Below are positions 1 through 48,383 of a DNA stretch of 48,383 nucleotides, piece after piece. The notes beneath the pieces were generated by a model that saw only the letters and a list, made by a program, of their open reading frames with translations, was not told the DNA's origin and made no database searches. Source of the DNA: Candidatus Eremiobacteraceae bacterium (lineage in GTDB: Bacteria; Vulcanimicrobiota; Vulcanimicrobiia; Eremiobacterales; Eremiobacteraceae); contig DASTCX010000038.1 of NCBI GenBank assembly GCA_035710745.1, positions 1-48,383 on the forward strand, written 5' to 3'. Both the position numbers and the translations under genes were made by a program. The first letter of the stretch is position 1. The number at the start of each line of letters is the position of its first letter.

Positions 1-142
1 CGATCAAGGGCTTGGTCCCCGTCCCCGACGCCGCGAGCACTTTCGTGATCGCCGCCGTCAACGTCGTCTTGCCGTGGTCGACGTGACCGATCGTCCCGAT
101 GTTCACGTGCGGTTTCGTCCGCTCGAATTTCGCCTTTGCCAA
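1..142 (-). CDS. tuf: Elongation factor Tu, N-terminal part (cut by window edge)
   Basis: EF-Tu carries aminoacyl-tRNA to the ribosome as a GTPase. Only the first 47 codons are in the window. They read [20 protein letters not shown], followed by the P-loop VDHGKTT and the start of the first GTPase helix, an essentially invariant EF-Tu opening. The start must be the TTG at 140-142, because MAKxKFER is the conserved N-terminus and no ATG is in frame upstream; a purine-rich GGAG lies about 10 nt before it. The gene follows four tRNA genes on the same strand, the classical tRNA-tufB arrangement, so it is probably co-transcribed with at least tRNA-Thr(GGT) and tRNA-Arg(CCT). Confidence 0.95.
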
Positions 143-267
143 CCTCTGCGTCTCCGTATCGATTATGGGTCATTGCGGAAGCGCCGCAATCGCTCGTTGG
201 CCGGGTATCTCAAGACACGCTTACGCACACCCCGGTTTCGCACTCCGGGATGCGAACCGCTAAAATT

Positions 268-341
268 CGCGCCCGAGAGGAATTGAACCTCCAACCTCGG
301 CCTTAGGAGTGCCTTGCTCTATCCATTTGAGCTACGGGCGC
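268..341 (-). tRNA. tRNA-Arg (anticodon CCT)
   Basis: The minus strand folds as a cloverleaf: acceptor GCGCCCG/CGGGCGC, D-arm GCTC/GAGC, T-arm GGAGG-TTCAATT-CCTCT and anticodon loop CTCCTAA. CCA is not encoded. The anticodon stem has two A·G mismatches (27-43 and 31-39), so it is weaker than usual. It lies between tRNA-Thr(GGT) and tuf. Confidence 0.85.
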
Positions 342-356
342 GCGCGTGAATCGAAA

Positions 357-428
357 AGCCCTCGGCGGGGATTGAACCCGCGGCCTCGTCCTTACCAAGG
401 ACGCGCTCTACCACTGAGCTACAAGGGC
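357..428 (-). tRNA. tRNA-Thr (anticodon GGT)
   Basis: Cloverleaf on the minus strand: acceptor GCCCTTG/CGAGGGC, D-arm GCTC/GAGC, perfect anticodon stem CGTCC/GGACG with loop TTGGTAA, and T-arm GCGGG/CCCGC around TTCAATC. The anticodon GGT reads ACC/ACT threonine codons. CCA is not encoded. It is the last Thr gene of the conserved Thr-Tyr-Gly-Thr-tuf order. Confidence 0.95.
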
Positions 429-512
429 GCGCCTGACCGCTGGCCGTTCCTTATACTATCGGAAGGGCGACCACGGCGCAAGGGCCGAGCCGCGCGGCAG
501 GCTCGAGGAAGT

Positions 513-692
513 CTACTTCCTCTGCACCATGTGCTCGACGCTTTGCACGCCCGAGGCGACGGCCTGCTCGCCGCGCATGAAGAGCCCCACGATCCAGCGG
601 ATCGTCGCGACAACGCCGATGATCGCGAAAAGGAAGATGAGCGAGAACGTCCAGGCGGCTGCGTGCAGCAGGTTGGCGACGAACTGTTCCAT
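513..692 (-). CDS. Small membrane protein, 59 aa, unknown function
   Basis: The chosen ATG at 690-692 has an excellent Shine-Dalgarno (GGAGG, 5-nt spacing), which an upstream in-frame ATG at 716 lacks. The product begins MEQFVANLLHAAAWTFSLIF. It has one strongly hydrophobic helix (about residues 13-33), a second amphipathic stretch with a GLFMRGE turn, and a polar C-terminus ending QRK. I do not recognise a family. It lies between tRNA-Thr(GGT) and the DUF4760 gene, on the same strand, and so interrupts the tRNA-tuf cluster. The strong ribosome-binding site and hydrophobic profile argue that it is translated. Confidence 0.6.
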   Translation of the reverse strand: MEQFVANLLHAAAWTFSLIFLFAIIGVVATIRWIVGLFMRGEQAVASGVQSVEHMVQRK

Positions 693-773
693 AGCGTCCT
701 CCGAAAAGAGTCGCACCAGTTAGCAGACACTATAGGCCTATGACCGCGGATTACCTGCCGCGCCCCAACCGCG

Positions 774-1379
774 TCATCGCGAGGGCGCGGCTGATTCCGG
801 CAGCGGCCATCGATTCGCCAGCGGCATGCGTCGCACGCCGCGCGGATACGTTCCGCCTCGGTGTTTCGCCAAATAGTCCTCGGACAGCACAGCGAGATAC
901 TCGAAGTTCTCCCACGCCATCGTGTTCCCCATCGCCGCGCGGCTGAGAGCCGTGACCCCCTCCAGCCGCCGCCACTGCAACAATATAAGCCAATTGTAGC
1001 GGTCGAGCAACATGTCTCGATCGACGATGCCGCTCTTGACGAGTATGCCCAGCTGTTCGTATGCGTTGCCGACCAAAACCGACGCGCGCCGAATTTCGAC
1101 GTAGCTTTGATCGACAGCGGGCGCAGGCCGATTCAGCGTCAGCGCTATTTCATACTCGCGATAGACGGGATCTTCCATCGCGGCAGCTAGTTTGTGCCGC
1201 ACGAGGTCGGCGGCGTCTGCGTATTTCTCGGTCGACAACTCCTCGCCGATCGCCAAGAGCGCGCTGATCTGATTGCCGGCGCGCATATGCTTGAGCTGCA
1301 CGAGCGCTGCGATGGCCGTCGCTGCGACGATGACGATCGTGAGGATCGGGGCGATCGAGTTGAGGAATTCGAGTGACAT
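774..1379 (-). CDS. DUF4760-like membrane-anchored protein, 201 aa
   Basis: The ATG is preceded by GGAGG at 5-nt spacing. One N-terminal membrane helix (about residues 8-29, rich in I, V and A) is followed by a charged alpha-helical cytoplasmic domain. The domain has the layout seen in DUF4760 proteins: alternating amphipathic helices and a late WENFEYLA motif. Function is unknown. A second protein of the same architecture (7628-8152) has the matching motif YENFEWLAKYSA, so the window carries two diverged paralogues. This copy lies inside the tRNA-tuf cluster, between tRNA-Gly(TCC) and the small membrane gene. The family assignment rests on pattern memory, so it is moderate. Confidence 0.7.
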   Translation of the reverse strand: MSLEFLNSIAPILTIVIVAATAIAALVQLKHMRAGNQISALLAIGEELSTEKYADAADLVRHKLAAAMEDPVYREYEIALTLNRPAPAVDQSYVEIRRASVLVGNAYEQLGILVKSGIVDRDMLLDRYNWLILLQWRRLEGVTALSRAAMGNTMAWENFEYLAVLSEDYLAKHRGGTYPRGVRRMPLANRWPLPESAAPSR

Positions 1380-1445
1380 GGCGGCCTCCGCACCAGCAAG
1401 AACGGCCGCGTGTCAACGTTCGCGACCGTCCCTCGAGGTCTATGG

Positions 1446-1518
1446 AGCGGGAGACGGGTCTCGAACCCGCAACATCCAGCTTGGAAGGCTAGCGCTCTAC
1501 CAATTGAGCTACTCCCGC
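1446..1518 (-). tRNA. tRNA-Gly (anticodon TCC)
   Basis: Cloverleaf: acceptor GCGGGAG/CTCCCGC, D-arm GCTC/GAGC, anticodon stem CTAGC/GCTGG (one G·T) with loop CTTCCAA, and T-arm GCGGG/CCCGT around TTCGAGA. The discriminator is U, as is usual for tRNA-Gly. CCA is not encoded. Confidence 0.95.
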
Positions 1519-1585
1519 CCGCTGTGTTATCGTTGGCCGAGCGTTTGAAAATGCCCTGGGTTAATAGGCGTTACTACTTCGAGTT

Positions 1586-1669
1586 TGGGCAGGGTAGGAT
1601 TCGAACCTACGTAGCGCGTCGCGCGGCAGATTTACAGTCTGCTGCCATTAACCACTCGGCCACCTGCCC
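1586..1669 (-). tRNA. tRNA-Tyr (anticodon GTA)
   Basis: Class II tRNA with a long variable arm. Acceptor GGGCAGG/CCTGCCC, anticodon stem GCAGA/TCTGC with loop CTGTAAA, T-loop TTCGAAT, discriminator A. CCA is not encoded. It lies 67 nt upstream of tRNA-Gly(TCC), the classical Tyr-Gly pair. Confidence 0.96.
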
Positions 1670-1738
1670 GTGATTGGGAATGTGCCTTATCCTACTCGGG
1701 TCGGTAGATTTCCTCGGGCATTGCGAGTGCGAACGCAG

Positions 1739-3463
1739 TCAGGTCGCATCGTTTCCTGCTTTCGCCAGGAGCATCGCTTCAAGCGTTGCCACGCGAGCGC
1801 GAAGAGCCGCCGCCTCGATGTGTCCGAACGCAGTCGCGGCGTTTCGCACGAGTGGCACAAGTGCGCGCTGCTCGTCCGGATCGATATCGGCACCGCTCCG
1901 ATGTGCGCCGTAGACAACGAAGCCGTCGAGCTCGCCACGCATCGTTACCGGAATCGCGAGCACGACGCTAGCCGTACCGTGCGACTCGCCGAAGACCGAA
2001 AGCGGCAACGAATCGAGCCGCACTGGTTGGTGCTCCGAACTCAGATAAAGCGGCAGAGCGTCGTTTCGGCCGACTGAGCCCGTAAGCGATACGAACTGCC
2101 CGGACGCAGCTGCTTTGGTGAAGGCGGCGCCGTCCATCCGGTAGACCGCTGCGCCGGTCAGTCGGAGCGCCTCTATCGGCAAGCGCACGAGCGTCTGTGA
2201 GACGGTGTCTTCGTCTGAAGCGTGGATGATGCCGTTAGCGCTGCGTTCGAGTTGCAGCTCCGCTCGATGGCGCTCGCGAAAGATCACTCGGTCGATGACA
2301 ACATCGACTCTGCGGTGCGCGGAATTGAGCGAGAAGCCGAGGAGGAGTGCGACGATGATGTCGATGCTCAGGCTTACGCGTGATTCTGCGAATGAGCGGG
2401 ACAAGACGGCATCGAGCAGCGAGAAGATCGCCACGAGCGAAACGGTGAGCACGCCGTAGACGAGCGTTCGGCTCACGACGAAATCGACATCGACGACGCG
2501 CTTCCGGAACATCGCATAGGCTGCCGTAAGCGGCAATACCGCCTGGATCGCGATCAGGCTCGCGTACGCGCCATACGAGAGGGGTCCTGGATAGAACCAA
2601 CCAGCGATATAGTGCGCCGGCACGACGATGAGCAATGCCGCGATCATCCATCGCAGGCGCTGGCGTGACGCGCCGTCATCGTGCCGATACGAATCGATGA
2701 GGCCGAGCAGCATCATGAACAACGCCAAGCCGGCAAAGGCGTCGACGATGCTCAGCCCTCGGTCCGATGCGGCGCCAAAAAGGACTTCCAGTAGTGTCGC
2801 CACGGCTGCGGCCGTGAATGTCGCAGCAATCGCCAGCCGCCGCCATGGCGTCCATGGTTGACCCGCAAAAGCGAACGCGAACAGCACGCCGCCGATGCCT
2901 GCAAGACTGAAAAATATCGAAAAGACGTACGAGTCCACGTTGAGGAGTATCGGGGGGATTACGTAATTGGAGACCGCCCCCGGCAGATTGATGACCATCA
3001 AGCTATAGAGAAAGAAGCCCCAAGTCGCTATCTCCGGTCGCGTCAGCAAGAGCGCGGCGGCAATGCCGATCGTCAAGAACGCGAGCACGAAGCGCAACGC
3101 AACAAAGGCCTGGACCGAAGCAGGCTCGGGGTCGGCGACGAGGGCGACCGTCCTCGTGCGACCGCCGCTCGTGACGGTTCCCGAGAGCTTGTCACCCGGG
3201 CTCCACGCCACACCTCGGATGACCGCGTAACGCGAAAGTCGTGTGGCGTCACCGAACGCTATGCGATCGCCGACGTGAAGCCCGGCTCGCTCGGCAGGCC
3301 CACCGCTGTCCACACGCGTTACGATCGTGCCCGTGGAATTGAACCCGTACTCGCCGAGCGGGAATCCGATGAAGCGCCGGATGTCGAGCGGAGAAAATCC
3401 GAGCGATAAGACGATCAGGACGATGACGACGACGAGACGTGATACCATGGAGAGTCGGAACAT
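1739..3463 (-). CDS. PDZ-membrane-GAF sensor-like protein, 574 aa
   Basis: Order of parts: a membrane helix at about 8-24; a periplasmic PDZ domain at about 40-115, with the loop GGPAERAGLHVGDRI typical of PDZ ligand-binding loops; seven to eight more hydrophobic helices at about 120-385; and a soluble GAF-like domain at about 400-560. There is no histidine kinase, GGDEF or phosphatase domain after the GAF, so if it is a sensor it lacks an obvious output module. The layout resembles the N-terminal sensory half of ComP-type kinases, which also combine PDZ and multi-helix membrane regions. The ligand is unknown. The start ATG at 3463 has only a distant AGGAG upstream; an ATG at 3448 is possible. 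The next gene upstream on the strand is 48 nt away. Confidence 0.75.
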   Translation of the reverse strand: MFRLSMVSRLVVVIVLIVLSLGFSPLDIRRFIGFPLGEYGFNSTGTIVTRVDSGGPAERAGLHVGDRIAFGDATRLSRYAVIRGVAWSPGDKLSGTVTSGGRTRTVALVADPEPASVQAFVALRFVLAFLTIGIAAALLLTRPEIATWGFFLYSLMVINLPGAVSNYVIPPILLNVDSYVFSIFFSLAGIGGVLFAFAFAGQPWTPWRRLAIAATFTAAAVATLLEVLFGAASDRGLSIVDAFAGLALFMMLLGLIDSYRHDDGASRQRLRWMIAALLIVVPAHYIAGWFYPGPLSYGAYASLIAIQAVLPLTAAYAMFRKRVVDVDFVVSRTLVYGVLTVSLVAIFSLLDAVLSRSFAESRVSLSIDIIVALLLGFSLNSAHRRVDVVIDRVIFRERHRAELQLERSANGIIHASDEDTVSQTLVRLPIEALRLTGAAVYRMDGAAFTKAAASGQFVSLTGSVGRNDALPLYLSSEHQPVRLDSLPLSVFGESHGTASVVLAIPVTMRGELDGFVVYGAHRSGADIDPDEQRALVPLVRNAATAFGHIEAAALRARVATLEAMLLAKAGNDAT

Positions 3464-3511
3464 GCGCCGCGTGTGCTCCTATAGAGCAAAAGGGGCTAGC
3501 AACGCCCGGGT

Positions 3512-3868
3512 CTAGTGCAGTAGGTCGACGCGAGTCGGTGATTCGATCGTCTTTCCTTCGACCTTCTTTTCGACAAACGTCACGCGGACGTGCGTCTTTC
3601 CGATGACGAGCTTCGACGGCCAGCCGGTGCACGGAAATTCCGGGCACCACGGCAGCTGTTTTCCTTGGAACAGCGGCTTCTTGAGATTGTCGAACCATAA
3701 GCGGTGCGTGTGCCCGTCCGACGTCTTGACGGTCACATCGGTGCCTTCGTTGCCGCTCGCGTAACCGGTGAGCACCCCGTCGATCGTTCCGGCGCGCGCA
3801 AGACTCACGCTCGCGAGTACGAGCATCGCGGCAGTAAGACAAACAATGGACGTGCGTCTAATATTCAC
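3512..3868 (-). CDS. Secreted hypothetical protein, 118 aa
   Basis: The N-terminal signal peptide (positively charged MNIRRTS, a hydrophobic run, then SLARA before Gly-27) predicts export by Sec. The mature part is small and beta-rich. It has one cysteine pair in the segment WCPEFPCTGWP, which could form a disulfide, and a charged C-terminus. The family is not recognised. The start is the GTG at 3866-3868; a short inverted repeat, ACCAGG...CCTGGT (3873-3891), sits directly upstream. It is followed at 48 nt by the PDZ gene on the same strand and may be co-transcribed with it. Confidence 0.7.
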   Translation of the reverse strand: MNIRRTSIVCLTAAMLVLASVSLARAGTIDGVLTGYASGNEGTDVTVKTSDGHTHRLWFDNLKKPLFQGKQLPWCPEFPCTGWPSKLVIGKTHVRVTFVEKKVEGKTIESPTRVDLLH

Positions 3869-3913
3869 GTGACCAGGCTTCTCACCTGGTATGACCGTTT
3901 TCCTCGATTGGAG

Positions 3914-4825
3914 CTAGGCGGTCGACTTAACCGTTGCCGGCGGCTTGACGTGGACGAGGCCGATGCCTGCGAACACGATCGCCGCTCCGAGTATCGTCGT
4001 CATCGCGATGTGCTCGCCGGCGAAGAAGACGCCGAGGAGTACGGCGATGATCGGCGTGATGTACGTCAGCAGATTGAGCCTGGTCACCGGCATGACGTGC
4101 ATGAGCGTGAAGTAGGCCAAAAACGCGACGCCGTTGCCGAGGACGATCAGATAGATGATGGCAAGCGTCGCCGTCTGGGTGAAGACGACTGGTTCCGAAC
4201 GTTCGGTCGCGAGCGCAAGCACACCGAGCACGACCGATCCGATGAGTTGCCCGGGTCCGACCGTTGCGATCGCCGGCACGTTTGCCGCCAAACGCTTCGC
4301 GCACACCGACGCGACCGAGGCGCAGACCGCCGCTACCAGCACGGCGATCGCCCCGTCCGCAGGCGCATGCGCTGCCGACACCACCTCCGACCAGAAGATA
4401 ACCGCAACGCCGCAGAAACCGCAGGCGAGCCCTAACACGTTGATAGTGCTCAGCTGCTCCATACGCAGGACGACGGTCGTGAGAAGCGACGTCACGAGCG
4501 GCGTAGCGGCGAACAGCACCGCGACGAGTCCGCTCGGCACCGTTTGCTCGGACCAATAGACGAGTGCGAATTGGCACCCGAAGAGCAACACGCCTTGGAT
4601 GACGATGTGGATCGCGTACGTCTTCGTCCTCGGCCACTGCGTCCGCATGAGGAACGCAGCAGCGATGAGCAACACGCCCGATATCGCCATCCGCAATCCG
4701 GCACCGACGAACGGCGGCACGCCCTCGAGACCGAAGCGGATCGCGAGCCACGTGCTGCCCCATACCCAGCACATGAGCGTGAATAGAAAGGTCGTGCGAA
4801 GCGAAGAGCTCTTCGGTGTCGTCAT
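3914..4825 (-). CDS. EamA/DMT-superfamily transporter, 303 aa
   Basis: Ten hydrophobic helices in two repeated five-helix halves, the EamA (RhaT/YdcZ-type) drug/metabolite transporter fold. The opening motif MCWVWGSTWLAIRFGLE and the second-half motifs GNGVAFLAYF and YITPIIAVLLGV are typical of the family. It is an inner-membrane exporter of small metabolites or amino acids; the substrate cannot be read from sequence. It lies 22 nt after ada, the third gene of the DUF1203-ada-eamA run. EamA genes often sit in operons with unrelated partners, so the context does not set the substrate. Confidence 0.9.
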   Translation of the reverse strand: MTTPKSSSLRTTFLFTLMCWVWGSTWLAIRFGLEGVPPFVGAGLRMAISGVLLIAAAFLMRTQWPRTKTYAIHIVIQGVLLFGCQFALVYWSEQTVPSGLVAVLFAATPLVTSLLTTVVLRMEQLSTINVLGLACGFCGVAVIFWSEVVSAAHAPADGAIAVLVAAVCASVASVCAKRLAANVPAIATVGPGQLIGSVVLGVLALATERSEPVVFTQTATLAIIYLIVLGNGVAFLAYFTLMHVMPVTRLNLLTYITPIIAVLLGVFFAGEHIAMTTILGAAIVFAGIGLVHVKPPATVKSTA

Positions 4826-4847
4826 CGTCCGATGTCGGATCTCGCGG

Positions 4848-5849
4848 TTACGCGACCTCGTTGCGCAGCAGCACGGCCTTGCGGTCGTTTCCCCATCGGT
4901 AGCCGCCGGCCGAACCGTCGGAACGCAAGATCCGATGGCAGGGGATGACGAGCGCGATCTTGTTAGCCGCGCACGCGCTTGCGACGGCGCGCACAGCCTT
5001 TGGCCGGCCGATCGCTTTCGCGAGCTTCGCGTACGTGGTCGTCGAACCGCGCCTGACCTTTTGGATCGCCTGCCACACCTTGCGCTGGAATGGACTACCG
5101 CTCACGTCGAGCTTGACATCGCCGCCCGAGCGGCCGGCGATCCGCGCGCGCACCGAACGCAATGCCGCATTGAGGTGCATCTTGGCGGCACGTTGCGTGG
5201 AAGCGTTCACGTCGGCGATCGTCGCTTTTGGGAACTCCGCGCGCAGATCGGCGATGAGCGAGGTGGCTTTGGCTCCGAAGCCGATCGCGGCGATGCCGCG
5301 CTCGGTCGTCGCGATGAGCGTCTTGCCGAGCTTTGTCGTCTCGATCGTGTAGACGATCGATTCGCCCGTACCGCCTCGGCGGTATTTGCCCGGGCTCATG
5401 CCGAGCGCCCCGTTCGCATGCGCGTATGCCTGCTTCTGGCCGGAAAACCCCGCGTTGTGAGCCGCGTCGAGGACGGTATCGCCCCGCTTCAAGCGCGATT
5501 TGAGCGATTCGCTGCGGCGCGTCGCGACGTACATGCGAGGCGAAACACCGGTCGCAGTCGCGAAGACGCGTTGGAAATGCGTCGGACTCATGCCCGCCGC
5601 ACTCGCGACGCGAGTGAGCGGCAAATCGTCCTCGAGATGCGATTCGATGAACCCGATCGCCCGCTTCACCGCTTCTTCTGCTCGCGTGTCGCCGTCGGGC
5701 CGGCATCGCTTGCACGCGCGGAAACCCGCCCTGCGTGCTGCGTCGGTCGAGTCGAAGAGGATGACGTTTTCCGGTTTCGGCGCTCGTGCCGGACAAGACG
5801 GGCGGCAGTAGATGCCCGTCGTGCGAACGGCGTAGATCTTCATCTTCAT
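4848..5849 (-). CDS. ada: Bifunctional Ada: methyl-phosphotriester sensor, AraC regulator and O6-methylguanine methyltransferase (shortened N-terminus)
   Basis: Ada repairs alkylated DNA and, once methylated, activates the adaptive response. Domains in order: the zinc domain, with all four cysteines present (C15 and C19 in YCRPSC, C46 and C49 in CKRC; C15 is the phosphotriester acceptor); the AraC helix-turn-helix region at about 60-150; and the O6-MGMT domain with the active-site motif IPCHR (C304). The start ATG at 5847-5849 overlaps the DUF1203 stop as ATGA, which fixes it and predicts translational coupling. The protein begins only about 14 residues before the acceptor cysteine. Escherichia coli Ada has about 37 there, so the first strand of the zinc domain is missing. 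The metal cluster is intact, but folding may be affected. Confidence 0.93.
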   Translation of the reverse strand: MKMKIYAVRTTGIYCRPSCPARAPKPENVILFDSTDAARRAGFRACKRCRPDGDTRAEEAVKRAIGFIESHLEDDLPLTRVASAAGMSPTHFQRVFATATGVSPRMYVATRRSESLKSRLKRGDTVLDAAHNAGFSGQKQAYAHANGALGMSPGKYRRGGTGESIVYTIETTKLGKTLIATTERGIAAIGFGAKATSLIADLRAEFPKATIADVNASTQRAAKMHLNAALRSVRARIAGRSGGDVKLDVSGSPFQRKVWQAIQKVRRGSTTTYAKLAKAIGRPKAVRAVASACAANKIALVIPCHRILRSDGSAGGYRWGNDRKAVLLRNEVA

Positions 5850-6313
5850 GCCCTTTCCACGCGCGCCGCGAAGCACCCTCGCTTCGCGTTGTGCACGTGC
5901 AGATACGCGGTGTTTGTAGCGGCGAAGAAACGCGCGATCAGCGATTCGAGCGCTTCGCCTTCGACGATATCGGCGTCGACCATCATCCCGTCGGCGTCGA
6001 AGGCGCGAACGGAAAGCGTTCGCGTGCGAAGCGCCGGTGGGATTTGCTCGACCGCGTCGAACCTGCGGCGCGCGTTCTCTCTGACATAGATCGCGTGCGA
6101 CGAGCGGTACGGCGTCGATGCCGTTTGATGCTCGTAGTTGAGGAGCAAGACGCTCTCGCCCGGCTCTGCGTCGTCGAGCGTGATGCGACAGGGATAGCCC
6201 GGCTTCTCTGCTGCGCTCGTGCGGATGATATGCCGTGCGGCGAGCTCGTCGTCCGACATTTGGAACAAGTCGAGGAACGGTTCGGGCGCAAGGCCCACGA
6301 TTCGATAACTCAT
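5846..6313 (-). CDS. DUF1203 family protein, 155 aa
   Basis: A small soluble protein matching the DUF1203 pattern: opening YRIVGLAPEPFLDLF, a central YPCRITLDDAEPGE followed by LLLNYEHQ, and a late YLHVHNAKRGCFAAR. The family is uncharacterised and has conserved histidine and cysteine positions. The ATG at 6311-6313 is the first good start; a TTG two codons upstream is possible. No clear Shine-Dalgarno is seen. Its stop overlaps the ada start by 4 nt, so it is the leading gene of a DUF1203-ada-eamA operon. That position suggests a role linked to alkylation stress, which is inference only. Confidence 0.85.
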   Translation of the reverse strand: MSYRIVGLAPEPFLDLFQMSDDELAARHIIRTSAAEKPGYPCRITLDDAEPGESVLLLNYEHQTASTPYRSSHAIYVRENARRRFDAVEQIPPALRTRTLSVRAFDADGMMVDADIVEGEALESLIARFFAATNTAYLHVHNAKRGCFAARVERA

Positions 6314-6383
6314 GGGCAAAGCATAACGCGAGGCGCGCTATGCGCGCGCCCCGTTTCTTGCGTTCAAATCCTCGTCGAAAGGA

Positions 6384-7514
6384 CTAGGTGCAGTTCGGCT
6401 TGACCGACAGCGTCCTCGTCATGCCGAATTGCGGGATGACTGTGCCGACCGTCCAGAACTCGGTAAGCCGCGGCACCTGCGCCGTCGCGGTCAGGATCCG
6501 CACGTCTTTGTTCGGATTCGGCACGATGATCTGCGTCCACGCGTTGCCGTCGAAGAACATCGAAAAGCCTTGCCCGGTCGCCGGGATCTGCCCGACCGCG
6601 AATACGCCGGTCAAGCTGCGAGCGGAGATCCCGGAGATGATCGTCGACGGATCGACCGCCGGCCCTTGCTGCGCCGACCAACTCGTGCCGTTGAAGAACT
6701 CGATCGTCGACGACCCGCCGCACGCGCCCGCCGCGAAGATGTAGCTCGGCGCCAGCGCCGTCATCGTCGAGAGGCATGCGGTCGATTCAAACGACGTCGT
6801 CCAGTTCGAGCCATCATAGTGCTCGATCATCGTGCCGCTCTGGCCGTTCGACGACCAATCGCCGAGCGCGAAGATATTCGTCCCTGAGAGCGCCGCGATC
6901 GCGATGAGATCGCTCTGCGTGTTCTGCTGGACCGGGATGTTGAAGTCGACCCACTTCGTGCCCTTCCAGTGCTCGATGAGCTGCTGCGGTCCGTACATAG
7001 TATTGCGGAAGCCGACGGCCCACGCATCTTTCCCGCCGATGCCGGTGATCGCGTTGAAGCGTGCCGGTTGCCAACCGCTCATGAGGACCGGCGACGTTGA
7101 TGTCCACGACGTGCCGTCGAAGTGGAGCGCGATGGGCGCGGCGGTACTCGGATCGTTCGACGTCGTCGCGAAGCCGGCCGTCCAGACGTTTTTGTTGTCA
7201 TTACCGCCGACGGAGAGCAGCTGCGTGAGCGGCGCCATTCCGACGATCTGGGTCGTCCAGGAGCTGCCGCCCCAATGGTCGATGACGTCCTCGTACGTGC
7301 CGGTCGATGCCGACGAAGAATCGCCGACCGCCCACACGTTGCCGACGTAGAACGCGAGCACGGAGTTCAGTTCGTTGACGCCATCGCCCGGGTTCGGCGT
7401 CTTGAGCTGCGACCACGTGCACGATCCGGCGAAAGCGGGTTGTGCGACGGTCGTCGCGATAAGAACGGATGAGAGCACGGCGAGCGAGCGAGCGCGCAAC
7501 GCGAACGACATCAT
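6384..7514 (-). CDS. Secreted repeat protein with W-G-x-W motifs, probably beta-propeller, 376 aa
   Basis: The signal peptide (MMSFALRARSLAVL..., cleavage near QPAFA-GSC) predicts export. The mature protein consists of 6-7 imperfect repeats of about 45-50 residues. Each carries a NVWAVG/DAWAVG strand, then an I-E-H-x-x-G-x-x-W strand (for example DHWGGSSWTT, EHWKGTKWVD, EHYDGSNWTT). This spacing is typical of beta-propeller proteins that measure little beyond their own fold, so no ligand can be given. Two ATGs in tandem (7514 and 7511) follow a GGAGG. A cysteine near each end (C32 and C375) could link the first and last blades. Confidence 0.8.
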   Translation of the reverse strand: MMSFALRARSLAVLSSVLIATTVAQPAFAGSCTWSQLKTPNPGDGVNELNSVLAFYVGNVWAVGDSSSASTGTYEDVIDHWGGSSWTTQIVGMAPLTQLLSVGGNDNKNVWTAGFATTSNDPSTAAPIALHFDGTSWTSTSPVLMSGWQPARFNAITGIGGKDAWAVGFRNTMYGPQQLIEHWKGTKWVDFNIPVQQNTQSDLIAIAALSGTNIFALGDWSSNGQSGTMIEHYDGSNWTTSFESTACLSTMTALAPSYIFAAGACGGSSTIEFFNGTSWSAQQGPAVDPSTIISGISARSLTGVFAVGQIPATGQGFSMFFDGNAWTQIIVPNPNKDVRILTATAQVPRLTEFWTVGTVIPQFGMTRTLSVKPNCT

Positions 7515-7627
7515 GGACCTCCGGCGACCTGAAGTGATTACAGTCTAACGCGGCGCCTTGACGGGAGCCTAGGGTCGAACGTCCCCTTGGGCGGAGGCTA
7601 GGACCGCTACCGAGAATCGTCAGTGCC

Positions 7628-8152
7628 ATGTCGCCGTTCGAGACGATCGTTCCCATCGTTTCGCTGGTCGTCGCATTTGCGACGGTCATCGTCACCGCCG
7701 TCCTCATGCACCGCCAGGCCCGAGAGATGGCGCACGAGCGCAACGCGCTCGCGCTCCTCGAAGCGATCGACCGGCTGACGTCGCCGGAACTCATCGCCGC
7801 CTTCGACGAACTCGCAAATGCCAACGAGCACTACACGACCGACGAAGATTTCATCGCGCGCTATTCGCAATCGGCAGATTCGCGCGCGAACTTCGTCGTC
7901 GGTCAGATGATGGAGACGGTCGCTTGCCTAGCGAGACGCGAGGTGCTCGACGCGTCCCTCATCGTCGACGCCGTCGGCCACATGATCAGGACCCGCTGGA
8001 AAGCGCTCGAACCGTTCATCACGCGCCGGCGCCGCCTTGAGAATAACGAATACATCTACGAGAACTTCGAATGGCTCGCGAAGTACAGCGCATGGTGGAA
8101 GGACATTCCCCGGCCGCCGCATCCGAACTACGACCCGCGCCAGTTCAGCTGA
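7628..8152 (+). CDS. DUF4760-like membrane-anchored protein, 174 aa
   Basis: A paralogue of the protein at 774-1379. One N-terminal membrane helix (about residues 8-28) is followed by a charged helical domain ending in YENFEWLAKYSAWW and a short Pro-rich tail. Function is unknown. The ATG at 7628 has no strong Shine-Dalgarno. It is divergent from the secreted repeat protein (113-nt shared upstream region) and is followed directly by a pair of palindromic repeats that could end its transcript. Confidence 0.72.
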   Translation: MSPFETIVPIVSLVVAFATVIVTAVLMHRQAREMAHERNALALLEAIDRLTSPELIAAFDELANANEHYTTDEDFIARYSQSADSRANFVVGQMMETVACLARREVLDASLIVDAVGHMIRTRWKALEPFITRRRRLENNEYIYENFEWLAKYSAWWKDIPRPPHPNYDPRQFS

Positions 8153-8160
8153 TTCTCTGT

Positions 8161-8236
8161 AGCGGTCGAGCTTCAGCTCGACCGGAGACGAGCTCGCCTG
8201 AAAGGCCGCGGCGGTCGAGCTAAAGCTCGACCGCTA
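8161..8236. repeat. Pair of 24-bp palindromes (BIME-like)
   Basis: Two copies of the genome palindrome, GCGGTCGAGC-TTCA-GCTCGACCGG (8162-8185) and GCGGTCGAGCTAAAGCTCGACCGC (8211-8234), are separated by 25 nt. The outer flanks GTAGCGG and CCGCTAC are also complementary, so the whole block can fold as one long hairpin or two small ones. It lies between convergent genes. Confidence 0.85.
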
Positions 8237-8241
8237 CATCC

Positions 8242-9624
8242 TCAACCTTTTGCTTTTCCGATCGCGTCGGCGACCATCGCGTCTTGCGTCGCCGGATCTT
8301 TCCACCGCGCCTGGGCGTCTTTCGACAGCTGGTCGATCGGGTCGTAGTAGAGGAACCACTCGCCGGGCTTCACGCTCGGTGCGCTGTAAACGGCGATGCC
8401 GTTCTCGCGATCGTAGTAGTCGAACGAGTGGAGATCGCGCTTGCCGCCTCCGCCGGGTGCGTCGCACAGGAAGAGCGGCGTGTTGTAGCCGGCCGTCGAC
8501 CCGCGGACGAACTTCTCGATGTCGATCGCCGTCTGGATCGTCGTGCGCAGGTCTTCGACGCCCTTGACCATATCGTGCATGTACACGTAGTACGGATGGA
8601 CGTTGAGGTATCCGAGGCGCTTGACGAGCAGCCGCATCGTCTCTTTGTCATCGTTGACGCCGCGGATGAGCACCGACTGGTTGCGCACGAAGACGCCGCG
8701 CTCGAAGAGCAACCGCATCGCCTTCTCCGTGATCCACGTGATCTCGTTCGGGCTGTTGAAGTGCGTGTGGAGGACGACGTCCTTGCCCATCGTCCGTCCG
8801 CGGTCGACGACCGATATCAGCGCCTCGGTCCACGCATGGTCGGTGAGGATCTTGCTCGGCAGAATCGCCGGGCCTTTCGTCGCGAAGCGCATGCGCCGGA
8901 CGTTCGGGATGTCGAGCAGTGCGTCACCGATGCGCTTAAGGCTCTTCGCCGGCAGTTGGTACGTGTCGCCGCCGGAGATGACGATGTCCTGCAGCTCCGG
9001 CCGGGATGCGATGTAGTCGAACGCGTCTTGCCAGCGTTTTGGGTCGGTCGCGAGCTCCGCCTTTTCGACGACGTCGGTATCGCCGCCGATCGCATACGAG
9101 CGCGTGCAGAACCGGCAGTACACCGGGCAGACGTTCGTCGGCAAGAAGAGCGCTTTGTCGACGTAGCGATGGGTGAGGCCGGGCATCGGCGAGTCTTCGA
9201 GCTCGTGGAGCGAATCGAGAGACAGCTTAGGGTGATCGGGCAGCAGCCGCGACGCGAGCGGTATGAACTGCGTGCGGATGGGATCTTCATACGGATTGGC
9301 CCAGTCGATGAGCGCCATCGCATACGGCGACACGCGGACATTCATCGGCGCGCGATGGAAGCCGGTGCGGAGATCTTCAAGGAACTTGGGCGAGACGAGA
9401 TCTTGGACCGTATTGGCGAGCTCGTCGACCGTTTTCACCGAGTTGCGATACTGCCAGACGTGGTCCAGAAACGTCGGCTCGTCGATGTCTTTGTAAGCCG
9501 GTATCTTGCGCCAGAACTCTCCTTGCAGCAGCCGTTCGTGCTCGAGCGCCGACGGATCAGCCGGCGGTTTCACATGTCGGTGCGGTTCGGGCGCGTGGAT
9601 CTTCGAGATGTCGCTGATGGCCAT
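8242..9624 (-). CDS. kamA: Lysine 2,3-aminomutase family radical SAM enzyme, 460 aa
   Basis: The family interconverts L-alpha-lysine and L-beta-lysine using S-adenosylmethionine, a 4Fe-4S cluster and PLP. The cluster motif C166-x3-C170-x2-C173 (CPVYCRFC) is intact. The PLP-binding segment PGGGGK is present, with K395 the expected Schiff-base lysine, and ISGGDTY marks the SAM-binding strand. Length fits LAM (about 420-470) and is longer than EpmB-type EF-P mutases. The start ATG at 9622-9624 has a GAGGAAG Shine-Dalgarno; the open frame runs 39 codons further but reads as low-complexity Arg/Pro. It lies 43 nt after an Lrp-type regulator. No beta-lysine acetyltransferase (ablB) or lysine-fermentation gene is adjacent. 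A related aminomutase specificity, such as glutamate, cannot be excluded. Confidence 0.9.
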   Translation of the reverse strand: MAISDISKIHAPEPHRHVKPPADPSALEHERLLQGEFWRKIPAYKDIDEPTFLDHVWQYRNSVKTVDELANTVQDLVSPKFLEDLRTGFHRAPMNVRVSPYAMALIDWANPYEDPIRTQFIPLASRLLPDHPKLSLDSLHELEDSPMPGLTHRYVDKALFLPTNVCPVYCRFCTRSYAIGGDTDVVEKAELATDPKRWQDAFDYIASRPELQDIVISGGDTYQLPAKSLKRIGDALLDIPNVRRMRFATKGPAILPSKILTDHAWTEALISVVDRGRTMGKDVVLHTHFNSPNEITWITEKAMRLLFERGVFVRNQSVLIRGVNDDKETMRLLVKRLGYLNVHPYYVYMHDMVKGVEDLRTTIQTAIDIEKFVRGSTAGYNTPLFLCDAPGGGGKRDLHSFDYYDRENGIAVYSAPSVKPGEWFLYYDPIDQLSKDAQARWKDPATQDAMVADAIGKAKG

Positions 9625-9667
9625 TGGCTTCCTCGTCGGTCGATGCGAAAATGCGAGATGCGTGCGG

Positions 9668-10183
9668 TCAGGAGCGTCCGGCGACGACGCTGCGCAGCCG
9701 CCTGGGTGCGGCGCCTTGGTGGTCGAGCGCGATGCCGCCACGTTCGAAGGGCGTCGAGAGCACGATGGTCGTCTTCGTGCGGATCATGCCGGGGATCGCC
9801 TTGGCGCGCGCGAGAAATTCGTCGAGGTGCTCGGTATTGCGCGTGACGACCTTGAGGACGTACGTCTCCTCACCCGCGACGCTGTGGATCTCGCACACTT
9901 CGGGAAGCTTCGATACGTTGTTCGTGAACTCGTCGTACCCGGTCTCGCTCGATGTGTAGCAGCTGACGAAGGCGGTGAGCCCGCGCCCGAGCTGGCGGCC
10001 GTCGAGCTGCGCGCTATACCGGCGTATGAAGCCGCGGGCTTCGAGGCGCTTGACCCGATCGTGAACCGAGGGCGCTTTTAGGCCGACGAGCGCGCCGAGT
10101 TCGGCGTAAGTCGAACGGGCGTTGCGTTGGAGCGCTTCGAGCAGTCCGATATCGAGCTCGTCAAGGGCTGTGCGGTCGATCAT
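9668..10183 (-). CDS. Lrp/AsnC family transcriptional regulator, 171 aa
   Basis: N-terminal winged helix-turn-helix (about 6-65): LDELDIGLLEALQRNARSTY, then the recognition helix SVHDRVKRLEARGFI. The C-terminal RAM ligand-binding domain (about 70-145) includes the effector-loop segment SVAGEETYVLKV. These regulators bind DNA as dimers or octamers and respond to amino acids. Because it precedes kamA on the same strand at 43 nt, lysine or beta-lysine is the likely effector; this is inference from context. The C-terminus has about 20 extra Arg/Ala-rich residues beyond the RAM domain. Confidence 0.92.
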   Translation of the reverse strand: MIDRTALDELDIGLLEALQRNARSTYAELGALVGLKAPSVHDRVKRLEARGFIRRYSAQLDGRQLGRGLTAFVSCYTSSETGYDEFTNNVSKLPEVCEIHSVAGEETYVLKVVTRNTEHLDEFLARAKAIPGMIRTKTTIVLSTPFERGGIALDHQGAAPRRLRSVVAGRS

Positions 10184-10256
10184 AAGGCCAATTCCGATCT
10201 AAGCTCACGATTTGTTCGGTGGCCTTACTATACCATGGAATGAACGTTAGGTTCAA
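10184..10256 (-). promoter_or_regulatory. Promoter and inverted-repeat operator candidate of the lrp-kamA operon
   Basis: Reading the minus strand, TTGAAC (10251-10256) and TATAGT (10227-10232) are separated by 18 nt, a plausible sigma-70 promoter pointing into the regulator. Just downstream, arms AAGGCCA (10184-10190) and TGGCCTT (10220-10226) form a perfect 7-bp inverted repeat. It would suit dimeric autoregulation. The -35 overlaps the stop region of the upstream sulfotransferase gene. Confidence 0.5.
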
Positions 10257-11245
10257 GATGGCTGGGGGCTAACCATATTCTCCCGGGACGCCAGCTCCGA
10301 GCGCCAGGTGATGCCCAGGGGCGGCCGCACGAGCTTCGGCATCGGGCTGTCGTCGTAGACATGTGAGAGGCCGAACGCTTCGAGGATGTCGAGTCCGCGG
10401 CGCACCTGGACCGGCGATATCGAAGCCTGCCAAGCACCCGTGACGCGGGATGAGCCGGACGACCAAGCCGTCGTCAGGGTCGACTTTGAGAGGGTCGTGT
10501 GCGACGGCTTTTTCACGAAGTCGGCGACGCGCCGATCGAACGGCCGCCCGATGTGCGCGAAAATCTCCGGCAACACGGCGAGCGGTTGGGCGGCGAGCTG
10601 CTCGTAGAACACGACGCCGAGTTCGCCCGGCTTGAACTGCGAGAGCGGGATGCCGATCTCGACACACCATGCCGCGACGTGCCGCTCGAACGGCGTCTGG
10701 CATCCTCGCATCAAGTCGGCGAACGGCGCAAGGTAGTCTTCGACGAGCTGCGGCTGCGAGAGGAACGAGGCTTCGAGGTCGACGTCGGCGCCGGTCTTCG
10801 CCCGCGACGCGGCGATGGCGAACGGATGACGGACGATGAGGACGAGCGGCATTCCCGGGAACTGTTCGTAGAGCCAGCGCAGGAACAGGTTCACACGGAT
10901 ATCTTTGATGATGCGCCGAGCGCATATCACCTTGCGGTTGTGTTGGTCGACGAACCATTCGCGGACGAGCCCCGTGACGATCGCGCGAGCCGGGGCGAGG
11001 TAGATGCGGCGCGTGTCGTCGGGCCGTAAATAAGTGTGATCGCCGAAATTCACCGACATCGCGACGCGCATCGGATCGAACGGCTCGAACATGAAGCGGC
11101 TGTCGTTGCGGAAGTTGAGCAGCTGCGCGAGCCAGGTCGTGCCGCTACGGCCCATGCCGGCGACGAATGTCGCGCGGCGCGGGTCGTTGTCGTGATCGAT
11201 GTAGTAGCGGACTTGGATGTTGCGGATCGCAGGTCCGAAGAGCAT
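10253..11245 (-). CDS. Sulfotransferase family protein, 330 aa
   Basis: Sulfotransferases move a sulfuryl group from PAPS to an alcohol or amine acceptor. The 5'-phosphosulfate loop is clear at about residues 30-38 (GMGRSGTTW, a P-loop-like motif). A second motif, LIVRHPFAIAASR, fits the 3'-phosphate-binding R...S segment. Length (330) is normal for the family. The acceptor substrate cannot be read. The ATG at 11243-11245 follows a weak purine stretch. It lies between the two-domain cupredoxin gene (73 nt, with a palindromic repeat in the gap) and the lrp promoter, so it is probably a single transcription unit. Confidence 0.85.
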   Translation of the reverse strand: MLFGPAIRNIQVRYYIDHDNDPRRATFVAGMGRSGTTWLAQLLNFRNDSRFMFEPFDPMRVAMSVNFGDHTYLRPDDTRRIYLAPARAIVTGLVREWFVDQHNRKVICARRIIKDIRVNLFLRWLYEQFPGMPLVLIVRHPFAIAASRAKTGADVDLEASFLSQPQLVEDYLAPFADLMRGCQTPFERHVAAWCVEIGIPLSQFKPGELGVVFYEQLAAQPLAVLPEIFAHIGRPFDRRVADFVKKPSHTTLSKSTLTTAWSSGSSRVTGAWQASISPVQVRRGLDILEAFGLSHVYDDSPMPKLVRPPLGITWRSELASRENMVSPQPS

Positions 11246-11267
11246 GCGGGCCTACTACTCTATAAAT

Positions 11268-11298
11268 GGAGCGGTCGACCTTTACGATCGACCGCTCC
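11268..11298. repeat. Palindromic intergenic repeat
   Basis: GGAGCGGTCGA-CCTTTACGA-TCGACCGCTCC, a near-perfect 31-bp palindrome of the GCGGTCGA/TCGACCGC family. It lies between the cupredoxin stop and the sulfotransferase start. Confidence 0.85.
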
Positions 11299-11318
11299 GC
11301 CTCTTCCGACCTACGCGG

Positions 11319-12320
11319 TCACTTGACAGTGACGGTCGCGAGCATGCCGAGGGCGTCGTGGACGAGGCAGTAGTACGTGAAGGTGCCTTTCACCGTGAAC
11401 TTCAGGCTGAAGCTCTGTCCGGGGAAGAGCGGTCCGGAGTTCACGAGGTGGCTGCCGTCGTACGTGTTGCCGCCGGATGGAGGAGCGAACGGATTCTTGT
11501 CGGGCGGCGGCGTGTGACCGGGTCTTGGCACCGTGATCGTGTGCGGCTCGTTGTTGGACTCGTTTACCCACGTCAGCGTCGTGCCCACCGGGATGGTGAC
11601 CGAGTCGTGGATGACGTCTGTATCGAGGAAACGCAGCACCGTCGGGTTTACCGGAGGTCCGCTCGCGAGGCCCGGTGCGATGCCTGCCGCGAGAGTCGTG
11701 CCGCCGTGCGCGAACGGGAATTGGTCGAGCGAGCCGATCGCCGCGTCGAGCTCATGCCTGCTCGAGATCGCGCCTTGCTGATCGTAGTAGCTCTGCGTAT
11801 GCGGATAGACCGCGCCCTTGTTCTGCACGATGACGACGCCGGCCATCTCAGGATCGTGGAAGAGGCACTCGTACGGATACGTTCCCGGCTTCGTGAATTT
11901 GAGCGTGTACTGTTGTCCGGGGAACAGGATCCCCGAGCTCGTGTAGATGTTGCCGTCATACGTGTCGCCGCCGTAGCGCTTGGTTATCGGAATGAACGGC
12001 TGCGTCCGCTTTCCGAAAAACGTCACCGTGTGCTCGTTGCCGCCGACGGTCCACGTGATCGTATCGCCTTGATCGATCGTTATCGAATTCGAGAAGAAAT
12101 TAAGCGCTTGAAAAGCTTGGTCGTGCAGGTTCGCGCCCACCGCCACCTGCCAGTTTTGGCCGGTGTTCGGGTTGAGAGACTTGCCAGGCTGCATGAGCGC
12201 CGGCCCCGGCCCGCCAGGGTTGGCCGGCAATCCAGTCGAGCCGCTGCACGCAGCAAGACTGCCGATGATCGCTATCACGAGCATGGCGAACGGGAATAAA
12301 CTTCGATTTCGAATGCTCAC
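11319..12320 (-). CDS. Lipoprotein with two cupredoxin (plastocyanin-like) domains, 333 aa
   Basis: A lipobox (LAAC, Cys-25) predicts lipid anchoring outside the inner membrane. Two blue-copper folds follow. In domain 1 the ligands are H97 and C152-x2-H155-x3-M159. In domain 2 they are H260 and C318-x2-H321-x4-M326. Both sets are complete, so each domain should bind a type-1 copper. The same internal motifs (YDGNIYTSSGILFPGQ and YDGSHLVNSGPLFPGQ) show the domains arose by duplication. Likely role: extracytoplasmic electron transfer, partner unknown. The start is GTG at 12318-12320, with GGAGG at 7-nt spacing. Confidence 0.88.
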   Translation of the reverse strand: MSIRNRSLFPFAMLVIAIIGSLAACSGSTGLPANPGGPGPALMQPGKSLNPNTGQNWQVAVGANLHDQAFQALNFFSNSITIDQGDTITWTVGGNEHTVTFFGKRTQPFIPITKRYGGDTYDGNIYTSSGILFPGQQYTLKFTKPGTYPYECLFHDPEMAGVVIVQNKGAVYPHTQSYYDQQGAISSRHELDAAIGSLDQFPFAHGGTTLAAGIAPGLASGPPVNPTVLRFLDTDVIHDSVTIPVGTTLTWVNESNNEPHTITVPRPGHTPPPDKNPFAPPSGGNTYDGSHLVNSGPLFPGQSFSLKFTVKGTFTYYCLVHDALGMLATVTVK

Positions 12321-12559
12321 CGACGTACCTCCATCAAGCTTGTAGAGAGCGTGTACGTGAAATGATGAATCCGAATCCGCGGTGTCTCCAGCGTCAGGCT
12401 ATGCCGATTATGCTAGACTTGGCGCCGCCGAGCCGCAATAGGCACTTCGACCCTAGACCATTTCGCAAGGCGCGAGTGAGCCTCGTCACACCTCCCGCGT
12501 GCCGGTAATGGATGGGCGTCGGCCCGTGGTCATATGGGCGAGGATTGAAGAATATCGTC

Positions 12560-13009
12560 GTGAGCAAAAGCCAATCGTTCGCCGACCCCTTGCTGAAGCT
12601 CGTTCGTGCCGTCACGTCGTCGACGTCGTCGTCTGCGCGTCAGCCGCGCCGCGCGCCACGCCTGCCCGTCAAAGTCACCGCGCAGCTTCATATCGCGAAG
12701 CAACCGCCGGTCTCCGTCATGTTGAAAAACATCTCGGTCGGCGGTGCGAGCATGACGAGCCACGTCCGCCTCCGCGTCAACGATCGCGTGATCCTCAAAG
12801 TACAACTGGCATCGGAGCTCCGCGTCGAGATCCCGGCTCGGGTCGTCCACACCGGCGCGCGGAACAGCGACTTCAAGTGCCAGTACGGCCTCAAGTTCAC
12901 CGGCATGGCGCAGCGCGACTACGACAAGCTCGCGAGCTTCATCCACGATCCTAAGAACGGCTGGCAATTCGACGCGCCGCCGCCGCCCTGGAGTCCCGAC
13001 GCGGCCTGA
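12560..13009 (+). CDS. PilZ domain protein, 149 aa
   Basis: PilZ domains bind c-di-GMP. The signature is present: an RRAPR box (RxxxR) at about residue 30, followed by NISVGGASM (the [D/N]xSxxG motif) at about 60. A beta-barrel region follows up to KFTGMAQRDY. It is a single-domain protein with a Pro-rich tail. The GTG at 12560 is chosen because GAAG lies 9 nt upstream; an ATG at 12512 is in frame but has no Shine-Dalgarno. It is a possible receiver for the two GGDEF-EAL enzymes in this window, although they are not adjacent. The 190 bases upstream, shared divergently with the cupredoxin gene, hold no other gene I can support. Confidence 0.85.
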   Translation: MSKSQSFADPLLKLVRAVTSSTSSSARQPRRAPRLPVKVTAQLHIAKQPPVSVMLKNISVGGASMTSHVRLRVNDRVILKVQLASELRVEIPARVVHTGARNSDFKCQYGLKFTGMAQRDYDKLASFIHDPKNGWQFDAPPPPWSPDAA

Positions 13010-13060
13010 CCTTCGTACTTCAGGAACGAACGCGGCTGCGGCCTCGCATTTTGAAAGGGA

Positions 13061-13085
13061 GCGGTCGAGATTCATCTCGACCGCC
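13061..13085. repeat. Palindromic intergenic repeat
   Basis: GCGGTCGAGA-TTCA-TCTCGACCGC, a perfect 10-bp stem with a 4-nt loop, between convergent genes. It belongs to the same family as the copies at 8161 and 31531, and could stop transcription from both sides. Confidence 0.85.
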
Positions 13086-13091
13086 GCGGCG

Positions 13092-13805
13092 TTACCTCGG
13101 GCGGACGGCGACGAATACGTCGCGGCCCCACTTGTCGCGAACGATCGTCGGCTCAAATCCTGTTTCGCGCAGCCATACCGTCCATTCGTCACGGCCGAAG
13201 AGCCCGTGGATGTGGCGTTCGTGTACGACGACGCGCGTGCCGTTGCGATCGCGCAGCAAGATCGCATAGTCGGTGACGCACGTCGAGTCGGTCGGGTCGG
13301 GATCATCATGCCACTCGATGTAGCGTAGTGCGCGGTCGCCATCGTCGTGGCCGCCCATGTCGGCGGATTTCTCGAAGGTTTCGCGGACATGGTCGGGGAC
13401 GAACAGAGAGACGCCACCCGGCTTCGTGTGCTCCCACGCTGTGCGCATTGCGGCTTTCAGATCCGCCTCGCTCGTCATGTAGCAGATCGCGTCGTGGACG
13501 AATACCGCATCGAACGCCCGGCCTAACCGAAGCGTGCGCATGTCGCCCTCGACATGTTCGCACTCAGGATTGATGAAGCGGCTGACGTCGAGCATCCCAG
13601 GCGCGATGTCGACGAGCGTCATCGAGCACGAAGCCTTCATGAACGAGGCGTTGTTCCCGCCGCCGCTACCCAACTCGAGCATCGTGCGCGGCGCGGGCGA
13701 AATCGTACGATCGAACAGGCTGCTGAAGAACGCCGCTTCTTCCTCATAGTCCGAAGGCTGCGAGAAAAGCGGCCACCACGGCGCGAGTTCATCGTATATC
13801 TTCAC
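13092..13805 (-). CDS. SAM-dependent methyltransferase, class I, 237 aa
   Basis: Rossmann-type methyltransferase. Motif I is MLELGSGGGNNA at about residue 42, the acidic motif II follows at LVDIAPGML, and the post-motif is FDAVFVHDAICYM. It opens with YDELAPWWPLFSQP, as in many small-molecule methyltransferases of the Methyltransf_25 group. The acceptor is unknown. The gene begins 4 nt after the stop of the beta-propeller lipoprotein gene on the same strand, so the two are probably co-transcribed. Confidence 0.88.
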   Translation of the reverse strand: MKIYDELAPWWPLFSQPSDYEEEAAFFSSLFDRTISPAPRTMLELGSGGGNNASFMKASCSMTLVDIAPGMLDVSRFINPECEHVEGDMRTLRLGRAFDAVFVHDAICYMTSEADLKAAMRTAWEHTKPGGVSLFVPDHVRETFEKSADMGGHDDGDRALRYIEWHDDPDPTDSTCVTDYAILLRDRNGTRVVVHERHIHGLFGRDEWTVWLRETGFEPTIVRDKWGRDVFVAVRPR

Positions 13806-13809
13806 GTTG

Positions 13810-15120
13810 TCACTTCACCGTGACCGGAATCGTGGTGCTGTTGCCTTTTTTGTCAGCGATCGTCAACATGCAGGTGCCATCTGATATCGCCACGACCGTG
13901 AATGTGTCAAGCGTCTTACCTTTGGTCACGTCGACGATCCCGTCGTCCGAGCTTTGCACTTTCCACTTCCCGGAGTACTTCTTCTCCGAGACCGTGATCT
14001 TCTGCGATGCGCCTGGTGCAGCGAGCGTCACCGACGCAGGCGTGACATCGATCTTCGATGCCAAGCGCACGAAGACCGCACCCTTACCGTTGAGCGACCC
14101 GCCAAACCACACGTCGCCGTTCGGCGTCACCGTCAGCGCTGTCGCGCGTGCAGTCGGTCCGCCCGGCAACGGGATCGTCGAGATTTGGCCGTCAAGTGCG
14201 ATCTCACCAAACGACGGAGTGCTATCGATAGTGAAGTCGAGCTTATCAGGCCCATCTGCGACGATGTCCCTAGGATTGCCGCGCACCGCGAAGGCCGTCA
14301 TCGATCCAGACGGCGTCACCCTGAGGATGTGACCATCGCGTTGCGCATCGTTAACGACGACCCACACATTACCGTCACCGCCGACCGTGAGCCGGAACGG
14401 AAGCCCCGATGTGTCGCGTACCGGATACTCGGTGATCGCGCCAGCCGGCGAGACCTTGCCGATGATGCCCCTGACTTGCGCCGATCTCGGCGGCGAATCG
14501 AACCCGCAAAACCAGACGTCGCCGCCCGGACCTGCTGCGATCGCTTCGCCTGCGTTCATGAGGTGCGGCTGATACTCGGTCGCGACACCGGTCGACGTGA
14601 TCTTCCCGATAGCGCCACCATCGCGAGCGACGAACCACAAGTTCCGGTCGGGCCCCAAGGCGAGACCGATCGCGTCCTTGTCCGGCCCGCCGATCGAAAA
14701 CTCCCTTATCGGTCCATCGGGCATCCGGATCTCGCCGATCTTCCCGAACCATTCGGATACCCACATGTCCCCCTTCGGCCCGGCAGCCACTGCGACCGCA
14801 CCCGCTATCTTACTCGGCATAGAGATCGTGTCGTACGAGCCGTCAAAGGCGACGCGCAGTACCGGCGCATCTACTCCGCCCGGTATCAGCCAGACGTGCG
14901 TTGAGAATCCGGCCGCGATGGCGAAAACCGGTTCGTCACCGAGCGAAGTGAACACGGCCCAACCTGGATACTCCGCGCTCGCCTGGACGGCGCGCGGTGC
15001 GGCCGATTTTTCGCGGCTGCGACCGGCGGGCGTCGATGATTTCGAGCAAGCGACAAGGCACGATGCCATCGCGACTATCGCGATTGTAATGTGGAGAGGT
15101 GATCTTTTCACGCTGTTCAT
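13810..15120 (-). CDS. Virginiamycin B lyase-like beta-propeller lipoprotein, 436 aa
   Basis: A signal peptide with a lipobox (LVAC) near residue 20 predicts a lipoprotein. Residues about 45-340 are Vgb/SMP-30-like propeller blades, recognisable by repeated GPDRNLWF, GPGGDVWF, GGDGNVWV and TPNGDVWF strands, each followed by IGKI/ITEY motifs. The C-terminal 90 residues (after ASKIDVTP) form an Ig-like domain. Such proteins are often annotated as streptogramin lyases, but most are of unknown function. The ATG at 15118-15120 is chosen because the signal peptide starts there; upstream in-frame codons read as Arg/Ser noise overlapping the DUF2784 gene. No strong Shine-Dalgarno is visible, which fits coupling with that upstream gene (8-nt gap). 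Confidence 0.85.
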   Translation of the reverse strand: MNSVKRSPLHITIAIVAMASCLVACSKSSTPAGRSREKSAAPRAVQASAEYPGWAVFTSLGDEPVFAIAAGFSTHVWLIPGGVDAPVLRVAFDGSYDTISMPSKIAGAVAVAAGPKGDMWVSEWFGKIGEIRMPDGPIREFSIGGPDKDAIGLALGPDRNLWFVARDGGAIGKITSTGVATEYQPHLMNAGEAIAAGPGGDVWFCGFDSPPRSAQVRGIIGKVSPAGAITEYPVRDTSGLPFRLTVGGDGNVWVVVNDAQRDGHILRVTPSGSMTAFAVRGNPRDIVADGPDKLDFTIDSTPSFGEIALDGQISTIPLPGGPTARATALTVTPNGDVWFGGSLNGKGAVFVRLASKIDVTPASVTLAAPGASQKITVSEKKYSGKWKVQSSDDGIVDVTKGKTLDTFTVVAISDGTCMLTIADKKGNSTTIPVTVK

Positions 15121-15127
15121 TATATCA

Positions 15128-15532
15128 TCAATCACGCCGAAGCCGGCGCCGTGGAACGACGTACCACATGAGGAGCGTATACGCCAGCACCACGAGATAG
15201 AGCGCGGTGAAGAACCACAGCGGCATATCCCAGTGCATAACGCGCGTGAGCACCGCCTGCGCGGCCGGCATCTGCCCTGCGGCGCGCCCGGCACGGTCGA
15301 GAAGATCGAACTCCCACACGCTGAGGAAGCACGTCTGCCCCAAGACCTTTTGTAGCGCGATGAGGATGACGATGCCGAAGTGCGCACCGCGCCACCAAAT
15401 CGAATAGACGAACGGCCATCCGAGGCGCGCACCGAGCGGTATCGCGATCATCCCGAAGACGACGAAGGACGCGATGAGCGCGTGGACCGTCAGGACGAGC
15501 TGGGCGAGGTGAAGGGCGCGATCCTCAGACAT
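15128..15532 (-). CDS. DUF2784 small membrane protein, 134 aa
   Basis: Four hydrophobic helices. The family pattern is visible: a first helix with VLTVHALIASFVVFG, then a WRGAHFGIVILIALQ helix, and TCFLSVWEFDLLDRAG, which corresponds to the CPLTxWE region of DUF2784. The C-terminal tail is basic (VVPRRRLRRD). Function is unknown. It heads a short run with the propeller lipoprotein and the methyltransferase. Confidence 0.82.
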   Translation of the reverse strand: MSEDRALHLAQLVLTVHALIASFVVFGMIAIPLGARLGWPFVYSIWWRGAHFGIVILIALQKVLGQTCFLSVWEFDLLDRAGRAAGQMPAAQAVLTRVMHWDMPLWFFTALYLVVLAYTLLMWYVVPRRRLRRD

Positions 15533-15630
15533 CCCGGACTGGCGTTCGACGGTATCCGCCCACGAGCCGCCTGTTTAGTGATACCGGTCGCACTGCCGGA
15601 CACATGGCGGGGCGTCGGGGCGGCTACAAG

Positions 15631-15656
15631 CCGATGAGAAAGGTAGCCCTCATCGG
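15631..15656 (+). other. Hairpin in the leader of the PAS-GGDEF-EAL gene
   Basis: CCGATGAG (15631-15638) pairs perfectly with CTCATCGG (15649-15656) around a 10-nt loop, AAAGGTAGCC, about 30 nt before the start codon. There is no T-run. It could be a regulatory leader hairpin. I tested it by eye against the c-di-GMP GEMM-I consensus and it does not fit. Confidence 0.35.
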
Positions 15657-15687
15657 GCACCGATTCTTCTTGCCTACGAGCCGGGGT

Positions 15688-18210
15688 ATGGACCAGCTTT
15701 TTTCTACCGAGCATCTCCTCGCGCAGGCCGCCGAACAAGCGCCGACGACGATTCTGCTCCTGCATGCCAAGCCCGGCGATAGCATGCCCCGCATCATCTA
15801 CGCAAACCCTGAAGCGCAGGCGTCGACAGGGCACGCGCCGAGTGACCTCATCGGCAAGCCGGTCTCGATCTTTCACGGCCTCGAGACGGACGCCGTCGCC
15901 TTCGCGCAATTCCGTGCAGCCGTCCTGAAAGACGGCGCCGCCAAAATCCGCGCGCTCGAATATCGCAAGGACGGATCGACGTTCTGGGTCGAGTTGTCGA
16001 ACCGCCGCATCGGCGATCACCCGGACGGCGGTGCGATCATCCTGAGCGTCCGGCAGAACATCGATGCAGAGATGCGTCTGCGCTACATCGTCGATGCTTG
16101 TTCGGACGTCATCTCACGCCACGACTCGGCGGGCCGCTTCACGTACGTCTCTCCATCGTGTGCCGACGTCCTCGGTTTCAGCGTCGACGAGCTGATCGGC
16201 ACCCGCCTCGAAGACTACATCCAATCCGAGGATCTCGTCCGGCTCGAGGGGCAGAGCAGTGAGTCCGACGTCTATGAATCGACGTATCGGATGCGCAGGA
16301 AGGATGGCGTGTATATCTGGGTCGAGGCGCGTGGCCGGATCGTGCGCGCAGTCGACGACCAGCGGACCGTCCGAGAAACGCACCTCCTCACGCGCGACGT
16401 CTCTCGCCGGATGCGGGCGGAATCTTCGCTCCACGAATCGGAGCGGCGCTACCGGAACCTTTTCGAGACGAGCCCGATCCCGATGTGGATCTACGATCCC
16501 CAAACGCTCGCGCTGCTCGCCGTCAATAAACGTGCCGTCGACCAGTACGGCTTCACCCTCGACGAATTCGCCGCGATGAAGCTCACCGACGTGCGGCCGC
16601 AAAGCGACGTCCCCCGCATGCTCGAGCGTATGGGGCAGCGGGATTCACCGTTCCACGACCACGGCATCTGGACGCATCGGCGCAAGGATGGATCGCTTCT
16701 CGACGTGCACGTCACGTCATCGGAGATCGAGTGGTCGGGTAAAACGGTCCGGCTCGCGCTACTGCGCGACGTCACCGAGAAAAAAGAGGCCGAGGAGCGT
16801 CTTGCGTTCCTCGCGCATTTCGACACGCTCACAGGCCTGTCGAACAGAGTTCTCTTACGGGATCGGCTCAGCCAGAGCATCGCGGCGGCCGGCCGTAACA
16901 ACCGGCTCGTCGGCGTACTGTTCATGGACCTCGACCAATTCAAAGAAGTCAACGACTGCCTCGGCCACACGTCGGGCGACATCGTCCTGCGCGACGTCGC
17001 CGCTCGGCTCAATGCGGGAATGCGCGAAGGCGATACGCTGTGCCGTTATAGCGGCGACGAGTTCATCATCGTCCTCAACGACGTCGCGTCGCTCGACGAC
17101 GTCGCTGCGTACACGACACGAACGCTCGCCGCTCTCATGACGCCGCACGTCATCGATGGGCGCGAGATCACGACGACCGCGAGCATCGGCATCAGCGTCT
17201 ATCCGAACGATGGGAACGATATCGAGACGCTCGTCCGCCATGCCGACGTCGCGATGTACCAGGCGAAAGCAGAGGGGCGCAACGCCTTCCGCTTTTATCA
17301 GCCCGCGATGCAGGAGTCGGTCTCGCACCGGATGGTCGTGCAAAACGATCTGCGACGAGCGATCGAGCGCGAAGAGTTCGTCCTCCATTACCAACCGATA
17401 CTCGACCTGCGTTCGGGCAAGGCGATCGCCGCTGAAGCACTCCTCCGCTGGAACCATCCGGAGCGAGGGCAGGTCGGCCCGGGCGCATTCGTCTCTATCG
17501 CCGAGGAGACCGGTCTTATCGTTCCGATCGGCCGCTGGGTCCTCGATCGCGCGTGCCTCGACCTCGCGGAGTGGAAAGCGCAAGGCTTGCCCGACGTCGA
17601 CATCAGCGTCAACGTGGCGCCGCGGCAATTCCGGCGCTTCGAGCTCATCGATGAGGTCGCCAACGCGCTCATCATCGCGTGCGTCTCCCCGAAGCGGCTG
17701 CGCCTGGAGATCACCGAGAGCTTGCTCATGGACAACGATCTCCAAGCGCTCGACATCATGTCGAAGCTCAAGTCGACGGGCGTGCGAATCGAGCTCGACG
17801 ACTTCGGCACCGGCTACAGCTCTCTCGGGCGCATCGGTGCGTTCCCCATCGACGGCCTCAAGATCGACCGGTCCTTCGTCGGCAAGATCACCCATGACGA
17901 ACATTCTCGCGTCATCGCTCGCGCGATCATCGGTTTGGCGCAAAGCCTCGGACTCGGCATCATCGCTGAAGGCATCGAGACCGCCGATCAGGTCGAGCTG
18001 CTCACCGCGTTCGGATGCACGCAAGGCCAAGGTCACTTTTTCAGTCAACCGGTACCCGCGCACGAATTCGCCCAATGGCTCGCGCGGCAGAAGGCGGCGG
18101 ACGGCACGCTCAAGACGCCTGGCGCCAAACATCGTCGCCGCGGGCGCTTCCAAGAAGCGATCGAAGGCTTCGAGGCTCGCCCTGCGGCGAAACGCGCGGG
18201 CGGCGGATAG
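15688..18210 (+). CDS. PAS-PAS-PAS-GGDEF-EAL protein, 840 aa (c-di-GMP turnover)
   Basis: A cytoplasmic sensor with no membrane helix. Three PAS domains (about 5-115, 130-240 and 255-375) precede a GGDEF domain (about 385-550) and an EAL domain (about 560-810). The cyclase signature reads SGDEF at about 454, a variant of GGDEF that can be active. The EAL signature EALLRW (about 581) and DDFGTGYSSL are intact, so phosphodiesterase activity is expected. The start ATG at 15688 begins the first PAS helix; the frame is open 28 codons further upstream but through the leader hairpin. It is transcribed divergently from the DUF2784 operon. Confidence 0.92.
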   Translation: MDQLFSTEHLLAQAAEQAPTTILLLHAKPGDSMPRIIYANPEAQASTGHAPSDLIGKPVSIFHGLETDAVAFAQFRAAVLKDGAAKIRALEYRKDGSTFWVELSNRRIGDHPDGGAIILSVRQNIDAEMRLRYIVDACSDVISRHDSAGRFTYVSPSCADVLGFSVDELIGTRLEDYIQSEDLVRLEGQSSESDVYESTYRMRRKDGVYIWVEARGRIVRAVDDQRTVRETHLLTRDVSRRMRAESSLHESERRYRNLFETSPIPMWIYDPQTLALLAVNKRAVDQYGFTLDEFAAMKLTDVRPQSDVPRMLERMGQRDSPFHDHGIWTHRRKDGSLLDVHVTSSEIEWSGKTVRLALLRDVTEKKEAEERLAFLAHFDTLTGLSNRVLLRDRLSQSIAAAGRNNRLVGVLFMDLDQFKEVNDCLGHTSGDIVLRDVAARLNAGMREGDTLCRYSGDEFIIVLNDVASLDDVAAYTTRTLAALMTPHVIDGREITTTASIGISVYPNDGNDIETLVRHADVAMYQAKAEGRNAFRFYQPAMQESVSHRMVVQNDLRRAIEREEFVLHYQPILDLRSGKAIAAEALLRWNHPERGQVGPGAFVSIAEETGLIVPIGRWVLDRACLDLAEWKAQGLPDVDISVNVAPRQFRRFELIDEVANALIIACVSPKRLRLEITESLLMDNDLQALDIMSKLKSTGVRIELDDFGTGYSSLGRIGAFPIDGLKIDRSFVGKITHDEHSRVIARAIIGLAQSLGLGIIAEGIETADQVELLTAFGCTQGQGHFFSQPVPAHEFAQWLARQKAADGTLKTPGAKHRRRGRFQEAIEGFEARPAAKRAGGG

Positions 18211-18308
18211 CGCCGGTAAATCCCGAGCCCTGCGTCGGTAAGTTCGGCTTTTGCGCGGAGACCCGACATCGCGTGGGACTCGCTATCCGGCTGCGCAAAA
18301 ATTGCGGC

Positions 18309-18761
18309 ATGAAGAATTCGTGGGCGATGGCCCTTTGCACCGTCTGCCTCACGTCGACCGGCGTCGCTCGAGGCACCGACATCGCGAGACCGTCCTGGCT
18401 CCCGGCGGATGCGACCGCCGTTGCCCCATGCGTCGAGGCGCTCGGCGACATCTATTGGAACCCGAAGCGGCTGCCGTTCGGCCCGACCTACGGGGTTCAC
18501 GATGGGAAACCGGTCTTCGAAGAAGTGATGATCTCGCAACGCGACTTCGAGAAGGGCTTCGACCTCAACGACGTCGGCAAGCCGGTGCCGCCGTTCCCAG
18601 TCGACCACATCGACATCTGGTTCGCACCGCACGGCCACGATGGATTCCCGTCGCCGCACTATGACATCATGCTCGTCTTCATGCCGCACGCCGAACACAT
18701 GCATCTGTGCGGCAACAAGAGCGGCGCCATGCCGGACTTCGTGTTGCAGAGCGGCGGATGA
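18309..18761 (+). CDS. Secreted protein resembling the TTHB210/DUF5602 family, 150 aa
   Basis: A signal peptide (MKNSWAMALCTVCLTSTGVARG) is followed by a compact domain with the pattern FPVDHIDIWFAPHGHDG...SPHYDIMLVFMP. His-rich segments of this shape (PHGH, then PHYD/HFDFH) occur in TTHB210-like domains and may bind metal. Two cysteines (in APCVEAL and HLCGNK) could pair. The ATG at 18309 is chosen because the signal peptide starts there; the larger open frame overlaps the EAL gene and is a shadow. Function is unknown. Confidence 0.65.
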   Translation: MKNSWAMALCTVCLTSTGVARGTDIARPSWLPADATAVAPCVEALGDIYWNPKRLPFGPTYGVHDGKPVFEEVMISQRDFEKGFDLNDVGKPVPPFPVDHIDIWFAPHGHDGFPSPHYDIMLVFMPHAEHMHLCGNKSGAMPDFVLQSGG

Positions 18762-18764
18762 TGC

Positions 18765-18807
18765 GGTATGCCGAGCGGAGGGCGCACCGCGCTTCGCTCG
18801 GCATACC
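18765..18807. terminator. Long inverted repeat between convergent genes
   Basis: GGTATGCCGAGCG (18765-18777) pairs with CGCTCGGCATACC (18795-18807), a 13-bp perfect stem with a 17-nt loop. There is no T-run, so it acts either as a transcription barrier for both genes or as a second palindromic repeat type. A related short GCCGAGC-TTC-GCTCGGC hairpin lies at 29850-29866. Confidence 0.6.
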
Positions 18808-18821
18808 ACTAAAAGCGCGCC

Positions 18822-20081
18822 CTAGAAGCGCTTCACCCCCGCGGTCGCGTTCGCGATGATGACATTTGCCCCGACCGGCAGGCCGAGCGTATTGTTCGTC
18901 GTCACGACGAGATGGATCGCATTGACGACGATCTTGGCTGAGTGCGCACCAAGCGATCCGTGTTGCTCGTTGAGCACCACATAGCCGAGGTTCGCGATGT
19001 TCACCATCGTATTCGGCGCGGGCGACGACGAGATCGGAATGCCGGCGATCGAACCGTTGACGATCGTCACCGATCCGGATCGCGAAGCCGATCCGTTGAG
19101 CGCGGCCGACGCGTCCGACGTCACCGCGTCGGCGGCGATGAGTCCGGCGAGCACGTTCACGTTTTGGACCTGCGACTGCGCTCCGGCAGACGACCCACTC
19201 GACGAGACTTGGCCCATCGCCGTGTCCACCATCGTGCCGAGATTCGCGAACGTCAGCGTCAACTGCGCGAGATCGTCTTCGGCTGTTCCGCCCGTGCAGG
19301 GTATGCGCGCCGGTGCCCACGGTCCGCTCTTCGCCGAACCCGGACCGACAAGTCCGGTCGCGAGCAGGGCATACGAGCTCGCATCGACGGTCACCGGTAC
19401 CGGCGGCGTCGCGATGCTCGAGTCTGCATGGCCCACGATGATGCTCGCGCCGATCGGAAGGCCGAAGCTGTTCGACTGCGTGATCCGCACATGGATCATA
19501 TTCACGGTGATGCCGGTCGCGACGGAACGGTTACGGCTCATCAACTCTTCGTTCAAGATGACGACACCTAAGCCACGCAGCGGGATCCGCGTGTTCGGGG
19601 CCGGCGTGCCCGAAATCATTTGACCGCCGACTGTAAGGCCGACGAACATGGAGCCGCTCGCATTGCTCGACGCCGACCCATTCGTCAAGCCGCTATTGGC
19701 GACGGCTTGGACCGTCGTGGCGGTGATGACGCCACTAAGAACATCGACGCCTTGGATGACCGAAGAGCTTTGGACCGCGACGTTTGACGAGCCGTAGGTG
19801 CTCGTCACCATATCCGACGCGGTGCCTGAACTCGTGATGATCGGCTCGAGGGTTATCGAGGCGACCGAGTTCTGATCGGTGGCCGATCTCGTATCGCAGG
19901 CGAGCGATGCGGGCGCGATCGGCCCTGCCGACAGGTTATTAGGGCCGCCTATGTTCGCGTCGATCTTTGCCGCGTACGCGTCTCCATCGGCGATCGCCGG
20001 CTGATGCGCGGCGAACGCCGCAGTCCGGCTCGCAGCGAGGATGATCAAGAGCCCAAGTGCCGCCGTCCATGTCCGCTTCAT
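18822..20081 (-). CDS. Choice-of-anchor P family secreted protein, duplicated, 419 aa
   Basis: A signal peptide (MKRTWTAALGLLIILA...) is followed by two homologous halves of about 180 residues. Each half has the core IQGVDVLSGVITA/VQNVNVLAGLIAA, then PAPNTRI/PAPNTMV, then VILNEE/VVLNEQ and VNMIHVRIT/VNAIHLVVT, ending GLPIGASIIVGHA/GLPVGANVIIANA. This matches the choice-of-anchor P proteins of Actinobacteria and other Terrabacteria. There is no sorting signal at the C-terminus (ends GVKRF). The ATG at 20079-20081 has an almost ideal AAGGAGGG. The larger open frame upstream is not used. Likely surface-exposed; the ligand is unknown. Confidence 0.85.
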   Translation of the reverse strand: MKRTWTAALGLLIILAASRTAAFAAHQPAIADGDAYAAKIDANIGGPNNLSAGPIAPASLACDTRSATDQNSVASITLEPIITSSGTASDMVTSTYGSSNVAVQSSSVIQGVDVLSGVITATTVQAVANSGLTNGSASSNASGSMFVGLTVGGQMISGTPAPNTRIPLRGLGVVILNEELMSRNRSVATGITVNMIHVRITQSNSFGLPIGASIIVGHADSSIATPPVPVTVDASSYALLATGLVGPGSAKSGPWAPARIPCTGGTAEDDLAQLTLTFANLGTMVDTAMGQVSSSGSSAGAQSQVQNVNVLAGLIAADAVTSDASAALNGSASRSGSVTIVNGSIAGIPISSSPAPNTMVNIANLGYVVLNEQHGSLGAHSAKIVVNAIHLVVTTNNTLGLPVGANVIIANATAGVKRF

Positions 20082-20292
20082 TGGTTCCCTCCTTGTGACA
20101 GCCCGGGACCCATTCGTTCGCGATCCGACCGTGAACCGAGCCCAGGTCATGAACCAAATGTAAAGCAGCGGCCATTACACGCTGGGAACAGTTCGCGCCT
20201 AGACCTGGCGCTTTGGCAAGTTCCGGCCCAGCGGCAGGTTGGCCGGGAACCAGGGCTGCCGGTCGATAATGCCACTAGAGGACTTTGCGGCG

Positions 20293-22737
20293 ATGAGTTC
20301 TTCGACGACTGCTACAGCCGGAACGCGTGCGTCCCTGATCGACGCGCGGTATCTCATTTCCATTGCGCTTGTCGCGACGGCCTACATCGTTTTCGCCGAG
20401 ATCGGCTTCTCGATGGCGTACGCGACGAAGCAAGTCACCGCCGTGTGGCCGCCCGCCGGTATCGCCGTCGCATGCCTCCTCGTCTTCGGCTATCGGATCT
20501 GGCCGGGCGTTTTCCTCGGCGCGTTCGTCAGCAACGCGCTGAGCCACGAACCGCTGTTGACCGCCGCGGCGATCGCCGTCGGCAATACGGCCGGGCCTAT
20601 CGTCGGTGTTTATCTGCTGCGAAGCATCGGGCGTTTCGATCCGGCGCTCGAACGCGTCGGCGATGTCATCGCATTCGTGCTGGTCGCAGCGGCGGCGGCG
20701 ATGACAGTGACGGCGACGAACGGCACGTTCAACCTCGCGTTATCCGGCATCATCCCGTGGTCGGCGTTCGCGCCGACGTGGCGGCTTTGGTGGACCGGCG
20801 ATGCGATGGGCGTCCTGATCTTCGCACCGCTCATCCTCACCTGGCTCACACCTACCATTCGCGCGCGGGTCACGTGGACGTCCGCCGTCGAAGCGGCGGC
20901 GTTGGGCGTGGCGCTCGTAATCGTATCCGCGCTCGTTTTCTTGAAACCGCTCGCGTCCGGCTACGACGTGTATCCCGTGCTCATCTGGGCCGCGTTGCGA
21001 TTCCGACAGCGCATCGTCGCCCTCGCGGTCGTCACGATATCGGCCATCGCGATCTGGGGATCCGCCCACGGGCTCGGACCGTTCAGCGAAGGAACGCTCG
21101 ACGTCCGGCTGAGCGAGCTTGTCACGTTCGTCGCGATGCTCGCCGTTAGCGGGCTCATCCTCGGAGCGGTCATCGCGGAGCGCCGTCAAGCCGGCGCGCA
21201 GGCGGTAGCCGCAGAGCAAAGATTCCGGCTGCTCGCCGAAACGGTGCCGCAAATGGTGTGGATGGCCGACGGCTCAGGCTGGATCGACTGGTGTAACGAG
21301 CGTTGGTACGAGTTCACCGGGCAGACGGCCGACGAAGCGGCCGGGTGGGGTTGGCAGCGCGCGTACCATCCCGACGACTATCAACGGATGATGCGCGATT
21401 GGCCGCGTTCGATCGCGACCGGCGAACCGTTTTCGATGGAGTCGAGGATCCGGCGCCACGACGGCGGCTATCGCTGGTTCCTCGTCAGGGCGGAGCCGAT
21501 GCGCGACGAGCGTGGCACCGTCACGCGATGGTACGGCACGAACACGGACGTCGATGCTCAAAAGCGCGAGCTGCAGCAGACGACTCGCATCGCGGACACG
21601 CTTCAGGCCTTCTTCTTGCCCGGCGCACTGCCTCAGCGGCCCGACGTGCGTTTCGATGCGCTCTATCTGACTGCCGAGCAGACGGCGTTTGTCGGCGGCG
21701 ATTGGTACGACGCGTTCGATTTCCCCGACGGCCGGATCATGGTTTCGATCGGCGACGTCGCGGGCCATGGCGTCGCCGCGGCGATGACGGCCGCCCGGAT
21801 GCGCCAGAGCATTCTCGCAGCAGCGCTCGACGCCGACGACCCTTCGACGATCCTCGCAAAGACCAACGACCTGCTGCGATTGCAAGAAAGCACGATCGTC
21901 ACGGCGCTCGTGGCGCTCATTGACCGCGACCTCCGAACGATGCGCTTCGCGAGCGCGGGTCACCCGCCGCCCATCATCGGCGCATCGACTATTCCGGCTC
22001 GTATCCTCTCATGCAGCGGCATGCCGCTCGGCGTCGACACCGATCTGCGATTGCAGACGCATGTCGTGCCGCTGGCGCCGGATGCGGTCGTGCTCTTCTA
22101 TTCCGACGGCATCACCGAATTCAAGCGCGACGTTTTGGCGGCCGAAGCGGCGCTCGTCCAAGCCGTGTCGGCTATCGTCGAGACGGATACGTGGCCGCGG
22201 CCGGCACTCGCCGTCCAGAGCGCCGTCATGGGCTCGAACAAGGCGACCGACGATGCGGTGATCGTCGTGCTCCAGTTGTCGCCCGCGCCAAACGGTCCGA
22301 TCTCGGTCGACCCTGCCGGTCGGAAGACGTGGTTGTTCCACTCGAGCGACGCATACTTCGCACACGCTGCCCGCCACGAACTCATGGCGTTCTTGCGCGA
22401 CTACGGCGCTTCCGAAGAGGACCTCGCGCGCTCCGAGCTCATCATCGGCGAGCTCCTTGCGAACACGGTCAAGCATGCGCCCGGCGTCGTACGCCTCGAG
22501 ATCGACTGCCATGGAGTCCATCCGGTGCTCACGATCTCAGATGCAGGGCCCGGCCTTCCGAATTTCGCCGTCAAGCTGCCCGACGACGAATTCGACGAAG
22601 ATGGCCGCGGCCTCTATCTCGTCGGCACGCTCGCCGATGCTGTGAGCGTCGATTCGAACGACGGCATCGGCACGACATTGACAGTCGCTCTGCCGATCGC
22701 TCGCGCCGCTCGAACGTCTTGGCACGCTCCGTCATAA
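20293..22737 (+). CDS. MASE1-PAS-PP2C(SpoIIE)-HATPase signalling protein, 814 aa
   Basis: Order: MASE1 membrane sensor with about eight helices (about 15-290); PAS domain (about 305-425), with MVWMADGSGWIDWCNERWYEF; PP2C/RsbU-type phosphatase (about 440-640), with the metal-binding motifs VGGDWYDAF and SIGDVAGHGVAAA; and a GHKL ATPase of the RsbW type (about 670-810), with ELLANTVKHA (N-box) and ISDAGPGL (G1). Phosphatase and anti-sigma-like kinase are therefore fused. They normally act in opposition on an STAS anti-anti-sigma factor, and none is encoded nearby. The ATG at 20293 has GAGG about 11 nt upstream; an ATG at 20269 is the alternative. Confidence 0.9.
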   Translation: MSSSTTATAGTRASLIDARYLISIALVATAYIVFAEIGFSMAYATKQVTAVWPPAGIAVACLLVFGYRIWPGVFLGAFVSNALSHEPLLTAAAIAVGNTAGPIVGVYLLRSIGRFDPALERVGDVIAFVLVAAAAAMTVTATNGTFNLALSGIIPWSAFAPTWRLWWTGDAMGVLIFAPLILTWLTPTIRARVTWTSAVEAAALGVALVIVSALVFLKPLASGYDVYPVLIWAALRFRQRIVALAVVTISAIAIWGSAHGLGPFSEGTLDVRLSELVTFVAMLAVSGLILGAVIAERRQAGAQAVAAEQRFRLLAETVPQMVWMADGSGWIDWCNERWYEFTGQTADEAAGWGWQRAYHPDDYQRMMRDWPRSIATGEPFSMESRIRRHDGGYRWFLVRAEPMRDERGTVTRWYGTNTDVDAQKRELQQTTRIADTLQAFFLPGALPQRPDVRFDALYLTAEQTAFVGGDWYDAFDFPDGRIMVSIGDVAGHGVAAAMTAARMRQSILAAALDADDPSTILAKTNDLLRLQESTIVTALVALIDRDLRTMRFASAGHPPPIIGASTIPARILSCSGMPLGVDTDLRLQTHVVPLAPDAVVLFYSDGITEFKRDVLAAEAALVQAVSAIVETDTWPRPALAVQSAVMGSNKATDDAVIVVLQLSPAPNGPISVDPAGRKTWLFHSSDAYFAHAARHELMAFLRDYGASEEDLARSELIIGELLANTVKHAPGVVRLEIDCHGVHPVLTISDAGPGLPNFAVKLPDDEFDEDGRGLYLVGTLADAVSVDSNDGIGTTLTVALPIARAARTSWHAPS

Positions 22738-22850
22738 CGCACGACTGCGCAGATTTTTTCATTCACCGTTGTTTCAGCGGTCGCTGATACGCTGGCCGCC
22801 ACTGTAGCACGCCGACTAGAGTTCGGCGACATCATGGAGGTTCGCGTTCG

Positions 22851-23927
22851 ATGCATTTTTCATCTAGGCGTGCGCTGCCGATGTTGTCGGCAGTCGTGCT
22901 TGCACTTGGAGCGTTGGATCTTTGCGTCGCGCAGGCCGCCGCGGCGGGAGGCTATCAGCAGATCAACCTGACGTCGAACGTGCCCGGCATGGCGCACCAC
23001 ACGGATCCGAACCTCGTCAACGGCTGGGGCGCTGCGTTCTTCCCGGGCAGTCCCTTTTGGCTGTCGGATGAAGGCACGGGACTTTCAACTCTCTACGACT
23101 CTCACGGTGTGCCGCAGGGCCTCGTCGTCGCGATCCCGGCTGCGCCCGAGCAGCCCGCGGGAACGGCGGGCACGCCGAGCGGCATCGTCGCAAACCCGAC
23201 GAATGCGTTCGTCGTTTCTGAAAACGGCGCGTCAGGTCCGGGCATCTTTCTCTTCGACACGCTCGATGGCACGATCAGCGGCTGGAATCCGGGCGTCGAT
23301 CTGAATCACGCGATCGTCGCGGTCGATAACTTCAGCTCGCATTCGCTCTACACGGGACTAACCATCGCCAAGACGCGGCACGGAGAGCGGCTCTACGCCG
23401 CCGATGCGGTCAACGATCGGGTCGACGTGTTCGACGGCAAATTCCAGAAGTTATACTCGTTCACCGATCCAACCGTATCGCATAAGCTGGGCGTCTATGG
23501 CGTCCACCTCGTCCAGGGCTTCATCCTCGTCACCTTCGGCAGTCAAGCGAGTAACCAAGGCGGCGTTGTCGACATCTTCGATTTCAACGGCCGGCTCATC
23601 AAGCGATTCGCGGCGAACGGACCAGGCGGGGCGCTCGAAGCGCCGTGGGGCGCCGCCGTCGCGGGGCCGCATTTCGGTCAGTTCAGCGACGCGCTCTTGA
23701 TCGGCAATGAGGATGACGGACACATAAGCGCGTTCAACGCGAAAACGGGCGTGTTCTTGGGCCAGATGCAAGACCCCACGGGCAAGACGATCGCTATGCC
23801 CGGCTTATGGAGCCTCGAAGTAGGTTCCGGCGGCGGCGCCAATGGAAATGCCGATCAGCTCTATTTCTCGGCCGGTCCAAACGGATACGGCGACGGGTTA
23901 TTCGGTAGGTTCATACCAGCTCCCTAA
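22851..23927 (+). CDS. TIGR03118 family secreted protein, 358 aa
   Basis: A signal peptide (MHFSSRRALPMLSAVVL..., cleavage near AQAAAAG) is followed by a propeller-like region with the family's diagnostic stretches: DPNLVNGWGAAFFPGSPFW, VYGVHLVQGFILVTFG and LWSLEVGSGG. This is a TIGR03118-type protein of unknown function, common in soil bacteria. The ATG at 22851 has GGAGG 10 nt upstream. The last codons overlap the stop of the convergent antiporter gene by 4 nt. Confidence 0.9.
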   Translation: MHFSSRRALPMLSAVVLALGALDLCVAQAAAAGGYQQINLTSNVPGMAHHTDPNLVNGWGAAFFPGSPFWLSDEGTGLSTLYDSHGVPQGLVVAIPAAPEQPAGTAGTPSGIVANPTNAFVVSENGASGPGIFLFDTLDGTISGWNPGVDLNHAIVAVDNFSSHSLYTGLTIAKTRHGERLYAADAVNDRVDVFDGKFQKLYSFTDPTVSHKLGVYGVHLVQGFILVTFGSQASNQGGVVDIFDFNGRLIKRFAANGPGGALEAPWGAAVAGPHFGQFSDALLIGNEDDGHISAFNAKTGVFLGQMQDPTGKTIAMPGLWSLEVGSGGGANGNADQLYFSAGPNGYGDGLFGRFIPAP

Positions 23928-25123
23928 CGCGAGGTACGCACTTCGATCTCCTCGAGTCCGCCGGACTCGGCCTCGATGACATCCTGGCTCGGCGGGAAGT
24001 GGCGCTGCGCGATCATCGTCGGAACGATCGCGGTCAGGATGACGACCGTCACGAGAGCCGTGTATTGCGCCTGCGTGACGTACCCGTGCGTAAGGCCGTA
24101 TAGGCTCGAGATCGTGCCGAACGTCAAACCGGTGGCCATCATGAGCGTGAGGTAGGCCGCGTCGCCGGCCTTGTAACGAAACGCGCGGGCTGCGGGGAAG
24201 ACCGCGATGACTTTTGCGACGACCTTCACGGCGAAGAACGCGGCGATAGCCCATACGCCGGCGGCCGCTTGCGTCAACGATACGAACGTGCCCGCTTTGA
24301 TGAAGTAGAACGGCGTCAACAAGCTCATCGTCGTACGCCGCAGACCCCGTGAGAATTCCCTATGGCTCAGCAGAAAGCCGGCGCACGAGAAGCCGAGGAA
24401 GTACGCGGGTAGGACGCCTTCGCTGTTCGCGAGCGTCGCGAGGCCGCTGAGCAGGAAGATGATCAAGAACAGGAAGCGCGCACCTGGTTCGCTGACACGG
24501 TCTCCAAGCCGCACATAGAAGTTCGGCACGAAGCGAGGCGCGAATGCGATCACGACGAAGCTCACGCCGACGAAGAGCGCGAGCCATGCGTTGAGGTTCG
24601 AAAAGAGCAGTCCGAGCGCGACGACCGTTCCGAGATCGGTGATGAAACACGCCGCCAAGATCAGTTGTCCGAAGCCGGTTCCCGCAAGTCCCGATTCCAC
24701 CATGACAGCGTAGACGACCGCCACCGACGTGGTCGACATGGCGGTGCCGGCTATCTTCGCCGCGTTCAAACTCCAATGCGCTCCGAAGAACGCAAATACA
24801 AGAGCTGCGAAAAACGGAGCGGAGAACGACAGGGCGCCTATCGCGACCGCAGGCTTCCATTGAGCCTTCAGGACCTTCGGATCGATCTCGGCGCCGGCGA
24901 GAAATGTCAGCATGATGCTGCCGAAGCCCGCGATGAAGTCGATCCAGACGTTCGATCGCAACGCGATGAGATTGCCTGCGAGGATTCCAAGCAGGATTTC
25001 GATGAGCGCGGCCGCGATGGCGAAGCGGATGGAGATAAGCGAGCCGAGCAGAGCGAGGGCCATCCAGATGGCCGCGATGAGCCAGGTGTTCTGAAGTTGG
25101 CCTACGTCGACAAAAGGATGCAT
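23924..25123 (-). CDS. Cation/proton antiporter, CPA2/Kef type, 399 aa
   Basis: Eleven to twelve hydrophobic helices of the Na+/H+ exchanger fold. Typical features are GFGSIMLTFLAGAEIDPK in helix 4 (an acidic residue in the ion path), STTSVAVVYAVMVESGL and ACFITDLGTVVALG (the TD and D residues of the unwound helices). The soluble tail is short and carries no TrkA-N domain, so it is a membrane-only exchanger. The ion (Na+ or K+) cannot be decided. The region between it and the cupredoxin remnant (25124-25253) holds nothing I can support. Confidence 0.88.
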   Translation of the reverse strand: MHPFVDVGQLQNTWLIAAIWMALALLGSLISIRFAIAAALIEILLGILAGNLIALRSNVWIDFIAGFGSIMLTFLAGAEIDPKVLKAQWKPAVAIGALSFSAPFFAALVFAFFGAHWSLNAAKIAGTAMSTTSVAVVYAVMVESGLAGTGFGQLILAACFITDLGTVVALGLLFSNLNAWLALFVGVSFVVIAFAPRFVPNFYVRLGDRVSEPGARFLFLIIFLLSGLATLANSEGVLPAYFLGFSCAGFLLSHREFSRGLRRTTMSLLTPFYFIKAGTFVSLTQAAAGVWAIAAFFAVKVVAKVIAVFPAARAFRYKAGDAAYLTLMMATGLTFGTISSLYGLTHGYVTQAQYTALVTVVILTAIVPTMIAQRHFPPSQDVIEAESGGLEEIEVRTSR

Positions 25124-25253
25124 GTGTGATTCCTAACGGCGATTTTGCAGCAGTCAGGAGTCATCGGCTCCGGTCGGAGCGTTTTTGCATCGCTGCTCGG
25201 CGGACTCCACCGCCGGCCGAGGGTTTACAAGTTCGACAACCGCCGTCCTGCGG

Positions 25254-25709
25254 CTAGTGCACGATGATGACGATGCGCATCTCGTGCGAGTTGTAGTGGA
25301 ATTGGCATCCGAACATATAGAACCCGGGCATACCGGTCTCGTATATCAGCGACTTCTTCCCCGGGTTGATCGGTCCGGTCGCAAAGCCGGACGAACCGAT
25401 CGCGGTTCCCGCAGCCGACTGGGTCGTCGAGCCGTTGAATGAGCCAGGCCAAGGGGCCGAGTTCGACGTCGCGTCGCCGAGGAATGCCGCCGAGTGCTGT
25501 ATCGTATCCAGGTTCTGGAACTGTACCGACTCTCCGGCCGTCAAAAGAACGGTCTGCGTCTACGTACCCGTGCCGACCACGTTTGCGTGCCCTGGCACAC
25601 CGCGCAGGACCGGGGGACTAATGGAAAGATGACCCCGGTCATATGAAAAACGTCCGAGGCCGAATAGGTTGCCTTCGGCATCGCGAACGATGTGTCTCGA
25701 CTCCGGATT
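25254..25709 (-). pseudogene. Broken cupredoxin gene with an in-frame stop and no 5' end
   Basis: The last 100 codons encode a cupredoxin C-terminus (QHSAAFLGDAT, PGKKSLIYETGMPGFYMFGC, FHYNSHEMR) closely similar to the intact protein at 29946-30509. The same frame stays open upstream to 25709, except for a TAG at 25560-25562, just before TQTVLLTAGESVQF. It then runs into a stop 3 nt before the tRNA-Thr gene. No signal peptide and no ATG precede the TAG. A TTG at 25544 could start a fragment, but that would lack the signal and first strands. I read this as a decayed paralogue whose 5' end was lost at the tRNA. Confidence 0.7.
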
Positions 25710-25714
25710 TCAGA

Positions 25715-25787
25715 AGCCGACGGAGGGACTTGAACCCCCGACCAGCGGTTTACAAAACCGCCGCTCTACCAACTGAGCTACGTCGGC
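25715..25787 (-). tRNA. tRNA-Thr (anticodon TGT)
   Basis: Complete cloverleaf: acceptor GCCGACG/CGTCGGC, D-arm GCTC/GAGC, anticodon stem GCGGT/ACCGC with loop TTTGTAA, and T-arm GGGGG/CCCTC around TTCAAGT. Nucleotides -3 to 38 are duplicated at 29447-29487, so the 5' half, and with it the promoter region, now belongs to the integrated island. The gene reads ACA/ACG codons. Confidence 0.95.
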
Positions 25788-25790
25788 GCA
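25750..25790. repeat. Attachment repeat (att), left copy, 41 bp
   Basis: Identical to 29447-29487. It covers three bases upstream of tRNA-Thr(TGT) and tRNA nucleotides 1-38, ending at the 3' edge of the anticodon loop. This is the core of the island's integration site. Confidence 0.85.
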
Positions 25791-25864
25791 TTCGCTGAGT
25801 GCCTTATTTGGTGCGGGTTTGGCGAAATCCGCCCCTCTCCTATCGATGCGAAACGTCGGTTCGC

Positions 25865-25881
25865 GGTCACGGTTAGGTCAC
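25865..25881 (+). promoter_or_regulatory. Candidate integrase arm-site pair, left end
   Basis: GGTCAC at 25865-25870 and again at 25876-25881, direct, with starts 11 bp apart, 75 bp inside the left att repeat. The same pair with the same spacing lies inside the right end (29324-29340). Confidence 0.45.
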
Positions 25882-25923
25882 AGACAAATTCCACCTGGGC
25901 TGATCTTGCTAGGGTATGCCGCT

Positions 25924-26060
25924 TCACGAGACGCCGCCAAGTGCTCGCTGGATCGCCAGCGCGGCGGTATCTTCCGCAGACGGAATATGATGGGCGTAGA
26001 CGTTCAGGGTTGTCGTTGTATTGCTATGACCGAGGTTAGCCGAAACCGTTGTGACCGGCA
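25924..26060 (-). pseudogene. Tyrosine recombinase (integrase), C-terminal fragment, 44 codons
   Basis: The minus strand reads PVTTVSANLGHSNTTTTLNV, then YAHHIPSAEDTAA, and ends LGGVS-stop. This is the last catalytic block of phage-type integrases: the LGH motif and, 11 residues after the H, the nucleophile tyrosine (LNVY). Everything upstream is gone: the frame stops at the end of the IS3 element (26061), and the sequence beyond the other IS end (27257 on) does not continue it. Its 3' end points at the intact tRNA, as integrase genes usually lie next to their att site. Confidence 0.85.
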
Positions 26061-26077
26061 TGACCTGAGGCGGGGTT

Positions 26078-26929
26078 TCAGGCAGCTGGTTCCTGTGATG
26101 GGTTGATCAATAGGGTATCCGCGAACTCCTTGGGTGTACGACCTCTGAGCGAACTATTCGGCCGGACTTCGTTGTAATCGGTCAGCAATTCCGCCGCTGC
26201 GTTGCGAGCCTGATCGAGCGTCAAGAACGAATGAATGTTGAGGAACTCGTCTCGGGCTTTTCCGTTAAGTGATTCGACGTGCGCGTTCCGGATCGGCTTA
26301 CCGGGATCGATGAAGTGCAGCTCGATTCGTTGTTCGGCTCCCCAGGAGAGCATCGTGTGGCTGGTGAGCTCTGCGCCGTTGTCAAAACGCAGCGTTCGCG
26401 GCAAGCCACGCACGAAGCCGATCCGTTCGAGCACCGCGATGACCCGACGGCTATCAAAGCCGCGCTCCACCTCGGTTGCCAAGCATTCTCTGGTGTAGTC
26501 GTCGACGATCACGAGTACGCGTAGTCGCCGTCCACTCGCCAGCGTATCGTGCATGTAATCGAGCGACCAACGCTCGTTGGGCGCGTGGACCGGAGCGATG
26601 GCGTTGCCGCGCACGTAGCGCACCTTGCGTTTCTTACGCGGCCGTACTTGCAGCCCAAGACCCCGATAAATGCGGCGGAAGCGATACTCGCCGACGCCGT
26701 CGTACTCGCGTCGCAGCACGATCAAGAGGCGCCGCCAACCCCAGCGCGGCCGCTGGGTCGCAAGCTCTTGCAGGCGACTCGCGATCGGCTCATCCGCCCT
26801 CGGCTTGCGACGGTAGTACAGGTTGCTGCGCGCGTAGCCCGCGAGCGTGCACGCGCGCAGCGCCGAGATCCCCCGGGTCTGCAAGGCTCTCACCGCGTCT
26901 TGCCGCTGCGAGAGCCCCAACCGTTTTTT
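26078..26929 (-). CDS. IS3-family transposase OrfB (DDE integrase core)
   Basis: Produced as an OrfAB fusion by -1 frameshifting at 26923-26929. It has the rve integrase core with the three acidic residues in WSLDYMHD, LRFDNGAE and ESLNGKARDE, and the N-terminal HTH_21 region ALRACTLAGYARSNLYYRR. It ends with SLRGRTPKEFADT, the usual tail. The frame is uninterrupted, so the element could still be active. The frame is open further upstream to 27064, but that part overlaps orfA and is not coding. Confidence 0.92.
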   Translation of the reverse strand, partial: KKRLGLSQRQDAVRALQTRGISALRACTLAGYARSNLYYRRKPRADEPIASRLQELATQRPRWGWRRLLIVLRREYDGVGEYRFRRIYRGLGLQVRPRKKRKVRYVRGNAIAPVHAPNERWSLDYMHDTLASGRRLRVLVIVDDYTRECLATEVERGFDSRRVIAVLERIGFVRGLPRTLRFDNGAELTSHTMLSWGAEQRIELHFIDPGKPIRNAHVESLNGKARDEFLNIHSFLTLDQARNAAAELLTDYNEVRPNSSLRGRTPKEFADTLLINPSQEPAA

Positions 26930-27183
26930 TGGATCAACTCCCGCATCGCCTCGACTTCGAGCGTCAGCCGAGCGATGACGCGGTCTTTGCGATGGGCTTC
27001 GTCTTCGAGCTGTTTGAGACGCACGAGATCGCTCGTCTCGAGGCCGGCGTATTTGGCGCGCCACGCCCCAATCGTGTTCGGATGGACGCCGTGCTTGCGG
27101 CCCAGCTCGGTCGCGGTCGCGCCGGCGTCGAGTTCCTTAAGGATCGAGACGATCTGCGATTCGGTGAAGCGGCTCTTCTTCAC
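26890..27183 (-). CDS. IS3-family transposase OrfA, 97 aa
   Basis: A helix-turn-helix protein (MKKSRFTESQIVSILKELDA, then RKHGVHPNTIGAWRAKY) with a C-terminal leucine-zipper-like coil (VRLKQLEDEAHRKDRVIARL). It binds the IS ends and is the N-terminal part of the OrfAB transposase. The ATG at 27183 has GGAG upstream. The frame continues 11 codons past the slippery site and stops. Confidence 0.92.
   Translation of the reverse strand: MKKSRFTESQIVSILKELDAGATATELGRKHGVHPNTIGAWRAKYAGLETSDLVRLKQLEDEAHRKDRVIARLTLEVEAMRELIQKNGWGSRSGKTR
26923..26929 (-). promoter_or_regulatory. Programmed -1 frameshift site A AAA AAC
   Basis: In the OrfA frame the minus strand reads CAA AAA AAC GGT. The heptamer A AAA AAC is a canonical slippery sequence, and slipping back one base gives AAA AAA CGG TTG, the OrfB frame. 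OrfA ends at 26890 and OrfB is open from here, so the site explains how the fusion transposase is made. Confidence 0.8.
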
Positions 27184-27398
27184 GTGAGTCTCCTTGGCGG
27201 GCCTTACGCCCGAGAACTCACAGCTTCCGCCTGTCCGAAATCACCGCCTCAGGTCACAAGGAACTGGCATAACACCCACTCGTCATAAGAGTAAGGAGTA
27301 GCAGCGGTACACGAGTTCTCATTGCTTTTGATCTCAACGGCAATTTAGAAGGGCCCGCTGACCCGAGATGTTCTCGATGTCCACGGTCGCGTCCGCTT

Positions 27399-27917
27399 TT
27401 AGAACGTGATCGTGCCCGACCAGTGATCGGTGTATGTGCCGTTACTACTGTTGCACGTAAAGGCGACGGTTCCGCTGCCCGTCGCGTTCACGAACTTTCC
27501 GGTTCCGCTTATCACGGTGAACATCACCTTTTGTCCAAACCGGGGCGCGCAAGGTGTACCGGTTTGGAATCCCCTGAGGCTTAGGCCCATCGTGATTGAA
27601 TTCTGCGGATGGAATTTACTCGTCAGGATTGTCTGGCCGCTCCAATTGCACCCCGAATGGACATCACCACGAAGAGAACCGCTTTCCGTGCTCTTGCGAA
27701 TGAATGACCCAAAGCCGACTCCGGTGTATCTGAAAGAGCCATCTCCGTCGGGCGGATTGCAGACTCTTAGGCTCTGGCTACCCGAATAAGTCGCGCTAAA
27801 GGCTCCGCCGCGCTGTTGTACGGAAAGCGTGACGGTTTGCAAATGAGTCGGAACACTCGGGACCGCGGCGCATCCCACAAGCACTAACAATGCTACCGCC
27901 GAAATCAAACGTCTCAT
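27399..27917 (-). CDS. Island lipoprotein paralogue 1, 172 aa
   Basis: A signal peptide with lipobox LVGC (MRRLISAVALLVLVGC) predicts a lipid-anchored exported protein. The mature domain is beta-rich, with the pattern shared by all three island copies: GGAFSATYSG, a C-x-PPDG segment, GSFI-x-x-STESGS, HP-x-NSI, then SGTGKFVNATGSGTVAFTC and a terminal GTYTDHWSGTITF. The G-T-G-x-F-x-x-A-x-G-x-G motif recalls AOC-barrel/dirigent-like beta-barrels, but I cannot assign a family. ATG at 27915-27917 with GGAGGGC upstream. Third gene of the cluster in transcription order, 14 nt after paralogue 2. Confidence 0.78.
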   Translation of the reverse strand: MRRLISAVALLVLVGCAAVPSVPTHLQTVTLSVQQRGGAFSATYSGSQSLRVCNPPDGDGSFRYTGVGFGSFIRKSTESGSLRGDVHSGCNWSGQTILTSKFHPQNSITMGLSLRGFQTGTPCAPRFGQKVMFTVISGTGKFVNATGSGTVAFTCNSSNGTYTDHWSGTITF

Positions 27918-27931
27918 ATCGCCCTCCAAAT

Positions 27932-28456
27932 TCAGAACGTAATCGTGCCCGACCATTGGTCGGTATAGGTACCGTTGCTCTTACAGGTGAACTTCACGGT
28001 CCCACTACCAGTCGCGTTCGCGAATCTTCCTGTGCCGCTAACAATAGTGAACTTCACGGTGTGACCGAAGTCTGGATGGCAGGGCGTATTATCCTGGCCA
28101 GTGCCGGACCCCATGAGGAACAGGCTCACCTTCACTGAGTTCCGCGGATGTAGCGAGTTCCTAAGCGTAGTGGTCCCGCTCAATGAGCAGGCTCCATGTA
28201 CGTTTCCGACCGCCGAACCGTTTTCGGTACTGGCATGGATGAACGCGCCAGAGCCCGAGCCATTGAATCCGAAGCTGCCGAATCCGTCAGGCGGAGCGCA
28301 TGCTCTCAGCGTGAACGTGCCTGAGTAGCTCGCGCTAAAGGCTCCGCCACTCGCCTTGATCGCGGCACCGTGCGGTTGCGCATGAATCGGAATATTCGGC
28401 ATGGCGGAGCACCCCACAAGAGCCAATATTGCGATTGCAAAAATCGAGCGCATCAT
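27932..28456 (-). CDS. Island lipoprotein paralogue 2, 174 aa
   Basis: Same architecture as its neighbours: signal peptide with lipobox LVGC, then GGAFSASYSGTFTLRACAPP, GSGSGAFIHASTENGS, HPRNSVKVSL, DFGHTVKFTIVSGTGRF and the C-terminal GTYTDQWSGTITF. Four cysteines of the mature part align with those of paralogue 1 and may form disulfides. Two ATGs in tandem at 28456 and 28453 follow a GAGGACGGA. The middle gene of three; 88 nt separate it from paralogue 3. Confidence 0.78.
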   Translation of the reverse strand: MMRSIFAIAILALVGCSAMPNIPIHAQPHGAAIKASGGAFSASYSGTFTLRACAPPDGFGSFGFNGSGSGAFIHASTENGSAVGNVHGACSLSGTTTLRNSLHPRNSVKVSLFLMGSGTGQDNTPCHPDFGHTVKFTIVSGTGRFANATGSGTVKFTCKSNGTYTDQWSGTITF

Positions 28457-28544
28457 TCCGTCCTCACGTTTCTTGAAAAAGTCGAGTTCGGGGAAAGGCA
28501 ATCAGCCTGGACCGAGCCGTTGACTACCTTGGCTGGACGCGGTT

Positions 28545-29039
28545 TCAGAAGTTTAACGATCCACTCCAACTGTCGGTGTACGTCCCATCGGCCTTGCAAC
28601 TAAAGGTAATATGGCCCCCGCCGCTCGCGCGCTTAAATCTTCCAGTCCCTCCGCCAACGGTGTAAAAAAGGCCACTGCCACGGAGGTCGCATATTTGAGT
28701 TGTTCCGGTCAAATAAACTAGAATGCTGTTGCCCGGATAAAGTATACTCGTCAGAGTTGCCTTGCCTCTCAGATTGCAGTTGAATCCCGTCGCCCACTGA
28801 ACTGAGCCGACCTCCGTGCTGCGGCGAAGGAACGAAGCCGATCCCTTCCCGGTGAAGCTGATTTTCTGGTTCTCGAAGCAGAATTCTCCGTTGGTCTCGG
28901 TGCCCGCATACGTTGCGCTAAAGGCCCCGCCGTTATTGCGTGACGCGGATCCCACTGGTTGCAAATGAGTCGGAACACTGGGAACCGCGGCGCATCCCGC
29001 AAGCAGCAATACGGCAACAGCGGAAATCAGACGTATCAT
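28545..29039 (-). CDS. Island lipoprotein paralogue 3, 164 aa
   Basis: The most diverged copy. Its signal peptide and first mature residues (MIRLISAVAVLLLAGCAAVP, then SVPTHLQPV) are nearly those of paralogue 1, but the central PPDG segment is replaced by ETNGEFCFENQKISFTGKG and the loop before GTGRF is shorter. The ending GTYTDSWSGSLNF is retained. ATG at 29037-29039 with GAGGGCGAAA upstream. First in transcription order; the 407 bases before it must hold the promoter of the cluster, although I see no convincing -35/-10 pair. Rapid divergence between tandem copies suggests variable surface or effector-like proteins; that is inference. Confidence 0.78.
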   Translation of the reverse strand: MIRLISAVAVLLLAGCAAVPSVPTHLQPVGSASRNNGGAFSATYAGTETNGEFCFENQKISFTGKGSASFLRRSTEVGSVQWATGFNCNLRGKATLTSILYPGNSILVYLTGTTQICDLRGSGLFYTVGGGTGRFKRASGGGHITFSCKADGTYTDSWSGSLNF

Positions 29040-29319
29040 TTTCGCCCTCGCTCGTTCACGACAATACCGAACTCGGGCGCAAGGTTGCTTGTCGCAATCA
29101 AAACCTTTCGCCGGTTTTTTGGGCGTTCTGCGAGCGTTCGATGCTGCCTCTTCCACTCCGCGAGACTCGAACAATGGGAGCCTGAAGGCCCAGGTCCATC
29201 TGTGCGGTCCTAGCCCTGCGCCCGATCGCGCCGACCAGTCGCTCGCCAAAAACATCACGCGATAAGAACCGCCGGGGGTCCCAAAACTTCGCGCTCGTCG
29301 AAAACCCCCGGTCCCCTTA

Positions 29320-29341
29320 CCGAGGTCACGCCGAGGTCACG
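29320..29341 (+). promoter_or_regulatory. Candidate integrase arm-site pair, right end
   Basis: CCGAGGTCACG twice in direct tandem (29320-29330 and 29331-29341). The shared GGTCAC cores have starts at 29324 and 29335, 11 bp apart, the same orientation and spacing as the pair inside the left end. The pair is 106 bp from the right att repeat. Confidence 0.45.
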
Positions 29342-29402
29342 TCCGTTGCCTGACATCCGATGTTGTCGGCTGACATGACGACGCGATCACGCTAAAAAGA
29401 AA

Positions 29403-29431
29403 ACACCCCGCCACTTAAAGTAACGGGGTGT
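29403..29431 (-). terminator. Rho-independent terminator behind the split tRNA half
   Basis: On the minus strand ACACCCCG pairs with CGGGGTGT (8 bp, 13-nt loop that itself pairs in part) and is followed by TTTCTTTTT. It lies 15 nt downstream of the tRNA-Thr half-copy at 29447-29487, so it would stop transcription from the original tRNA promoter before it enters the island. Confidence 0.75.
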
Positions 29432-29446
29432 CAGCGTCTTGACGAA

Positions 29447-29487
29447 TTACAAAACCGCCGCTCTACCAACTGAGCTACGTCGGCGCA
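29447..29487 (-). repeat. Attachment repeat (att), right copy: 5' half of tRNA-Thr(TGT)
   Basis: 41 bp identical to 25750-25790. It holds tRNA nucleotides 1-38 plus three upstream bases and ends at the anticodon loop; the 3' half is absent, so it cannot make a tRNA. The DNA to its right (29488-29593) is then the original upstream region of the chromosomal tRNA gene. Confidence 0.85.
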
Positions 29488-29593
29488 GACCTTGGAACAT
29501 ATTGGACGAAGGCGCTCGGCTCCCCGCTGACAGCGCGACCAAGCGACTGTCGGTCGTCTGAGATCGTGTTAGAACGGGCAACTCTTTAGCGCT

Positions 29594-29827
29594 ATGATCA
29601 AGACGCATTGGCGACGGACTGTCGCCGCTATCGGGCTTTCAGCTACATTGATCCTCTCCGCGGTCGCCGCGACGCATTCGCGAAACGACGCCTACCAAAT
29701 GCCGGCAGCACCTGAGTCGCCGATGCCGACCTTCACCGTCATGCCGACAGGCAGCGCAAAACCATCGCCGCGTCCGAGCGCTAGCCCGCGCAAGTCGCCG
29801 ACGCCTTCGCCCACGCCGACTTTTTAG
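29594..29827 (+). CDS. Small secreted Pro/Ser-rich protein, 77 aa
   Basis: An N-terminal signal sequence (MIKTHWRRTVAAIGLSATLI, then LSAVAATHS) is followed by a low-complexity tail of P-S-P-T-P repeats ending PTPTF. No cysteine is present. The tail has no fold I recognise and may be an extended linker at the cell surface. The Shine-Dalgarno is weak. Downstream come a GCCGAGC-TTC-GCTCGGC hairpin (29850-29866) and a terminator. Confidence 0.55.
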   Translation: MIKTHWRRTVAAIGLSATLILSAVAATHSRNDAYQMPAAPESPMPTFTVMPTGSAKPSPRPSASPRKSPTPSPTPTF

Positions 29828-29893
29828 AGCCAGACCGCGGCGGTAAGAAGCCGAGCTTCGCTCGGCCTACTACATCATGTTGAGTGAAATGCA

Positions 29894-29919
29894 ACGCCCC
29901 CGGCGATGGCCGAGGGCGT
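29894..29919. terminator. Bidirectional terminator
   Basis: ACGCCCCCGG...CCGAGGGCGT (29894-29919) followed by TTTTG on the plus strand; on the minus strand the same stem is followed by TGCATTT. It lies between the convergent small secreted gene and the cupredoxin lipoprotein gene. Confidence 0.65.
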
Positions 29920-29945
29920 TTTGCGTTGATTGCGCGAGCGGCCGG

Positions 29946-30509
29946 TTATTTGACGATGATCACCGTACGCATGCCGTTCGAGTTATAGTGGAACGCGCAG
30001 CCGACCATGTAGAAGCCGGGCATACCGGTATTGTAGATGACGGACTTCGTGCCCGGATTGAGAGCGCCGGTGCTGAAGTTTACCGTTCCGATCGCGGTGC
30101 CGGCCGGCGACTTCGTCGAGCTGCCGTTGAAAAGCTGCGGCCATGGCGCCATGTTCCGCGTTGCGTCGCCCAAGAAGCTCAGCGTGTGAGGCCGGACCGT
30201 GTCGACGTTGAAGAAATGGACCGACGTCGCGGCGGGAAGCGAGATGACTTCAGACGTCGTCGAGGTCTTGCCCTTGAAGTAGCCGAGCACGACGCCGTAC
30301 CTCGGGCTCGTAAACGGCGCTTCGCCGGTCAAACGGATGCCGACCGCTATTGCCGACGTCGAAATGTCGACGCCGTCTTCGTTAAATCCGACGTTCATGA
30401 CATTCTGCGATGGCGCCGGAACGATCGGCGACGACGCCGAGGAACCGTGTGCGCTGCATCCGGCCAATAGCAGCGCCGCGAGGACGAACGAACCGACCGC
30501 GTACTTCAT
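29946..30509 (-). CDS. Cupredoxin-like lipoprotein, 187 aa
   Basis: A signal peptide with lipobox LAGC (MKYAVGSFVLAALLLAGC) predicts lipid anchoring. The mature C-terminal half is a cupredoxin: the first copper ligand is in RPHTLSFLGDAT, and the ligand loop is C-x2-H-x5-M in GCAFHYNSNGM. The upstream part (about 30-100) is an Ig-like or linker region, NEDGVDISTSAIAVGIRLTG. It is a paralogue of the broken gene at 25254-25709 on the other side of the island. The ATG at 30507-30509 is chosen from the signal peptide. Likely copper-dependent electron carrier or copper chaperone at the outer face; the partner is unknown. Confidence 0.82.
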   Translation of the reverse strand: MKYAVGSFVLAALLLAGCSAHGSSASSPIVPAPSQNVMNVGFNEDGVDISTSAIAVGIRLTGEAPFTSPRYGVVLGYFKGKTSTTSEVISLPAATSVHFFNVDTVRPHTLSFLGDATRNMAPWPQLFNGSSTKSPAGTAIGTVNFSTGALNPGTKSVIYNTGMPGFYMVGCAFHYNSNGMRTVIIVK

Positions 30510-30649
30510 TCCAAACGCCTTTCTTGAAGCGATAGCACCACACGACTCTACCGTCGGCTGCTGAAAATTCAATTAATCGAAAATTCGCGCCTGTGATGAG
30601 TCCCCGGACGAAGGTCCCGGGCCCGGCGCGAAATCACTGCGTCCGTCGG

Positions 30650-31480
30650 CTATTCTAGCAGTTTGAGCTGCCTCGACGCATCGTCGACAGGCGCAGGCGT
30701 GATGTCGAGCAGATCCATCATCTGACGCGCGTTCGTCACCGCCTGCCCGTTCCGATGGTTATTGAAGAACACGTACGTCTCGTCCGTCTGCTCGATGATC
30801 TCGCCGATGCGCGGCAGCCACTCGACGAGTTCGTCGGTGGAATACGTGTAGTCGTAACGCTCGGCCGCGCTGCGCTCTTGCTTCCACCATTTCGCCGCGT
30901 TGCGTCCGTGGAATCGTACGTAGCCGATCGTCGACGTCGTCTGCGCGTCCGGTTTGACGAGCGACTCGAAACGCGGCTCATCGACGTTGCACCACCCGAT
31001 ATCGAGCGCGCTCAAGATGCGCAAGACCGAATCTTTCTGCCAGTCGCGATGGCGGAACTCCGCGACGAGGCGCAGATCGGACCAGTCCTTGCGGAGCAGT
31101 TCGAGCCGGCCGAGCGCCTCACGCGTCGGGCGGAACGAATTCGGAAACTGTGCCAGCACCGCGCCGAGCTTGCCGGCGCGGATCAGCGGTTCGAGGCATG
31201 CCCGGAACGAGAGCAGTTCGGACTCCTCGGGCGATGCATCAGCCGGCACGTGCGTGACGCTGCCCGGCGCCTTTACCGTGAAACGAAAATCCGCCGGCGT
31301 CCGATGCGCCATCGATTCGAACATCGACGGCTTCGGGATCGCGTAGTAGGTGCTGTCGATCTCGACCGCGGAGAATCGCTCCGCATAGTAGTCGAGCATC
31401 GACGCCGGACGGATGCCGAACGGATAGAACGGTCCGACCCAGTCGCGGTATGAGAAACCACACGTGCCGACACGGAGCAT
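30650..31480 (-). CDS. DUF72 family protein, 276 aa
   Basis: A TIM-barrel-type protein of the DUF72 (YecE) family. Diagnostic stretches are the opening MLRVGTCGFSYRDWVGPFYP, the segment FSAVEIDSTYY, RFTVKAPGSVTH, LAQFPNSFRP, and the late TYVFFNNHRNGQAVTNA. The family is widespread but its reaction is unknown. Length is normal. A palindromic repeat lies 50 nt upstream, which separates it from the peptide-binding protein gene. Confidence 0.92.
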   Translation of the reverse strand: MLRVGTCGFSYRDWVGPFYPFGIRPASMLDYYAERFSAVEIDSTYYAIPKPSMFESMAHRTPADFRFTVKAPGSVTHVPADASPEESELLSFRACLEPLIRAGKLGAVLAQFPNSFRPTREALGRLELLRKDWSDLRLVAEFRHRDWQKDSVLRILSALDIGWCNVDEPRFESLVKPDAQTTSTIGYVRFHGRNAAKWWKQERSAAERYDYTYSTDELVEWLPRIGEIIEQTDETYVFFNNHRNGQAVTNARQMMDLLDITPAPVDDASRQLKLLE

Positions 31481-31530
31481 GTAAGCTGGATTGGGCGCGG
31501 AGATGGCGACGGCCCTGTGGGTTGGCCGCG

Positions 31531-31554
31531 GCGGTCGAGCTAAAGCTCGACCGC
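31531..31554. repeat. Palindromic intergenic repeat
   Basis: GCGGTCGAGCTAAAGCTCGACCGC, a perfect 24-bp palindrome, identical to the right copy of the pair at 8211-8234, including the flanking CTAC. Confidence 0.88.
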
Positions 31555-31584
31555 TACGGGTCTAAAGATGTCGATGACGCGATG

Positions 31585-33240
31585 TCAGATCTCGAGCTGC
31601 CAGGGATTCCAGAACGGGGTCACGGCCGTCGCCGGATAGTAGTTCTTGAGGTCGAGGTTGACGACGTCTTGCTGTTGCGCGAACGAGAGCATGATGATCG
31701 GGACGTCGTTCGCGAGTATCTCTTGTATGCGCCCGAAATCGGCGCGCCGCTCGTTCCGGTCGTACGTCGAGAGCTCGGCTCGCTCGAGCGCATCGAGCGA
31801 TGGGTTGCAGTAGCGGTAGACGTTCCAGCCGGCCGGCGGCCGCATGTCGCACATGAACTGCGTCGAGTCGTCCGGGTCGACGCCATTCACCCAGCCTTCG
31901 ATGACCGCGTCGAACTTGCCGGTCGCTTCGATCCCGCCGAATGAGGATGAAGAGTCGAGCACGTTTTCGCTGAAGTTGCGGATGACGACGTCGACGCCGA
32001 CGGCGCGCCAATCCGACTGGACGATGCGCTCGGTCGTCGCCGACCCCGCGATGCCGTCGCTGACGAGCACGATGCGAAGCGGGTGCCCGCCTTTCGATCG
32101 GATTCCATCCGGACCGACCTTCCAGCCGGCTGCGTCAAGCGTCGCGCGCGCCTTTGCGGGGTCGAACTCGTAATGTTTGACGCCCTCATCGCGAGCCCAC
32201 GAAGACGGCGCTTGATCCGTATCGGCGGACACGTTGACGCCGTTCGCGTCTTCGCTCACGATGGCGGCGCGATCGGTCGCGTACGCGAGCGCTTGGCGGA
32301 CCTGGCGGTCGGAGACGACGGGCGACGCCGTATTGAAACCGATGTCGAGGAAGTAGTTGAACTGATACAAGTAGATCGTCGTCCCCGGAATACCGTGGAG
32401 CTGCGGCTCTTGGTGACCGAACGCCCCATAGTAGAAGTCGATCTTGTGCGCTTTGAGATCGGCGAGGATCTTGTCACCGTCCGGCTGCCATTCGAAATCG
32501 ACTTCCTTGAGCTGCGGCAAGCCGCGCCAGTACGAGCGGTTGGCGACGAGCTTCACGTGCGAACCGTCGACAGAATCGACCCGGAACGGACCGGTGCCGA
32601 TCGGCGCGCGGTTGAACGGCGTATGGTCGATCGACTTGTACTTCGACAAGATGTGAGCGGGGAGTACCGCATACGCGGTGCTCGACATCGCGAAGAAGGT
32701 CGAGATGAACGGCGCGTACGGCCGGCGCAGATGGACGACGACCGTATACGGATCGGGTGTGTCGATCGACGTGATGAGATCGTAGCCCTGCCGCACCGGA
32801 ATGGCATTGTTGGGGTTCATGATCACGTGCCACGTGAACACGACGTCGCGTGCGTCGAACGCTTTGCCGTCCTGCCAAAGGACGCCGTGGCGCAGGTGAT
32901 ACACGATCGTCCGGCCGTCGCCGCTGATGCCGCCGTTGGCGAGCGTCGGCACCTCGGTGGCGAGCTCGGGGATCATCTGGCCGTCATCGCTCCAGTTGAA
33001 GAGATGCCCGGCCCAGAACATCGAGAGATCGGTATCGATCGATTCCTGGCCCAACAGCGGGTTGAGCGTGTCCGGCGTCGACGTCGTCTCGATTCGCAGC
33101 ACGCCCGGGACCGTCCATTGGTTGACCCGGTCGCCGATCGCGGCGAGCGCATCTGCGCGATTCCCGCATCCGCCGGCGGCGAGCGAAGCGACAAGCGTGA
33201 AGAACGCCAAGACCCTGCCGATGCTGCGCGAGGTGTTCAT
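31585..33240 (-). CDS. ABC transporter peptide-binding lipoprotein (SBP family 5), 551 aa
   Basis: A signal peptide with lipobox AGGC (near residue 25) predicts a lipoprotein. The family-5 binding fold is recognisable by LRIETTSTPDTLNPLLG, the GDGRTIVYHLRHGVLWQDGK segment, VFTWHVIMNP, and the late DDSTQFMCDMRP. Such proteins bind oligopeptides, nickel or other solutes for an ABC importer. No permease or ATPase gene is adjacent, so it is an orphan here. The ATG at 33238-33240 overlaps the stop of the GGDEF-EAL gene (ATGA), so the two are translationally coupled and may share a signal. Confidence 0.9.
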   Translation of the reverse strand: MNTSRSIGRVLAFFTLVASLAAGGCGNRADALAAIGDRVNQWTVPGVLRIETTSTPDTLNPLLGQESIDTDLSMFWAGHLFNWSDDGQMIPELATEVPTLANGGISGDGRTIVYHLRHGVLWQDGKAFDARDVVFTWHVIMNPNNAIPVRQGYDLITSIDTPDPYTVVVHLRRPYAPFISTFFAMSSTAYAVLPAHILSKYKSIDHTPFNRAPIGTGPFRVDSVDGSHVKLVANRSYWRGLPQLKEVDFEWQPDGDKILADLKAHKIDFYYGAFGHQEPQLHGIPGTTIYLYQFNYFLDIGFNTASPVVSDRQVRQALAYATDRAAIVSEDANGVNVSADTDQAPSSWARDEGVKHYEFDPAKARATLDAAGWKVGPDGIRSKGGHPLRIVLVSDGIAGSATTERIVQSDWRAVGVDVVIRNFSENVLDSSSSFGGIEATGKFDAVIEGWVNGVDPDDSTQFMCDMRPPAGWNVYRYCNPSLDALERAELSTYDRNERRADFGRIQEILANDVPIIMLSFAQQQDVVNLDLKNYYPATAVTPFWNPWQLEI

Positions 33241-35609
33241 GCCGGCTCCTCATGGTTCTCGCGCATCGTGTGCGTTTCGAGCAGTTCGATGCACGCTTCG
33301 GGCGGCAGCGGCTGGCCGAAGTGATAGCCCTGACCCTCATCGCATCCGAGCCGCAGGAGCTGCGCGAGCTGCGCGGGCGTTTCGACGCCTTCGGCGATGA
33401 CGTGCATCCCGAGGCTGCGGGCTAGGGCGACGATCGCGGCCGCGATCGCTTCGTCGTAGCGGTCGGTCGTGATGTCGCGGACGAAGGTCCGATCGATCTT
33501 GAGGCTGTCGATCGGGAAGTTCTTGAGGTAGCCGAGCGAGCTGTACCCGGTGCCGAAGTCGTCGATCGAGATCCCCACGCCCATCTCGCGCAGGTTGCGC
33601 AGCGTCAACACGCTGCCGGGGATGTCGCTCATGAGGAGCGTTTCCGTCAGCTCGATCTCAAGCGCGCTCGGCGTGATTCCCGTCTCCTCGATGACGCGCT
33701 CGATGATAGATTCGAGCTGCCGCGTCTGGATCTGACGCGCCGAGATGTTCACCGTGACGCGCTGGACGTCGTAGCCTTGGTCGATCCACGACTTCTGCTG
33801 CGCACATGCGGTCCGCAGCACCCACTCGCCCAGCTGGACGATGATGCCGCTCTCTTCGGCGACCGGGATGAACTCTTCGGGCAGGACCAGACCGAGCTCG
33901 GGGTGATGCCAGCGCAGCAGCGCCTCGAACCCGAGCAGCTTGCGCGAGCGCAATCCGACGAGCGGCTGGTAGTGCAGGCGGAACTCGCCGCGCTCGAGAC
34001 CACGTCGCATATCGGCTTCGAGCGCCATGCGGCGCGACGCCGACTCGACGATGTCGACCGTGAAGTACTGGATGTTGTTGCGGCCGTTGCCTTTCGCGAG
34101 GTAAAGGGCGGCGTCGGCATTCTTGATGAGCGTGTCGACGTCGTTGCCATCCTGCGGGAAGACGCTGACGCCGACGCTCGACGTGCAGAACACCTCTTCG
34201 CCTTCGAGCTCGAACGGCTTCTCGAACGCGCTGTGGACGTTCGAAGCGATGGCGAGCAAGTCGCTCGGACTCGCGACGTCACCGGCGACGATGATGAACT
34301 CGTCGCCGCCCGAGCGGGCGACGGTGTCGGTTGCGCGGACGACGCCGCGAAGCCGCTCTGCTACTTTGCGCAGCAGCTGATCGCCGTACGTGTGCCCGCG
34401 CGTGTCGTTGACGTTCTTGAAACGGTCGAGGTCGAGGAAGAGGACCGCGACGAATCCGCCATGTCGCTGCGCGTACGCCATCGAGTGTTCGAGGCGTTCG
34501 TTGAGCATCGTCCGGTTCGGCAATCCGGTGAGCGCATCGTGGTGGGCGAGATACGCGAGCCGCGCCTCCGCGAGCTTGCGCTCGGTGACGTCGACGATCG
34601 TGCCGATGATGCGCGTCGGGTTTCCGTCGGCGTCGGTCGAGAACTCGGCTTGCTCTTGGACGTGGCGCACGTCGCCCGATGCGGTGACGATACGGTGGTC
34701 GATGCGATACGGTTGGCCGCTCTGCTCGAAGACGCCGACCGCTTCACGAAGTTTCGGAGCGTCCTCGGCGTGGTCGAAGCGGCGGATGTCGTCCTCCGGC
34801 GCGGACGAGAGCGGCACGTCGAAGATGCGGTAGAGCTCCGCCGACCAGGTCGTCTTACCGCTCTTGAGGTCCTTGGCCCAATTGCCGACCCCGGCCAGCC
34901 GCTGCGCGCTGACGAGCGTCTTGTTCGCCTCGGTGATCTCTGCCATGAAATACTGCTCGACGCGACGGCTCGATCGCCGGATGCTCATGATCGTCAAGCC
35001 GAAGAAGACGGTGAGCAGCGCGATCTCGACGATCGCCGTGAGGATCCGAAGCCGGGCATCGTGCACCGATTGCGCTACTTTTGCGTCAAGGAGATTGTTG
35101 AGCGACGTGACGTCGTCGCCGAGGGTCGTGAGGAGCAGCTCGCCGGTGCGCTGGCGATCCTGAGCTGCGGCGCCGGTCGGGTTTGCGACGAGCCTCGATG
35201 CGACCGTCGTCATCCATTGGCCATGGATGCGCTTGATGTCGTTGAGGTATTGTCCGGAGCCGGGGACGTCGACCGCCCACATGTAGCGCTGAAGGCGCGC
35301 GAACTGGCGGTCGTACTGCTGGTGCGCCGTCGTGAACGACGGCAGGTACTGCGCGTCTTTCGTGCTCGTATAGCCGCGAAGCGCCGACTCTTCACGGAAG
35401 AGCGATTCGAGCACTTGCCACGTGATCTGACGGGCGACGTAGAACTGCTGCGAACGGGCGAAGGCGCTCGATATACCTAGATAATTGTAGGCCGCGACCG
35501 CGGCGGCGAGCACGATGAGCAACGCGACGACCGCGCCGCGACGGCGTGGATTAGTCGCGGACGATAGGTAATCGAGCGTGCGCTGCATCCAGGGTGCTGC
35601 TGGGGTCAC
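33237..35609 (-). CDS. Membrane CHASE3-like-PAS-GGDEF-EAL protein, 790 aa
   Basis: Two membrane helices (about 25-45 and 190-212) enclose a helical extracytoplasmic domain of the CHASE3 type (EESALRGYTSTKD). A PAS domain (about 240-345), a GGDEF domain (signature SGGDEF near residue 432, intact) and an EAL domain (EALLRW near 560, DDFGTGYSSLGYL, intact) follow. Both c-di-GMP synthesis and breakdown are possible; usually one dominates. The start is the GTG at 35609 or the ATG at 35588; neither has a clear ribosome-binding site. It is coupled by a 4-nt overlap to the peptide-binding lipoprotein, which could deliver a ligand signal to the extracytoplasmic domain (inference). Confidence 0.92.
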   Translation of the reverse strand: MTPAAPWMQRTLDYLSSATNPRRRGAVVALLIVLAAAVAAYNYLGISSAFARSQQFYVARQITWQVLESLFREESALRGYTSTKDAQYLPSFTTAHQQYDRQFARLQRYMWAVDVPGSGQYLNDIKRIHGQWMTTVASRLVANPTGAAAQDRQRTGELLLTTLGDDVTSLNNLLDAKVAQSVHDARLRILTAIVEIALLTVFFGLTIMSIRRSSRRVEQYFMAEITEANKTLVSAQRLAGVGNWAKDLKSGKTTWSAELYRIFDVPLSSAPEDDIRRFDHAEDAPKLREAVGVFEQSGQPYRIDHRIVTASGDVRHVQEQAEFSTDADGNPTRIIGTIVDVTERKLAEARLAYLAHHDALTGLPNRTMLNERLEHSMAYAQRHGGFVAVLFLDLDRFKNVNDTRGHTYGDQLLRKVAERLRGVVRATDTVARSGGDEFIIVAGDVASPSDLLAIASNVHSAFEKPFELEGEEVFCTSSVGVSVFPQDGNDVDTLIKNADAALYLAKGNGRNNIQYFTVDIVESASRRMALEADMRRGLERGEFRLHYQPLVGLRSRKLLGFEALLRWHHPELGLVLPEEFIPVAEESGIIVQLGEWVLRTACAQQKSWIDQGYDVQRVTVNISARQIQTRQLESIIERVIEETGITPSALEIELTETLLMSDIPGSVLTLRNLREMGVGISIDDFGTGYSSLGYLKNFPIDSLKIDRTFVRDITTDRYDEAIAAAIVALARSLGMHVIAEGVETPAQLAQLLRLGCDEGQGYHFGQPLPPEACIELLETHTMRENHEEPA

Positions 35610-35699
35610 GCTCGTGAGACAGGGATTTGAGCTCGCGCGTGACGACTGTCGCCGTCTCTATCGGCATCTGCCCCGAGCGTGACGCCAATCACACGAAAA

Positions 35700-35719
35700 G
35701 GCGCCGGTCACCCAGCGCC
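35700..35719. terminator. Strong bidirectional terminator after sigH
   Basis: GGCGC (35700-35704) pairs with GCGCC (35715-35719). On the minus strand the stem is followed by TTTTCG, ending the long housekeeping run; on the plus strand by TTTCCCTTTTT. Confidence 0.7.
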
Positions 35720-35752
35720 TTTCCCTTTTTCAGCGGTTGGTGTTTCCAACCC

Positions 35753-36400
35753 CTAGTACAGGTCGACTTCGCTCAGATTCTTCTCGATCTTCCGCTTGAC
35801 GCGCTGGAGCGCGTTGTCGATCGACTTCACGTGGCGGTTCAGGTCGCGAGCCATCTCTTGATAGGACTTGCCTTCGAGATAGCTCAGCAGCACCTGCGAC
35901 TCGAGGTCGCTCAGGTTCTCCTGGATCCGTTCCTTGATGTCTTCCGACACTTCTTGCGTGATGACGAGTTCTTCCGGATCAGACATCTTCGCGCTCGCCA
36001 TGACGTCGAGGAGCGTTCGTTCGCTGTCCTCGTCGTAGATCGGCTTGTTGAGCGAGATGTACTGGTTGAGCGGGATGTGCTTCTGCCGGGTCGCCGTCTT
36101 GATGGCGGTGATGATCTGGCGCGTGATGCACAGCTCCGCGAAGGCGCGGAACGACGAGAGTTTATCGGCCCGGAAGTCACGGACGGCCTTGTAAAGGCCG
36201 ATCATGCCTTCCTGGATGATGTCCTCGCGATCTGCACCGATGAGGAAGTAGCTCTTCGCTTTGATGCGGACGAAGTTCTTATATTTGTTGAGCAGGAACT
36301 CCATGGCGAGGTTGTCGCCACATTTCGCTGCATTTACGAGTTCTTCGTCGGCTCGCTCGCTGTAGTCCAGGGTTTCTTCTGTCGGGTGAAGTGCCCCCAA
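35753..36400 (-). CDS. sigH: Sigma factor of the SigH (Spo0H) type, 215 aa
   Basis: A short sigma-70 protein with region 2 (FLLNKYKNFVRIKAKSYFLI, then GADREDIIQEGMIGLYKA) and region 4.2 (GKSYQEMARDLNRHVKSIDN). The match to the Firmicutes SigH family is close in both length (218 aa in Bacillus subtilis) and motif wording. In Firmicutes SigH drives the transition to stationary phase and sporulation; here the regulon is unknown. The start is TTG at 36398-36400, with AGGGGGT about 9 nt upstream. It follows rlmB by 82 nt, the same neighbourhood as in Firmicutes, but without rae1/yacP in between. Confidence 0.9.
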   Translation of the reverse strand: MGALHPTEETLDYSERADEELVNAAKCGDNLAMEFLLNKYKNFVRIKAKSYFLIGADREDIIQEGMIGLYKAVRDFRADKLSSFRAFAELCITRQIITAIKTATRQKHIPLNQYISLNKPIYDEDSERTLLDVMASAKMSDPEELVITQEVSEDIKERIQENLSDLESQVLLSYLEGKSYQEMARDLNRHVKSIDNALQRVKRKIEKNLSEVDLY

Positions 36401-36482
36401 GTATCTCTTACCCCCTGATATTTGCTCGGCTTTCGTCGCCGAAGCAGCCCTCGTACGATTATAGGGTTCGTCGCTCGGTTCG

Positions 36483-37286
36483 TCAAGCGACCGGCGTTTG
36501 TGCCCTTTGTCGCACCGCTTCGAAAAGCGCTATTGCGGCGGCCGAGGAGGCGTTCAATGACTTGACTTTGCCACGCAAAGGGATTTGGGCCAGCCGATCG
36601 CATTTCTCGCCGACTACGCGCGATAGGCCTTTTCCTTCTGCTCCGACCGCGATAACACAGCGTCCACGCATGTCCATTTGAGTATACGCAGCCGCGCCGG
36701 CTTCGGTCGACAGGCCGTAGACCCAGCACCCGTCGGCCTTCAGGTCTTCAATCGCACGGACCAGATTCGGGACACTGGCGACCCGCATGTGTGATGCTGC
36801 GCCTGCGGCCGCCCGGCGAGCAGCAGGGGTGACGCCGGCTGCCCGGCGGTCGGGAATGACCACGGCGGTCGCTCCCGCCCCTTCGGCGTTTCGCAGGACG
36901 GCACCGAGATTTTGGGGATCTTCGATGTGGTCGAGGACGACGACGAGCGCGTCCGGGGTCGATTTGACCTTCGCTCTGACTTCATCCCAACGCGCATAGA
37001 CATAGCGTTTCACGACGGCAGCGACGTGTTGGTGCCGCTCGGTTCCGAAGCGCCGAAATGCTTCTTCGCCTTCTATCTGCACCGCAACGCCCGCCAACTT
37101 CGCGGACCGCACGATGGCTTGCACCGCCGGATCGCCGGTGCGCGCTTTGCCGATGATGACTTTATCGATGCGTTCGCCGGCCGCAAGTGCCTCGGCGACT
37201 GCGTGGACGCCGGCTATCGCTTCTCCCAAAGAGCCGTTGGAGCGGTCGACCTTTATGGTCGACCGCGGCGCGTTACGTCGACCCAT
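36483..37286 (-). CDS. rlmB: 23S rRNA 2'-O-ribose methyltransferase RlmB (SpoU/TrmH family), 267 aa
   Basis: It methylates G2251 (E. coli numbering) of 23S rRNA. The N-terminal substrate-binding domain (about 22-95) begins EAIAGVHAVAEAL. The SPOUT domain has all three family motifs: LDHIEDPQNLGAVLRNAEG, VAVGAEGKGLS and IPLRGKVKSLNASSAAAIAL, which form the trefoil knot. The first about 20 residues before EAIAG are unusual: residues 7-15 are encoded by a palindromic intergenic repeat, so the N-terminal extension was probably added when the repeat landed there. The ATG at 37286 overlaps cysS by 14 nt; a TTG at residue 20 could be the older start. Confidence 0.93.
   Translation of the reverse strand: MGRRNAPRSTIKVDRSNGSLGEAIAGVHAVAEALAAGERIDKVIIGKARTGDPAVQAIVRSAKLAGVAVQIEGEEAFRRFGTERHQHVAAVVKRYVYARWDEVRAKVKSTPDALVVVLDHIEDPQNLGAVLRNAEGAGATAVVIPDRRAAGVTPAARRAAAGAASHMRVASVPNLVRAIEDLKADGCWVYGLSTEAGAAAYTQMDMRGRCVIAVGAEGKGLSRVVGEKCDRLAQIPLRGKVKSLNASSAAAIALFEAVRQRAQTPVA
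37242..37266. repeat. Palindromic repeat inside the 5' coding region of rlmB
   Basis: GCGGTCGACC-TTTAT-GGTCGACCGC, a perfect 10-bp stem of the same family as the intergenic copies. Here it falls within codons 7-15 of the annotated rlmB frame, just downstream of the cysS stop. Confidence 0.85.
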
Positions 37287-38739
37287 CCAACGACCACTCG
37301 GTGCCCGCCTTGCCGTCCTTGATCGACACGCCCGCTTTCGTCAGCTCCGCTCTCAGCTCGTCCGACTTCTTGAAGTCTTTCGCGGCTCTCGCTTGATCGC
37401 GTAGCGCGATGACGGCGTCGATCAACTCAGCATCCGTCACCGACGAGGCGCCATCGCTGACAATGGCCGTGAGCAGCTCGCGTGCTTCCCCCGATAACCC
37501 CTTATCGGCGCGCGACCTCATGACGGCCGGAAGGCCGAGTGCACGAAGGCACCGCTCGGCCAGAGCCGCCGCCGCGGCCGGCGACCCTTCGCCGCGCATC
37601 GCGGCCGCGCGTTCGTCGCGGATGCGCCTGACGAGCCAGCCGAGGGCGCCGGCCGTGTTAAGGTCATCGTCGAGGAAGGCGTCGAACTCATCTGTCGCAA
37701 GGTCGGGAAGCAGTCCAGATCCATCTCGACCGAGCGCGGTCGTCGATGCGGCGGTTCTGAGCGCATCGACGTTGTCATAGAGCCGTCGTAATCCCTCGGT
37801 CGCCGCACCGATCGCCTCTTCGGTGAAGTTCGTCGGCTTGCGATACCCGGTCTGCAAGAACAAGAAGCGGATCGCAGCCGGTTCGTATTTCTCGAGCATG
37901 TCGGTGAGCGGCGTGAAGTTGCCGAGCGACTTGCTCATCTTCTGCCCGTCGACCATCATAAGACCGGCATGCATCCAGTAGCGGGCCATCGGATGTTTTC
38001 CCGTGACCGATTCGGTCTGCGCGACCTCGTTCTCGTGGTGCGGGAAGATGAGATCGGTCGCGCCGCCGTGGATGTCGAACTGATCGCCGAGATAACGGCG
38101 CGCCATCACCGAGCACTCGATATGCCAGCCCGGCCGGCCCGGACCCCATTGGCTTGGCCACGACGGCTCGCCCGGCTTTGCTTTTTTCCAGAGGGCGAAG
38201 TCCATCGGGTCGCGCTTATCCTCGCGTTTGGCGACGCGCGCGCCCGCTCGCAGCTCTTCGAGGTCGCGGTTGCTCAACTCGGAATAGCGCGGGAAGGATT
38301 GGACCGAGAAATAGACGCCGTCACCCGTCTCGTATGCGTCGTCGCGCGCGACGAGCGCCGCGATGATATCGACGATGTCCGCCATCTCGCGCGTCGCGTA
38401 CGGCTCGACGTCCGGCGGCTCGATCCCGAGGATCTCGGCGCACTTCTTATACTCGCCGTAGTAGCGATCGACGATCTGTTGCCACGGCACGTTCTCGGCC
38501 GCCGCGCGCTCGATGATCTTGTCCTCTATGTCCGTGACGTTCTGGACATACGTCACCTTGTAGCCGCGATTGCGCAGATGGCGGCGCAGCACGTCGAACG
38601 TGAGGAAGGTACGTGCGTGGCCGAGATGCGGGTGGAAGCTCGGCGTCATGCCGCAGACGTAGATACCGGCCGAGCCGCTCGTGCGCGGCTCGAAAGGTTC
38701 GACGCTCCTCGTCAGGCTGTTATAGAGCCGAAGTGCCAT
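37273..38739 (-). CDS. cysS: Cysteinyl-tRNA synthetase, 488 aa
   Basis: Class I synthetase charging tRNA-Cys. It has the HIGH-type motif HPHLGHA, the zinc ligands (C in [22 protein letters not shown]) and KMSKS in [12 protein letters not shown]. Length is normal. The ATG at 38737-38739 ([10 protein letters not shown]) has GAAGGGC upstream; the open frame goes 13 codons further but lacks a signal. It overlaps cysE upstream by 20 nt and rlmB downstream by 14 nt, so the three are co-translated. Confidence 0.96.
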
Positions 38740-39394
38740 GCTGCCCTTCGGTGGTACGGATCCGCGCCTCGAGCGCATCGATCCGCGCGGTGAGCGCCGC
38801 GATGTCTTCGACCTCCGGATCCGGCATGTCGACTTGCGGTATGATCGGTTCCGCGACTCGTTTTCCGTCTTGCATGACGACGCGGCCGGGCACGCCGACG
38901 ACGGTCGAATCCGAAGCGACCGATTTCACGACGACCGCGCCTGCGGCGATCTTCGAGCGCGCGCCGATGACGATCGCGCCGATGATCTTCGCCCCCGCAC
39001 CGCAGACGACTCCGTCTTCAAGCGTCGGATGACGCTTGCCGCGCTGCAAGCTCGTGCCGCCGAGCGTCACGCCTTGGTAGAGCGTGCAATCGCGTCCGAT
39101 CTCAGCGGTTTCGCCGATGACGACGCCCATGCCGTGATCGATGAAGAGACCCGACGCGATCTCGGCGCCCGGATGGATCTCGATGCCGGTGAAAAACCGC
39201 GTCCACTGCGACATGACGCGAGGCAGTACGGGAACGCCTAAACGGTAGAGCGGATGCGTCAAGCGGTGCCAGAAGATCGCGTGGAAACCGGAATAGCACA
39301 GGAGCACTTCCAGCCAGTTGCGCGCGGCCGGGTCGCGTTCGAAACAAGCGCGCCAGTCGCGGCGGATGCACTGGAAGAACGATTCGTGACGCAT
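38720..39394 (-). CDS. cysE: Serine O-acetyltransferase, 224 aa
   Basis: It makes O-acetylserine from serine and acetyl-CoA for cysteine synthesis. The N-terminal helical region ([18 protein letters not shown]) is followed by hexapeptide repeats with the catalytic [19 protein letters not shown] and [20 protein letters not shown]. It is of the shorter, bacillus/plant-like type. Adjacency with cysS links cysteine synthesis to its charging, the same pair as in Firmicutes. Confidence 0.95.
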
Positions 39395-39406
39395 GGAAGT
39401 CCTGCT

Positions 39407-39535
39407 CTAAGGTGACGGGTGAAACGCGTGATGGGCGGCTGGAGCCGCGATCAACAACAGCAGCAGGACGAGCAGACGCAGCAGCAACCGGGGCAGAACA
39501 TCCGAAGGAGGCGCGTCACCATTGTCATCACGCAC
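39407..39535 (-). CDS. Possible small hydrophobic protein, 42 aa
   Basis: Open frame in the gap between gltX and cysE. A GTG start reads VRDDNGDAPP, followed by a leucine run (RLLLRLLVLLLLLI) long enough to span the membrane and a His/Pro tail. There is no Shine-Dalgarno, and another frame gives a cysteine-rich peptide over the same bases, so this may be chance. Otherwise the 159-base gap holds no other feature I can support. Confidence 0.25.
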   Translation of the reverse strand: MRDDNGDAPPSDVLPRLLLRLLVLLLLLIAAPAAHHAFHPSP

Positions 39536-39553
39536 GCTAGTTTGGTGCGAGGT

Positions 39554-41017
39554 TCACGAATCCTGCGACAGCGCGGAGGTGATGCGCGACGCGACGCGTG
39601 CGGGGCCGAGCAGCGGCAAGAGCAACGGCAGCTCGATGCCATGTTCCATCCCCGTCACCGCAAGTCGTATGGGCTGGAAAAGCGCCTTGCCTTTGACGCC
39701 GTGACGACGGCCCAATTCGTTGAGCCTTTCTCTTGACGTCGCATTCTCGAACCCGTCGGCGTTCGAACGGCGCGCGACCTCGGCAAGTTCGGCCACGAGC
39801 GATCGCGCCGATCCTTCCTTGAGCACGTCGCGCGCCGCATCGCCGAGCGTGACGTCGTCGCGCAGCAGTTCCTCGACCGCGGGTGCGACGTCGCTGAGGA
39901 TCTCGACGTGATCGCCGATCGCGGCCGCGAGCCGTTTTCGCCACCTCGCGTCGCCAAGCTCGGGCGCTTGCACGACGCGCGGATCGCGAGCGGCCCACTC
40001 GATGAAGAGGGCCGCCCGTTCCTCGAGCGGCAGCGCGCGCACGTAGTGCGCGTTGAACCAGCGCAGTTTCGCGTGATCGAAGACGGCCGGGCTTTTGCTC
40101 ACGCGCTCGATCGAAAATGCGCGCGCGAGCTCGTCAAGCGTGAAGAACTCGCGATCGTCTCCTGGCGACCAACCGAGGAGCGCCAGATAGTTGACGAGCG
40201 CCGGCGCCACGAAACCCTGTTCCCGGTACTCGCTCAGAGCGGTCGCGCCGTGCCGCTTCGACAGTTTCTGATGGTCGGGCGCGAGGATCATCGAGACGTG
40301 CGCGAAGAGCGGCAGCGGAAGTCCGAGTGCCTCGTAGAGGCTCACCTGCCGCGGCGTGTTCGGCAGATGTTCGTCGCCTCGGATCACGTGCGTGATCGCC
40401 ATCTCGCTGTCGTCGATGACCGCGGCGAAGTTGTAGGCGGCATTGCCGTCGGACTTGACGATGACGAAATCGCCGATCGAGCCGGCGGGGAAGTGGACCG
40501 AGCCGCGCACGAGATCTTCGACGTAGACGTCGCGCTCGGGCATCTGGAAGCGGATCGCCGGTTTACGGCCTTCGCTTTCGAACGCGCTGCGCTGCGCGTG
40601 CGTCAGCTCGCGGCAGCGGCCGGAATACTTCGGCGCGAGGCCGCGCGCCTCGGCGGCCGCACGGTCTGCCTCGAGTTCTTCCGGGGTGCAGTAGCACGGA
40701 TACGCGGCTTCGATTTCCAGCAGGCGTGCCGCAGCGAGACCGTAGCGATCGCGCCGCTCGGTCTGGCGATACGGCCCGTACGGCCCGCCGCGATCGACGC
40801 CCTCATCCCAATCGAGGCCGAGCCAGCGCAGATCGTCTTCGATGACCCGCTCCGACTCGATCGACGAGCGGGTGAGATCGGTGTCTTCCGATCGCAGCAC
40901 GAGCGTGCCGCTGCGTCCACGCGCGAACAGATAGTTGAAGAGCGCCGTGCGTGCGCCGCCGACGTGGAGCGAGCCCGTCGGAGCAGGGGCGAAGCGGACG
41001 CGGACGAGGGCGCTCAC
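39554..41017 (-). CDS. gltX: Glutamyl-tRNA synthetase (possibly non-discriminating), 487 aa
   Basis: Class I synthetase. The HIGH region is FAPAPTGSLHVGGARTALFN and the KMSKS region is KLSKRHGATAL. The anticodon-binding domain follows. The zinc-type CYC...C residues (YPCYCTPEEL, SGRCREL) are present. GTG at 41015-41017 overlaps the ispF stop as GTGA, which fixes the start. Whether it also charges tRNA-Gln needs the gatCAB status, which is not visible here. Confidence 0.95.
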   Translation of the reverse strand: MSALVRVRFAPAPTGSLHVGGARTALFNYLFARGRSGTLVLRSEDTDLTRSSIESERVIEDDLRWLGLDWDEGVDRGGPYGPYRQTERRDRYGLAAARLLEIEAAYPCYCTPEELEADRAAAEARGLAPKYSGRCRELTHAQRSAFESEGRKPAIRFQMPERDVYVEDLVRGSVHFPAGSIGDFVIVKSDGNAAYNFAAVIDDSEMAITHVIRGDEHLPNTPRQVSLYEALGLPLPLFAHVSMILAPDHQKLSKRHGATALSEYREQGFVAPALVNYLALLGWSPGDDREFFTLDELARAFSIERVSKSPAVFDHAKLRWFNAHYVRALPLEERAALFIEWAARDPRVVQAPELGDARWRKRLAAAIGDHVEILSDVAPAVEELLRDDVTLGDAARDVLKEGSARSLVAELAEVARRSNADGFENATSRERLNELGRRHGVKGKALFQPIRLAVTGMEHGIELPLLLPLLGPARVASRITSALSQDS

Positions 41018-41490
41018 CGCTTGTCTTCGAGGAGCGCGATGGCGTACGCCTCGATCCCGTCGCCGCTGCCTGTGAAGCCGAGTCCTTCGGTGCGCTTCGC
41101 TTTGACGCTGACGCGCCCGACCTCGATGCCGATCGCAGCAGCGAGCTCGTCGCGCATGCGCGCGACGTACGGGGCGAGCGACGGCCGCTCGGCGACGATC
41201 GTGCAGTCGACGTTGCCGACAGCGAAGCCGGCGTCCGAGACGAACCCAACCGCCTGGTGCAGCAGCTCGACACTGCGCGCGCCCGCGAACTTCGCATCTC
41301 CGCTCGGGAAGTGCGTGCCGCAGTCGCCGAGCGCCGCGGCCCCGAGGATCGCGTCGATGACCGCGTGCGCAACGACGTCCGCGTCCGAGAAGCCCTCGAG
41401 CCCGCGGCCGAACGATATCTCTACGCCCGCGAGGATGAGCGGACGATCCGCGACGAGCGGGTGCGCGTCGTAGCCGAGTCCAGCTCTCAT
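41014..41490 (-). CDS. ispF: 2-C-methyl-D-erythritol 2,4-cyclodiphosphate synthase, 158 aa
   Basis: Fifth step of the MEP isoprenoid pathway. Family motifs: GLGYDAHPL (metal-binding D-x-H), GVEISFGRGLEGFSDADVVAHA and, near the C-terminus, KAKRTEGLGFTGSGDGIEAY. Length is typical. ATG overlaps the ispD stop (ATGA), so ispD and ispF are coupled, as in many genomes where they are fused. Confidence 0.96.
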   Translation of the reverse strand: MRAGLGYDAHPLVADRPLILAGVEISFGRGLEGFSDADVVAHAVIDAILGAAALGDCGTHFPSGDAKFAGARSVELLHQAVGFVSDAGFAVGNVDCTIVAERPSLAPYVARMRDELAAAIGIEVGRVSVKAKRTEGLGFTGSGDGIEAYAIALLEDKR

Positions 41491-42185
41491 GCCGTCGACG
41501 CCGCCCGGCGCCGTACGATCTGCTCCGCGACGATGAGGTCATCGGGCGTCGTGATCTTCAGATTGTCGTACGAGCCTTCGACGACGCTCACTTGCCCGGT
41601 ACCGGCCCATTCGACGAGCATCGCATCGTCGGTGGCGACGAACCCTTCTGCTTCCGCCGCTGCGTACGCGCGGACGAGCGCGTCGACCGAAAATGCCTGC
41701 GGTGTCTGCGCCGCCCAAAGCGTCTCGCGTGGAAGACTGCGCGTGACGACGCCACCCTCGCTCACTTGTTTGATCGTGTCCTTCACCTGGACCGCCACGA
41801 CGCTCGCGCCGCTCAACCGAGCCGCTGCGAGCGATCGCTCGACCATGTCTTCCGTCACGAACGGGCGCGCGCCGTCGTGGATGACGACGTAGTCGGCATC
41901 GGGCATCGATGCGCGCAAGCCCGCGAGTACGGAATCTTGACGCCGATCGCCGCCGGTGACGACGGCGCGGAGCTTCGACGCGCACGTCGCCCGCGCGAGC
42001 CGCTCGCACTCCTCGCGCTCGTCCGGCTCGCACACGACGACGACATCGTCGACGCAGCCGCAGTGCGCGATGACGTCGAGACACCACGAGACGACAGGTT
42101 TGCCGCAGAGATCGAGGAGCTGCTTGCGCACGCCGAGCCGCGAGCCGCGCCCGGCTGCCGCGACGATGGCGGTCACGTGGTTCAA
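41487..42185 (-). CDS. ispD: 2-C-methyl-D-erythritol 4-phosphate cytidylyltransferase, 232 aa
   Basis: Third step of the MEP pathway: CTP + MEP to CDP-ME. The nucleotide-binding start AIVAAAGRGSRLGVRKQLL and the late DYVVIHDGARPFV and TPQAF motifs are diagnostic. The start is TTG at 42183-42185, overlapping the PIN-TRAM stop as TTGA, or GTG three codons later; the coupling favours the first. Confidence 0.95.
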   Translation of the reverse strand: MNHVTAIVAAAGRGSRLGVRKQLLDLCGKPVVSWCLDVIAHCGCVDDVVVVCEPDEREECERLARATCASKLRAVVTGGDRRQDSVLAGLRASMPDADYVVIHDGARPFVTEDMVERSLAAARLSGASVVAVQVKDTIKQVSEGGVVTRSLPRETLWAAQTPQAFSVDALVRAYAAAEAEGFVATDDAMLVEWAGTGQVSVVEGSYDNLKITTPDDLIVAEQIVRRRAASTA

Positions 42186-43189
42186 CGCTTCAGTTTCGCG
42201 AAGATCATCCGGCCGGCGGCGGTCTGCAGCACCGACGTCACTTCTATGCCGACCTGCTCGCCCTTCCGCTCGCGCCCGTTCTCGACGACGACCATCGTGC
42301 CGTCATCGAGGAACCCGACGCCCTGGTTCTGCTCCTTGCCTTCCTTGATGATGCTAACGGCCATCTCTTCGCCGGGCAGGGCGACGGCCTTCACGGCGTT
42401 GCTCAGCTCGTTGATGTTGAGGACGCCGACGCCTTGGAGCTTCGCGACGCGGTTGAGGTTGTAGTCGTTCGTCAAGATCTTGCCGCCGCGACGGCGCGCG
42501 AGCGTGACGAGTTTCGCGTCGACGTCATGATCTTCGGTCTGCTGATCGACGACGAGGAACTCGCGGCTGGCCGCCCGCAGGCGCTCGAGCACTTCCAGAC
42601 CGCGTTTGCCTCGCGCTCGCCGGATGGGATCCGCCGAATCGGCCAGCATCTGCAGCTCGCCGAGGACGAAGCGCGGCACGACGAGCGGACCATCGACGAA
42701 GCCGCTGCCGACGATGTCGACGATGCGGCCGTCGATGATGACCGAAGTGTCGAGCAATTTCTCTTGGACGGTCGACGACCGCCTCGCGCGCTGGCGTCCG
42801 ATACGAAATCCGAGAAACGCGAAGAATGCGACGATCGGCAGCCAGAGCGCGTAGAACGGCTCCGGGCCGTAGCGTTCGAACATGTGGAGGTCCTGATACG
42901 CCCCGCGCACCGAGAACATGATGATAAGACCGATGAGCAGCCCGATCGCGCCCGACAGCGCCTCGGACGCCGACATGCCGCCGAGGCTGAGCTCGACGAC
43001 CGATGCCGCGCGGTCGAGGATGCGGCCGATCTGCGGACTGACGAAGAACGCGATGAGCGCGAGCGCGAGCGCGCCGCCCCATTCGATGATGTCGTCCTCG
43101 CTCGGCGTGAGGTGCGCGACGAAGCGCGCTACCATCCAACCGATAAGTCCGGCGAGGACGGCGATAGTGGCTCGCGCAAGGCCGCTCAA
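42182..43189 (-). CDS. YacL-type membrane PIN-TRAM protein, 335 aa
   Basis: Four hydrophobic helices at the N-terminus (about 5-130). Then a PIN ribonuclease-like domain with acidic residues in LLDTSVIIDGRIVDI, DHDVDAKLV and LTNDYNLNRVA, and a C-terminal TRAM RNA-binding domain (GVGFLDDGTMVVVENG). This is the B. subtilis YacL arrangement, and the location before ispD is the same. The start is taken as TTG at 43189: it overlaps the hemW stop (TTGA) and has AAGGGAG upstream. An earlier longer frame is a shadow of hemW. Its RNA target is unknown. Confidence 0.9.
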   Translation of the reverse strand: MSGLARATIAVLAGLIGWMVARFVAHLTPSEDDIIEWGGALALALIAFFVSPQIGRILDRAASVVELSLGGMSASEALSGAIGLLIGLIIMFSVRGAYQDLHMFERYGPEPFYALWLPIVAFFAFLGFRIGRQRARRSSTVQEKLLDTSVIIDGRIVDIVGSGFVDGPLVVPRFVLGELQMLADSADPIRRARGKRGLEVLERLRAASREFLVVDQQTEDHDVDAKLVTLARRRGGKILTNDYNLNRVAKLQGVGVLNINELSNAVKAVALPGEEMAVSIIKEGKEQNQGVGFLDDGTMVVVENGRERKGEQVGIEVTSVLQTAAGRMIFAKLKR

Positions 43190-44397
43190 GCGATCGGCAC
43201 TCCCTTCGAAGTTCGTTCCGACGGTTCGTCGATCTGCGGGACCAGGAACTCCGCGCAGACGTCGTTGGCGAGCAGGCGACCCGTGGCGGTCAGCCTCGCT
43301 CCATGCCCATCTGCTTCGAGAAGGCCCCTTGCTGAGCATTTTTTTATCGCGGCCGCGAACGCGACGGATATATCTATTCCGAAGCGCTTGAGGAAGTCCG
43401 CATCGCCGATGCCGTCCGCCGTTCGCAGCGCGAGCATCGCCGCCTCGCCTATCCTGCGCCCTCGTTCGAGGCGTTCGAACACGGCGCGCGGCGACGAGCC
43501 CTTCTCGATGGCCGCGCAATACGCGTCGAAATCGCGCTCGTTGCGGTAGCGCTCGCCGTTATCGTATCCCGCCGCAGACATACCATACGCGATGCAGTCC
43601 CGCTGACGCCAGTAGCCGACGTTGTGTTCGCAGCGATGTCCGGGGCGTGCGAAGTTCGACAGCTCGTAATGTTCGAATCCGGCGGACGAGAGGCGCGCAT
43701 CGGCCTCGGTCAGCATATCGGCGACCGCGTCGTCATCGGGAAACGCCGCCGGCTCCCTCGCATGCCACGCGGCGTACGGCGTCGACGCTTCGATCGTCAG
43801 TCCGTAGACGGAGATGTGATCCGGCTCCAGCGCGATCGCGCGATCCAGCGACGTCGCGAACGATCCCGCCGTCTGACCCGGCGCGCCGGCGATGAGATCG
43901 ATGGAGACGCTGTCGAACCCGGCACGTCGCGCCGCGCGAGCGAACGCTTCCGCTTGCGAAGCGGAGTGATCGCGGCCGAGCCGATGAAGCTCGCCGTCAT
44001 CGAGCGACTGGACGCCGATCGAGACCCTCGTGACGCCGGCGTGCCGCCACTTCGGAAGGTCATCGACGTTCCGGCTCGGGTTCGCTTCGAGCGAGCACTC
44101 GATCGAGCCCGGTCGTATTCCGAAACGCTCGAAGAGCTGATCGAGCAGCCGCTCGAGACGATTCGCCTCGAGCGCGCTCGGCGTTCCACCGCCGAAGAAG
44201 ATCGTCCGCACCGGTTTGTCCGGCAACGGACTTCGTTCGATCTCGGACGCGAGCGCAGACGTGTAGCGTTCGACGCGCTGTTGGACGTGACGCACGACCG
44301 CGAAATCGCAATACGGGCAGATGCGATCGCAAAACGGCAGGTGGACGTAGCAGCCGGCCGTGTCGTCGGAGACGGCGGCGTATCTGTCGGAGCTCAT
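43186..44397 (-). CDS. hemW: HemW-like radical SAM protein, 403 aa
   Basis: The HemW family was long called coproporphyrinogen oxidase but acts as a heme chaperone. The cluster motif is C-x3-C-x2-C in FCDRICPYCDF, with VHLPFC directly before. FFGGGTPS and the HemW-type C-terminal domain with RIGEAAMLALRTADGI follow. The start ATG at 44395-44397 lies 8 nt after the DegV stop. The longer open frame upstream is degV shadow. Confidence 0.92.
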   Translation of the reverse strand: MSSDRYAAVSDDTAGCYVHLPFCDRICPYCDFAVVRHVQQRVERYTSALASEIERSPLPDKPVRTIFFGGGTPSALEANRLERLLDQLFERFGIRPGSIECSLEANPSRNVDDLPKWRHAGVTRVSIGVQSLDDGELHRLGRDHSASQAEAFARAARRAGFDSVSIDLIAGAPGQTAGSFATSLDRAIALEPDHISVYGLTIEASTPYAAWHAREPAAFPDDDAVADMLTEADARLSSAGFEHYELSNFARPGHRCEHNVGYWRQRDCIAYGMSAAGYDNGERYRNERDFDAYCAAIEKGSSPRAVFERLERGRRIGEAAMLALRTADGIGDADFLKRFGIDISVAFAAAIKKCSARGLLEADGHGARLTATGRLLANDVCAEFLVPQIDEPSERTSKGVPIA

Positions 44398-44404
44398 ATC
44401 CGGC

Positions 44405-45250
44405 TCACACGATGAAGACAGTGCCGACGACTCCGGGCCCGGCGTGCGTGCCGACTGTCGGCCCGATCGTGCTGATGTAAAGCGATCCAAGGTCAGCCGC
44501 GGCCGAGATCCGGCCAGCGACGCTTTGAGCGAGGTCCGGCGCCATGCTGTGGATCACGGCGACGCGAGCGCCGTGCGTCCCCGAGAGACGCGCGGTCGCG
44601 ATGTCGACGATCTGATCGACCGCTTTTTGGAACGTCCGGACCTTTGCATGTTCTTTGAGCGTGCCGTCGACCATCGTCAAGATCGGCACGATCTTGAGGA
44701 CGTTGCCGACGAGTCCGCTCAGCTGCCCGATCCGGCCGCCCCGCGCCAAGTACGTCAGCGACGGGATCGTCGCGAAGAGCTGCACCTTCGGCACGTCGGC
44801 GCGCAACGCGGACCCTATGGCGTCGGCGTCTTCCCCGGCCGCGGCTCGACGCGCAGCGTCGAGTGCGAGAATGCCGATTCCGGCGCTCACAGACCGAGAA
44901 TCGAGGACGTCGACCTTGCCGTCGCCGATCTCGTTCGCGGCGATCGCCGCGGCGTTGATCGTGCCCGACAACGTCGCAGGCAAGTGGATGGATATGATGC
45001 GGTCGGCGCCGCCGTCAAGCAGACGCCGATATGTCTGGGCGAAAAGCGCGGGCGTCGGCTGTGCAGTGATGGGCGTCGTCGGGCTCGCTTCGAGCTTGCG
45101 GTAGAAATCCGCCTCGCTGAGATCGACGCCGTCGCGAAACTCGTCGTTGCCGAAACGGATGGTGAGGGGCACGACCTCGATCCCGTGCTGACCGGCGAGC
45201 GCGCCCAGATCCGACGTCGAGTCGGTGACGATCGCGACGCGGCCGCTCAT
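44405..45250 (-). CDS. DegV family protein, probably fatty-acid-binding FakB, 281 aa
   Basis: DegV proteins bind a fatty acid and present it to FakA for phosphorylation. Motifs: VAIVTDSTSDLG at the start, VVPLTIRFG, and VLDSRSVSAGIGILALDAAR. Length is normal. ATG overlaps the plsX stop (ATGA). It lies between plsX and hemW, and FakA is two genes away, so the acyl-phosphate genes are together. Confidence 0.93.
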   Translation of the reverse strand: MSGRVAIVTDSTSDLGALAGQHGIEVVPLTIRFGNDEFRDGVDLSEADFYRKLEASPTTPITAQPTPALFAQTYRRLLDGGADRIISIHLPATLSGTINAAAIAANEIGDGKVDVLDSRSVSAGIGILALDAARRAAAGEDADAIGSALRADVPKVQLFATIPSLTYLARGGRIGQLSGLVGNVLKIVPILTMVDGTLKEHAKVRTFQKAVDQIVDIATARLSGTHGARVAVIHSMAPDLAQSVAGRISAAADLGSLYISTIGPTVGTHAGPGVVGTVFIV

Positions 45251-46269
45251 CGGGCCGCCTCCGCGTCATTCGCCGGAGCGATCGCGCGGGCGATCGTGCC
45301 GACGAGGTCTTGGCGGACGGCGCGAACCGCCGCGCGACAAGCACTGACCACCGCTTTTTTGTCGGTGCGGCCGTGGCCGACGAAACTGACGCCGCGGACG
45401 CCGAGCACCGGCGCGCCGCCGTACTCGCGATAATCCATGCGACCGCGGATCTCGCGTATCTTCGGCCGCAGAAGGAGCGCGCCGATCCGCGCCGCGAGCG
45501 ACGTCGTCGCAGCCTCCTTCAACGCGCCGAAGATGTATTCTCCCGCGCCTTCGGCCAACTTGAGGGCGACGTTGCCGACGAAGCCGTCGCAGACGATGAC
45601 GTCGACGGACCCGAGCAGCAGGTCGCGTCCTTCGACGTTGCCTGCGAACTCGATCGGCGCGTCGGCGAGCAGCGGCGTCGCCGCATCGATGAGCGCGTTT
45701 CCCTTGCCCTCTTCCTCGCCGATCGAAAGCAGGCCGACCTTCGGCCTGTCGACGCCAAGCACGGCGCGCGAGTACGCGCTTCCCATGATGGCGAACTGGA
45801 CGAGCCACTCGGGCTTGCAATCGACGTTCGCACCTGCGTCGAGCACGAGCATCGGGCCGTTGCGCGCGGGCCAGATGGTCGCGAAGGCAGGCCGGGCGAT
45901 GCCGGCAAGCGGGCGCAGCCGTATCATCGAGAACGCGAGAAACGCTCCGCTGTTGCCGGCGGAAAAGACGGCGTCCGCCTCGCCGTCGCGGACGAGCTCG
46001 AATGCCTTTGCCATCGACGTCACTGCGCCGCGGCGCACGGCGGCGACGGGCGCTTCGTCCATCGCGACGGTCTCGGGCGCATGCACGATCTCGATCTTCG
46101 CGCCACGCGCTGCCTGCTCGACGAGCGGCGCGATCTGCTTCTCGTCGCCGACGAGGATGAAGCGCGCGTCGAAAGCGGCTGCCGCCTGGAGCGTGCCGGC
46201 GACGATCTCGCGCGGTGCGTTGTCGCCGCCCATGGCGTCGATCGATATGCGGGGCGATTCAGCGCTCAA
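45247..46269 (-). CDS. plsX: Phosphate acyltransferase PlsX, 340 aa
   Basis: PlsX converts acyl-ACP and phosphate to acyl-phosphate for phospholipid synthesis. Motifs: SIDAMGGDNAPREIVAG, VMDEAPVAAVRRGAVTSMAK, GNSGAFLAFSMIRL and VCDGFVGNVALK. The annotated start is TTG at 46269, overlapping the FakA gene by 11 nt; an ATG at residue 13 falls inside the AMGG motif and cannot be the true start. Confidence 0.95.
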   Translation of the reverse strand: MSAESPRISIDAMGGDNAPREIVAGTLQAAAAFDARFILVGDEKQIAPLVEQAARGAKIEIVHAPETVAMDEAPVAAVRRGAVTSMAKAFELVRDGEADAVFSAGNSGAFLAFSMIRLRPLAGIARPAFATIWPARNGPMLVLDAGANVDCKPEWLVQFAIMGSAYSRAVLGVDRPKVGLLSIGEEEGKGNALIDAATPLLADAPIEFAGNVEGRDLLLGSVDVIVCDGFVGNVALKLAEGAGEYIFGALKEAATTSLAARIGALLLRPKIREIRGRMDYREYGGAPVLGVRGVSFVGHGRTDKKAVVSACRAAVRAVRQDLVGTIARAIAPANDAEAAR

Positions 46270-47878
46270 TCGATATCACAAATTCGGATGACGGCTGACC
46301 GCCGTAGTACGTCTCGACCGTCATGGAGGGATACGTCTCGTGGATGACGCCGGCGATGTCCTCGGCGTCTTTGAGTTTGCGGCTGCCGCCGTAGTAGATC
46401 GTCGCAAGGCCGGCATCGCCGGCGCCTGCAGACGCGATCATCGCTACCGCGATCGATGGAGCGTCGGCCCCGGCCACGAGTTTTTCCGCGGTTCCGTTGC
46501 GCGCATCGAGCGCGCCGACGAGTTGGCTGCGCTTGACCGCGACGCCGCCCATCTCCGCATCGCGGCCGGCTTGGAAGATCGAGCCGCTCGCGACGATTTG
46601 CGACTCTCCGGCTATGTCTTCCGCCGCCGGCGTCGCGTCTTCCGGCAAGTTGACGAGCGAGAACAGTGCGGCGACGCCGTCGACGACCGTCCGCGTCGGG
46701 ATGACGACGACTTTCCGGTCGGTCAGTTCGCCGACCTGGCGAGCCGCGAGGACGACGTTCTTGTCGTTCGGCAATAGATAGACGACGGGTGCGAGCACTT
46801 TGTTGACGGCGACGAGCAGGTCTTTCACAGACGGGTTCATCGTCGCGCCGCCGAGCACGGTGACGTCAGCGCCGAGCTCCTTCGATATCTTCGCGAACCC
46901 TTCGCCGGGCACGACCGCGACGATTCCGCGCGGCTTCGCTTCGCGGTCGACGACGAGGACGTTGTGCTGGTCCTCCATGTTGTCGACTTTGAGCTTTTGG
47001 ACGTCGCCGAACTTTCCCGCGACGCCGGCGACCTCTTGGGGATAGTCGGTATGGATGTGGACGCGTATCGCTCCGTCGCCGCCCGCGACGATGAGCGAGT
47101 CGCCGTGCGCCGTCAAGAGCGAGCGTAGCTGATCTTCGTTCGCGCTCGGTCCGACGATGACGAACTCGGTGCAAAAACGGTTCGACTCCACTTTTTGCCG
47201 GGCCGTGAACGTCGTCTTGCGCACCGGCTTGCGCGGGAACGCGGTCGTGTACGGCGCTCGACCGGGCAGCATCCGGATGACGCCCTCCATGAAGTAAAGG
47301 AAGCCGGCGCCGCCTGCGTCGACGACCTTCGCCTCTTTGAGGACGGCGAGTTGATCGGGCGTTCGTTCGAGCGCTTCTTGCGCGGCGTCGACGAGCGCGT
47401 GGAGGACGGGAATGAACGCGCGCTCGCTCACCGCGGCTTTGAACGCGGCGGCGTGCGCTGCCGCTGCGACCGACAAGATCGTGCCTTCGACCGGTTTGAG
47501 CAACGCCTGACGCGCGGCTTGAACCGCTTCGCCGAGGGCGGACGAGAACTCGATCGTGCGGACCGACTCCTTGTGCCGCACCGCATGCGCGAAGCCGCGG
47601 AACATCTGCGAGATGATGACGCCAGAATTGCCGCGCGCACCCATGAGCGCGCCCTGGGCTGCTGCGGCGGCGACTTTCGAGAGGTCCGGAGTTCGCGCTT
47701 TGCGCGCTTCGATCATCGCGCTGCGGACCGTGAAGAACATGTTCGTGCCCGTGTCGCCGTCGGGCACCGGGAAGACGTTGAGATCGTTGATGACGGTGCG
47801 GTACTTGCGCAAGAAATACGTGCCCGCGACGACGAAATCGGAAAATCGCCGTCCGTCACACGTCGTAACTTGCTCCAC
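46259..47878 (-). CDS. fakA: FakA/YloV-type fatty acid kinase (Dak phosphatase domain), 539 aa
   Basis: Order: a DhaL-like ATP-binding domain (about 10-195), with LNVFPVPDGDTGTNM, GARGNSGVIISQMFRG and DAGGAGFLYFMEG, followed by the DegV-like C-terminal part. It phosphorylates FakB-bound fatty acids. The start is GTG at 47876-47878 (VEQVTTCDGRRF, the same distance to the PDGDTGTNM motif as in B. subtilis YloV). The frame is open 19 codons upstream, but that part overlaps the rpmB promoter. Divergent from rpmB, as in many Gram-positive genomes. Confidence 0.93.
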   Translation of the reverse strand: MEQVTTCDGRRFSDFVVAGTYFLRKYRTVINDLNVFPVPDGDTGTNMFFTVRSAMIEARKARTPDLSKVAAAAAQGALMGARGNSGVIISQMFRGFAHAVRHKESVRTIEFSSALGEAVQAARQALLKPVEGTILSVAAAAHAAAFKAAVSERAFIPVLHALVDAAQEALERTPDQLAVLKEAKVVDAGGAGFLYFMEGVIRMLPGRAPYTTAFPRKPVRKTTFTARQKVESNRFCTEFVIVGPSANEDQLRSLLTAHGDSLIVAGGDGAIRVHIHTDYPQEVAGVAGKFGDVQKLKVDNMEDQHNVLVVDREAKPRGIVAVVPGEGFAKISKELGADVTVLGGATMNPSVKDLLVAVNKVLAPVVYLLPNDKNVVLAARQVGELTDRKVVVIPTRTVVDGVAALFSLVNLPEDATPAAEDIAGESQIVASGSIFQAGRDAEMGGVAVKRSQLVGALDARNGTAEKLVAGADAPSIAVAMIASAGAGDAGLATIYYGGSRKLKDAEDIAGVIHETYPSMTVETYYGGQPSSEFVISIER

Positions 47879-47906
47879 GTTGATGTCCCGCCCGTTTTTA
47901 GGCCCC

Positions 47907-47935
47907 TTGAAGGGCTTCTCAGCTTGTGGTATCAT
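47907..47935 (+). promoter_or_regulatory. Promoter of rpmB
   Basis: TTGAAG (47907-47912) and TATCAT (47930-47935) with an exact 17-bp spacer, a good sigma-70-type promoter, 47 bases before the rpmB start. Confidence 0.7.
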
Positions 47936-47982
47936 ACGGGGGTTGTCGCGTTGCGACCTGTTGTTTTCAAAGGGATCAGCTC

Positions 47983-48174
47983 ATGGCAAAACGTTGCGAC
48001 GTATGCGGAAAAGGTCCGGTCGCAGGCAATAACGTCAGCCACTCGATGCGCAAGACGCGCCGGCGTTGGTTGCCCAATCTTCAATCCGTTCGCATCCGCG
48101 AGCGCGGCACCGTGAAGACCGCGAAGGTATGCACGGGTTGCCTCAAATCGAAGCGCGTCGCCCGCGCCGTCTGA
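47983..48174 (+). CDS. rpmB: 50S ribosomal protein L28, 63 aa
   Basis: Large-subunit protein of the short, zinc-containing type. [20 protein letters not shown] carries the first CxxC and VCTGCLKS the second, so it should bind zinc. ATG at 47983 has AAAGGGA upstream. It is transcribed alone from the promoter at 47907 and ends at the palindrome downstream. Confidence 0.96.
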
Positions 48175-48193
48175 CCATACCCGATCATATTCT

Positions 48194-48235
48194 TGGAGCG
48201 GTCGACCTTTACGGTCGACCGCCGCAGTTTTTCCT
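48194..48235 (+). terminator. Palindromic repeat acting as rpmB terminator
   Basis: GCGGTCGACC-TTTAC-GGTCGACCGC (48198-48222), a perfect 10-bp stem, followed by CGCAGTTTTT. It is a copy of the genome palindrome placed where an intrinsic terminator is expected. Confidence 0.7.
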
Positions 48236-48244
48236 AGGAGAAGT

Positions 48245-48262
48245 GTAGCGGTCGAGCTTTAG
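48245..48262. repeat. Half of a palindromic repeat, interrupted by an IS
   Basis: GTAGCGGTCGAGCTTTAG is the left half of the 24-bp palindrome with its GTA flank; the right half is missing where the IS481-like element begins. Confidence 0.75.
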
Positions 48263-48383
48263 TGTAGGGTCTACACAGCTACGCTACACTTTGCGAGCCT
48301 GCGCGAGCTTGTGCAGGGGTGCCTTCCCGTTGAGCGCTTTGTGCGGTCGCTGGGTGTTGTAGAAGTTCGCGAAGTTGTAGATG
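48263..48383 (-). mobile_element. IS481-like insertion sequence, one end only
   Basis: It begins TGTAGGGTCTACACAGCTACG, which looks like an IS481-type terminal repeat (TGT start), 21 nt before the stop of a transposase reading to the left. The rest lies outside the window. Confidence 0.7.
48284..48383 (-). CDS. IS481-type transposase, C-terminal part (cut by window edge)
   Basis: The last 32 codons read YNFANFYNTQRPHKALNGKA and end LAQARKV-stop. The F-Y-N-x-x-R-P-H-x-A-L-x-x-x-x-P pattern closes rve-type integrase cores of the IS481 and IS3 families; IS481 is favoured by the short tail and the TGT end. Confidence 0.8.
   Translation of the reverse strand, partial: IYNFANFYNTQRPHKALNGKAPLHKLAQARKV

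Follow-up and report, generated by a model that had tools for sequence, protein, structure and literature searches.

In the Islander collection, as reported in PMC4383910, a 5' tDNA fragment was found in 159 of 3,919 islands, that is, 4.1%. A related situation is described in archaea, where the pTN3 and TKV4 integrases use the 5' half of a tRNA gene as attB and the restored tRNA is parted from its original promoter (PMC8371274, PMC5495485). According to the review PMC8371274, a similar 5' situation is seldom met in bacteria; the bacterial 5' cases of Williams 2002 are quoted here through that review. We analysed a locus of Candidatus Eremiobacterota at which a 3.7-kb segment is very probably what is left of an integrative island; in this reading, its tyrosine integrase joined an attP bearing the 5' half to tRNA-Thr(TGT) in the anticodon-loop region. 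Insertion on the 5' side, known but rare, seems to be remarkably frequent in these little-studied bacteria.

The window, that is, the whole stretch of 48,383 bp that was analysed, is contig C38, one of the 41 contigs of a MAG. Its relevant features are as follows:

25715-25787, minus strand: intact, presumably restored, tRNA-Thr(TGT) gene, on which ARAGORN and Rfam agree (single gene)
25788-25840, minus strand: presumed promoter region, island DNA that precedes the restored tRNA
25865-25881, minus strand: putative arm-type GTGACC-N5-GTGACC, integrase side, starting 94 bp upstream of the tRNA 5' end
25924-26060, minus strand: C-terminal remnant of a tyrosine integrase, from alignment to relatives' integrases
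26061-27256, minus strand: IS3-like insertion, Pfam HTH_Tnp_1 and rve, transposase ORFs 26890-27183 and 26078-27064
27399-29258, minus strand: cargo of three similar small ORFs (27399-27956, 27932-28501, 28545-29258)
29324-29340, minus strand: putative arm-type GTGACC-N5-GTGACC, distal end, the second of two matches in the window
29402-29432, minus strand: intrinsic terminator, 14 pairs with a T-rich tail, -22.1 kcal/mol, z -6.5
29447-29487, minus strand: second copy of the 41-bp repeat, which is the displaced tRNA-Thr(TGT) 5' half (positions -3 to 38)
29488-29593, minus strand: native upstream flank with the presumed native promoter, which would now feed the 5' half only

The initial annotation had described a perfect 41-bp repeat over tRNA positions -3 to 38, with the intact gene at one end, a bare 5' half at the other and the island on the 5' side of the tRNA, and this description was borne out. 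The integrase remnant, the GTGACC pairs, the IS3-like insertion and the terminator are additions to that annotation. The repeat occupies 25750-25790 and 29447-29487; with up to three mismatches allowed, the 41-mer occurs in the window at these two places only, and 100 shuffles gave a mean of 0.00. The left copy lies within the intact gene, the right copy is the 5' half alone, and the ~3.7 kb between them stand on the 5' side of the tRNA. As in a tyrosine-integrase island of a tRNA gene, the direct repeats at the ends of the segment are an intact tRNA and a fragment of the same tRNA. Identity ends immediately past the anticodon loop. A search of the genome with the tRNA-Thr(TGT) gene returned the gene itself as the sole full-length exact match, the next best being tRNA-Thr(CGT) on C18 (85%).

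The integrase is present beside the presumed att site as a remnant. Its C-terminus points to the 5' end of tRNA-Thr(TGT), with a gap of ~140 bp. About 44 residues are left of this truncated protein, where an active element would have a complete integrase, and tblastn found no further integrase sequence in the window. The 44-residue piece had no Pfam match of its own; those of its kin that were tested match PF00589, and it is 67% identical to an integrase piece of the congener G001. The remnant ends at the IS3-like insertion, for which, reading by eye, we placed the ends and saw no target duplication. The three cargo ORFs are lipoprotein-like by eye and had no match in Pfam.

GTGACC-N5-GTGACC occurs exactly twice in the 48,383 bp, near either end of the island (expected 0.00) and just inside both copies of the 5'-half repeat. 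The core is thus flanked on both sides by arm-type repeats, as far as sequence repeats go, and the elements at G001 tRNA-Thr(CGT) and G035 tRNA-Lys(TTT) likewise have a pair at both ends. Since paired direct repeats flank the core in cluster J mycobacteriophages, as described in PMC3706429, we read the GTGACC pairs as putative arm-type sites, at which binding would be expected by analogy.

The intrinsic terminator starts 15 bases past the displaced half, in the direction in which the half would be transcribed. Similar folds were found behind the halves of two other elements, a terminator in L090 (z -5.7) and a weaker hairpin in L050 (z -3.1) which the terminator scan missed. Such recurrence of half plus terminator, together with the identity of the half to the gene despite a decayed integrase, speaks for another reading, namely that the right-hand half and its terminator have been kept as a gene for a small RNA (a 5' tRNA half), to which the island is linked only secondarily. 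We consider this extremely unlikely: the L050 half has mismatches, and identity may simply mean recency. A terminator behind displaced halves could not be upheld as a general rule either, as the scan found a site in three of eight elements (the window, L090 and L162) and none in the other five, and the hairpin of L162, at the G035 tRNA-Lys, folded no better than shuffles (z -0.19). Over 25600-29700 as a whole, terminator-like sites were not enriched (7 versus 4.7 in shuffles, sd 2.3). On the other side of the island, the stretch CCAAATAAGGC within 25788-25840 is common to the window island and the G001 CGT element; no match to a sigma-70 consensus promoter was found at the island end.

We looked for an empty TGT site in 101 relatives, and no usable one was present among the matches listed. 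Among these, G001, a congener, is the only one to match along the right flank; the alignment starts at 29535, before which the G001 contig has 2.1 kb of different DNA. An integrase of the same kind adjoins the TGT gene of G001; no distal TGT half was seen there, and a 3'-half copy lies on the other side of the gene (32-75, L046 8859-8905). This suggested that the TGT gene of G001 has been struck from both sides. The same 3'-half copy is what would favour a classical 3'-half island in the window too, one that had lost its far end and whose right-hand half came from a second element or a rearrangement. That is very unlikely, however. A classical island carries the 3' half and sits downstream, and the window has no 3'-half copy; its integrase remnant lies on the 5' side, as do the boxes, which sit just inside both 5'-half repeats.

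The reading as an island that captured the 5' half drew further support from the sites of sister elements. In G001, the element at tRNA-Thr(CGT) (L090) has a 5' half identical over 0 to 38, as well as an integrase remnant. In the genome of the window (G000), the whole tRNA-Thr(CGT) adjoins the flank that in G001 precedes the displaced 5' half, which lies 3.6 kb away there. L090 506-553 and 397-467 align with G000 C18 immediately 5' of the whole CGT gene (98% and 82%), and L090 4125-5693 aligns with the CGT gene and its 3' side (91%); a stretch of ~38 bp beside the CGT gene is missing in G000, an indel.

The second case comes from another genus. In G035, a 9-kb island (L162), the integrase of which looks full-length, splits a His-Lys(TTT)-Lys(CTT) cluster inside Lys(TTT), giving the order His, displaced half, 9 kb, Lys(TTT), Lys(CTT). 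We searched the cluster in seven congeners (G038, G078, G081, G040, G060, G093 and G044). His-Lys-Lys is contiguous in G081 and G038, with a spacing between His and Lys of 1-2 bases. His and Lys are adjacent in G078, at a contig end, and in G040, which has a second Lys(TTT)-Lys(CTT) pair ~2 kb away. The distance from His to Lys(TTT) is ~1.8 kb in G060 and ~4 kb in G093, and G044 has no Lys within 1.5 kb of His. The tight spacing makes it likely that Lys is transcribed together with His in G081 and G038; after an integration of the G035 type, the downstream tRNAs would then need a start from island DNA. The empty sites of the Thr(CGT) and Lys elements show, as far as genome comparison goes, that islands of this type take the place of a tRNA's 5' half. 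The proposal of the initial annotation that the island replaced the 5' half is thus supported at these sister sites, not at TGT itself, and by analogy with them the gene at 25715-25787 is read as an island-derived 5' half joined to a chromosomal 3' half.

We searched 61 genomes with the integrase; 52 had a match, and 85 loci were chosen among the matches listed, which were ranked by similarity to the 5'-class integrase, and all were retrieved; the ranking biases this sample toward the 5' class. Counting those with a tRNA within 700 bp of the integrase C-terminus, and with the window included, 25 integrases face the 5' end of a tRNA and 33 a 3' end. Of the 25, 6 have a distal matching 5' half (the window, L090 Thr, L132 Met, L162 Lys, L182 Val and L183 Ile), and of the 33, 6 have a distal matching 3' part (L097, L103, L114, L127, L133 and L172); many of the fetched stretches stop at the end of a contig. 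At G006 Pro, inclusion of more upstream DNA brought out a seventh 5' half (1-43, 100%); in G010, a 5' half stands on a fetched stretch that gave no integrase match. An integrase alignment search (A2) returned four loci, taken as G001:C73, G002:C190, G006:C4 and G008:C120, all already in the sample. Repeats of the 5' class end at positions 38-43 and anticodon-type repeats of the 3' class start at 30-33, indicating that both classes meet at the anticodon loop. Some copies run contrary to the side of the nearby integrase, namely the G001 TGT 3' half and a tRNA-Arg 33-73 copy upstream in L162, and G019 tRNA-SeC has copies of both ends. A duplication of the promoter along with the half was considered for the Met and Val elements and not retained; at Met, the homologous flank in G035 (C34:7707-8092) overlaps an integrase match (C34:7936-8100), for which reason a tandem array is suspected.

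This recurrence bears on the possibility that a partial duplication of the tRNA 5' half arose by recombination or through an IS, with no role for an integrase. An IS3-like element does lie inside the segment, and the integrase is just a fragment. Yet the repeat stops at the anticodon loop, the integrase C-terminus and the paired boxes occupy the places expected of att arms, a 5' half beyond a 5'-facing integrase recurs in relatives at tRNA-Thr(CGT), Lys, Ile, Val, Pro and Met, and empty sites exist for two of these recurring elements. A duplication of this sort is, in our view, highly unlikely, and we retain site-specific integration.

A less biased count was obtained by taking PF00589 matches in 14 genomes, mostly picked for few contigs. 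There were 56 matches; 16, all among the 17 top-scoring and likely Xer-type, were left out. Among the 40 examined, 6 face the 5' end of a tRNA, 11 a 3' end, and 23 have no tRNA nearby. The 5'-facing ones make up 5/7 in the family of the window versus 1/10 elsewhere (p 0.035). Set against the 159/3,919 of Islander, 6/17 is a higher share (Fisher p 4e-5), a comparison that is indicative only since integrase side was counted here and the fragment there. The geometry, which had been called uncommon, is so globally, but not in this lineage.

The two classes of gaps between integrase and tRNA were compared for the paired boxes. A GTGACC pair starting 91-95 bp from the tRNA is present in 7/25 5'-facing gaps versus 0/31 3'-facing ones, and none of 70 randomly drawn stretches of 160 bp has one. 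When the sequence is left free, perfect 7-mer tandems are seen in 15/25 5'-facing gaps, 14/31 3'-facing gaps and 5/70 random stretches, hence are similarly common in both classes, and paired repeats by themselves are no marker of side. It is the GTGACC sequence alone, not repeat pairs in general, that is tied to the 5' side.

We then placed the integrases on a tree. The careful tree holds 52 of the 56 labelled rows, four long-branched ones, three of them 5', having been dropped. The window remnant clusters with seven others in a clade of eight that all face 5' ends (support 100/99), and the same clade was recovered in a quick tree of 85 rows. None of the eight is complete: each is truncated, carries a frameshift or runs off the end of a contig. 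For the 21 5' rows, the tree requires 7 changes of side (bootstrap 5-95% range 6-8); shuffled labels gave a mean of 16.7, and 0/500 were as low as 7. A single origin of the 5' side was rejected, as one origin was found in 0% of 200 bootstrap trees. This points to repeated side switches, although the starred branches by themselves force only two.

Collectively, these data suggest the following scenario. The attP would carry the tRNA 5' half, not the usual 3' half, on its integrase-proximal side and would read, in the tRNA direction, integrase C-terminus, GTGACC pair, promoter-like stretch, 5' half to position 38, terminator and GTGACC pair. Because the anticodon stem-loop is nearly symmetric, an integrase that acts on it could restore one half or the other, and the crossover presumably took place within tRNA positions 32-38. 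Integration would swap transcription units: the whole tRNA would gain island DNA upstream, and the native upstream region would now run into a 5' half closed by the island terminator. From the anatomy we infer that the gene is transcribed from island DNA and that the native promoter serves a dead half. Later, the IS3-like insertion and loss of the N-terminal part would have shortened the integrase, which is why the island is probably fixed and immobile.

A bolder reading, tentative and in our eyes rather doubtful, is that an Eremiobacterota integrase lineage has made 5'-half capture a stable rule, that its attP is a self-contained promoter/5'-half/terminator unit, which would make the swap of transcription units on integration a clean one, and that the orphaned native promoter makes a short 5' tRNA-half RNA, perhaps retained. 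If true, the island would control an essential tRNA or a series of tRNAs downstream. With about one third of the sampled tRNA-adjacent integrases reversed, and with repeated side switches on the integrase tree, the group supplies naturally matched pairs of integrases with which to study how the site is flipped, whether anticodon-loop symmetry allows this, and at what cost a host hands a tRNA promoter to an element.

The geometry in itself is already known, given the 5' fragments of Islander and archaeal pTN3. As described for the 5' islands of Islander (PMC4383910), a tyrosine integrase would have split the tRNA, the 5' fragment being displaced upstream and the gene restored; in contrast to the 4.1% minority there, the share here is 6/17 by integrase side in 14 genomes, with an all-5' clade of eight. 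As with pTN3 and TKV4 in the accounts of PMC8371274 and PMC5495485, the 5' half is used and the restored tRNA lies away from the original promoter. Their integrase gene, however, is disrupted on integration, whereas in the window the tRNA lies ~140 bp past the integrase stop, att not being inside the gene, with paired boxes and a terminator. The cluster J mycobacteriophage cassette (PMC3706429) has, in its published description, attP 3' of int, a core ~100 bp from the end of int and, like the window, direct-repeat pairs flanking that core as putative arm-type sites; the 5' half in the window element sets the two apart. In tRNA-dependent lysogeny, as presented in PMC10865867, the element likewise takes over an essential host tRNA supply, but that phage brings a whole tRNA and the host tRNA is not rebuilt, whereas the window gene would have been rebuilt from two halves. 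Our literature search found no paper on the 5'-half geometry in Eremiobacterota, nor, in the sources as far as consulted, its frequency there, an all-5' clade or an attP with a terminator behind the half. Compared with these systems, what is new is the frequency of the 5' side in Eremiobacterota, the repeated side switches that the tree suggests, and an attP in which a promoter-like stretch, the 5' half and a terminator follow one another between two sets of boxes.

In five same-family relatives (G005, G006, G009, G010 and G012), tRNA-Thr(TGT) was flanked, within about 0.1-7.5 kb, by homologs of the window genes located at 8.3-10.2 kb and at 35.75 kb. Much of the 25 kb lying between these flanking genes in the window (10200-35750) is variable DNA around tRNA-Thr(TGT), and it is in part common to the congener G001. 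Two stretches of the window, 25261-25484 and 29953-30176, were 72% identical to each other and lay outside the island, one on each side. We noticed that similar stretches recurred elsewhere in the window's own genome and in relatives.

Within the island, the IS3-like element (26061-27256) had imperfect end repeats (TGACCTGAGGCGG...) when inspected by eye, and no target duplication was seen by eye at this element. A similar end sequence was also found in the tRNA-Thr(CGT) island of G001 (L090, about 3462-3500).

The tRNA-Thr(TGT) gene of G001 had a 3'-half copy 4.6 kb downstream as well as an integrase on its 5' side (L046, from contig C73; 8859-8905 and 13401-13878). This combination indicates that both halves of the working G001 gene may be element-derived. 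Incidentally, GTTGGCAA-type tandem repeats were observed by eye near both ends of the 3'-side island of G001 (L046, about 9010-9040 and 13305-13335), and these repeats are that island's own. The tRNA-Pro gene of G006 (L126/L143) had an integrase on either side, and for tRNA-SeC of G019 (L189) there were partial copies of both of its ends.
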